Shown here one piece after another: positions 1-41,414 of a stretch of DNA of 41,414 nucleotides. A model generated the notes under the pieces. The model did not search any database. It worked only from the letters and a program-made list of their open reading frames with translations, and was not told where the DNA came from. Where the stretch lies: the NCBI GenBank assembly GCA_013002045.1, contig JABDKV010000120.1:1-41414 (forward strand). The letters are read 5' to 3'. Origin of the DNA: Gammaproteobacteria bacterium. Its GTDB lineage: Bacteria; Pseudomonadota; Gammaproteobacteria; Steroidobacterales; JABDKV01. Numbering within the stretch: position 1 is the stretch's first letter; each line of letters begins with the position of its first letter. The translations under genes were made by a program, and so were the position numbers.

Positions 1-821
1 GCGCCCAGCAGGATACAGGCGGCGGGATTGAGCAGGCGAATAATGCCCTGGTCGTCAGTTACGACAAGGGCATCGGTCATCGTATCGATAATGCGTTGCG
101 AAGCCAGCGCCGGTGTTATATCGAACAGCCGGTAATTCCAGGTAACGAATGCGAGGATGCAGAACAGGAACAGTACCGGGGCGAAGCCGACCGGGTAGAA
201 ATTGATGCCGATGGTTGCCAGGAAGTCGACACTGGACAGGCTGGCGACGGCAATACCGAGCATCAGCAGGGTGATGCGACGGCTACCGATACTGCCGCGG
301 GGTTCCTCTTTGCGGCAGACCCACAACATGCGCAGGCAGGCACCCAGTACGACGCCAACGTACAGCATGAATAACGCACCGATCACGCCATAACGAGGGT
401 AATAGCCCCAAACATAGTGATCGATGCCGGAGATATGCAACGGCGACAGCCATGCGGTTAGCAGGAAGACAGTCGACAAAACCACACTGCCAACCAGCCA
501 TGGGAAGGTCTGCTTTGCCCGGTCGATCAGCATTATGGTAAAGAACAGGGCAGCAGTCGGTGTGTAGACAAGGCCAATCGAGCCGAAGCGGATCCAGAAG
601 TCGGCCGTCTCAGCATTGGCCGACAGGTACATCATCAGGCCGCCTGTCATCCACAGCAGCATTGCGATCATGATGGCGATAAACGGCAGCGTCGCCCGCG
701 AGTGCCCCTCACGCAGGATAGTCATTGCCCCGACGCCGACAATAGTGGCAATCGCGACTGCTGCAGGCAGCGCGTATATGCTCAAGGCGTAGTTGCCACT
801 CGATGTCAGACTGTCAAGCAC
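1..821 (-). CDS. Membrane sensor protein, N-terminal 7TM (histidine-kinase-type 7TM) plus PAS start; truncated by window edge, probable GGDEF/EAL or kinase output
   Basis: Own translation of the reverse complement from GTG at 821..819 (SD-like aaaggaaa upstream) stays open to base 1: MLDSLTSSGNYALSIYALPAAVAIATIVG...IDHYVWGYYPRYGVIGALF...FVTWNYRLFDITPALASQRIIDTMTDALVVTDDQGIIRLLNPAACILLG. It aligns by eye with the N-terminus of the 29160..31628 protein. Not in the ORF track, probably because it has no stop inside the window. Confidence 0.85.
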   Translation of the reverse strand, partial: MLDSLTSSGNYALSIYALPAAVAIATIVGVGAMTILREGHSRATLPFIAIMIAMLLWMTGGLMMYLSANAETADFWIRFGSIGLVYTPTAALFFTIMLIDRAKQTFPWLVGSVVLSTVFLLTAWLSPLHISGIDHYVWGYYPRYGVIGALFMLYVGVVLGACLRMLWVCRKEEPRGSIGSRRITLLMLGIAVASLSSVDFLATIGINFYPVGFAPVLFLFCILAFVTWNYRLFDITPALASQRIIDTMTDALVVTDDQGIIRLLNPAACILLG

Positions 822-1031
822 TGATTTCCTTTTCGCTGGACACAGGTCAATCACCCAAACTGCGGGTTTCGTCATCATTCCAGCTCCACCGAAGACCTGC
901 CGTGACCAGCTTCACATAGCGCCGACTCGCCGCATATGCGCCGCCCGGCGGCAAAAGCGGCTTATGGTAATCTAGGCGCTCTGGTGGCCGGTGGCACCGG
1001 ATCAAGACCGGGGCAACAAGGTGCGGAGCGG

Positions 1032-1394
1032 GTGCAGCCCACAGATACTGACGCGACACCGAACAGCGTAGATACACCGCGCCGCGAGGGGCGTTCGCGC
1101 ATTGTCGTCTCTTACAAGGGCAAGCGTATCGCCAAGTATCGGCTGGCAAAACGCAAAGTGATGATCGGGCGCCGCCACGATTGCGATATCCGTGTAAATT
1201 CCCGCAGCGCCAGTCGTCATCATGCGCAGATATTTACCGTGCTCGACGACGACTATGTGCTTGACCTGGACAGCAAAAACGGAACTTTTGTCAATTCCCG
1301 GCGTATTAAGAAGCATGCATTGAAGGATGGCGATGTCATCAGCATTGGGGGCTTCGATCTCGCCTACACCCGAGAGACGCCAACCCGCGACTAG
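1032..1394 (+). CDS. FHA domain-containing protein
   Basis: RLAKRKVMIGRRHDCDIRVNSRSASRHHAQIF...DLDSKNGTFVNSRRIKKHALKDGDVISIGG matches FHA hallmarks (GR, S..H, NGT.VN). Start uncertain (ORF open from 936); GTG at 1032 follows GGAG. Confidence 0.85.
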   Translation: MQPTDTDATPNSVDTPRREGRSRIVVSYKGKRIAKYRLAKRKVMIGRRHDCDIRVNSRSASRHHAQIFTVLDDDYVLDLDSKNGTFVNSRRIKKHALKDGDVISIGGFDLAYTRETPTRD

Positions 1395-1444
1395 ACAGCC
1401 GCCGCCTGAAAAATCTTCAAACCTGAAAGACTTCGAGGTTCGTC

Positions 1445-3496
1445 ATGAATGTGAGCCGTATTATTGCCTTGTCTTTATTTGCCTTGCTCGCAGGTTGTAC
1501 CGCGACCACACCGTCCGGTGACGAAACACCGGTAGCCAGGGCGCCGCTGGAATCGGGCCTCGATATCGAGTCGCTCGACACGCGGGTGCGGCCGCAGGAT
1601 GACTTTTTTGAATGGGTCAACGGCAGCTGGCTGGAGGCCACAGAGATACCGGCTGACAAGTCCAATTACGGTGCATTCACCGAACTGTTCGATGCTGCGG
1701 AAGCCAACCTGAGACAAATCATCGAAGAAGCCGCGGCCACCGCTGCGCCGCCCGGCAGCGTCGAGCAAAAAGTGGGCGACATGTACCGCTCGTTTATGGA
1801 CGTGGAGCGGATCGAGAGACTCGGCCTGCAGCCATTGACACCCGAGTTCGAACGCATCGCGGCGATCGGTGACAAGGATGACCTGGCGCACTGGTTCGGT
1901 AATGCACTGCGGCTGGGCGTTTCCGGACCGCTATTCTTCTGGATAAACCAGGATGCACGCGCCACTACTGAATACATCAGCTACCTCAACCAGGGTGGTC
2001 TCGGTCTGCCGGACCGGGATTACTATTTCGATGAAAGCGAACGTTTTCAGCAGATCCGCAGCGCTTATCTCGACTACATAGCCAATATCCTCGAACTGGC
2101 CGGCAGCGACGCGGCGCGCGTCGAAGCCAAGCGCATATTCGCACTGGAACAACGTATTGCCGAAGCACACTGGACGCGAGTCGAGAATCGCGATCGCAAC
2201 GCAACCTATAACAAGTACAGTATCGAAAAACTGCAGGCCGATATGCCGCAATTCGACTGGCTGCGATTCCTCGATGGCGCCGGTTTGTCCGATGTAAACG
2301 CGCTGATCGTTCGCCAACCCAGTTACTTCGACGCGCTGGACGACATAGTTGCCGATGTACCGCTGTCAACGTGGAAAAGCTACCTGCGTTTTCGCCTGCT
2401 CAATGCTTTTGCCCCGGACCTGCCGCAGGCTTTCGTAGATGCAAACTTCGATTTTTACGGTCGCACCTTGCGTGGCACCGAGAAAAATCGCGAACGCTGG
2501 AAGCGTGCCGTAGCCAGGGTGGAAGCTGCGCTGGGTGAGGCAGTCGGCCAGATTTATGTCGAGCGTCACTTTCAGCCAGCGGCAAAAGAGCGCATGGACG
2601 ACATGGTCGAGAACCTGCGGATGGCTTTTGCCGAGGCAATTAACGAACTGGAGTGGATGGGTCCCGAGACCCAGGCTGAAGCACAGCAAAAACTGGCCAA
2701 GTTCACTCCGAAAATCGGTTATCCGAACCAGTGGCGTGATTACACGTCGCTGGAAATACGTCCCGACAGCCTGATTGCCAACCAGATTGCCAGTGCCCGG
2801 TTCGAACACCAACGCAATGTCGACAAGCTGGGCAAGCCGATCGATCGCGACGAGTGGTTCATGACACCGCAAACGGTGAACGCCTATTACAACCCGTCGA
2901 TGAATGAGATTGTTTTTCCGGCGGCAATATTGCAACCGCCTTTCTTTAATGTGGCCGCCGATGATGCAGTTAATTACGGTGCAATCGGCGCCGTAATCGG
3001 GCACGAGTTCAGTCACGGCTTCGATGACCAGGGACGCAAGTCCGATGGCGATGGTACGTTGCGGGACTGGTGGACCGAGCGGGATGCGGAGGAGTTCCGG
3101 CGTCGCTCGTCCAACCTGGTCGCACAGTACAACGAGTTCAGCCCCATTGAGGGGATGAATGTGAATGGCGAGCTGACACTGGGCGAGAATATCGGTGACC
3201 TGGCCGGTCTGACCATGGCCTACCGTGCTTACAAGTTGTCGCTTGGTGGCAGGGAAGCCCCGGTCATCGGCGGCTATACCGGTGATCAGCGTTTTTTCAT
3301 GGGCTGGTCGCAGGTTTGGCGACGCAAATACCGCGAGGACGAGTTGCGGCGCCGCCTGGTGACCGATCCGCATTCTCCAAGTCGATATCGCGTCAACGGC
3401 ATCGTGCGCAACATGGATACCTTCTACGATGCATTTAATGTGCAGCCCGGCGATGAGCTGTACCTGCCGCCGGAACAACGGGTGCGGATCTGGTGA
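1445..3496 (+). CDS. M13 family zinc metallopeptidase (neprilysin/PepO-like), lipoprotein
   Basis: Lipobox LFALLAGC; DDFFEWVNGSWL; NAYYNPSMNEIVFPAAILQPPFF; HEFSHGFDDQG (HExxH); GELTLGENIGDLAG. Confidence 0.95.
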   Translation: MNVSRIIALSLFALLAGCTATTPSGDETPVARAPLESGLDIESLDTRVRPQDDFFEWVNGSWLEATEIPADKSNYGAFTELFDAAEANLRQIIEEAAATAAPPGSVEQKVGDMYRSFMDVERIERLGLQPLTPEFERIAAIGDKDDLAHWFGNALRLGVSGPLFFWINQDARATTEYISYLNQGGLGLPDRDYYFDESERFQQIRSAYLDYIANILELAGSDAARVEAKRIFALEQRIAEAHWTRVENRDRNATYNKYSIEKLQADMPQFDWLRFLDGAGLSDVNALIVRQPSYFDALDDIVADVPLSTWKSYLRFRLLNAFAPDLPQAFVDANFDFYGRTLRGTEKNRERWKRAVARVEAALGEAVGQIYVERHFQPAAKERMDDMVENLRMAFAEAINELEWMGPETQAEAQQKLAKFTPKIGYPNQWRDYTSLEIRPDSLIANQIASARFEHQRNVDKLGKPIDRDEWFMTPQTVNAYYNPSMNEIVFPAAILQPPFFNVAADDAVNYGAIGAVIGHEFSHGFDDQGRKSDGDGTLRDWWTERDAEEFRRRSSNLVAQYNEFSPIEGMNVNGELTLGENIGDLAGLTMAYRAYKLSLGGREAPVIGGYTGDQRFFMGWSQVWRRKYREDELRRRLVTDPHSPSRYRVNGIVRNMDTFYDAFNVQPGDELYLPPEQRVRIW

Positions 3497-5442
3497 AGTC
3501 TTTACTGAGTTTGCTGCTGGCCGGTCTGCTGCTGTCTGGCTGCGCCGATAATGAAAATACCGACCTGTCGACGGTGGCCTCCGATTCTGCGGTGCCGCCG
3601 CCCGCGCTGGTCGTGCCGCCACCGTTGCCGGTAGAGCCCACGGTCGCACCCGCCGACGACTATCACTCCTATGCGAATCCCGGTGAGATTGCCGTCCGTC
3701 ACATCAGCCTCGATCTGCAAACCGATTTCGGCGAACAGATTCTCAAGGGGACAGCGACGCTAACCGTCGAGCGTGTCAGTCGTGATGCGGAAATGCTGAT
3801 GCTCGATACGCGGGACCTCGAGATCCAGGATGTGCGTGTCGAATCACCAGCCGGGAAATGGGTCCAGACTTATTACAAACTCGGCAACAGTGATGGCGCT
3901 CTCGGGGCGCCACTGGCAATCGAGCTGCCCCCCGGCGATGCCAGCACTTTCAGTGTCCGTATTCGCTATCGCACGGCACCCGGTGCCAGTGGCCTGCAGT
4001 GGCTGACGCCGGCGCAGACCGCCGGCAAGAAACACCCGTTCCTGTTTTCGCAATCGCAGGCGATACACGCACGCAGCTGGATTCCGCTGCAGGATTCACC
4101 GGCAGTACGGGTCACCTACGATGCGACTATCCGTACACCGCAGGACCTGCTCGCCGTGATGAGTGCGAGCAACGATGCAGACACCGAACGCGATGGCGAA
4201 TACACGTTCCGGATGCCACAACCGATACCGTCATACCTGATCGCCATTGCAGTCGGCGACCTGGTGTTTGAGCCTATCGGTGAACGTACAGGCGTTTATG
4301 CCGAACCGGCGCTGGTCAAGGCAGCAGCAGACGAGTTCGCCGATACCGAGACCATGCTGGAAATCACCGAAGACCTGTTCGGGCCTTATCGCTGGGGGCG
4401 CTACGACCTGTTGATACTGCCACCGAGTTTCCCTTTCGGTGGCATGGAAAACCCGCGCCTGTCCTTCATCACACCGACCGTAATCGCCGGCGATCGCAGC
4501 CTGGTGTCGCTGATCGCACATGAGCTGGCGCATTCGTGGTCCGGCAACCTGATCACCAATGCCACCTGGCGTGATCTGTGGCTCAACGAGGGTTTCACCA
4601 GCTATCTCGAAGCACGCATCATGGAGGCCGTTTACGGCGCTGAGCGTGCAGAAATGGAAAATACGCTGGGCTACCAGGGCCTGGCCAGGGAACTGGCGGA
4701 ACTGCCACCGGAAGCGCAAATCCTGGCGATCGACCTGCGTGGCCAGGATCCCGACAATGTATTCACCTCAGTGCCCTACACCAAGGGACAATTATTCCTG
4801 ACCTGGCTGGAAGGCTATTTCGGTCGCGAAGAATTCGATGTGTTCCTGCGCAACTATTTCGACCGCTTCGCTTTCGAGAGTATTACCACCGACCAGTTTC
4901 TGGAGTACCTGAGCGCGCAATTGCCCGCCAACAGGCCAGCCAAGCCGCAAATCATGGAGTGGGTATTCGAGCCAGGTTTGCCGGCAGATGCAGTGCTGCC
5001 GCAGTCGGATGCGTTCACCCGCATCGATGCAACCCGCAATGACTGGCTCGAAGGCGAGATTGCTGCTACAGACATCGACACCGAAGCGTGGACCGTGCAT
5101 GAATGGCTGGCATTCCTCAACAACATGCCGGATCAGTTGAGCAATGACCAACTGGTGGCGCTCGACCAGGCGTTCGACCTCACTGAATCCGCTAATAACG
5201 AAATCGCGCACAGCTGGCTCAAAATTGCGATACGCAACGACTACGAGCCGGCATTTGCCCGTCTGGAGAACTACCTGCTCAGTATCGGTCGGTTAAAACT
5301 CATTCGGCCGTTGTACCAGGAACTGGTGAAGACTGAGCGCGGCAAGCAGTTTGCGCAGCGCGTGTATGCGCAGGCGCGACCGGGTTATCACCCCCTGGCC
5401 CAGCGTGTGAGCGATGCCATAGTCATGGGCGACGGCGGGTAG
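3493..5442 (+). CDS. M1 family metallopeptidase (leukotriene A4 hydrolase-like aminopeptidase), lipoprotein
   Basis: Lipobox LLLSGC; GGMENPRLSF; HELAHSWSGNLITNATWRDLWLNEGFTSYLE (HExxH-18-E). Start overlaps the preceding stop by 4 nt. Confidence 0.95.
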   Translation: MKSLLSLLLAGLLLSGCADNENTDLSTVASDSAVPPPALVVPPPLPVEPTVAPADDYHSYANPGEIAVRHISLDLQTDFGEQILKGTATLTVERVSRDAEMLMLDTRDLEIQDVRVESPAGKWVQTYYKLGNSDGALGAPLAIELPPGDASTFSVRIRYRTAPGASGLQWLTPAQTAGKKHPFLFSQSQAIHARSWIPLQDSPAVRVTYDATIRTPQDLLAVMSASNDADTERDGEYTFRMPQPIPSYLIAIAVGDLVFEPIGERTGVYAEPALVKAAADEFADTETMLEITEDLFGPYRWGRYDLLILPPSFPFGGMENPRLSFITPTVIAGDRSLVSLIAHELAHSWSGNLITNATWRDLWLNEGFTSYLEARIMEAVYGAERAEMENTLGYQGLARELAELPPEAQILAIDLRGQDPDNVFTSVPYTKGQLFLTWLEGYFGREEFDVFLRNYFDRFAFESITTDQFLEYLSAQLPANRPAKPQIMEWVFEPGLPADAVLPQSDAFTRIDATRNDWLEGEIAATDIDTEAWTVHEWLAFLNNMPDQLSNDQLVALDQAFDLTESANNEIAHSWLKIAIRNDYEPAFARLENYLLSIGRLKLIRPLYQELVKTERGKQFAQRVYAQARPGYHPLAQRVSDAIVMGDGG

Positions 5443-5444
5443 TC

Positions 5445-6377
5445 TCAGAAACCGCCCAGCACTTCGATATGCGCTGCCACACTGCGGGCGAGTGCGTCGT
5501 AGTGGTAACCACCCTCGAGGCACGACACGATTCGGCCGTGGCAAAGATCACTGGCTTCGGCGACGATACGCGCGGTGATCCAGCTGAAATCGTCCTCGTC
5601 GAGGTTTAACCCGCCTAGCGGGTCTTCGCGATGGGCGTCGAAGCCGGCCGAAACGAAAATCATTTCTGGCTGGTGCCGGCGCAACGCTGACCACCAGTTT
5701 GCGTCTATTGCCTGGCGAAACCCGTCACCATCAGTGCCCGATTGCAGCGGCACGTGGACGATATTCTGTGGCGGGGCGGAAATATCGGCGTACGGATAAA
5801 AAGGATGCTGGAAGCTGGAACAAAACAATACGCGCGGGTCGCTGCGAAACACCGCTTCGGTGCCATTGCCATGGTGTACGTCGAAATCGAGTATGGCGAC
5901 ACGTTGTAAACGGTGATATGCCAGCGCGTGGGCTGCCGCAACCGCGACTGTTGCGAACAGGCAAAAACCCATCGCGCGATCCGGTTCGGCATGGTGCCCC
6001 GGGGGGCGCATGCAACAGAAGGCGTTGTCGAACTCGCCACCCAGCACACGATCGGTGGCATCCAGAGCAGCACCGGTGGCGAGGAGGGCAGCCTGCAGGC
6101 TGTGCGGGTTCATAGCCGTGTCGCCATCGAGATGAACGAGGCCGGAACCGGGATCGACCGAGAATATCGTTGCAAGGTAATCGTCGGCATGCACCCGACC
6201 CAGTTCTTCACGCGTGGCCAGTCGTGGCTCGGCCTGCAGTAATTGGTCATAAAACGGGCGAGTTGCCAGTAACTCATTTATCGCGCGCAGGCGCCCGGGG
6301 TTCTCGGGATGACCCGGACCCATGTCGTGCAGCAGGCCCAGAGGGTGCCGATAGAGGGCTGTCCTGGCGTCAGTCAT
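5445..6377 (-). CDS. Histone deacetylase superfamily (acetoin utilisation/acetylpolyamine amidohydrolase-like) protein
   Basis: GPGHPENPGRL, RPPGHHAEPDRAMGFCLF, ILDFDVHHGNGTEAVF, SAGFDAHREDPLGG, CLEGGYHYDAL. Confidence 0.95.
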   Translation of the reverse strand: MTDARTALYRHPLGLLHDMGPGHPENPGRLRAINELLATRPFYDQLLQAEPRLATREELGRVHADDYLATIFSVDPGSGLVHLDGDTAMNPHSLQAALLATGAALDATDRVLGGEFDNAFCCMRPPGHHAEPDRAMGFCLFATVAVAAAHALAYHRLQRVAILDFDVHHGNGTEAVFRSDPRVLFCSSFQHPFYPYADISAPPQNIVHVPLQSGTDGDGFRQAIDANWWSALRRHQPEMIFVSAGFDAHREDPLGGLNLDEDDFSWITARIVAEASDLCHGRIVSCLEGGYHYDALARSVAAHIEVLGGF

Positions 6378-6477
6378 GTGATCTGGTTCGCAGATTCTGC
6401 GTGTAATGCAGTTGCTGGCGTCGGATTTGCGTGATCGTTCACAGTTCGTTCAGCCGCTAGCGCTTATCGTGTGGCAC

Positions 6478-6675
6478 ATGGAGGAAAAGTATTACACACA
6501 TTTCCTGTTGATGGATGGCAGCCACGATGGCTACACCGAGTTCAGCGGTATCGTGGAAGTCATGCGTTACACGGGCGAGTGCTTCGAAGATGATGAAGTT
6601 CGTGACATGCTGGCTGACAACCTCGAGGTCGAGGCCGACGATGTCACCATACTGCAATGGTCCCGTCTGCACTGA
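6478..6675 (+). CDS. Small acidic hypothetical protein (65 aa)
   Basis: ORF 6406..6675 with likely ATG at 6478: MEEKYYTHFLLMDGSHDGYTEFSGIVEVMRYTGECFEDDEVRDMLADNLEVEADDVTILQWSRLH. Sits directly upstream of the CRP-like gene on the same strand. No family recognised. Confidence 0.55.
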   Translation: MEEKYYTHFLLMDGSHDGYTEFSGIVEVMRYTGECFEDDEVRDMLADNLEVEADDVTILQWSRLH

Positions 6676-6708
6676 CCTAAGCGCAACGGAACGACCCACT
6701 CATCTGTC

Positions 6709-7368
6709 ATGAAAAGCCCGCCCGTCGCCCGGCTGGACCCGGTCATCCTCGAGCAGTTCCTGTCATTGTGTCGGCAGACACAGGTCGACGCTGGCACCAT
6801 GATTATCAAGTCGGCGGAAATACCCGACCGCCTGTATTACCTGGTCGAGGGATCCGTGGAAGTCATCATCGAAGATGACAGTGGTCACGATATGGTGCTG
6901 GCCTATCTCAACAAGGGTCATTTTTTTGGCGAGATGGCGTTTTTCAATAGTCGCCAGGCACAGCGTAGCGCGTGGGTGCGTTCACGCACCGATGTTGTTA
7001 TTGCGGAAATGGGATATGAAGAATTCCGCCAGTTGACGACAGAACACCAGGGGCTCGTTTTCGAACTGACCACCCAGATGGCGTTGCGCCTGTTCGGCGC
7101 CGACATGAAGGTATCGAGCCTCGCATTTTTGGACGTCAAGGGACGCGTAGCCCACACGTTACTCGAGCTGTGTTACGAACCCGATGCCCACATTAGAGAC
7201 GAAGGCTGGTTTCTGGAAATCAGCCGGCCACAGCTGGCACGCCTGGTGGGTTGCTCGCGCGAAATGGTTTGTCGAGTCCTCAAGATGCTGCAATCCGAAG
7301 GGCTGATCGTCTATTCGGCTGAGGGCATCGTTGTTCATGGCACCCATGCCGTGCCGGTTACTGCCTGA
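6709..7368 (+). CDS. CRP/Vfr-like transcriptional regulator (cyclic-nucleotide-binding domain plus HTH)
   Basis: GHFFGEMAFFNSRQAQRSAWVRSRTDVVIAEMGYEEFRQL, LAFLDVKGRVAHTLLEL and LVGCSREMVCRVLKMLQSEGLI closely parallel E. coli CRP ([39 protein letters not shown]...VGCSRETVGRILKML). Confidence 0.92.
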   Translation: MKSPPVARLDPVILEQFLSLCRQTQVDAGTMIIKSAEIPDRLYYLVEGSVEVIIEDDSGHDMVLAYLNKGHFFGEMAFFNSRQAQRSAWVRSRTDVVIAEMGYEEFRQLTTEHQGLVFELTTQMALRLFGADMKVSSLAFLDVKGRVAHTLLELCYEPDAHIRDEGWFLEISRPQLARLVGCSREMVCRVLKMLQSEGLIVYSAEGIVVHGTHAVPVTA

Positions 7369-7589
7369 GACCCACACCCGTCGGCCAGGCTTGATTTGGT
7401 ATCCCGACCGCATTGCGACGGCCGATCGCCTCTAACGCAATGATTCCTGGCGCAGCGCTGGAGCCGCCGGGCCAGCCATTTTCCCCTTGATCGCGTCACA
7501 AATTGCCCGTTCCGGGTAGCAGCGTTTATCATGAGCCCCCGCCCGCTGGAACCGGGTGACCCGCATTGCTCGTGTAAAAAGGTAGAAAT

Positions 7590-8879
7590 ATGGCTGACAA
7601 GACAGTTTCGCTGAAGGACAACAGCTCAGGAAAAACTGCAGAACTACCCTTGCGCGAAGGCACGTTGGGCAGCTCGGTGCTGGATATCCGAAAACTGCCA
7701 AAGGAACTGGGACACTTCACCTTCGACCCCGGTTTCAAGGCGACTGCCAGTTGCGAGAGCGCTATCACCTACCTCGACGGCGGCAAGGGTCAGCTGATGT
7801 ACCGTGGCTACCCAATCGAGCAGTTGGCGGAGAAGTGCAACTACCTCGAGGTCTGTTACCTGCTGCTGCACGGGGAATTACCGTCAAGCACGGAAAAAGA
7901 ACAGTTCGAGACCAATATTCGCTACCACACCATGATCAACGAGGGGCTGCGAAAGTTTCTCGATGGTTTTCGCTATGACGCCCACCCGATGGCGATGATG
8001 ACAGGTGTGCTGGGTTCTCTGTCAGCCTTCTATCACGATTCGACCAATATTCACGATCCCGACCAGCGTATTATCACTGCGCATCGGCTGATTGCGAAAA
8101 TGCCGACACTGGCGGCAGCCTGTTACAAGCACTCGATCGGCGAGCCGGTGCTGTACCCACGTAATGAGTTGTCTTACGCCAGTAACTTCCTGTGGATGAT
8201 GTGGGGCAGGCCAACCGAGCCATACGAGCCTGATCCCGTGGCCGCAAAAGCACTGGATGTCCTGTTTATCCTGCATGCTGACCACGAGCAGAACGCCTCG
8301 ACCTCGACAGTTCGTCTCGCGGGTTCATCACAGACCAATCCGTTCGGTGCAATAGCCGCCGGTGTAGCCAGCCTGTGGGGCCCGGCACATGGCGGTGCCA
8401 ACGAAGCCGTGCTGCGCATGCTCGACGAAATAGGCAGCGTAGACAATATCGACAAGTACATCGATCGGGCCAAGGACAAGAACGATCCGTTCCGCCTGAT
8501 GGGTTTTGGCCATCGTGTTTACAAGAACATGGATCCACGGGCACTGATCATCAAGAAGCTGGCTGACGAAGTGCTGGAAAAATACGGTGACGATCCCCGC
8601 ATGGAGCTGGCACGACGGCTGGAAGAGATCGCACTCAAGGACGAATACTTCGTAGAGCGACGCTTGTATCCGAACGTCGATTTTTACTCGGGTATCATCT
8701 ACCAGGCGCTGGGCTTCCCATACGAGATGTTCACGGTCCTGTTTGCCATCGGTCGTACGGTCGGCTGGATTGCGCACTGGATGGAAATGATTTCCGATCC
8801 ATCAATGGTAATCGGGCGGCCACGACAGCTTTACGTCGGTCCGGCTGAGCGCAACGTGCCCGACCTCGACGATCGCTGA
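7590..8879 (+). CDS. gltA: Citrate synthase (type II)
   Basis: [115 protein letters not shown]. Confidence 0.97.
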
Positions 8880-9400
8880 GTACAGCAGCAGCCCTGCACA
8901 CCTATTTCGCTTATGGCTCGAACCTGCACCCGCTGCGGCTGCAGCACCGGGCGCCGCAATGTCGTGTGGTCACAGTGGCGCGACTACCCGGGTATCGCCT
9001 CGCCTTCGACAAGCGCTCGCTGATCGATGGCAGCGGCAAGTGCAATATTCATACGTGTGAGCCGCAGTCTGCAGTCTGGGGCGTCGTCTACTGCCTGAGC
9101 CCGGCAGAACTGGCCCGCCTCGACGACGAAGAAGTCGTACACGGGGGTTACCAACGCATCGAAGTCGAAGTCCATGACCACTCACAGGGCGTGCACCAGG
9201 TGTGTACCTACCAGGCCCCGGCTGAGCTGACGGATGCGAGCCTGGCGCCATATGACTGGTATCACGCACTGGTTATTCGCGGTGCGAGCCACCATGGGTT
9301 GCCGTCAGAGTGGATCAGGCGATTGCAGTCCATCGCCGCACAACACGACCATGATCGCGAACGTCGTCGCCTGTTCGACGCGTTCCTTGCCGGGTTGTAG
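8876..9400 (+). CDS. Gamma-glutamylcyclotransferase family protein; probable non-canonical CTG start
   Basis: [48 protein letters not shown]...[20 protein letters not shown]. The YGSN motif lies upstream of the ORF-track start (GTG 8966). In-frame stop TGA at 8846; no ATG/GTG/TTG occurs between it and the YGSN motif. Confidence 0.8.
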
Positions 9401-9407
9401 TGCGCAT

Positions 9408-12400
9408 CTAGGCTTTGCCGTAGCCACCGCCACCTGGCGTCTCGATGATCAGGCGATCCCCACTGCCGACATCGACGCGAGCTACGCCGGCGAGGGTTTC
9501 TCGTGTGCCGTCAGCCCGCAGCACGGTGTTGCGCCCGGTTGCACCGGCGCCGCCACCGGCGATACCAAAGGGTGCAACCCGTCGATGCCCCGACAACAAT
9601 GACACCTCCATCGGCTCGCCAAACAGTATTTCGCGCACCACGCCGTCACCACCGCAACGGGCGCCATGCCCACCCGAATCGTAGCGAATGGCGAAAGACT
9701 CGATGCGTACCGGGTAGCGACGCTCCAAAACTTCGACATCGGTTAGCCTGGAATTGGTCATGTGGCTGTGCACCGCCGCGGTACCGTCAAAGTCAGGCCC
9801 GGCTCCTGTGCCGCCACAGATAGTCTCGTAATACTGGTAGCGCTCGTTACCGAAGCTGAGGTTGTTCATCGTGCCCTGGGCGCCGGCCATGACTGCGAGT
9901 GCGCCGTAGAGCGCGTTGGTAATGCACTGCGATGTTTCGACGTTGCCGGCCACGACAGCTGCGGGCGGTTGTGGATCGAGCAGGCTCCCCGACGGGATAC
10001 GCAACTCGATATGACGCATGCAACCTTCGTTCATCGGTATCGGGTCGTCTACCAGCGTGCGGAAGACATACAAAACGGCGGCGCGGCACACCGGACGCGG
10101 TGCATTGAAATTGTTATCCGCCTGGGGCGAGGTGCCGGTGAAGTCGACGATGGCGACACCGCGGTTGCGGTCAATCCGGACATCGACCTCGATCGCGAGG
10201 TCATTGTCGAGTGGATAACGGAAGTGGCCATCATTCAGCCGTGCGATCACCCGCTGCACAGACAGCGCGGCGTTATCCTGCACGTGTTGCATGTAGGCGA
10301 TGACGGTATCGAGTCCGAAATGCCCGATCATTTGCCGGATTTCGGCGATACCACAATGGTTGGCGGCAACCTGGGCCTGCAGGTCGGCGATATTCTGCTC
10401 CGGATTGCGCGCCGGCCACTGCGTAGCGGCGAGGCGCTCACGCAACTGCGACTCACGCAGGCGACCCTCGCGTACCAGCAGGAAGTTGTCGAACACGATG
10501 CCCTCCTGCTCGATGCGGGTGCTGTGCGCAGGCATGGAACCGGGGGTAATACCGCCGATATCGGCGTGATGACCGCGCGAGGCGACGTAGAACAATGGCT
10601 TTTCGTGCTCATCGATGTGCACCGGTGAGATGACTGTCAGGTCGGGCAGGTGGGTGCCGCCGTGATAGGGGGCGTTAACCAGGTAGACATCTCCGCGACG
10701 GACTTCTGCGTTGCCGTCAATTACCGCGCGTACGCTTTCGCCCATCGAGCCCAGGTGCACAGGCATGTGCGGGGCGTTGGCGACCAGGTGACCGTTGCCG
10801 TCGAATACAGCACAGGAAAAATCGAGACGTTCCTTGATATTGACTGACTGCGCCGTGTTGGCCAGCACCACGCCCATGCGCTCGGCAATATGCATGTACA
10901 GGTTGTTGAAGATTTCGAGCAGAACCGGATCGGCATTGGTCGTTCCGGCCGCCACCAACCTGCGCTCGGTTACGCGACGCAGCAGCAACACATCGTCATC
11001 TGTGAGCGTCGCCTGCCAGCCTGGTTCGATGACCGTCGTGCTGATGGTATCGAATACAACGGCCGGGCCGTCGATGATGCTGTCGCTGGTAAGAGAGTGA
11101 CGCGCATGGAAAGGCGTGGATTGCATGCGCCCGCCAAACCAGGCGTCATACCTGGTTGGCCCGGTAGCGGGGTCGCGGCTGGTTGAAACCGTTGCCAATC
11201 CACTATCGTTGCGCCCGCATCCCTCAGACTGCAGCACGGCAACGACTATGTCGCGATCGGTCTGATCGAAGCCAAATTGCTGACGATGAATCGTGGCCAG
11301 TGTCCTGATCATGTCCTCGGCCGCACCCAGCGGAACGGGAAAACTGGTATCGGTGCCGGCGTAGCGCAGCAGCACACGGTGGTCGACCTGACGACGCGAC
11401 TTTACGACACCTTCGGCTTCGAGTTGCGTCGCAATGGCTTGCTCATGCTCATCCACGTATCTCTGCAAATCCTGCAGTACCGAATCGGTAAGGCGTTGTT
11501 CGATACTGCGCTCACGCAACACCAGCGTATTGGCCAGCCCAATCCCGTAAGCGGACAAGACACCGGCCAGGGGGTGAATCATGACGGTCCCGATGCCAAT
11601 TGCATCGGCTACCGCGCAGGCATGCTGTCCACCGGCCCCGCCAAAGCAATTGAGCGCAAACTGCTGGATATCATGGCCACGCTGTACCGATATCTTGCGT
11701 ATCGCAGCTGCCATTTTTTGCACCGCTATTTCGATAAAACCGGTGGCCAGGGAAAAAGCGTCGTAAGCGGTTGCCGTCGTCTCGTTGACCTTGTTCGCAA
11801 GACTGTCGAAGCCGCGGCTAACCGCTGCTGTCTGCAGAGGCTGGTTACCGTCTGCGCCGAATACGGCCGGAAAACAGTTCGGCTGCAAGCGGCCGAGCAT
11901 GACGTTGGCATCGGTAACGGTAAGTGGTCCGTTATTGCCATAGCAGGCGGGGCCCGGGTTGGCGCCGGCAGAGCCTGGACCAACTTGCAGTCGGCCATCG
12001 GCAAAGCGCAGCACCGACCCGCCGCCGGCGGCGATGGTATTGATTTTCATCATCGGGGCGCGGATACGGACGCCGGCTACGACATTCTCCAGTTCGCGTT
12101 CGTACTCGCCGGCGAACAAGGCAACATCGGTGGAGGTCCCGCCCATGTCAAATCCTATAACGCGCTCGATCCCGACAGCAGCGGCACTGTGCGCCATCCC
12201 GACCACCCCACCAGCCGGCCCGGACAGAATCGCATCTTTGCCACGAAAGTACTGCGCGGCTGTCAGCCCGCCATTGCTTTGCATGAATTGCAGGCGACGC
12301 GGATCTTCGAGACCGAGGGCGTCGGTGACGCTGCCGACATAGCGGTCGAGCAACGGTGACAGGTAGGCATCGGCCACCGTGGTATCGCCGCGCGCAACCA

Positions 12401-13013
12401 GTCGAATCAGCGGGCTGGTCTGGTGCGAAACCGAGACCTGTTCAAAGCCGACGTCGCGGGCGATCGTCGCGGCCAGAATTTCATGTTGTGGATGGGCCCA
12501 GGCGTGCACGAAACAAATGGCGATGGCACGGTAGCCGCGTCCATGCAAGGCGCTGAGCTGCTGTTGCAGGCTATCGCTGTCCAGCGGCACAGCGATCTCA
12601 CCGTCGGCCGTGAGCCGCTCCTGTGCTTCGACCACTTCGCTGTGCAACAGCGCCGGCAGGATAATTTCGCGCGCGAATATATCGGGCCGATCCTGGTAGG
12701 CGATGCGTAATGCATCGGCGAAACCGGCGGTGATAACCAGCACCGTTGCTTCGCCGTCACGTTCGAGCAGTGCATTTGTGGCCACCGTGGTACCCATGCG
12801 CACCATGTCGATGGACGAACCCGGTATTTGCTGTTCCGGGCGCAAGCCAAGCATACGACGAATTCCCTCGATGGCCGCATCCGGATACTGGCGAGGATTA
12901 TCCGAAAGCAACTTGGTGCAATGCAGTCTGCCACCCGGTTCACGCGCGACGATATCGGTAAAAGTGCCACCCCGATCGATCCAGAATTGCCAGCGCTTGG
13001 CTTCGTGCTTCAC
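9408..13013 (-). CDS. 5-oxoprolinase, ATP-hydrolysing (hydantoinase A and hydantoinase B domains fused in one chain)
   Basis: N-terminus [67 protein letters not shown]-terminal HyuB half [61 protein letters not shown], ending [10 protein letters not shown]. Confidence 0.95.
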
Positions 13014-13070
13014 TACCCGACCGTAAACTGCACGTGCCGGGCAATCAAGCGATCTGCTATCGTCGTCGTT

Positions 13071-14471
13071 GTGAATCGCGAAGCCGCCATACTTGCCACG
13101 CTGGTCGTCTATAAGGTCTTACTCGTTCTGATAGGGCTGTGGGCGCAACGGCGCACCCGGGACAACAGTGATTTCTTTCTCGGTGGTCGCGGTCTGGGCC
13201 CACTGGTCGCAGCAATCAGCTCCTCGGCCAGCTCTTCGTCGGCCTGGACCTTGCTCGGTGTAAGTGGCGCAGCCTATGCCTGGGGTGTGTCGGCCCTGTG
13301 GCTGTTTCCCGCGACCGTGTCGGGCTTTCTCATTAACTGGTTATGGGTGGCGCCCAGGTTAATGCCGGCGGCGCGCGCAAGCGGCGCACTAACCCTGCCG
13401 GAATTCATAGCCGGTGACGGGGCGATGACGGCAACCATCCTGCGTGTCTGTAGCGCAATCGTCGTTTTCTCGTTTCTTTTCTATATTGCGGCGCAGTTCC
13501 AGGCTGCCGGAGATGCGTTTTCGACTACCTTCGGCCTCGACATGCGCACCTCGATTGCGATCGGTGCCGCTATCGTCCTGTTGTATACACTGCTCGGCGG
13601 GTTCTGGGCGGTCAGCGTTACCGATACGCTACAGGGACTGCTGATGGCATTGACGGCAGTAATGCTGCCGGTCGCGGCACTGCTGGCGGTAGGTGGACCC
13701 ACCGGCTTGCTGGCGGGGCTGGCACGAACCGAGGACCTCACTGCACTGGCACCAACCGGTGAATTCACCGGTGTTGCCGCGATATTCTTCGTGCTGGGCA
13801 CACTTGGCATCGGCCTGGGCTATCCCGGTCAGCCGCATGTCGTCAATCGTTTCATGGCGCTGAGGGATGAACGCGCCTTGCGCCAGGCGCAGCGGATTGC
13901 AATTGGCTGGGCACTGATTGTCTACACCGGGATGTTGTTGCTTGGCTTGTGTGCCCGGGTACTGGTCACGCAACTGGGCGATGGCGAACAGGTCTTTTTT
14001 GTCACTGCAGGGTCGCTGTTTCCGCCAGTCATCGCCGGGATCATGATCGCCGCAGTATTGTCGGCGATCATGTCGACTGCCGACAGCCAGTTGCTGGTGG
14101 CGTCGTCGTCGCTGACTCATGACCTCCATCGCGCGGCAGCAACCGATGCGCCGCTGCGCTTATCCCATACGCGTGTTGTTGTTGCGATTATCACACTGGC
14201 GGCGATGGGACTGGCCATTCTTGCTCCTGACACCATTTTCCAGCGCGTGTTATTTGCCTGGCATGCGATCGGGTCTGCATTCGGACCCGTTGTCGTGGTG
14301 CGACTGTTGGGGCGTGTCGTCGATTCGCGCTTTGTGCTGGCGTCGATCCTTAGCGGGTTTTTGTTGACAGTCGGTCTGCACTGGCTGCCCAACATGCCCG
14401 GTGATGCACTCGAGCGCCTGCTGCCGCTGGCGATCGCGTCGCTGATCGTCTGGCTCGGCTCACGTCGCTGA
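13071..14471 (+). CDS. Sodium:solute symporter (SSS family, PutP-like)
   Basis: [90 protein letters not shown] at 13071 is preferred over the long upstream ORF start (12828). Confidence 0.93.
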
Positions 14472-14597
14472 GCACGATTCGCACGGGTTTTTGCATCTCA
14501 TCGGTGCAGGGCTAAGGAGAGTGTGAGGCGCATCACGGTGGATACGGACTGCGTGGCGCAGAATTAAAACATTCTGTTAAACACGAGCAGCCACCCT

Positions 14598-14828
14598 GTG
14601 AAAGTGCGCTCCGCGATAGAGATAGCAGACCGGCTAGTGGGCTGGAAAATGCTCGATGATGCGTCGGACGTGCTGCAGCGCTGTCTCGTGCAGCACCCGG
14701 CGCACCCGCAATTGCTGCAACGACTGGGCAGGATTCGCCTGGCCCAGGGTCGGCCGCAGGAAGCTGCGCCGCTGCTGGAGCAAGCGCTGGCCCATCACCG
14801 CATGATGGCCGAGACCCGCGGCGATTGA
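14598..14828 (+). CDS. Small TPR-like protein (76 aa)
   Basis: GTG start; LDDASDVLQRCLVQHPAHPQLLQRLGRIRLAQGRPQEAAPLLEQAL resembles a TPR unit and is clearly similar to the 31849..32103 product. Confidence 0.7.
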   Translation: MKVRSAIEIADRLVGWKMLDDASDVLQRCLVQHPAHPQLLQRLGRIRLAQGRPQEAAPLLEQALAHHRMMAETRGD

Positions 14829-14832
14829 GTTG

Positions 14833-16266
14833 TCAGCCCAGTCGGTAGACGGGCTCGTAGTCACCACCGTCGAGTTTCATTCGATTCTGCGCCACGAACG
14901 CGGCGAGTAAATCGTCGAGGGGTTCCATGATGGCCTTCTCGCCATCGAGAATAAACGGCCCATGTTCTTCGATCGCGGCAATGCCTTCGGCCTTGACGTT
15001 GCCGGCGACAATACCCGAGAACGCACGTCGGAGATCGGCGGCGAGCTTGTAGTCCTGGCGATCGCGGCTTAATTGCAGGCTGGCCATGTTGGCGTGCGTT
15101 GGTTCGAAGGGTTTTTGGAACTCCGGTTCGATACGCAGCCGCCAGTTGAAATAGTAAGCGTCGCTGGTGGCGCGACGATAGCGTTGCACTTCAACCATGC
15201 CTTCGCGCATGCGGCGAGCCACGGTAATCGGATCATCGATCACGATTTCGTAAAGTGCGCGCGCCTCGTCACCGAGAGTGGCGCCGATGAAGTCGTCGAG
15301 GCGTCTGAAATAACTTTCGGCGCTGGCTGGGCCGGTGAAAACCAGGGGCAGTGGCATTTCCCGGTTTTCCGGATGCAGCAGAATGCCCAGCAGGTACAGA
15401 ATTTCTTCGGCGGTACCGACACCACCCGGAAAGACAACAATCGCGTGGCCGGCGCGGACAAAGGCTTCGAGGCGCTTCTCGATGTCTGGCAGGATCACCA
15501 GGTGATTGACAATCGGGTTGGGAGATTCGGCGGCGATTATGCCGGGTTCGGAAATGCCGATGTAGCGTCCACTCTTGAGTCGTTGCTTGGCATGACCGAT
15601 GTTGGCGCCTTTCATCGGGCCCTTCATCGCCCCGGGCCCACAACCGGTGATGACACTGAGCCCACGCAAGCCCATCTCGTAGCCGACGTCCTTGGTGTAG
15701 TCGTACTCGTGACGGCTGATCGAGTGACCGCCCCAGCAGACGACGAGGTTGGGTGTCGTACGCAGTTTCAGGATGCCGGCGTTGCGCAGGATATGAAAAA
15801 CTGCGTTGGTCACGCCGGCAGACTCATTCAGGTCAAAACGGTCACCGTGTAGTTCGCGGTTGATGTAGAGCACATCGCGCAGTACAGCAAACAGGTGTTC
15901 CTGGATGCCCTTGATCATCTTGCCATCGACAAACGCACCGCGCGGCGCATTTGTCAGTCGCAGCTTGAGGCCGCGTTCCTGCTGTATGACTTCGATGTCG
16001 AAATTGCGGTGCCGTTCGAGCACGACCCTGGCATCGTCGATATCGATACCGCAGTTGAGCACGGCGAGGGCACAGCGACGAAAAATTTCGTACAGCCCAT
16101 CCCGATCCGAGCCGCGTAATTCATTGACCTCCTGCTGCGACAGCAACTCGAGGCTACCTACAGGGCGTACCGAGGTATTAACGCCCTCGTAAGCTTCACC
16201 CAGTTCGCAACGGCGGTGCGCGGCTCGTTCTTCGTCGGAAGCGTCTGCAACAGGATTGTTTATCAT
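14833..16266 (-). CDS. ppnN: Pyrimidine/purine nucleotide 5'-monophosphate nucleosidase, LOG family (PpnN/YgdH-like)
   Basis: VVCWGGHSISRHEYDYTKDVGYEMGLRGLSVITGCGPGAMKGPMKGANIGHAKQR; VVFPGGVGTAEEILYLLGILLHPEN; long YgdH-type N-terminal domain. Confidence 0.92.
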   Translation of the reverse strand: MINNPVADASDEERAAHRRCELGEAYEGVNTSVRPVGSLELLSQQEVNELRGSDRDGLYEIFRRCALAVLNCGIDIDDARVVLERHRNFDIEVIQQERGLKLRLTNAPRGAFVDGKMIKGIQEHLFAVLRDVLYINRELHGDRFDLNESAGVTNAVFHILRNAGILKLRTTPNLVVCWGGHSISRHEYDYTKDVGYEMGLRGLSVITGCGPGAMKGPMKGANIGHAKQRLKSGRYIGISEPGIIAAESPNPIVNHLVILPDIEKRLEAFVRAGHAIVVFPGGVGTAEEILYLLGILLHPENREMPLPLVFTGPASAESYFRRLDDFIGATLGDEARALYEIVIDDPITVARRMREGMVEVQRYRRATSDAYYFNWRLRIEPEFQKPFEPTHANMASLQLSRDRQDYKLAADLRRAFSGIVAGNVKAEGIAAIEEHGPFILDGEKAIMEPLDDLLAAFVAQNRMKLDGGDYEPVYRLG

Positions 16267-17162
16267 CAGATTCGGTCTGAATAGCGTTCGAAGCAGGTTA
16301 TCTTATCGATCGGCAGGTCGATGTCACGTTTATATATCTCAGAAACGAGAAATTCTTTCTCTTCGGCACAGCGTTGCTGGTCACAATCGAGGTACCAGGC
16401 CTTGGCGCGTCCGTCGTCACCGGCGTTCCAGCGATAGCCACGGCTCTTGAGCAGGCTACGGGCCTCGAAGGGCGCACTGACCGCCCACAGGCGGTAAGTC
16501 GTCAGTCGCGCGCTATCGAGCAGGGTTGCCAGCACCGGCCGCCCCGAAACCGGCAGGGTTTGCGCCAGCAGGTGGATGCCGGCGATACAGTCCTCACCGG
16601 CGCGATGACCGTCATAGAACACGCCAAAGCGATAAGCGATAAATTCCTGTTTGGCACTCTCCATATCCTCGTCGCGCCAAGGTATCTCGCGCATTGAGCA
16701 GGCCCAGGCCTTTTGCGTGAAGAACTCAAAGCGGGCTTCGACGAAACGTCGGTCGAATCCGGCATTGTGCGCCACTATCAGCTGTGCCGGCTCGACCAGG
16801 CGGGCGACCTCGTCCGCGTCGATGTGTTGCCCGGCAACATCCTGATCACGAATACCGGTCAGTTTCGTTATCGCTTCAGGGATCGGTTGCCCAGGATCGT
16901 CATAGGCGTCATAGCCATCGCCGACAGAACAAACCAGGCCGTCGGTGGTAAATTCGAACGGCACCATGGCCAACTCGATGATTGCGTCGCTGTGGTGATC
17001 GAGACCGGTGGTCTCAACATCAAGAAACAAGCCCTTGCGTAGCATCGAGCGGTCTTCGGGGTCGGGGCGGTAGCGCCGGCGGCTGGTCAGTCGTCGCAAT
17101 ACCCGATAGTCGGCGTGTTGTTCGAGGCGCCGCGCCAGTTCTTCTAATTCATGTTTATTCAT
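16266..17162 (-). CDS. 3'-5' exonuclease, DnaQ/RNase T-like (DEDD) fold
   Basis: GLFLDVETTGLDHHSDAIIELAMVPFEF (ExoI DxE motif), IVAHNAGFDRRFVE (ExoII), HRAGEDCIAGIHLL (ExoIII). ATG at 17162 (MNKHELEELARRLEQHADYR) preferred over 17237. Confidence 0.85.
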   Translation of the reverse strand: MNKHELEELARRLEQHADYRVLRRLTSRRRYRPDPEDRSMLRKGLFLDVETTGLDHHSDAIIELAMVPFEFTTDGLVCSVGDGYDAYDDPGQPIPEAITKLTGIRDQDVAGQHIDADEVARLVEPAQLIVAHNAGFDRRFVEARFEFFTQKAWACSMREIPWRDEDMESAKQEFIAYRFGVFYDGHRAGEDCIAGIHLLAQTLPVSGRPVLATLLDSARLTTYRLWAVSAPFEARSLLKSRGYRWNAGDDGRAKAWYLDCDQQRCAEEKEFLVSEIYKRDIDLPIDKITCFERYSDRI

Positions 17163-17254
17163 GATGTCTGCATTGCAAAGAGTAACATTAACCCGTTGTG
17201 AAGAATGGACGGGCGCGCTAGTCTGGCTGTTGCCCAACCGCGAAAGAGGACCCT

Positions 17255-17635
17255 ATGCTCGATTGGACATCTCCCGATTTCTGGATCGTTGCCTGCGCCG
17301 GGCTTGCTGTCGGCGTTTTTGTTGGCTGGCTGATTACCAGTCTTAGCTATCGGCGTAGCAACAGCGGCCAGACCGCTGCACAGTTACGTGAGGAAATGGA
17401 TACTTATCGGGCCGAAGTCAACAGTCATTTTGCGCGTACCGCTGATTTGTTCAAGGAAACCACGGAAAAATACCGTGACCTGTATGAACACCTGTCTGGA
17501 GGGGCGCAGGATCTGTGCCAGGATCTGCCAGATAAAACCCGGGTCGAGTTTCGTCCCGGACGGCTGCTGGCGCAGCAAGCCAGCGAAACCGAAGCCGAGA
17601 CTGAAGTACGCGAACCACCCCGTACAGGTCCCTGA
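17255..17635 (+). CDS. zapG: YhcB/ZapG family (DUF1043) cell-envelope/division protein
   Basis: N-terminal TM (FWIVACAGLAVGVFVGWLI) then YRAEVNSHFARTADLFKETTEKYRDLYEHLSGGAQDLC, characteristic of YhcB/DUF1043. Confidence 0.88.
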   Translation: MLDWTSPDFWIVACAGLAVGVFVGWLITSLSYRRSNSGQTAAQLREEMDTYRAEVNSHFARTADLFKETTEKYRDLYEHLSGGAQDLCQDLPDKTRVEFRPGRLLAQQASETEAETEVREPPRTGP

Positions 17636-17636
17636 G

Positions 17637-18686
17637 TCAGGCGCGATCCAGCGCCTGTACCGGCGTTTCGAAGTAGCGATGAAACGGGGCCGGCAACTCG
17701 TGATAGTCGCTGCCGGCGCCGGCCAGCGGCCGGGCGTTGTAGGTGTGCCAGTACAGGATCGTACGATCATCCCGTTGCTGCTCCAGATCGCTCAGCAAGG
17801 CTGCCATGGTCTTGCCGGTATAGGTGCCCTCGAGTTTTAGCTGTTCATCGTCGAATAACCGTTTTTTTGCTGCCATGCCGGCCTGCGTGAAAACGGCGTA
17901 CTGCTGACCGTACTGGTCATGGCGGATACGCGGGGCCAACGGTCTTAGCAATGGAAACCCGGGGTCCAGCTGGTGCAGCAGCCGGTTGGTCGAGGCAAAC
18001 AAGGCGATAAACTTTTCGCTATTGGCAATGTCGGGTCGAACGACACGCACCGGCACCACTTCGGTATCGACCCCGGCTGCAGCCAGGCCCAGGCTAATAC
18101 CGGCCGCGGTACCCATAGTGCCAAGGGCGACATAGATCCTGTCCGGTAAGGGCAGCAGACCCGCCCTGACCTGTGACAGTAGCTCAAACGCGGCGCTGAC
18201 GAAGCCGACAGTGCCGAGTGGCGAGGACCCACCACCCGGTATCTCGTACAGCCCGGCACCGAGTTCGCGACGCAATCGCGCTGCATGTTGGTGGGCCTCA
18301 TCGTCGTTGGCACAAGGTACCAGCTGTGCTCCGGTGGCCAGGCTGGCTAACAGGTTTTGCGCGACGTAGTGCGCGTTGGTTTGCGGCGTCAGCAGGTTAT
18401 AGCAGTCAAAGCCCAGTTGCGCGGCATAGGTCGCGGTAGCCAGTGCGTGGTTCGATCCGGCTACACCATAGGTCATGACGGATGTGCAGCCTCGTGCCCG
18501 TGCATCGGCGAACAGATGCTCGAGTTTACGCAGTTTGTTGCCGCCGTAAGATTCGCCGCAGTAGCCATCGTGCTTGACGAAGACGTTGTGACCCAGCGAT
18601 GCAAGTCGGGTGACGGGCGAAGGCCAGTGCCCCAGTGGCAAATGTGGCAGCGCCGCGGCAAGTGCAGGATAGTGTTGGTCTAGCAC
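17637..18686 (-). CDS. 1-aminocyclopropane-1-carboxylate deaminase / D-cysteine desulfhydrase family PLP enzyme
   Basis: VFVKHDGYCGESYGGNKLRKLEHLFADARARG (PLP Lys GGNKLRKLE); YGVAGSNHALATATYAAQLG; YVALGTMGTAAGISLGLAAAG. Confidence 0.88.
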   Translation of the reverse strand: MLDQHYPALAAALPHLPLGHWPSPVTRLASLGHNVFVKHDGYCGESYGGNKLRKLEHLFADARARGCTSVMTYGVAGSNHALATATYAAQLGFDCYNLLTPQTNAHYVAQNLLASLATGAQLVPCANDDEAHQHAARLRRELGAGLYEIPGGGSSPLGTVGFVSAAFELLSQVRAGLLPLPDRIYVALGTMGTAAGISLGLAAAGVDTEVVPVRVVRPDIANSEKFIALFASTNRLLHQLDPGFPLLRPLAPRIRHDQYGQQYAVFTQAGMAAKKRLFDDEQLKLEGTYTGKTMAALLSDLEQQRDDRTILYWHTYNARPLAGAGSDYHELPAPFHRYFETPVQALDRA

Positions 18687-18745
18687 ACAGCGAGCATAGC
18701 ATTGCGCCCGGTGTTATCTTCGTCGCCTTTGCGGGGAGTATTCAG

Positions 18746-19816
18746 GTGAAAATTGCGGTTGTCGGAGGAGGCTATGCCGGCCTGGCCTGCATAATGGAAT
18801 TGCGACGGCGGCTGCAGAACGCCACGATTCACCTCTACGATCCGCGCGTTCGGCACCTCAAGATCACTCATCTCCATGAGACCCTGCGACATCCGAGATC
18901 ACGCTTTGAAGTGCCCTTCGATGACCTGGCGTCGCGACTCGATTTTGAGCACCGGCCGGCAGCGGTAGATTTCAGTGACGGTGTTGCCTCGGTGGCGGGC
19001 GCGGCATTCGACTACGACTACATCGCTGTCACTACAGGGTCCCAATCGCTGCCGCTGCCACGCGGTGCGGAGGCCTACACGATAGAAGATTTTGCCAGCG
19101 GCGATGGTCGTCAGATCGTCGATGCGTTTGTGGAAGACTCGACACGACCGCGGGTAGCGACCGTCGTCGGTGGTGGTGCGACCGGCGTTCAGTTCGCGTT
19201 CGAATTACAGGCCCGGTTGCGCGATGCCGGTGCCGGGACGACGATCCAGATGCTCGACCAGGGTAGTCGACCAGTACCGGATCAGCCCGTGGAAGTCAGC
19301 GACTATGTCCGCGACCGCCTCGAAGACTGTGGAATCGAGTACTGCCCGGACAGCAGGTACTGCGACGCCAGTGGCTACGAGCTCATTGTGGAGCGCGGCC
19401 ACGAGACTTGTCAGCTGCAATCGGGACTGACGCTGCTGTGCGCCGGTGCGCGGCCAGCGCCACAGGCATTTTCCACTGACAGCACGGGACGGGTCGATGG
19501 CAGCGACAACATGTTTGCCGCCGGTGACTGCGCCACTTATACGACCCGGGCGGACGATTTCATGACGGCACAGGTTGCGGTCAGGCAGGGCAAGCTGATC
19601 GCAACCAATATCGACAGGGTGTCGCGTGATGTCGAGCCGCTCGACTACTCGTTCTGTGAACTCGGCTACGTTGTCAGCCTGGGCGCGCTCGATGCTGCTG
19701 GCTGGATCCTGAGCAGGACGCAGCCGCTAACCGGAACACCCGCATTCGCCGTGAAAGGCGCGGTGGAGGCGCAGTATGACCTGTTCGTGGCCGGGCTCGA
19801 CACCTATATAGTCTGA
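18746..19816 (+). CDS. NAD(P)/FAD-dependent oxidoreductase (NDH-2-like pyridine nucleotide-disulfide oxidoreductase fold)
   Basis: GTG start; KIAVVGGGYAGLACIMELRRR (dinucleotide binding), VATVVGGGATGVQFAFELQARL, NMFAAGDCATY. Confidence 0.88.
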   Translation: MKIAVVGGGYAGLACIMELRRRLQNATIHLYDPRVRHLKITHLHETLRHPRSRFEVPFDDLASRLDFEHRPAAVDFSDGVASVAGAAFDYDYIAVTTGSQSLPLPRGAEAYTIEDFASGDGRQIVDAFVEDSTRPRVATVVGGGATGVQFAFELQARLRDAGAGTTIQMLDQGSRPVPDQPVEVSDYVRDRLEDCGIEYCPDSRYCDASGYELIVERGHETCQLQSGLTLLCAGARPAPQAFSTDSTGRVDGSDNMFAAGDCATYTTRADDFMTAQVAVRQGKLIATNIDRVSRDVEPLDYSFCELGYVVSLGALDAAGWILSRTQPLTGTPAFAVKGAVEAQYDLFVAGLDTYIV

Positions 19817-19819
19817 GCG

Positions 19820-20569
19820 TCAGTGTCCGGCCTTGCCCTGGGCGGCTACGGCGGCGGCTTTGCGCCGGATCTCTTCTGCATCGCCGAGATAGCCCTTCTC
19901 GATGACCTGGAGGTCGTCATCGAGCGTATACACCAGCGGTACGCCGGTGGGGATATTCAGGCCGACGATTTCATCGTCGGGTATATCGTCGAGATGCTTG
20001 ACCAGCGCTCGCAGGCTGTTGCCGTGTGCGGCAATCAGAACCTGTTTGCCGCTGTGTATGACCGGTGCAATGGTCTGTCGCCAGTACGGCAGCATGCGGG
20101 CAACAACGTCGGCCAGGCACTCGGACTCCGGTAACTCTGTATCAGTGAGGCTGGCGTAGCGCTCCTCGTGGCGCGGGTGGCGCGGATCGTCGCTTTGCAA
20201 AGCCGGTGGTCGCACATCGTAGGAGCGACGCCATATATGCACCTGGTCTTCACCATGCTCGGCCGCTGTCTCAGACTTGTTCAGCCCCTGCAATGCACCG
20301 TAGTGGCGTTCATTGAGACGCCAGTCGCGCTGCACCGGTACCCACATCCGGTCCATCTCGTCCATAGCAATCCACAGGGTCCGGATCGCGCGCTTGAGGT
20401 ATGACGTAAACGCGATATCGAAGTGCAGTCCGGCCTCGCCAAGCAGGCGACCGGCTTCGCGGGCTTCGGCATGCCCCTGTTCAGTCAGGTCGACATCGGT
20501 CCATCCGGTGAAGCGGTTTTCCTTGTTCCAGGCGCTCTGGCCGTGACGCAGCAGGATCAGTTTGTGCAT
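19820..20569 (-). CDS. gpmA: 2,3-bisphosphoglycerate-dependent phosphoglycerate mutase
   Basis: [93 protein letters not shown]. Confidence 0.97.
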
Positions 20570-20600
20570 AGCTCGAATCCGTCAGTGGGTTGGCGCCGCT

Positions 20601-20606
20601 ATTGTA
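20601..20606 (-). promoter_or_regulatory. Putative -10 element (TACAAT) for gpmA
   Basis: attgta on plus = TACAAT on minus, about 31 nt upstream of the gpmA start codon. Confidence 0.4.
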
Positions 20607-20688
20607 CATGCGCCGCCCGGCTCGCTGGTTAAAACGGCGCCGGCAAGGTCATGCCACACTCAGCGGGCGAACAGGCCGGGCGCTCGGG

Positions 20689-20694
20689 TATACT
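20689..20694 (+). promoter_or_regulatory. Putative -10 element (TATACT) for the saccharopine-dehydrogenase-like gene
   Basis: GGGTATACTCGCGCGG, 30 nt upstream of ATG 20725. Confidence 0.4.
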
Positions 20695-20724
20695 CGCGCG
20701 GCTCAACAAGCCGAAGGAATCAAG

Positions 20725-21864
20725 ATGGCCTCGATTACCGTTCTCGGTGCTGGCCTGGTCGGTCGCGCGATCGTCGCCGACCTGTGCCAGGACTACAGCA
20801 CCCGCGTCGTCGATATAGACAAAGATCGTCTCGATGCAATTGCCAGGCACTACGCTGTCGATACGGTGAGTGAAGATCTCGCTGACCCGGCGATCGTCTC
20901 CGAACTGTCAGCCGAATCGGACCTGGTCGTTTGCGCCGTTCCTGGTTTTATGGGGTTCAGAACGTTGCGCGCGATCATCGAAGCAGACGTCAATGTGGTC
21001 GATATTTCGTTCTTTAATCGGGACCCGTTTGAGCTCGATGCGCTGGCAAACGAACACCAGGTCGTCGCGGTAGTTGATTGCGGTGTGGCACCAGGAATGA
21101 GCAACATTGTTCTGGGTTACCACGACAGCCAGATGCAGGTCAGTCGTTTCGACTGCATGGTTGGCGGTTTGCCGCTTAGACGGACCTGGCCTTACGAGTA
21201 CAAGGCGCCTTTTTCGCCAATCGACGTTATCGAGGAATACGTGCGACCGGCGCGACTGCGGATTAATGGCGAGACCGTGACCCGAGCGGCGTTAACAGAG
21301 GCAGAGTTAGTAGACCTCGAGCAGGTTGGCACCCTCGAGGCGTTCAACACGGACGGATTGCGAACGCTGCTCGATACGATGCAGGTACCCAATATGCGTG
21401 AGCGTACTCTGCGGTACCCGGGACATTGCGAGCTGATGCGCGTGCTGCGTGAAACCGGGTTTTTCGACACCGGGAAAATACGTGTCGGCGATGACGAGGT
21501 TCGGCCGCTGGACCTGACCACGGCCCTGTTGTTCCCGCTGTGGCAGGCAGAACCCGGCGAGGACGAATTCACAGTCATGGCCATCGAAGTCGAGGGCGTG
21601 CGGGACCAGCAGGCCGAGCTGCATCGCTACGAGCTTTATGATCGTAACGACGCCACCACGGGTCTCAGCTCGATGGCGCGCACCACAGGTTTTACCGCGA
21701 CCGCCGCGGCACGTCTCGTGCTTGATGGTGACTACGACCGGGTTGGCATCTCGCCACCGGAGTACGTTGGCGCGGCACCCGGTTGTTTTGATCGCATGCT
21801 TGCACTGCTAGCGGCCCGCGGCGTGCACTACCGGCACTCGGTCAGCCCGTTAACTGTCGACTAA
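20725..21864 (+). CDS. Saccharopine dehydrogenase-like oxidoreductase
   Basis: ATG 20725: MASITVLGAGLVGRAIVADLCQDYSTRVVDIDKDRL...VVDCGVAPGMSNIVLGYHD...GGLPLRRTWPYEYKAPFSPIDVIEEYVRPARL, saccharopine dehydrogenase family pattern. Confidence 0.9.
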   Translation: MASITVLGAGLVGRAIVADLCQDYSTRVVDIDKDRLDAIARHYAVDTVSEDLADPAIVSELSAESDLVVCAVPGFMGFRTLRAIIEADVNVVDISFFNRDPFELDALANEHQVVAVVDCGVAPGMSNIVLGYHDSQMQVSRFDCMVGGLPLRRTWPYEYKAPFSPIDVIEEYVRPARLRINGETVTRAALTEAELVDLEQVGTLEAFNTDGLRTLLDTMQVPNMRERTLRYPGHCELMRVLRETGFFDTGKIRVGDDEVRPLDLTTALLFPLWQAEPGEDEFTVMAIEVEGVRDQQAELHRYELYDRNDATTGLSSMARTTGFTATAAARLVLDGDYDRVGISPPEYVGAAPGCFDRMLALLAARGVHYRHSVSPLTVD

Positions 21865-21999
21865 TTTTACAATCTGCCGCTCGGGTGGTTGCGGACATCG
21901 GTGGCAATACCATGCTTCCCGTGCGGTCTGCGCGTCTGGCACAGATTATGCTCACAGGGTATCGCTGAGCCTGGAACTGTTCTGAGCTTATGTTAAATA

Positions 22000-22148
22000 G
22001 GGACAACCGACGGGTTCGCCTGCAGTCGCATGGATAGGGGACTGGTTGCGGGGAAAAGGCCCTGGGAGGGCGTCAGCAGGACCGCAAACTGCTGACTATA
22101 AAAAAAGAGACGAGAAGGGGCCGGCGATGTGAATCGCCGGCCTTTTTT
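22000..22148 (+). ncRNA. Candidate structured intergenic RNA (sRNA) with Rho-independent terminator and multiple GGA motifs
   Basis: Manually found hairpins: AACC-GACG-GGTT (about 22004-22016); CAGTC 22023-22027 / GACTG 22040-22044 with ATGGATAGGG in the loop; GCCCT 22059-22063 / AGGGC 22067-22071; GTCAGCAG 22072-22079 / CTGCTGAC 22089-22096; then terminator 22119-22148. 5' end uncertain (a promoter-like TACAAT also lies at 21868-21873). Confidence 0.5.
22119..22148 (+). terminator. Rho-independent terminator
   Basis: Perfect 10-bp stem GGCCGGCGAT (22119-22128) / ATCGCCGGCC (22133-22142), GTGA loop, followed by TTTTTT (22143-22148). Confidence 0.92.
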
Positions 22149-22233
22149 CTTTGGGTGCGGGCCTGCGCCTGTCGCCCGGCCCCGGATAGTTGATCGGGTA
22201 CACTGTGCGGCCCGCGTAGCAACAGGGCGGTCG

Positions 22234-23631
22234 ATGGCAGTCAGACTTTCTTTTCATGGTGGCGCCGGTACCGTTACCGGATCGAAATACCTGCTCGATA
22301 CTGGCACCAGTCGGGTGCTGATCGATGCCGGATTGTTCCAGGGCCTGAAGAAGCTGCGGCTGTTGAACTGGCGCCCCTCGCCGTTCCCGCCGGAGTCGGT
22401 CGATGCCGTGCTGTTGACGCATGCCCATATCGATCATGGTGGCTACCTGCCACGTCTGGTCCGGCTCGGTTTTGACAACCCGGTGTACACCACCCCGGCG
22501 TCGATGGACCTTGCCACGTTGCTGTTGCTCGACGCTGCCAAGATTCAGGAGGAAGATGCGGCCTTTGCCAATCGCAAGGGTTACAGCAAGCATCGACCGG
22601 CGCTGCCGTTGTATACCACCGAGGATGCGGTTGCCGCCTGCGAGTTGATGCAACCGGTCCCGTTTGGGGAGTGGCTACAGGTGCGTGAAGATGTGCGCGC
22701 GCGATTCCTTAATATGGGTCATATCCTCGGTTCGTCGATGATCGAAGTGCATGTGACCCAAGGAGGGAAGCGGGCCCGACTGGTTTTCAGCGGCGACGTT
22801 GGCCGCTATGACGTGCCACTGCATTCCAATCCCGACAATCTGCCCGATTGCGATTACCTGACTATCGAGTCCACCTATGGCGATCGTGTCCACAATCACG
22901 AAACAGTCGAGCAACAGATACGAGATGCGTTGATTCGTGCTGTTGAACGCGAGGGTACGATATTAATTCCGTCGTTCGCGGTGGGGCGTACGCAGCTGGT
23001 AACGCTGTCATTGCGTAACCTGATCAACGAAGGACGCCTGCCCGAGGTGCCCATACACATCGACAGCCCGATGGCGGTCGATGCCACGCGCCTGTATACC
23101 AAGCATATAAAGGATCTCAGTATCGATGCGACAGTGACCGAAGACGGCCGCTCACGGTTGTTTCCCAACAACGTCCATTTTCACCGTTCGGTTCGCGAAT
23201 CGAAGGCGCTCAACCGCATGCCGGGACCGCGAGTCGTTATATCCGCAAGCGGTATGCTGACCGCCGGACGGGTGTTGCATCATCTGGCACGCCTGTTGCC
23301 GGATCCGCAGAATCTGGTCACGCTGGTTGGCTACCAGGCAGCAGGCACCCGCGGTCGCGCCATGATCGAAGGTGCCGAATCGATCAAGATCCACGGTCAG
23401 GAGATACCGGTACGCGCCGAGTTCATCGCCCTGAGCGGCTTGTCGGCACACGCCGATCGCAACGAGTTGTTGCGCTGGGCACAGTCGGGAGAATCGACAC
23501 CCGGGACTATCTTCGTAACCCATGGCGAAGAAAAGTCACAGCAGGCCCTGGCGCAATTGCTATCCGGGGAGACCGGGGCACAGTGCATTACCCCGGAGCT
23601 GGACGAAGAAGTTCAGATCAGGCTGAGTTAG
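22234..23631 (+). CDS. MBL-fold metallo-hydrolase with beta-CASP domain (CPSF-like RNA-processing exonuclease family)
   Basis: LSFHGGAGTVTGSKYLLDTG; LLTHAHIDHGGYLPRLVRLGF; FSGDVGRYDVPLHSNPDNLPDCDYLTIESTYGDR; ASGMLTAGRVLHHL; SAHADRNELL. ATG 22234 preferred; the track start 22129 lies in the terminator loop. Confidence 0.94.
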   Translation: MAVRLSFHGGAGTVTGSKYLLDTGTSRVLIDAGLFQGLKKLRLLNWRPSPFPPESVDAVLLTHAHIDHGGYLPRLVRLGFDNPVYTTPASMDLATLLLLDAAKIQEEDAAFANRKGYSKHRPALPLYTTEDAVAACELMQPVPFGEWLQVREDVRARFLNMGHILGSSMIEVHVTQGGKRARLVFSGDVGRYDVPLHSNPDNLPDCDYLTIESTYGDRVHNHETVEQQIRDALIRAVEREGTILIPSFAVGRTQLVTLSLRNLINEGRLPEVPIHIDSPMAVDATRLYTKHIKDLSIDATVTEDGRSRLFPNNVHFHRSVRESKALNRMPGPRVVISASGMLTAGRVLHHLARLLPDPQNLVTLVGYQAAGTRGRAMIEGAESIKIHGQEIPVRAEFIALSGLSAHADRNELLRWAQSGESTPGTIFVTHGEEKSQQALAQLLSGETGAQCITPELDEEVQIRLS

Positions 23632-23644
23632 CGGGAGATTGGCA

Positions 23645-24355
23645 ATGACCGAGATGCTGTTTCGAGACAATGCATACCTGCGCGAGTGCGAGGCGATCAT
23701 CACTGCAGTTCGCGATGACGGTTTTTTGCTCGACAGAACTATTTTCTACCCCACCGGTGGTGGCCAGCCAGGAGATACGGGGGAAATTATCTCAGCCGAT
23801 GGTGTTCGGGTTGCGGTCGACAACACCATTCACGCCGACAACGACATCCTGCATTGCGCACCAGACACAACCGGGCTGGCGATCGGCCAGGCGGTCACGG
23901 CGCGCATCGACTGGGAGCGGCGCTACGCGCACATGCGTATGCATACCGCACTACACCTGCTTGGTGCGGTGCTGCGGTTTCCCGTTACCGGTGGTTCGAT
24001 TACCGCCCAGCGCAGCCGACTGGATTTCGATATGCAGGAAACGGTCGACAAGGAAGCCGTTTCCAGCGCAATCAATTCATTGGTGGAGGCCGACCACGAG
24101 GTCAAAACCCGTTGGATCACCGATGCCGAACTCGATGCCCAGCCTGAGCTGATTCGCACGATGTCGGTAAAACCACCGCGTGGTGCCGGTCGTATTCGCC
24201 TGCTCGAGATCGAGTCGGTCGATCTGCAGCCGTGTGGTGGCACACATGTACGCCGCACCGCGGAGATCGGGCCGCTGGCACTGGGCAAGGTGCAGAAGAA
24301 GGGGGCTCGCAATCGCCGCGTCAATATCGTTTTTGCATCGCCACAGTCGACGTAA
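23645..24355 (+). CDS. Alanyl-tRNA editing protein (AlaX-like)
   Basis: FYPTGGGQPGDTGEI; MHTALHLLGAVL (HxxxH); QPCGGTHVRRTAEIGPL. Confidence 0.93.
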   Translation: MTEMLFRDNAYLRECEAIITAVRDDGFLLDRTIFYPTGGGQPGDTGEIISADGVRVAVDNTIHADNDILHCAPDTTGLAIGQAVTARIDWERRYAHMRMHTALHLLGAVLRFPVTGGSITAQRSRLDFDMQETVDKEAVSSAINSLVEADHEVKTRWITDAELDAQPELIRTMSVKPPRGAGRIRLLEIESVDLQPCGGTHVRRTAEIGPLALGKVQKKGARNRRVNIVFASPQST

Positions 24356-24481
24356 GTTACTGAAAGAGATGTAGGTATAGCGGATGTGACTGTTGATTCC
24401 GCCGCAATGGCCGGGTTCGGTACAATGTTGCCAATAACACAAGGCGTCGTGAGTACGCCGACAATTCGCTCTGGGGGATCG

Positions 24482-27166
24482 ATGTCTGAACGTTACGGCC
24501 AATGGGTTCGCAGCGGTAGCCTGCTTGTTGCTACCGCAATCATGACCGTTTCAGGCGGTATGGCCTGCCCGGTGCCGGACGATGCCGATTCCGCCTATCA
24601 CACCCTGAGTCGTCTGCGGCAGCTGGCGCCGAAACTCGGTGTGGAGCGGGCCAGTCCGGTGGTGCAGCGTGACTCCGGCCAGGCGCACGCCTGTGAGGGT
24701 GGTGTTGCCGAGGGTTTTGCCTGCAACAACGTCGACCTGATGTCATTTACCCCGCTGACACAACTCGGTGGCGGGACCGCCAACGACATTTGGGGCTGGA
24801 CGGATGCGCTTACCGGCAAGGAGTACGCATTACTGGGCAAGACCGGAGGAACGGCCTTTGTCGATATCAGTGATCCGGTCGAGCCGCTTTATCTCGGTAC
24901 CTTGCCCACGCATACACAGGCCTCGACGTGGCGTGATATCAAGGTCCATGCCGACCACGCGTTTATTGTCAGCGAGGCTGCTGACCATGGCATGCAGGTG
25001 TTCGATCTGACCCAGTTGCGCGGATTGACGACGCCACAAAACTTCGTTGCGACGACCCACTATGACGGATTTGGAGCCGCCCATAACATCGCGATTAACA
25101 CCGACAGCGGCTTCGCCTACGCCGTCGGTACCCGCAACTTCGACGACGGTTGCGCCGGCGGCCTGCACATGGTCGATATCTCCACGCCGACGCAACCGCA
25201 ATTTGCCGGTTGCTATAGCGGAGATGGCTACACCCATGACGCGCAATGTGTGATCTACACAGGGCCCGACAGCGAACACCAGGGTAAGGAGATCTGTTTC
25301 AATTACAACGAGGACACGCTGACCATCGTCGACGTCACCAACAAGGCGACACCTGTGCAGCTGGCGCGAGTGACTTACTTCGGATCCGGCTACACACACC
25401 AGGGCTGGGTTACCGAAGACCAGGCTTACCTGCTGCTCGACGATGAGACGGACGAACTCGCTTACGGACACAATACGCGCACCTACATCTGGGACATAGG
25501 CGATCTCGATGCGCCCGTTGTCAGCGGCAGCTACCTTTCGTCGGTGCCGGCGATCGATCACAATCAGTACATCCGCGGCAGCTTTGCTTTCCAGGCAAAC
25601 TACCGCGCCGGTCTGCGTATCCTCGATATCTCGAATATTGCTTCGGGCAGCCTGGTCGAGAATGGTTATTTCGACACCTATCCCGGCAGTGATGGTGCCG
25701 ATTTCGACGGGTCCTGGAGTGTTTACCCGTACTTTCCCAGCGGTCATGTCATCGTCAGTGGAATCGATGAGGGTCTGTTTGTACTCGAGCCAACGGCGCT
25801 CGAGCCGGGATTTATGCTCAATACCAACGATGCACGACTCGAGCAGTGTGGCGACGGGATTAGCAGCACTTTTTTCACCGTCGATCCGGTCGGCAGTTAT
25901 AACGGCGCGGTTTCATTCGCCGCAGCGGGTGCGCCGCCGGGCGTGACCATCGGTTTTACGCCCGCCTCAGTAACACCACCGGCTAACTTTATCGTCGCGG
26001 CCAATGTGGCTGGCGCACAACCTGGCCTGTACCCGGTCACGATAACGGCGACCGACGGTGAGCTGGGTTTTGACCAGACAATTTATCTCGAGTTATCGCA
26101 ACAGCTGCCCGCAACGCCGCAATTGCTGCTGCCCGCAACCAACGCCAAGAGTGTCTCGGCAGTGCAGACGCTTTACTGGAACGCCACGCCAGGCGCTTTT
26201 CACTACGATCTCGATATCGCGACCGATCCTGCATTCACCGACGTAGTTTTATCGGTGGCCGGATTGCAGCAGAACAGCTACGCGCCGGTAGTACCGTTGC
26301 CGGGAGCAACCGGGTTGTACTGGCGGGTACGCGCTTTCAATGCCTGTGGCAGCCAACTATCGGCCACCAGGTCCTTCACCACAGCGCCGGGGGGCTGTGA
26401 GCTGTTCCCCAGCAGCGATGTCCCGATTGCGATTTCGCCAGTGGGCACTGGTACCGTTATCTCGAATCTCCAGACGGCCGGTGGTGGCATCATTACCGAC
26501 GTCAACGTTGTCGGTCTGCAGGCTACCCATACCTGGATCAGCGATATCGACATTCGTCTCGAGGGGCCGGTGATTGCGCACGCATCAGCGCAGCGTCACC
26601 CGGAGCGGCCCACTGTGTTGATCATGGCACAGTCATGTAACAACGAGGATAACCTCGATATCAATTTCGACGATGATGCGGCGCCAGGAGCGTTGCCTTG
26701 CCCACCGACCGATGGTGGGACTTATCAGCCGGCTAATCCGCTGGCGGCGTTTTCCGGGGTGCCGGTGCAGGGTGACTGGAACTTGCTGGTAACAGACAAT
26801 TTCGCCGCAGATGGTGGGTCACTCGATGCGTGGGGCCTCGAGATCTGCACTACACCGACACCTCAGTTTCTCGACACCGATGGCGATGGCAGCGATGATA
26901 CGATCGATAATTGCACGCTGGTTGCTAATGCCGAACAGCGCGATACCGATGCCGATGGTTTTGGCAATCGCTGCGATCCCGATCTAAACAACGACGGCAA
27001 TATCGATTTCGCCGATTTGGTGTTGCTAAAGGCGGCATTCTTCGCCAGTGGCGACCTCGATACCGATTTCGATGGCGATGGCGCCACTAATTTCGTCGAC
27101 CTGAATATAATGAAGACTTATTTTTTCAGCAGCCCCGGACCCAGTAGTCTGGTGCCCTCAGAATGA
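24482..27166 (+). CDS. Secreted choice-of-anchor-B-type beta-propeller-like protein with P/Homo B-like domain, thrombospondin-type-3-like repeat and C-terminal dockerin type I
   Basis: ATG 24482 followed by a hydrophobic signal-like segment; repeats of 'FVDISDPVEPLYLG...', 'VDISTPTQPQFAGCYSGDGYTHDAQCVIYTGPD'; P-domain-like HTWISDIDIRLEGP...GDWNLLVTDNFAADGGSLDAWGLEIC; DTDGDGSDDTIDNC; LNNDGNIDFADLVLLKAAFF/DFDGDGATNFVDLNIMKTYFF dockerin loops. Confidence 0.85.
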   Translation: MSERYGQWVRSGSLLVATAIMTVSGGMACPVPDDADSAYHTLSRLRQLAPKLGVERASPVVQRDSGQAHACEGGVAEGFACNNVDLMSFTPLTQLGGGTANDIWGWTDALTGKEYALLGKTGGTAFVDISDPVEPLYLGTLPTHTQASTWRDIKVHADHAFIVSEAADHGMQVFDLTQLRGLTTPQNFVATTHYDGFGAAHNIAINTDSGFAYAVGTRNFDDGCAGGLHMVDISTPTQPQFAGCYSGDGYTHDAQCVIYTGPDSEHQGKEICFNYNEDTLTIVDVTNKATPVQLARVTYFGSGYTHQGWVTEDQAYLLLDDETDELAYGHNTRTYIWDIGDLDAPVVSGSYLSSVPAIDHNQYIRGSFAFQANYRAGLRILDISNIASGSLVENGYFDTYPGSDGADFDGSWSVYPYFPSGHVIVSGIDEGLFVLEPTALEPGFMLNTNDARLEQCGDGISSTFFTVDPVGSYNGAVSFAAAGAPPGVTIGFTPASVTPPANFIVAANVAGAQPGLYPVTITATDGELGFDQTIYLELSQQLPATPQLLLPATNAKSVSAVQTLYWNATPGAFHYDLDIATDPAFTDVVLSVAGLQQNSYAPVVPLPGATGLYWRVRAFNACGSQLSATRSFTTAPGGCELFPSSDVPIAISPVGTGTVISNLQTAGGGIITDVNVVGLQATHTWISDIDIRLEGPVIAHASAQRHPERPTVLIMAQSCNNEDNLDINFDDDAAPGALPCPPTDGGTYQPANPLAAFSGVPVQGDWNLLVTDNFAADGGSLDAWGLEICTTPTPQFLDTDGDGSDDTIDNCTLVANAEQRDTDADGFGNRCDPDLNNDGNIDFADLVLLKAAFFASGDLDTDFDGDGATNFVDLNIMKTYFFSSPGPSSLVPSE

Positions 27167-27176
27167 AGGCCAGCAT

Positions 27177-29156
27177 ATGAATTATTTCGTAACCGGTGGA
27201 ACCGGGTTTATCGGTCGTCGTCTCGTCACCAGCCTGCTGGAGCGCGGAGGACATGTATGGATGCTGGTCAGGGATGACAGTACAGCCAACATCGCCCCTT
27301 TGCTGGAGGGCTGGAGTCAACACCTGGATCGACTGCACCCGGTGGCGGGCGACATCGTGTTGCCGCGCCTGGGACTGGACGACGAAACCTTAGCCGCATT
27401 AACCGGCAAGATCGATCACGTTTTCCACCTGGCCGGTCTTTACAGTCTGGGCGCCGACGCCGAGACCCAGCGCCTGGTCAACGAGGAAGGCACACGCAAT
27501 ACCGTCGAGTTAGCAGCGACGATTAATGCCGGCCTGTTCCACCATGTCAGCTCAATTGCCGCTGCCGGTCTCTACGACGGTGTGTTTCGCGAGGACATGT
27601 TCGAAGAGGCGACGGGTCTGGATGATCCCTATTTCCGGACCAAGCACAATGCTGAAGGCATCGTGCGCGAAGAATGCAGCGTTCCGTGGCGTGTCTATCG
27701 CCCGGGCATCGTCGTCGGCGATTCCAGGACCGGCGAAATGGACAAGATCGACGGGCCCTATCACTTTTTCAAGGCAATCCAGAAAACACGGCGTATGCTG
27801 CCGCGCTGGATGCCGACCGTAGGTGTAGAGGGGGGGCGCATCAACATCGTGCCCGTTGATTACGTTGTTGCGGCGCTCGACCATATCGCGCATGAGCCCG
27901 GTCTCGACGGCAAGTGTTTTCACCTGACGGATCCGCGAGCGCGCCGTATCGGCGAGGTGCTCAATACTTTTGCCGCTGCCGCGCATGCGCCGGAAATGGC
28001 CTTGCGTGTTAACGCGCGCATGCTCGGTTTCGTGCCATCGTATGTGTGGAAGGGGCTGGCGGCGATGCGACCGGTGCAGCGGGTGCGTGACTCGGTGCTG
28101 GAGTCTTTGCAGGTGCCGCCACACATGTTCAGTTTCATCAATTACCCGACCCGGTTCGATGCAAGGGAAACTGAGAAGGCGTTGCAAGGTACGGGTATCG
28201 AGGTCCCCCGGCTGCGCGATTATGCGTGGCGCCTGTGGGATTACTGGGAGCGTCATCTCGATCCTGATCTGCACATCGATCGTAGTCTCAGCGGTCGCAT
28301 ACATGGCAAGCTGGTCGTCATCACCGGCGCATCATCGGGGATCGGCAAAGCAGCTGCGTTGAAGATTGGTGAAGCCGGTGCGCGGGTCGTGCTGGTTGCA
28401 CGTACGCTCGAGAAGCTCGAGGAAACCGCCGCAGAGATCAAGGAGCTCGGCGGCCAGGCGTTTTGCTACCCAACTGATTTGAATGACCTCGACGCAATCG
28501 ATGCGATGGCTAACCAGGTGATCGCCGACCACGGACCGGTCGATGTCCTGATCAACAATGCCGGTCGTTCGATTCGCCGTGGTATCGAGAACTCCTTCGA
28601 TCGCTTCCACGATTTCGAACGCACTATGCAGCTGAATTATTTTGGCGCCCTGCGCCTCACGCTGGGTGTGCTGCCAGGGATGATGGAACGCAAGCGCGGA
28701 CACGTGATCAATATTTCATCGATTGGTGTGCTGAGTAATGCGCCGCGGTTTTCGGCCTATGTTGCATCGAAGGCTGCACTCGATGCTTTCACGCGATGTG
28801 CGGCGGCAGAATTTTCGCACCGGAATATTCACTTCACCACCATTAATATGCCGCTGGTGCGAACACCGATGATCGCGCCGACCAAGCTCTACGACAACGT
28901 GCCGACGATCAGTCCTGACGAGGCAGCGGAAATGATTGCTGATGCAATCGTACACCGGCCGAAACGTGTTGCGACCCGGCTGGGTATATTTGCAGAGATT
29001 GCGCACCTGCTGGCACCGAGAATTACCGAACTTGGCATGAACGAGGCATTCCGGTTATTTCCGGATTCGGCGGCGGCTGCCGACAAGAGCAAGTCATCGA
29101 GTCCTTCAGCCGAGCAAATCGCGTTGGCGCAGTTCACCCGCGGGATACACTGGTAG
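27177..29156 (+). CDS. Bifunctional two-SDR-domain protein, likely alcohol-forming fatty acyl-CoA reductase (Marinobacter Maqu_2507-type)
   Basis: 659 aa: N-terminal extended SDR MNYFVTGGTGFIGRRLV...HVSSIAAAGLYDGVFREDMFEEA...YFRTKHNAEGIVREECSVPWRVYRPGIVVGDSRTGEMDKIDGPYHFFKAIQK, and C-terminal classical SDR VVITGASSGIGKAAALKI...NNAGRSIRRGIENSFDRFHDFERTMQLNYFGALR. Size, order and motifs match the Marinobacter fatty acyl-CoA reductase as I recall it. Confidence 0.85.
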   Translation: MNYFVTGGTGFIGRRLVTSLLERGGHVWMLVRDDSTANIAPLLEGWSQHLDRLHPVAGDIVLPRLGLDDETLAALTGKIDHVFHLAGLYSLGADAETQRLVNEEGTRNTVELAATINAGLFHHVSSIAAAGLYDGVFREDMFEEATGLDDPYFRTKHNAEGIVREECSVPWRVYRPGIVVGDSRTGEMDKIDGPYHFFKAIQKTRRMLPRWMPTVGVEGGRINIVPVDYVVAALDHIAHEPGLDGKCFHLTDPRARRIGEVLNTFAAAAHAPEMALRVNARMLGFVPSYVWKGLAAMRPVQRVRDSVLESLQVPPHMFSFINYPTRFDARETEKALQGTGIEVPRLRDYAWRLWDYWERHLDPDLHIDRSLSGRIHGKLVVITGASSGIGKAAALKIGEAGARVVLVARTLEKLEETAAEIKELGGQAFCYPTDLNDLDAIDAMANQVIADHGPVDVLINNAGRSIRRGIENSFDRFHDFERTMQLNYFGALRLTLGVLPGMMERKRGHVINISSIGVLSNAPRFSAYVASKAALDAFTRCAAAEFSHRNIHFTTINMPLVRTPMIAPTKLYDNVPTISPDEAAEMIADAIVHRPKRVATRLGIFAEIAHLLAPRITELGMNEAFRLFPDSAAAADKSKSSSPSAEQIALAQFTRGIHW

Positions 29157-29159
29157 TCT

Positions 29160-31628
29160 CTACGAGCGTGAAAAACTCAGGACGGTGCCGGTCTCGCTGG
29201 TCTCGAGCTGCCTGATAGTTTCGGTGTGGGGGCCTTTGCGCAGCAGGGAGCCAAAATGATCTGCCGACATCGGCCGACCAAACATATAGCCCTGCATTTT
29301 CGTGCAGCCGTGCTCGATCAGGAAATCGCGTTGCGCCGGTGTCTCGACGCCCTCGGCAATAACATCGATATTCAGTGACCGGGCCATCGCGATAATAGCG
29401 TTGGTGATGGCTGCGTCGTCGGTGCTGCTAGCGACATCGCGGATAAACGACTCATCAACCTTGAGCACATCGATCGGGAAACGCTTGAGGTAACTGAGCG
29501 ACGAATACCCGGTGCCGAAGTCGTCTACCGAGATCTTGACACCCATCATCTTGAGCGACTTGAGCGTTTCGATCGCACTGGACGCCTTGCGCATCAGCAT
29601 CGACTCGGTCAATTCGATATCGAGGTTGCTGGCAGGCAGTCCGGAGTCCTGTAGCGCCTTGGCAACAACCTTGAGCAGGTTGTCACGCCGAAACTGTCGT
29701 TCTGATAAGTTGACGGCGATGGTCAACTCACCCAGCCCCTGTTCACGCCACTCGGCTGTTTGCTTGCAGGCCTGTTGCAATACCCACGCGCCAATCGGTG
29801 CGATGAGTCCGGTTTCTTCGGCTAACGGGATAAAGTCGCCTGGCGAGACATTGCCGCGCACCGGATGTTTCCAGCGCAACAGGGCTTCAGCGCCGATTAT
29901 GCGTTCGTTTTCCTGGTCTATCTGCGGCTGGTAGACGAGAGATAACTCGTTGCGCTCCAGGGCTTTGCGCAGATCGGCTTCGAGAGCAAGACGTTCCATG
30001 GCCGTCGCATTCATGGAGGTGTCGTAGTACTGGAAATTGTCACGACCGCTCTCTTTCGCGTGGTACATCGCTGTGTCCGCGTTTTTTAGCAGCGACTGCA
30101 CATCAGCACCGTCCTGCGGATAGCGGCTGATACCAATACTGCCGCTCACGAATACTTCGTGCTGGTCGAGCTGGAACGGCTCGGCCAGCGACTTCAGCAT
30201 CCTTTTCGATACTGCCGCGACAGCTTCGTCGTCATTCACATCGAACAGGCAAATTATGAATTCGTCACCACCGAGTCGGGCCACGAAACTGGATGCCCCC
30301 GAAGGATGCGAGCTGCCCAGCAGGTCAGATTCGCGAATACAGCGGCGTAGTCTTTCCGCCACCTGGCGCAGCAACTCGTCACCGGCGCTGTGACCCAGCG
30401 TATCGTTGATGCGTTTGAAGCGATCGAGGTCCAGGAATAGCGTAGTCACGGGACGTCCCTCGGCAGCAGCAACCTGCAGGCAGATCTCGAGCTGCTCATT
30501 GAACTGGACGCGATTAGGCAAGTCGGTCAGATCGTCATGGTATGCCAGCTGTCGGATTCGATCTTCGGCCTGCTTGCGATGCGAGATATCCCGCAGGTTA
30601 TAAACGAATGCAACAGGGTTGCGATAGCGATCCCGCATGACACTGGCATTGAGGCTAATCGTGACAGGCTTGCCACAACCCATTTTCAGGACATGCTCGA
30701 CATCGCGTACGGCTTCGCCCCCGGCAAGTCGTTGCAGGTGGACAGACAAAAGCCCGTCAAACAGTTCCGTTATGGATTGACCCATAAGCTCACTTTCCTG
30801 CGCGCCTAGCAGGCGATTCGTTTCGCTGTTGATCAGTTGCACGACCCCGTCGCGATCCATGACGATCAATGCGTCTGTCATAGTCTCAGTAATCTGTTGA
30901 CCGACAAATGATGGAGTAAGATCAACCAGGCGGTAGCGCCAGGTCACATAAGTCGTGATAGCGAACAGGCACAGCATGGTGACGCGGCCGATAGGATAAA
31001 TGTCGAAGCCATACATAGGCAGGAAATCGACGATACTGACTGACCCGACCACAGAGGCAAAAAAGAACAGTTTCGACCGCCTGTGCATCGCGGTAATGAC
31101 AGGTGAGCGTCGGTAGCAAGACCAGAACAGCAACACGCAGGTTCCGACCAGTAACGCCAGGAATACAACAAAAGTGCTACCAATTGCGCCATAGCGTGGG
31201 TAGGGCCCCCACCAGCGCTGCTCAACACCGAGGACAAAATCGCTGGATGTGAACAGCAGGACCAGGTACATCGCTGAAACGAGGACTGAGAAAGACAAGG
31301 CGCGCCCGAGGTTGCGGTAGGACTCGCCACGTACTACGCGGGCCGCAAAGAACAACGCGCTTGTGGGAATGAAGACGATTCCGGCATGAGCCACCTTGGC
31401 CCACCAGGTGGCCACGGTCGCGCTGTTGGCGCAATACATGATGCCGAAGCTGCTAAGCCAGACCGAAGTCGACAGCGCCAGCAGGAACAAGGGCGTTGCT
31501 ACCCGTGATGCCCGTTCATGCGTGAGCGTGATTGCTGACATGAACAGGATCAAAGCGGCCGTGCCAAACATTGACATGGCATCGCTATCGAAAGTGTATG
31601 ACTGAATCTGGAGTACTTGCTCGAGCAT
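29160..31628 (-). CDS. 7TM-PAS-GGDEF-EAL c-di-GMP signalling protein
   Basis: N-terminal TM segments; TMTDALIVMDRDGVVQLINSETNRLLG (PAS); DDLTDLPNRVQFNEQLE...FVARLGGDEFIICL (GGDEF); YQPQIDQENERIIGAEALLRWKHP (EAL), DDFGTGYSSLSYLKRFPIDVLKVDESFI. Start M at 31628 chosen by alignment with the left-edge paralogue (track start 31718). Confidence 0.92.
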   Translation of the reverse strand: MLEQVLQIQSYTFDSDAMSMFGTAALILFMSAITLTHERASRVATPLFLLALSTSVWLSSFGIMYCANSATVATWWAKVAHAGIVFIPTSALFFAARVVRGESYRNLGRALSFSVLVSAMYLVLLFTSSDFVLGVEQRWWGPYPRYGAIGSTFVVFLALLVGTCVLLFWSCYRRSPVITAMHRRSKLFFFASVVGSVSIVDFLPMYGFDIYPIGRVTMLCLFAITTYVTWRYRLVDLTPSFVGQQITETMTDALIVMDRDGVVQLINSETNRLLGAQESELMGQSITELFDGLLSVHLQRLAGGEAVRDVEHVLKMGCGKPVTISLNASVMRDRYRNPVAFVYNLRDISHRKQAEDRIRQLAYHDDLTDLPNRVQFNEQLEICLQVAAAEGRPVTTLFLDLDRFKRINDTLGHSAGDELLRQVAERLRRCIRESDLLGSSHPSGASSFVARLGGDEFIICLFDVNDDEAVAAVSKRMLKSLAEPFQLDQHEVFVSGSIGISRYPQDGADVQSLLKNADTAMYHAKESGRDNFQYYDTSMNATAMERLALEADLRKALERNELSLVYQPQIDQENERIIGAEALLRWKHPVRGNVSPGDFIPLAEETGLIAPIGAWVLQQACKQTAEWREQGLGELTIAVNLSERQFRRDNLLKVVAKALQDSGLPASNLDIELTESMLMRKASSAIETLKSLKMMGVKISVDDFGTGYSSLSYLKRFPIDVLKVDESFIRDVASSTDDAAITNAIIAMARSLNIDVIAEGVETPAQRDFLIEHGCTKMQGYMFGRPMSADHFGSLLRKGPHTETIRQLETSETGTVLSFSRS

Positions 31629-31848
31629 CCTCAAAACCAGTGCCGTGGCTGACTGTTTTTCATAATCAGCTATGACTTGTTTGCAACGTTTGACGATACT
31701 GTCATTGCTGACTTGCAAATGCAGTGTGTTTGTTCTCAGTTTTTGCAGCCCAGGGTGTATTTTTTTGACTGTTATGTAGAGCGCCGCCGGAATGTTCTGT
31801 GACGGCCCTCTTGGTAATGGTTAACGTGAATGCGTATGCTCGATACCC

Positions 31849-32103
31849 ATGAAAAAACGCAATCCGCAACGCGCCTTCGCCCTGGCCATTTTTAGCTCCG
31901 ACCACCTGATGGAGAAGGAGCATTATGTTGCGGCCGCCTCGATACTTGAGCGTTACCTGAACCTGCACCCACCGCATGCCAGTGTGTTGCGCCGACTTGG
32001 ACGTATTCGCATGATGCAGGGCAGGCCTGCCGATGCGGTGCCACTGCTGTCCGCAGCGCTACAACTCGAACGACCGGTTCGCGAAGCTGTAGCTGTAGCC
32101 TGA
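31849..32103 (+). CDS. Small TPR-like protein (84 aa)
   Basis: YVAAASILERYLNLHPPHASVLRRLGRIRMMQGRPADAVPLLSAALQL; strong similarity to the 14598..14828 product. Confidence 0.75.
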   Translation: MKKRNPQRAFALAIFSSDHLMEKEHYVAAASILERYLNLHPPHASVLRRLGRIRMMQGRPADAVPLLSAALQLERPVREAVAVA

Positions 32104-32139
32104 TCCCCGCATAGTCGTCTTTCTTGATACCATCTGCCT

Positions 32140-32502
32140 GTGACGAAAGTAGCAGGCAAAGATCCTGCGCGTGTCAATCGCCTGGTCTGGCGCACCGTGC
32201 AGAAAATCCCGTCTGGATCTGTCTGCACCTACGGCCAGGTCGCCGACCTCGCAGGTCTGGGGAAGGCGGCACGGCGGGTCGGTCGGGCATTGCGCGAATT
32301 GCCAGTAGACAGCGACGTGCCCTGGCACCGCGTGTTGCGCGCGGGAGGAAATGTGGCATTCCCACCGGATAGCGATGCCTGGCAACGCCAGGTTGACCGC
32401 CTCTCGGCCGAGGGTGTCGATGTCATTCGCGGCAAAGTAGACCTCGACCGTTTTGGCTGGAAGCAAAGCCTGGACGCCTTGCTGTGGTATCCGGATGCGT
32501 AA
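32140..32502 (+). CDS. Alkyltransferase-like protein (ATL; MGMT-fold, YbaZ-type) with PWHRV instead of PCHRV
   Basis: VNRLVWRTVQKIPSGSVCTYGQVADLAGLGKAARRVGRALRELPVDSDVPWHRVLRAGGNVAFP; MGMT C-terminal domain with Trp at the active-site Cys position. Confidence 0.92.
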   Translation: MTKVAGKDPARVNRLVWRTVQKIPSGSVCTYGQVADLAGLGKAARRVGRALRELPVDSDVPWHRVLRAGGNVAFPPDSDAWQRQVDRLSAEGVDVIRGKVDLDRFGWKQSLDALLWYPDA

Positions 32503-33799
32503 TTTCGGTAAACCGCTGTATATGCGATGGCAAACGGATGTTCGGGCGACGGCGTTGCGTCGGTCGTTACAGGGCCTGCGGTATCGCGACAGCCGACGTG
32601 TGCTGTTCTTTCATCGTGTCGGTGATGCCTGGTCGTGGCTGGCTGCACAGTTGCTGGCAGAAATGGCCCGCGCCTACGATCTCGAAGTGGAGGTGCGCAT
32701 GCTGTCCGCTATGCCGGTGCATGCGGTACACGATCCGGATCGCTATGACGCTTATGCCGCCTACGATTGCCAGCGCCTGGCTGACGCCTGGACTTTACGG
32801 TTTACTCGCTCCGGCAGTCCTCCCGACGAAGTGTTGCAGCGCCTGGCAAGTCGCATCATTCTTGCGCGGCCGACGATTGACACGGCACTGGCTGCGACAA
32901 CTGCAGCATGGTGCGGGGGCGAACAGGCATTGTCGCAACTGGCCAGCGAGCTTGGCGCTGTCGATGAGCCCGCAGCGCAAACAAGGCAGGCAGCAAACCT
33001 GCGCGAGTTGCAACGGCGCGGTCACTATCTCAGTGCGATGACCTGGCATGCGGGAGAATGGTATTGGGGCGTCGACAGGCTGGCGTTTCTCGAACAGCGC
33101 CTGGCCGGGGAACGCGATAGCGCGATCACAGCGCGTTTCGAGCCCATCCGCCGTCAGCGCGCCGGGACGCCGCAACGGCAATCTCTTGAATTCTATTTTT
33201 CGTTTCGCAGTCCGTATTCATACCTGGCTACCAGCAGAGTTATCGATCTGGCCGATCGACTTGGCCTGGACCTGGAGTTGCACCCGCTACTGCCATTGGC
33301 GCAGCGTGGCATTCCGGTCGCGATGAGCAAGATACGTTACATATTGCGGGATGCGGCACGGTGTGCACGCGAGCAACAGATCGACTTCGCTCCGCGGCAT
33401 GATCCGCTGGGGAAGGGCGTGGAGCACTGTCTCGCCGTTGTCCATGCCGCCCAGTCCGCCGGCCGTGGCCGCGAGTTCATGCTTGCTGCTATGCGCGCCA
33501 TCTGGGCGGAAGGCATGGCGGTTAACCGGATTCCGGTACTGAGGAGAATCGCGGCACAGGCAGAAATAGACGCCCAATCTGTAGACCAGGCGATCACGTC
33601 GATGCGTTGGCGTGCAGCGGCTGAAGCGAGTGCAGCGAAGTTATCGGTGCTTGGTCTGTGGGGCGTTCCCGTTATGTGCCTGCGTGGTTTCGATCAAAAC
33701 CCGGTTAGCGTGGCATGGGGGCACGATCGGGTCTGGGCGATTGAGCGGGCTGCACTGGGCCTGGATCGACCGGTGCCGCTGCCTGGTGCCATCCAGTAA
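32495..33799 (+). CDS. DsbA-family protein with two thioredoxin-fold (HCCA isomerase/GST-kappa-like) halves
   Basis: ATG 32495 overlaps the ATL stop by 8 nt; RRVLFFHRVGDAWSWLAAQLLAEMARAYDLEVEVRML and SLEFYFSFRSPYSYLATSRVIDLADRLGLDLELHPLLP...SKIRYILRDAARCAREQQIDF are two related units. Confidence 0.82.
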   Translation: MRNFGKPLYMRWQTDVRATALRRSLQGLRYRDSRRVLFFHRVGDAWSWLAAQLLAEMARAYDLEVEVRMLSAMPVHAVHDPDRYDAYAAYDCQRLADAWTLRFTRSGSPPDEVLQRLASRIILARPTIDTALAATTAAWCGGEQALSQLASELGAVDEPAAQTRQAANLRELQRRGHYLSAMTWHAGEWYWGVDRLAFLEQRLAGERDSAITARFEPIRRQRAGTPQRQSLEFYFSFRSPYSYLATSRVIDLADRLGLDLELHPLLPLAQRGIPVAMSKIRYILRDAARCAREQQIDFAPRHDPLGKGVEHCLAVVHAAQSAGRGREFMLAAMRAIWAEGMAVNRIPVLRRIAAQAEIDAQSVDQAITSMRWRAAAEASAAKLSVLGLWGVPVMCLRGFDQNPVSVAWGHDRVWAIERAALGLDRPVPLPGAIQ

Positions 33800-33814
33800 T
33801 GGGTTGAAACGACG

Positions 33815-34768
33815 TTATTCCCACTGGTATCCAAGGAATTCCAGTGCCGGGCGCATGTGCGGTTGCAGCGCCCGCAGCTCCTCATGGGACAGTCTTGTCC
33901 GCCACTTGCCGGTGTTGTCGGGGCGGACCTGGTCGACCAGGTAGTTGCCGATCGGACTCGCGGTATCGATTCCCAGGTGAGCTGCCAGTTGATGCCATGT
34001 GCCCCCGGGGTCGTGCAGCATGTCCTCATAGCGAATCTCGAGATAAATAGACGACGGCAATAATCTGCCGGCACAGGCTCCGTGCATCACGCATTGACTC
34101 CATTGCCAAGCACTCGCCTGCAGACCTCCGTAGGCACGAACATAGTCATGCATACCCGGCGCGCGTTCTCCATAGTGCACCGCGCTTGCAGTAAAGACTG
34201 CGCGCATGAAGTCGCCGGCCTTATCACGGACAACGACCGGCAGACGCCCGGGCGGAATATTGCCGCCACGAAAGAGCGTCAGAAATTCTCCCATGCGTTT
34301 TTTGATCAGCGCAGCCCGGAAGCGAAGGCCGCGCGCCTGCTGGAGATGCGCGTGGGCCTTGCGGCCACCGACACGTTCATACTGGCGCGACAGCACGTTG
34401 TCGCGACCGTCTCGTATGATGTGAATGATCTTCGCCTGCGGGAACAGGGCGTGAACGAAGGGGACGCGGAATACGTTACTTGGCGTCTTGTCGACGACGA
34501 CACTTTGTTCGCGTCTGGCGACACTGTGAAAGTAATTGCGAATGTAATTCGCAGTCTGACCGTGTGCCTCTGATGCCGTACGTACATCGTATTTCAGCGA
34601 GCGCTGCCCATAATTCCAGACGTAGCGGTTTTCATCGACGTTACAGAACAATGGATCCTGCGCCAGCGCTTGCGCCAGCAGGTTGGTACCGGAGCGACCG
34701 GCGCCTATGATGAGTACTGGGTTGTCGCGCGCAAGCGGCATGTCAGCTGGACTTGAGGCCGGGGTCAA
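33815..34768 (-). CDS. Sulfotransferase family protein
   Basis: PVLIIGAGRSGTNLLAQAL (5'-PSB loop), VVDKTPSNVFRVPFVHALFPQAKIIHIIRDGRDNVLSRQYERVGG (3'-PB region), EIRYEDMLHDPGGTWHQLAAHLGI. Confidence 0.9.
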   Translation of the reverse strand: MTPASSPADMPLARDNPVLIIGAGRSGTNLLAQALAQDPLFCNVDENRYVWNYGQRSLKYDVRTASEAHGQTANYIRNYFHSVARREQSVVVDKTPSNVFRVPFVHALFPQAKIIHIIRDGRDNVLSRQYERVGGRKAHAHLQQARGLRFRAALIKKRMGEFLTLFRGGNIPPGRLPVVVRDKAGDFMRAVFTASAVHYGERAPGMHDYVRAYGGLQASAWQWSQCVMHGACAGRLLPSSIYLEIRYEDMLHDPGGTWHQLAAHLGIDTASPIGNYLVDQVRPDNTGKWRTRLSHEELRALQPHMRPALEFLGYQWE

Positions 34769-34892
34769 TCGCGCAGTCTAAACCGTGCCGGCGATAGACG
34801 GAATATGGGCGCCGCAGGCGCCGTTAAAGAAGTATCATCTGAAGACCGGCCAGCGAGCCAGCAGCCGGCGGTGGGGCAACAGTGAGGTTTAA

Positions 34893-35705
34893 ATGACTGA
34901 TTTTAGTGGACGCGGTGTCGTCATTACCGGCGCAGCGAGTGGAATGGGGCGCCTGCTGGCGCTACGAATAGCCGATGCCGGTGGCCGGCTGGCGTTATGG
35001 GATATCGACCAGGCCGGGCTCGATCGACTGGTAGGCGAGCTGGCGCCGCGTGGTGTCCAGACCGTCGCCGTACAGTGCAACCTGGCCAGTCGCGAAGCCA
35101 TAGCCGCAGCTGCTGCAACGACACTCGAGGCGCTGGGAGAGGTCGATATCCTGATAAACAACGCGGGTATCGTTTCGGGCAACAACCTGCTCGATATATC
35201 CGACGAGCAAATCGAGCTGACCTTCGATGTCAATGCGCTGGCATTGTTCTGGACGACACGGGCCTTCCTGCCGGCAATGCTGGAACGTGACCGTGGGCAC
35301 ATTGTGACCGTTGCCTCGGCAGGGGGTATAGCCGGCACGGCCAAGCTGGTTGACTATTGCTCGAGCAAATTCGCGGCAGTCGGGTTCGACGATTCGTTGC
35401 GCGTTGAACTAAAGCGACGTGAGAGCGCAGTAAGAACGACTGTAGTTTGCCCGTTCTACATCGACACCGGCATGTTCGCGGGTGTTACAACCCGCTTCCC
35501 GTGGTTACTTCCAATACTTGACCCCGACGAGGCAGTTACACGCATCCTGCGGGCGATCCGCAGCAACCGGGCCCGCCTGATCATGCCGCGTTTCGTCTAC
35601 ACCACTTACCTGATGAGACTGCTGCCAGTACCGTTATCCGACTGGTTCATGGATTTCTTCGGCGTTTCCCGCAGCATGGACCAGTTTACCGGCCGCAAGC
35701 ACTAA
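34893..35705 (+). CDS. SDR family NAD(P)-dependent oxidoreductase (SDR16C/RDH-like)
   Basis: GRGVVITGAASGMGRLLALRIADAG; NNAGIVSGNNLLDISDEQIELTFDVNALALFWTTRAFLPAMLERDRGHIVTVASAGGIAGTAKLVDYCSSKFAAVGFDDSLR. Confidence 0.92.
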   Translation: MTDFSGRGVVITGAASGMGRLLALRIADAGGRLALWDIDQAGLDRLVGELAPRGVQTVAVQCNLASREAIAAAAATTLEALGEVDILINNAGIVSGNNLLDISDEQIELTFDVNALALFWTTRAFLPAMLERDRGHIVTVASAGGIAGTAKLVDYCSSKFAAVGFDDSLRVELKRRESAVRTTVVCPFYIDTGMFAGVTTRFPWLLPILDPDEAVTRILRAIRSNRARLIMPRFVYTTYLMRLLPVPLSDWFMDFFGVSRSMDQFTGRKH

Positions 35706-35711
35706 GCTGCG

Positions 35712-37199
35712 ATGACACTGGATCGACCGCTACGTATAGCACTGGCACTGGCCATCGTAATTGGCCTGTTATTGCTGCTGCTGGCGATCGTCCTGGTCAG
35801 CGATTCGCTACTCGACCTGTGGGATCGTCTGCAGACGGCACCGACCTGGCTGAGCGCGATCATCCTGTTGGTCGTCGCGACGCTGAGCCTGGCAACGGGT
35901 TGGGCGCTTTTGCGCCTGTTGTTCTGGTCACCGGCCAGCAGCAAGACCGGCGAAGTCATCGATGAAGCTACTTTACGCGCTCGACTGGAAGAGGCCGAAG
36001 CGCAGGGCCTCGATGTCGACGCGGCACGACGGGAACTGGCCCTGCTCGATTCAAGGCGTGAAAATGGCGAATTCCGGGTAGCGTTGTTCGGTGAAATCAG
36101 TACCGGCAAGACCGCCGTTATTCGCGCACTGGTGCCGGATGATGCGATCGATGACATCAGTGTGCGTGGTGGTTCGACACGTAAGTTGACTGACTACGCC
36201 TGGGTGTCTCCAGCCGGGGATCGGCTGATCCTGACAGATGTCCCCGGTTTGAACGAGGCGGGCCGCAGCCTCGATCAGATTGCCAGCGATGAAGCGATGC
36301 GGGCACACGCGGTGATATTTGTCTGCGACAACGATCTTACTCGCGACGAGTTCAGCGCGTTGTCAGCGTTAACGCAATTCGATAAACCTATGATTGTGGC
36401 GCTCAACAAGCGTGACCAGTTTAGCGAAGAACAACGCGCGCAACTGGAAGCAAGCCTGGCTACCCGTCTTGGTGAATTACAAAGCGGGCATGAAATCACG
36501 CTGGTGGGTATCAGCGCCGCGCCGCGGGAAAAAATTATTCGCTTGCTGCCTAGCGGTCGTGAGGAACAGGTGTTTGAAGAAGGACCGGCGGAGGTGGCTG
36601 AGTTGCGCTCTGCCTTGCAGCAGGTCATGGATCGCGACCCTGTGCTGCTCGAGGAAATGCGCGATGCCAGCGTCTTCGTGCTGGCCAGGCAGAAACTCGA
36701 CACGGTGCAGGACGAGCATCGGCAACGGCGCTCGCAGGAACTGGTCACCAGCTATACCCGCAAAGCCATAGTAGGAGCGCTGGCAGCGGTGGCCCCGGGT
36801 ACCGACATCCTGATCCAGGGCTATCTCGGTGCCAATTTCGTCCGTGAGCTGTGTGAGCTATACGGTGTCAGCCCGCGCGATATCGACGTGCAGCAGTTCC
36901 TGAAGCTGAGCCACAGGCACATTGGCAAGGCAATGCCACTTATGCTCGCGATCGGTGGTAATGCACTAAAGGCATTTCCCGGCGCCGGAACGGTGGCTGG
37001 CGGGCTCATGCATGCAGTCGCCTATGGTTTGATCTTCGATACGCTCGGCAAGGCATTGTCATTGTCATTGCGCGAGAATGGGCGCCTGCGGCCGGCACCC
37101 GCGGCGTCGCAATTCAGGAAATTACTCAGTGAAAATCTGGAAAAACGTACGCTCCATGTGGCAAAGCTTGCCCTGGACGCAAGTCGCGAGCGAGACTGA
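35712..37199 (+). CDS. Membrane-anchored Era/TrmE-like GTPase with DUF697-like C-terminus
   Basis: Two N-terminal TM segments (LALAIVIGLLLLLLAIVLVSDSLL; LSAIILLVVATLSLATGWALLRLLFW); G1 GEISTGKT, G3 DVPGLNE, G4 NKRD; hydrophobic helical C-terminus GKAMPLMLAIGGNALKAFPGAGTVAGGLMHAVAYGLIFDTLGKAL. Confidence 0.88.
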   Translation: MTLDRPLRIALALAIVIGLLLLLLAIVLVSDSLLDLWDRLQTAPTWLSAIILLVVATLSLATGWALLRLLFWSPASSKTGEVIDEATLRARLEEAEAQGLDVDAARRELALLDSRRENGEFRVALFGEISTGKTAVIRALVPDDAIDDISVRGGSTRKLTDYAWVSPAGDRLILTDVPGLNEAGRSLDQIASDEAMRAHAVIFVCDNDLTRDEFSALSALTQFDKPMIVALNKRDQFSEEQRAQLEASLATRLGELQSGHEITLVGISAAPREKIIRLLPSGREEQVFEEGPAEVAELRSALQQVMDRDPVLLEEMRDASVFVLARQKLDTVQDEHRQRRSQELVTSYTRKAIVGALAAVAPGTDILIQGYLGANFVRELCELYGVSPRDIDVQQFLKLSHRHIGKAMPLMLAIGGNALKAFPGAGTVAGGLMHAVAYGLIFDTLGKALSLSLRENGRLRPAPAASQFRKLLSENLEKRTLHVAKLALDASRERD

Positions 37200-38496
37200 C
37201 CCGCCGGCGACGAGCGCAGGTGACGGGCACCTGTCGCAGGCGCGCGACAGCCTGCGGGATATCCTCGATGACAGTCGCGTGCCGGCGGCTGTACGCGAAG
37301 CGCTGGCCGATGACTATGCCCAGGTCGAACGCATGCTGGACAAGCTCGAGCATGGCCATATTCATATCGCCGCCTTCGGTCGTGTCGGTGTCGGCAAGTC
37401 TTCGATGCTCAACGCGTTACTTGGCGAGAAACGTTTTGCGGTCAGCGCCCTGCATGGCGAGACCCGTGTGTCTGAGTCGAGTGCGTGGACCTCTTACGAG
37501 AGTCACGGTGTCTACCTGATCGACACACCCGGCATCAATGAGATTGACGGCCAGGCGCGAGAGCAACTGGCGCGCGAGGTCGCGGCACGGGTCGACATGG
37601 TGATCTTCGTTGTCGATGGCGACCTGACGGAAACCGAGCTCGATGCCTTGCGTACGCTTAAGCAACAAAACAGGCCAATTCTGCTGGTGCTGAACAAGAC
37701 CGATCGTTACAACAGCGACGAGATCGGGTTACTGCACGAGACATTGGTGGAACGCAGTCACGGGCTGGTGGCGCCACGCAACATTGTCGCCGCCGCCGCC
37801 AATCCCGCAGAAGTAGTTTATGTGCGCGTGGCTCAGGACGGTAACGAAGAGCGTTCGCAGCAACAGCCGCCGGCTGAGATAGCCAGCGTCAAGGAACGCA
37901 TCTGGGAAATCCTCGAGGCCGAAGGCCAGACGCTGGCGGCACTCAATGCGAGCCTGTTTGCCGGCGATCTCAGTGACAAGGTGGCCGCGCGCATCCTCGA
38001 GACCCGCAAAGTGCTCGGGGATAAGCTGATACGAACTTACTCCGTGACCAAGGGCGTGGCAGTGGCTTTCAACCCGGTGCCGGTTGCCGATCTGTTCGCC
38101 GCTGCAGTGATCGATGGCGCCATGATCTGGCACCTGTCCAGACTCTACGACCTGCCACTGGGGCGTGGTGAAGCCAGTTCACTTGCCAGCGCCATCGTGA
38201 CCCAACTGGCCGCATTGATGGGTACCGTTTGGGCTGTGCACTTCGTTTCGTCTGCCCTCAAGATTGGCACCGCCGGTGTGTCGACCGTCGTCACGGCCGG
38301 AGCCCAGGGCGCGGTGGCCTATTACGCCACCTTCGTGGTCGGCAAAGTGGCGGAGGAATACCTGGTGCAGGGCAAGTCATGGGGTGAAGGCGGCCCGAAG
38401 TTAGTGGTGCAACGTATACTCGACTCGATCGACCGTGATTCGATATTGTCCCAGGCACGCGAAGATATCCGTAGTCACCTGCGAGGTGGGAAATGA
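37129..38496 (+). CDS. Second GTPase with DUF697-like C-terminus
   Basis: GTG 37129 (AGGAAA upstream) or ATG 37156; G1 GRVGVGKSS, G3 DTPGINE, G4 NKTD; C-terminal hydrophobic region AVAFNPVPVADLFAAAVIDGAMIWHLSRLYDLPL. Overlaps the previous gene by about 71 nt in another frame. Confidence 0.87.
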   Translation: MKIWKNVRSMWQSLPWTQVASETDPPATSAGDGHLSQARDSLRDILDDSRVPAAVREALADDYAQVERMLDKLEHGHIHIAAFGRVGVGKSSMLNALLGEKRFAVSALHGETRVSESSAWTSYESHGVYLIDTPGINEIDGQAREQLAREVAARVDMVIFVVDGDLTETELDALRTLKQQNRPILLVLNKTDRYNSDEIGLLHETLVERSHGLVAPRNIVAAAANPAEVVYVRVAQDGNEERSQQQPPAEIASVKERIWEILEAEGQTLAALNASLFAGDLSDKVAARILETRKVLGDKLIRTYSVTKGVAVAFNPVPVADLFAAAVIDGAMIWHLSRLYDLPLGRGEASSLASAIVTQLAALMGTVWAVHFVSSALKIGTAGVSTVVTAGAQGAVAYYATFVVGKVAEEYLVQGKSWGEGGPKLVVQRILDSIDRDSILSQAREDIRSHLRGGK

Positions 38497-38681
38497 ACAG
38501 ATACCTTCTGATAGCGACCGTACTGGCGCTGGCCGCCTGTGACCGGCCACCACCGGAGGAGACGGTCTTCGATGAAAAGCTCGAGACAATGGAACGCGCA
38601 CGTGCCGTTGAGGGTCAGTTACAACAACGGGCCGACGAAATCGATGAGAAACTGAAGGAGCGTGAAGATCCACCGCAATAA
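38493..38681 (+). CDS. Small lipoprotein with charged helical tail (62 aa)
   Basis: MNRYLLIATVLALAACDRPPPEE...: lipobox LAAC; METMERARAVEGQLQQRADEIDEKLKERED-type helix; ATGA overlap with upstream stop. Confidence 0.8.
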   Translation: MNRYLLIATVLALAACDRPPPEETVFDEKLETMERARAVEGQLQQRADEIDEKLKEREDPPQ

Positions 38682-39615
38682 ACTGGCTGGCGCAGTCGTG
38701 GCCGTCCTCGCCATTGCAGGGCTGCTGATTGGTTGTGAGACGGCCGACAATGCGCTTTTCGAAGCCGGTCGATCGGCCATGCGGGCATTCGCTGGCCTCG
38801 AGCAGGGGACAGTTTCGGTCGACGGGCGGGACATGGCATACCTGCACCGTCCGGGCGATGGCCCCACGGTGGTCCTGATTCACGGGTTCGCCTCGGAAAA
38901 AGACGTCTGGCTGCGATTCCTCGGCGACATACCACGCGACTACGCTGTCTATGCAATCGATTTGCCAGGGCACGGCGACTCGTTTCGTGATCCGGCATTT
39001 CACTACGACATTCCAGCGATTGTCGCTACGCTCGAAGCTGCGATCTCACAGCTCACTGACGGACCGGTGCACATGGTTGGTACATCGCTGGGCGGCATGA
39101 TTGCGACGCTGTATACGGTGTCGCAGCCGGACAGGGTCGAGTCGCTGGCTTTATATGCGCCCGCCGGTGTTTATCCGCCAAACCCCAGTGAGTTCCAGGT
39201 TGCTCTCGAGCGTGGCGAGAACCCGCTCATAGCGCATGCCGAGAGCGATTTCGATGAATTGATGGAAATCGTGTTTCATAAGCCGCCACCGATGATCTGG
39301 CCCGTTGGTAGCGCGATACGCGACTACGCCGTAGAGCGCGCCGACTTTCACCAGAAAATCTGGAACGATTTGTGGCCAGAGCATCCGACGCTCAATGACG
39401 TGCTGCCGCAGATTGACGTTCCCGTGATGCTCGTCTGGGGTCGCGAGGACAAAGTACTCGACGTTTCGAGTTCGCAGGTATTCAGTGCGCTCGTTAAGGA
39501 TATCGAAGTAGATCTGATTGAAGCGGCCGGTCACGCTATCGTGAACGAGCGTCCGCGTGACATGGGGCGGCTCTACCAGCAATTCCTGTCAGACCACAGC
39601 GGCGAGACCGATTAA
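38662..39615 (+). CDS. Alpha/beta hydrolase, putative lipoprotein
   Basis: N-terminal LAIAGLLIGC lipobox; VVLIHGFASEKDVWLRFL, IDLPGHGDS, MVGTSLGGMIATL nucleophile elbow, WGREDKVLD, AAGHAIVNERP. Confidence 0.92.
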   Translation: MKIHRNKLAGAVVAVLAIAGLLIGCETADNALFEAGRSAMRAFAGLEQGTVSVDGRDMAYLHRPGDGPTVVLIHGFASEKDVWLRFLGDIPRDYAVYAIDLPGHGDSFRDPAFHYDIPAIVATLEAAISQLTDGPVHMVGTSLGGMIATLYTVSQPDRVESLALYAPAGVYPPNPSEFQVALERGENPLIAHAESDFDELMEIVFHKPPPMIWPVGSAIRDYAVERADFHQKIWNDLWPEHPTLNDVLPQIDVPVMLVWGREDKVLDVSSSQVFSALVKDIEVDLIEAAGHAIVNERPRDMGRLYQQFLSDHSGETD

Positions 39616-40515
39616 CGCAGGAGTGGGGTGAGTGATAACACGTGTAGGTATCGCTTTCAGATAACCTCTGTAACGACCCTTGGCCTCGAAACGTTCGCGA
39701 AATACTGAGTCCTGCAATTTTTCGATAAGGATAGCGGCGACACCTCCGGCGATATAAACACCACCGGTTGCACCAAGCGTCAACGCAACATTGCCGGCAA
39801 ATGATCCGAGCAAACCAAAGAATACGTCCAGCGTTTCGATTGCAAACGGCTCGCCGTCATCGGCTCGTTGCGTTACATCGTGTGGTTCCAGGTCGGCAGC
39901 AGTCGCGCCGGCTAACTCCCGTAATGTGTTGTAGAGCAGGACCAGGCCGGGGCCGGAAATTACGCGCTCGGCAGAACAATGGCCGAACTGCGTCGTGATA
40001 GCCGCCTTTACCTGCATTTCGCGTGGCGTTGCAGTTGCCAGTGTAGCGTGGCCGCCCTCTCCGGCCAGCGTAGCGTAGCCCCCGGGTCCCGGAATCAGTC
40101 CTGACACCCCGAGACCGGTCCCGGGCCCAAGTACGGCCAGAGCGTGACCACGCAAGCCCTGTGCATCGCCAACCTGGACATAGTCGGATGACTGCAGGTG
40201 TGGCAACGACAGTGCGACTGCGCTGAAGTCGTTAATGACTTCCAGCCGATCAAGACCCAGGTCCTGGCGCAACTCTTCGATAGAGAAGTGCCACTGGCGA
40301 TTGGTCAGTCGCACGCTGTCACCGGTAATCGGAGCTGCAACCGCAACCGCAGCATCGCGCGGATTTGCGTTGCGACTGGCGAGGTAGCCGGTCAGCGCAG
40401 CTGTCAGGCTGGGGAAGTCACTGTTGGCGTAAACCTCGATATCGTGAGGTGAGCCGTCAGCGTTGACCAGCGCGCAGCGCGTATTGGTGCCACCTACGTC
40501 GGCAATGAATTCCAT
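39589..40515 (-). CDS. glk: Glucokinase
   Basis: FIADVGGTNTRCALVNADG; VINDFSAVALSLPHL; VLGPGTGLGVSGLIPG; LAGEGGHATLATATPREMQV; GGVYIAGGVAAIL. Confidence 0.95.
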   Translation of the reverse strand: MEFIADVGGTNTRCALVNADGSPHDIEVYANSDFPSLTAALTGYLASRNANPRDAAVAVAAPITGDSVRLTNRQWHFSIEELRQDLGLDRLEVINDFSAVALSLPHLQSSDYVQVGDAQGLRGHALAVLGPGTGLGVSGLIPGPGGYATLAGEGGHATLATATPREMQVKAAITTQFGHCSAERVISGPGLVLLYNTLRELAGATAADLEPHDVTQRADDGEPFAIETLDVFFGLLGSFAGNVALTLGATGGVYIAGGVAAILIEKLQDSVFRERFEAKGRYRGYLKAIPTRVITHPTPALIGLAAVV

Positions 40516-40542
40516 GGTGTCTCCTCGACTTCGATCGCGGCG

Positions 40543-40548
40543 ATTGTA
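40543..40548 (-). promoter_or_regulatory. Putative -10 element for glk (TACAAT on minus strand)
   Basis: attgta on plus = TACAAT on minus, 27 nt upstream of the glk start, divergent to the plsB -10. Confidence 0.4.
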
Positions 40549-40571
40549 GCAATCTCGCCAGTAGGGTCAGG

Positions 40572-40577
40572 TACAAT
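40572..40577 (+). promoter_or_regulatory. Putative -10 element for plsB (TACAAT in GGTACAATCTTGC)
   Basis: Sigma70-like -10 hexamer 26 nt upstream of the GTG start; the same extended context recurs before other genes in the window. Confidence 0.45.
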
Positions 40578-40603
40578 CTTGCTGCTAGTCGTGTGGGGGC
40601 ACT

Positions 40604-41414
40604 GTGCAGCAAAGCGAAACATTATGGTCGGAATGGCTGGGTCTGGCCCCACTTGGACGTGGGCTGGCGCGACGGCTTATGTTCCTGTGGGTGCGGGCGC
40701 GGGTGTTGCCCGAGGAACCACCGATCTCGTCCGATGTGCCTGTCGTCTACGTGTTTGCCAACAATGCATTGTCGTCACGGCTGGTCGTGGACGGCGTATG
40801 CAAACGTCTCGACCTGCCGCGGCCGGAAGTCTCACCCGAGGGGCTGCCGAGTGAGAAACGCGCGCTGATATTTGTGCGCCGCTTGCGTGGCTGGCTGCGA
40901 CGACGAGCCGAGCCAGTGCAGTCGCCACGGCTGGCGCGCTTGGTGGAACGGGTAGTTGCCGACAACGAACTCGATGTGCAGGTGGTGCCGGTCACGGTTT
41001 TCTGGGGACGCTCGCCAGCCAAGGAAAAGTCGCCGCTCAAGCTGTTGTTCTCTGAGAGCTGGGCTCCCGCGGGTCGCCTGCGCAAGCTGTTTATCATATT
41101 GGTGCACGGTCGCCACACATTCGTGCAGTTCAGTACACCGGTGTCGTTGCGCGAATTTGTCACGGAATCGGTCCGTGATGGTACCGATCCGGAGTTAATT
41201 CCACGCAAGCTGGCGCGGGTCATCCGCGTGCACATGCGACGTATCCGTGTGGCAGCAATCGGTCCCGACCTGTCACACCGGCGCACACTGCGCGGACGAA
41301 TCCTGCGTTCTCCGGGTGTACGCCGGGCGATAGAACGCCATGCGGCACGCGAAGGAATCAGTACCGATGATGCTTACCGCAAGGCGGCGTCGTATGTCGA
41401 CGAAATCGCGGCAG
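40604..41414 (+). CDS. plsB: Glycerol-3-phosphate 1-O-acyltransferase PlsB (N-terminal part, runs off window end)
   Basis: Own translation from GTG 40604, open to the window end: VQQSETLWSEWLGLAPLGRGLARRLMFLWVRARVLPEEPPISSDVPVVYVFANNALSSRLVVDGVCKRLDLPRPE...VQVVPVTVFWGRSPAKEKSPLKLLFSESWAPAGRLRKLFIILVHGRHTFVQFSTPVSL. Not in the ORF track. Confidence 0.93.
   Translation, partial: MQQSETLWSEWLGLAPLGRGLARRLMFLWVRARVLPEEPPISSDVPVVYVFANNALSSRLVVDGVCKRLDLPRPEVSPEGLPSEKRALIFVRRLRGWLRRRAEPVQSPRLARLVERVVADNELDVQVVPVTVFWGRSPAKEKSPLKLLFSESWAPAGRLRKLFIILVHGRHTFVQFSTPVSLREFVTESVRDGTDPELIPRKLARVIRVHMRRIRVAAIGPDLSHRRTLRGRILRSPGVRRAIERHAAREGISTDDAYRKAASYVDEIAA

Follow-up and report, generated by a model that had tools for sequence, protein, structure and literature searches.

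A putative lineage-specific terminated transcript upstream of a beta-CASP gene in a gammaproteobacterial metagenome-assembled genome

A noncoding segment located between a saccharopine-dehydrogenase-like gene and a beta-CASP gene probably gives rise to a terminated transcript specific to its lineage, which would be an orphan sRNA or else the 3' end of the upstream mRNA. The segment lies in a window of 41,414 nucleotides (the whole stretch of DNA that was analyzed), which makes up all of contig C12 in a 3.14-Mb gammaproteobacterial metagenome-assembled genome with a completeness of 91%. In the favored reading, a noncoding, lineage-specific insert would end in a very efficient Rho-independent terminator, yielding a terminated transcript of ~150 to 190 nt. 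This RNA might start from its own promoter, as an orphan sRNA gene, or represent the 3' untranslated region (UTR) end of the saccharopine-dehydrogenase-like mRNA, two origins that are inseparable on present evidence. As an orphan terminated transcript, the segment carries little weight beyond annotation.

Anatomy and distribution of the segment

The upstream gene (20590..21864, + strand) is saccharopine-dehydrogenase-like, with NADP-binding and C-terminal domains (Pfam PF16653, 2e-41, and PF03435, 2e-11), and the downstream gene (22234..23631, + strand) encodes a beta-CASP metallo-hydrolase with an RMMBL domain (PF10996, 4e-33, and PF07521, 1e-15). They are separated by a 369-bp gap (21865-22233), in which the first-pass annotation saw no convincing open reading frame (ORF). 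We agree: apart from frame extensions, the gap holds chance ORFs of 21 to 54 aa only, and a peptide-coding reading of the segment was rejected. Between both genes lies the noncoding insert (21865..22190, + strand; 3' limit approximate), ~270 to 330 bp longer than in relatives. The beta-CASP protein itself also matches NCBIfam NF045584 (type VII CRISPR Cas14) at 9e-110. Since its score of 368 bits is far under the cut-off of 800 bits and no sign of a CRISPR context was seen among the scanned neighbor genes, the protein probably belongs to the general beta-CASP hydrolases.

RNA folding outlines a putative structured RNA at 22000..22149 (+ strand), ~150 nt long or ~186 nt if it starts at 21963. 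Four small hairpins on this strand precede the terminator, in keeping with the clean upstream hairpins described earlier. Hairpin 1 (22000..22021) appears in the minimum free energy (MFE) structure. In hairpin 2 (22023..22044), a 5-bp CAGTC/GACTG stem closes the 12-nt loop previously said to hold ATGGATAGGG, and the sequence is indeed there; the ATGGA within this loop has an unpaired probability of 0.75 to 0.91. Hairpin 3 (22059..22071; GCCCT-GGG-AGGGC) is seen in the centroid structure, with a rival pairing in competition. Hairpin 4 (22072..22096) is the 8-bp stem GTCAGCAG/CTGCTGAC (arms at 22072-22079 and 22089-22096), with an AGGA that straddles the stem end so that the first G of its GGA is paired.

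The intrinsic terminator (22112..22149, + strand) has the core GGCCGGCGAT-GTGA-ATCGCCGGCC followed by T6 at 22119-22148, a GC-rich stem and then a T run. The perfect 10-bp hairpin with T6 that had been placed at the end of the gap is thus real, and neither strand of the window has another perfect 10-bp stem followed by a T tail. The fold of 21963-22149 is better than those of all 200 dinucleotide shuffles (z = -5.4), compared to z = -2.3 for the body without the terminator (22000-22110), for which 4 of 200 shuffles were equally good. The excess over chance comes mostly from the terminator, and the body is only moderately structured. A noncoding, terminated, structured transcript from the segment is plausible. 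If such an RNA accumulates, the stable 3' hairpin would protect it. The terminator would halt transcription ahead of the beta-CASP gene, insulating it from upstream transcription.

The same two genes are adjacent in G001, G002, and G004, of the same family, and in G035, of the same order, where the segment is absent and the intergenic gaps are 103, 55, 72, and 41 bp, respectively. Conservation in relatives was a stated check on the earlier annotation, and it came back negative: blastn against 396 genomes of the order (none of the same genus) returned no homologue, only chance matches of 18 to 45 nt, and a single-sequence covariance model run on 40 genomes found itself and one match at E = 0.34. 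No copy was found on plasmids or viral contigs. These comparisons suggest that the segment is lineage specific. A match in G015 was discarded as merely another terminator, after a different gene. In G003 (L062:1096-1153), a different gene precedes the beta-CASP gene; it encodes a short C-terminal segment, ILLLFGLGLIGVVVARRRS (a PEP-CTERM-like anchor), beside a run of N and is followed by a terminator-like AAAAGGCCGGTGGCGAAAGCCACCGGCCTTTTC.

Promoters, GGA motifs, and alternative readings

The start at TACAAT (21868) proposed by the first-pass annotation lacks a recognizable -35 element. A weak match to a sigma-70 promoter, CTGGAA-16-TTAAAT (alternatively TATGTT at 21989), lies at 21971..21998 (+ strand), from which transcription would start near 22000-22005; its approximate position weight matrix score is 3.9, whereas the best sites of 190-nt stretches of the window have a median of 4.5. 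A pattern scan also picked out a sigma-54-like site with one mismatch, TGGCACAGATTATGCT (21937..21952, + strand), with the GG and GC intact at the right spacing (GG-N10-GC) and a start that would be near 21963. Together with the RpoN encoded in the genome, this site would suit a sigma-54-dependent, base-pairing regulatory sRNA with a Qrr-like logic. We consider that reading quite improbable: pattern matches with up to two mismatches occur at chance frequency (29 versus 25.5 expected in the window), and the segment is not conserved. The site, one of three in the window that have a single mismatch and keep GG and GC, is only a lead and in itself no sign of function. Farther downstream, TACACT (22199..22204, + strand) may serve the beta-CASP gene as its -10 box; it is placed after the terminator and 29 nt before the ATG, and its spacing matches that of TAGAAT, found 28 to 32 nt before the beta-CASP ATG in three relatives. 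Transcription of the beta-CASP gene most likely begins at a promoter of its own, after the terminator. This bears on the other role that had been suggested for the segment, a 5' leader attenuator for that gene, or by extension a riboswitch, whose terminator would be conditionally relieved. The terminator does lie on the same strand, 85 nt before the ATG, but the relatives keep the orthologous gene without the segment (gaps of 41 to 103 bp) and the beta-CASP gene retains its -10-like box past the terminator, so the segment is not a conserved leader. Moreover, folding brought up no antiterminator that would compete, both the MFE and the centroid structure include the terminator, and no Rfam riboswitch or leader was matched at threshold. 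We regard the leader reading as very unlikely.

The first-pass annotation likened the RNA to CsrB/RsmY/RsmZ on account of its GGA motifs. All six motifs are where it placed them, and a seventh lies at 21973. At least seven GGA triplets are reached by 0.3% of the 149-nt tiles of the window; this enrichment arises because the strand is G-rich, and the six triplets would simply come from that composition. Against dinucleotide shuffles, the 149 nt hold 7 GGA versus 5.06 expected (P = 0.17) and 3 ANGGA plus AGGA motifs versus 2.4 expected (P = 0.43), whereas unpaired A(N)GGA is borderline (3 versus 1.1 expected; P = 0.06). High-affinity CsrA sites are ANGGAN hexaloops, and added loop nucleotides or pairing of the GGA lower affinity (PMC7652899). 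No ANGGAN hexaloop occurs in the fold of the segment; among the GGA motifs, ATGGA at 22030 alone has a clear hairpin-loop position, in a loop of 12 nt, and AGGA at 22078 is half paired. The GGA and A(N)GGA counts are at chance level and give no evidence for CsrA sequestration.

At the gathering threshold, Rfam had no match in the window, and neither tRNA nor tmRNA was found there, in line with the first-pass annotation, which did not recognize the RNA as 6S, tmRNA, RNase P, SRP RNA, or a common riboswitch. In a permissive scan, RF00166 (PrrB_RsmZ) scored 25.1 bits, with the cut-off at 44; this and the other permissive matches, an L20 leader among them, were all well under cut-off and were set aside. 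Every match was gone once the terminator was cut off, so the RsmZ match depends on the terminator. In our survey of relatives, a G008 stretch that spans the last part of a lysine-rich coding gene plus the terminator behind it scored 24.5 bits with the same model, and ~25 bits is therefore the noise level for RF00166. The Rfam check thus turned out against the CsrA reading. Finally, neither TGTAAG-N6-CTTACA nor TGTAGG-N6-CCTACA was found near 21600-22000 with up to three mismatches. With chance-level GGA, one clear loop A(N)GGA, no GacA box, and no conservation, the CsrB/RsmY/RsmZ assignment is not supported.

A narrower version can be weighed, in which the segment is an accessory, lineage-specific, GacA-independent sRNA like RsmW or RsmU that titrates the single CsrA via ATGGA, AGGGA, and AGGA. 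The genome encodes one CsrA and a UvrY/GacA-like regulator, the three sites are partly unpaired, and the weak RF00166 score points the same way, but the motif counts, the terminator-borne match, and the loop geometry given above all speak against it, as does a better-conserved Rsm-type candidate elsewhere in the genome (C316, by dtd). Because RsmW and RsmU are lineage specific or 3'-UTR derived and are not known to need GacA, we keep this version in consideration, though as an unlikely one; nothing found points to a CsrA sponge beyond what the G-rich sequence gives. Least probable of all is a recently acquired, sigma-54-started accessory sponge acting beside a conserved dtd-linked Rsm-type RNA, which, if true, would give nitrogen or stress signals a GacA-independent route into the Csr system. 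The practical lesson is one of method: a G-rich strand can pass for a CsrA sponge when GGA triplets are counted, and so can an RNA whose RsmZ score comes from its terminator.

A dtd-linked Rsm-type candidate in the same genome

The best UvrY/GacA-like regulator in the genome (L100) scored 246 bits versus a cut-off of 280, so it is a possible rather than an established GacA orthologue. In a family survey, the TGTAAG-N6-CTTACA box showed no excess over control, and the variant palindrome TGTAGG-N6-CCTACA recurred before one intergenic region adjoining dtd. This region is present in 5 of 5 family genomes, including this one (box at C316:3480-3497), with one mismatch in the G001 box. E. coli csrB has TGTGAGAGATCTCTTACA as well as another element, TGTAGGAGA (PMC4682653), which makes it plausible that such a palindrome is a GacA-like box. 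By palindrome and synteny, the candidate RNA lies at L134:1479-1720 in this genome (G000; contig C316, ~3262-3497, - strand) and at L133:1376-1575, L124:861-1080 (-), L125:1035-1262, and L126:872-1101 (-) in the others. Its 26-nt core, AGGACACTCGATCACACCTGCAAGGA, is exact in four family genomes, has one mismatch in this one, and was not found in 391 other genomes of the order. A hairpin with GGA in its loop precedes the core, and its stem changes on both sides between genomes, a covariation that rests on three to five sequences; a terminator is also present. In folds of single sequences, partial pairing affects two of the three GGA motifs, and Rfam does not recognize the RNA, which scores below thresholds. 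Judged from sequence, it is a better candidate for a Gac/Rsm-type sRNA than the segment. The search for a GacA-like palindrome, combined with synteny, thus led to an Rsm-type candidate of this genome that is far superior to the segment, is kept family-wide, and lies under Rfam thresholds.

In genus g3 of the same order, we observed a further conserved intergenic RNA of ~200 nt (L075:1501-1705 [-], L076:1501-1705 [-], and L078:1400-1612 [+]), whose hairpin loops contain CGGA/ATGGA and AGGA/GGGA and which ends in a strong terminator. Its RF00166 scores (34.4, 27.8, and 23.5 bits) are all under the cut-off of 44, and it is possible that it is a divergent RsmZ-like RNA.

Comparison with known systems

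Like CsrB/RsmY/RsmZ (RF00166 PrrB_RsmZ, clan CL00106), the segment is intergenic, combines hairpins and several GGA with a strong terminator, and sits in a host with CsrA and a GacA-like regulator. It differs in its subthreshold, terminator-dependent score, in lacking a GacA box, in its chance-level A(N)GGA, and in having one clear loop GGA, in a 12-nt loop instead of a hexaloop. RsmW of Pseudomonas aeruginosa and RsmU of Xanthomonas are closer in setting, as the segment is also lineage restricted, downstream of a gene, and equipped with a handful of GGA motifs. Both are reported to be 3'-UTR derived without a need for GacA activation, and they carry seven and four GGA motifs, respectively (PMC4950607, PMC7694677). 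Those two RNAs bind RsmA in vitro; the segment has a GGA frequency that is not above chance. The segment also resembles an orphan intergenic sRNA, or a long 3' UTR closed by an ordinary intrinsic terminator, in that it lies after a gene and its GC-rich stem has a T tail on a single strand; it differs in the extra 8-bp hairpin and the A-rich linker that precede the terminator.
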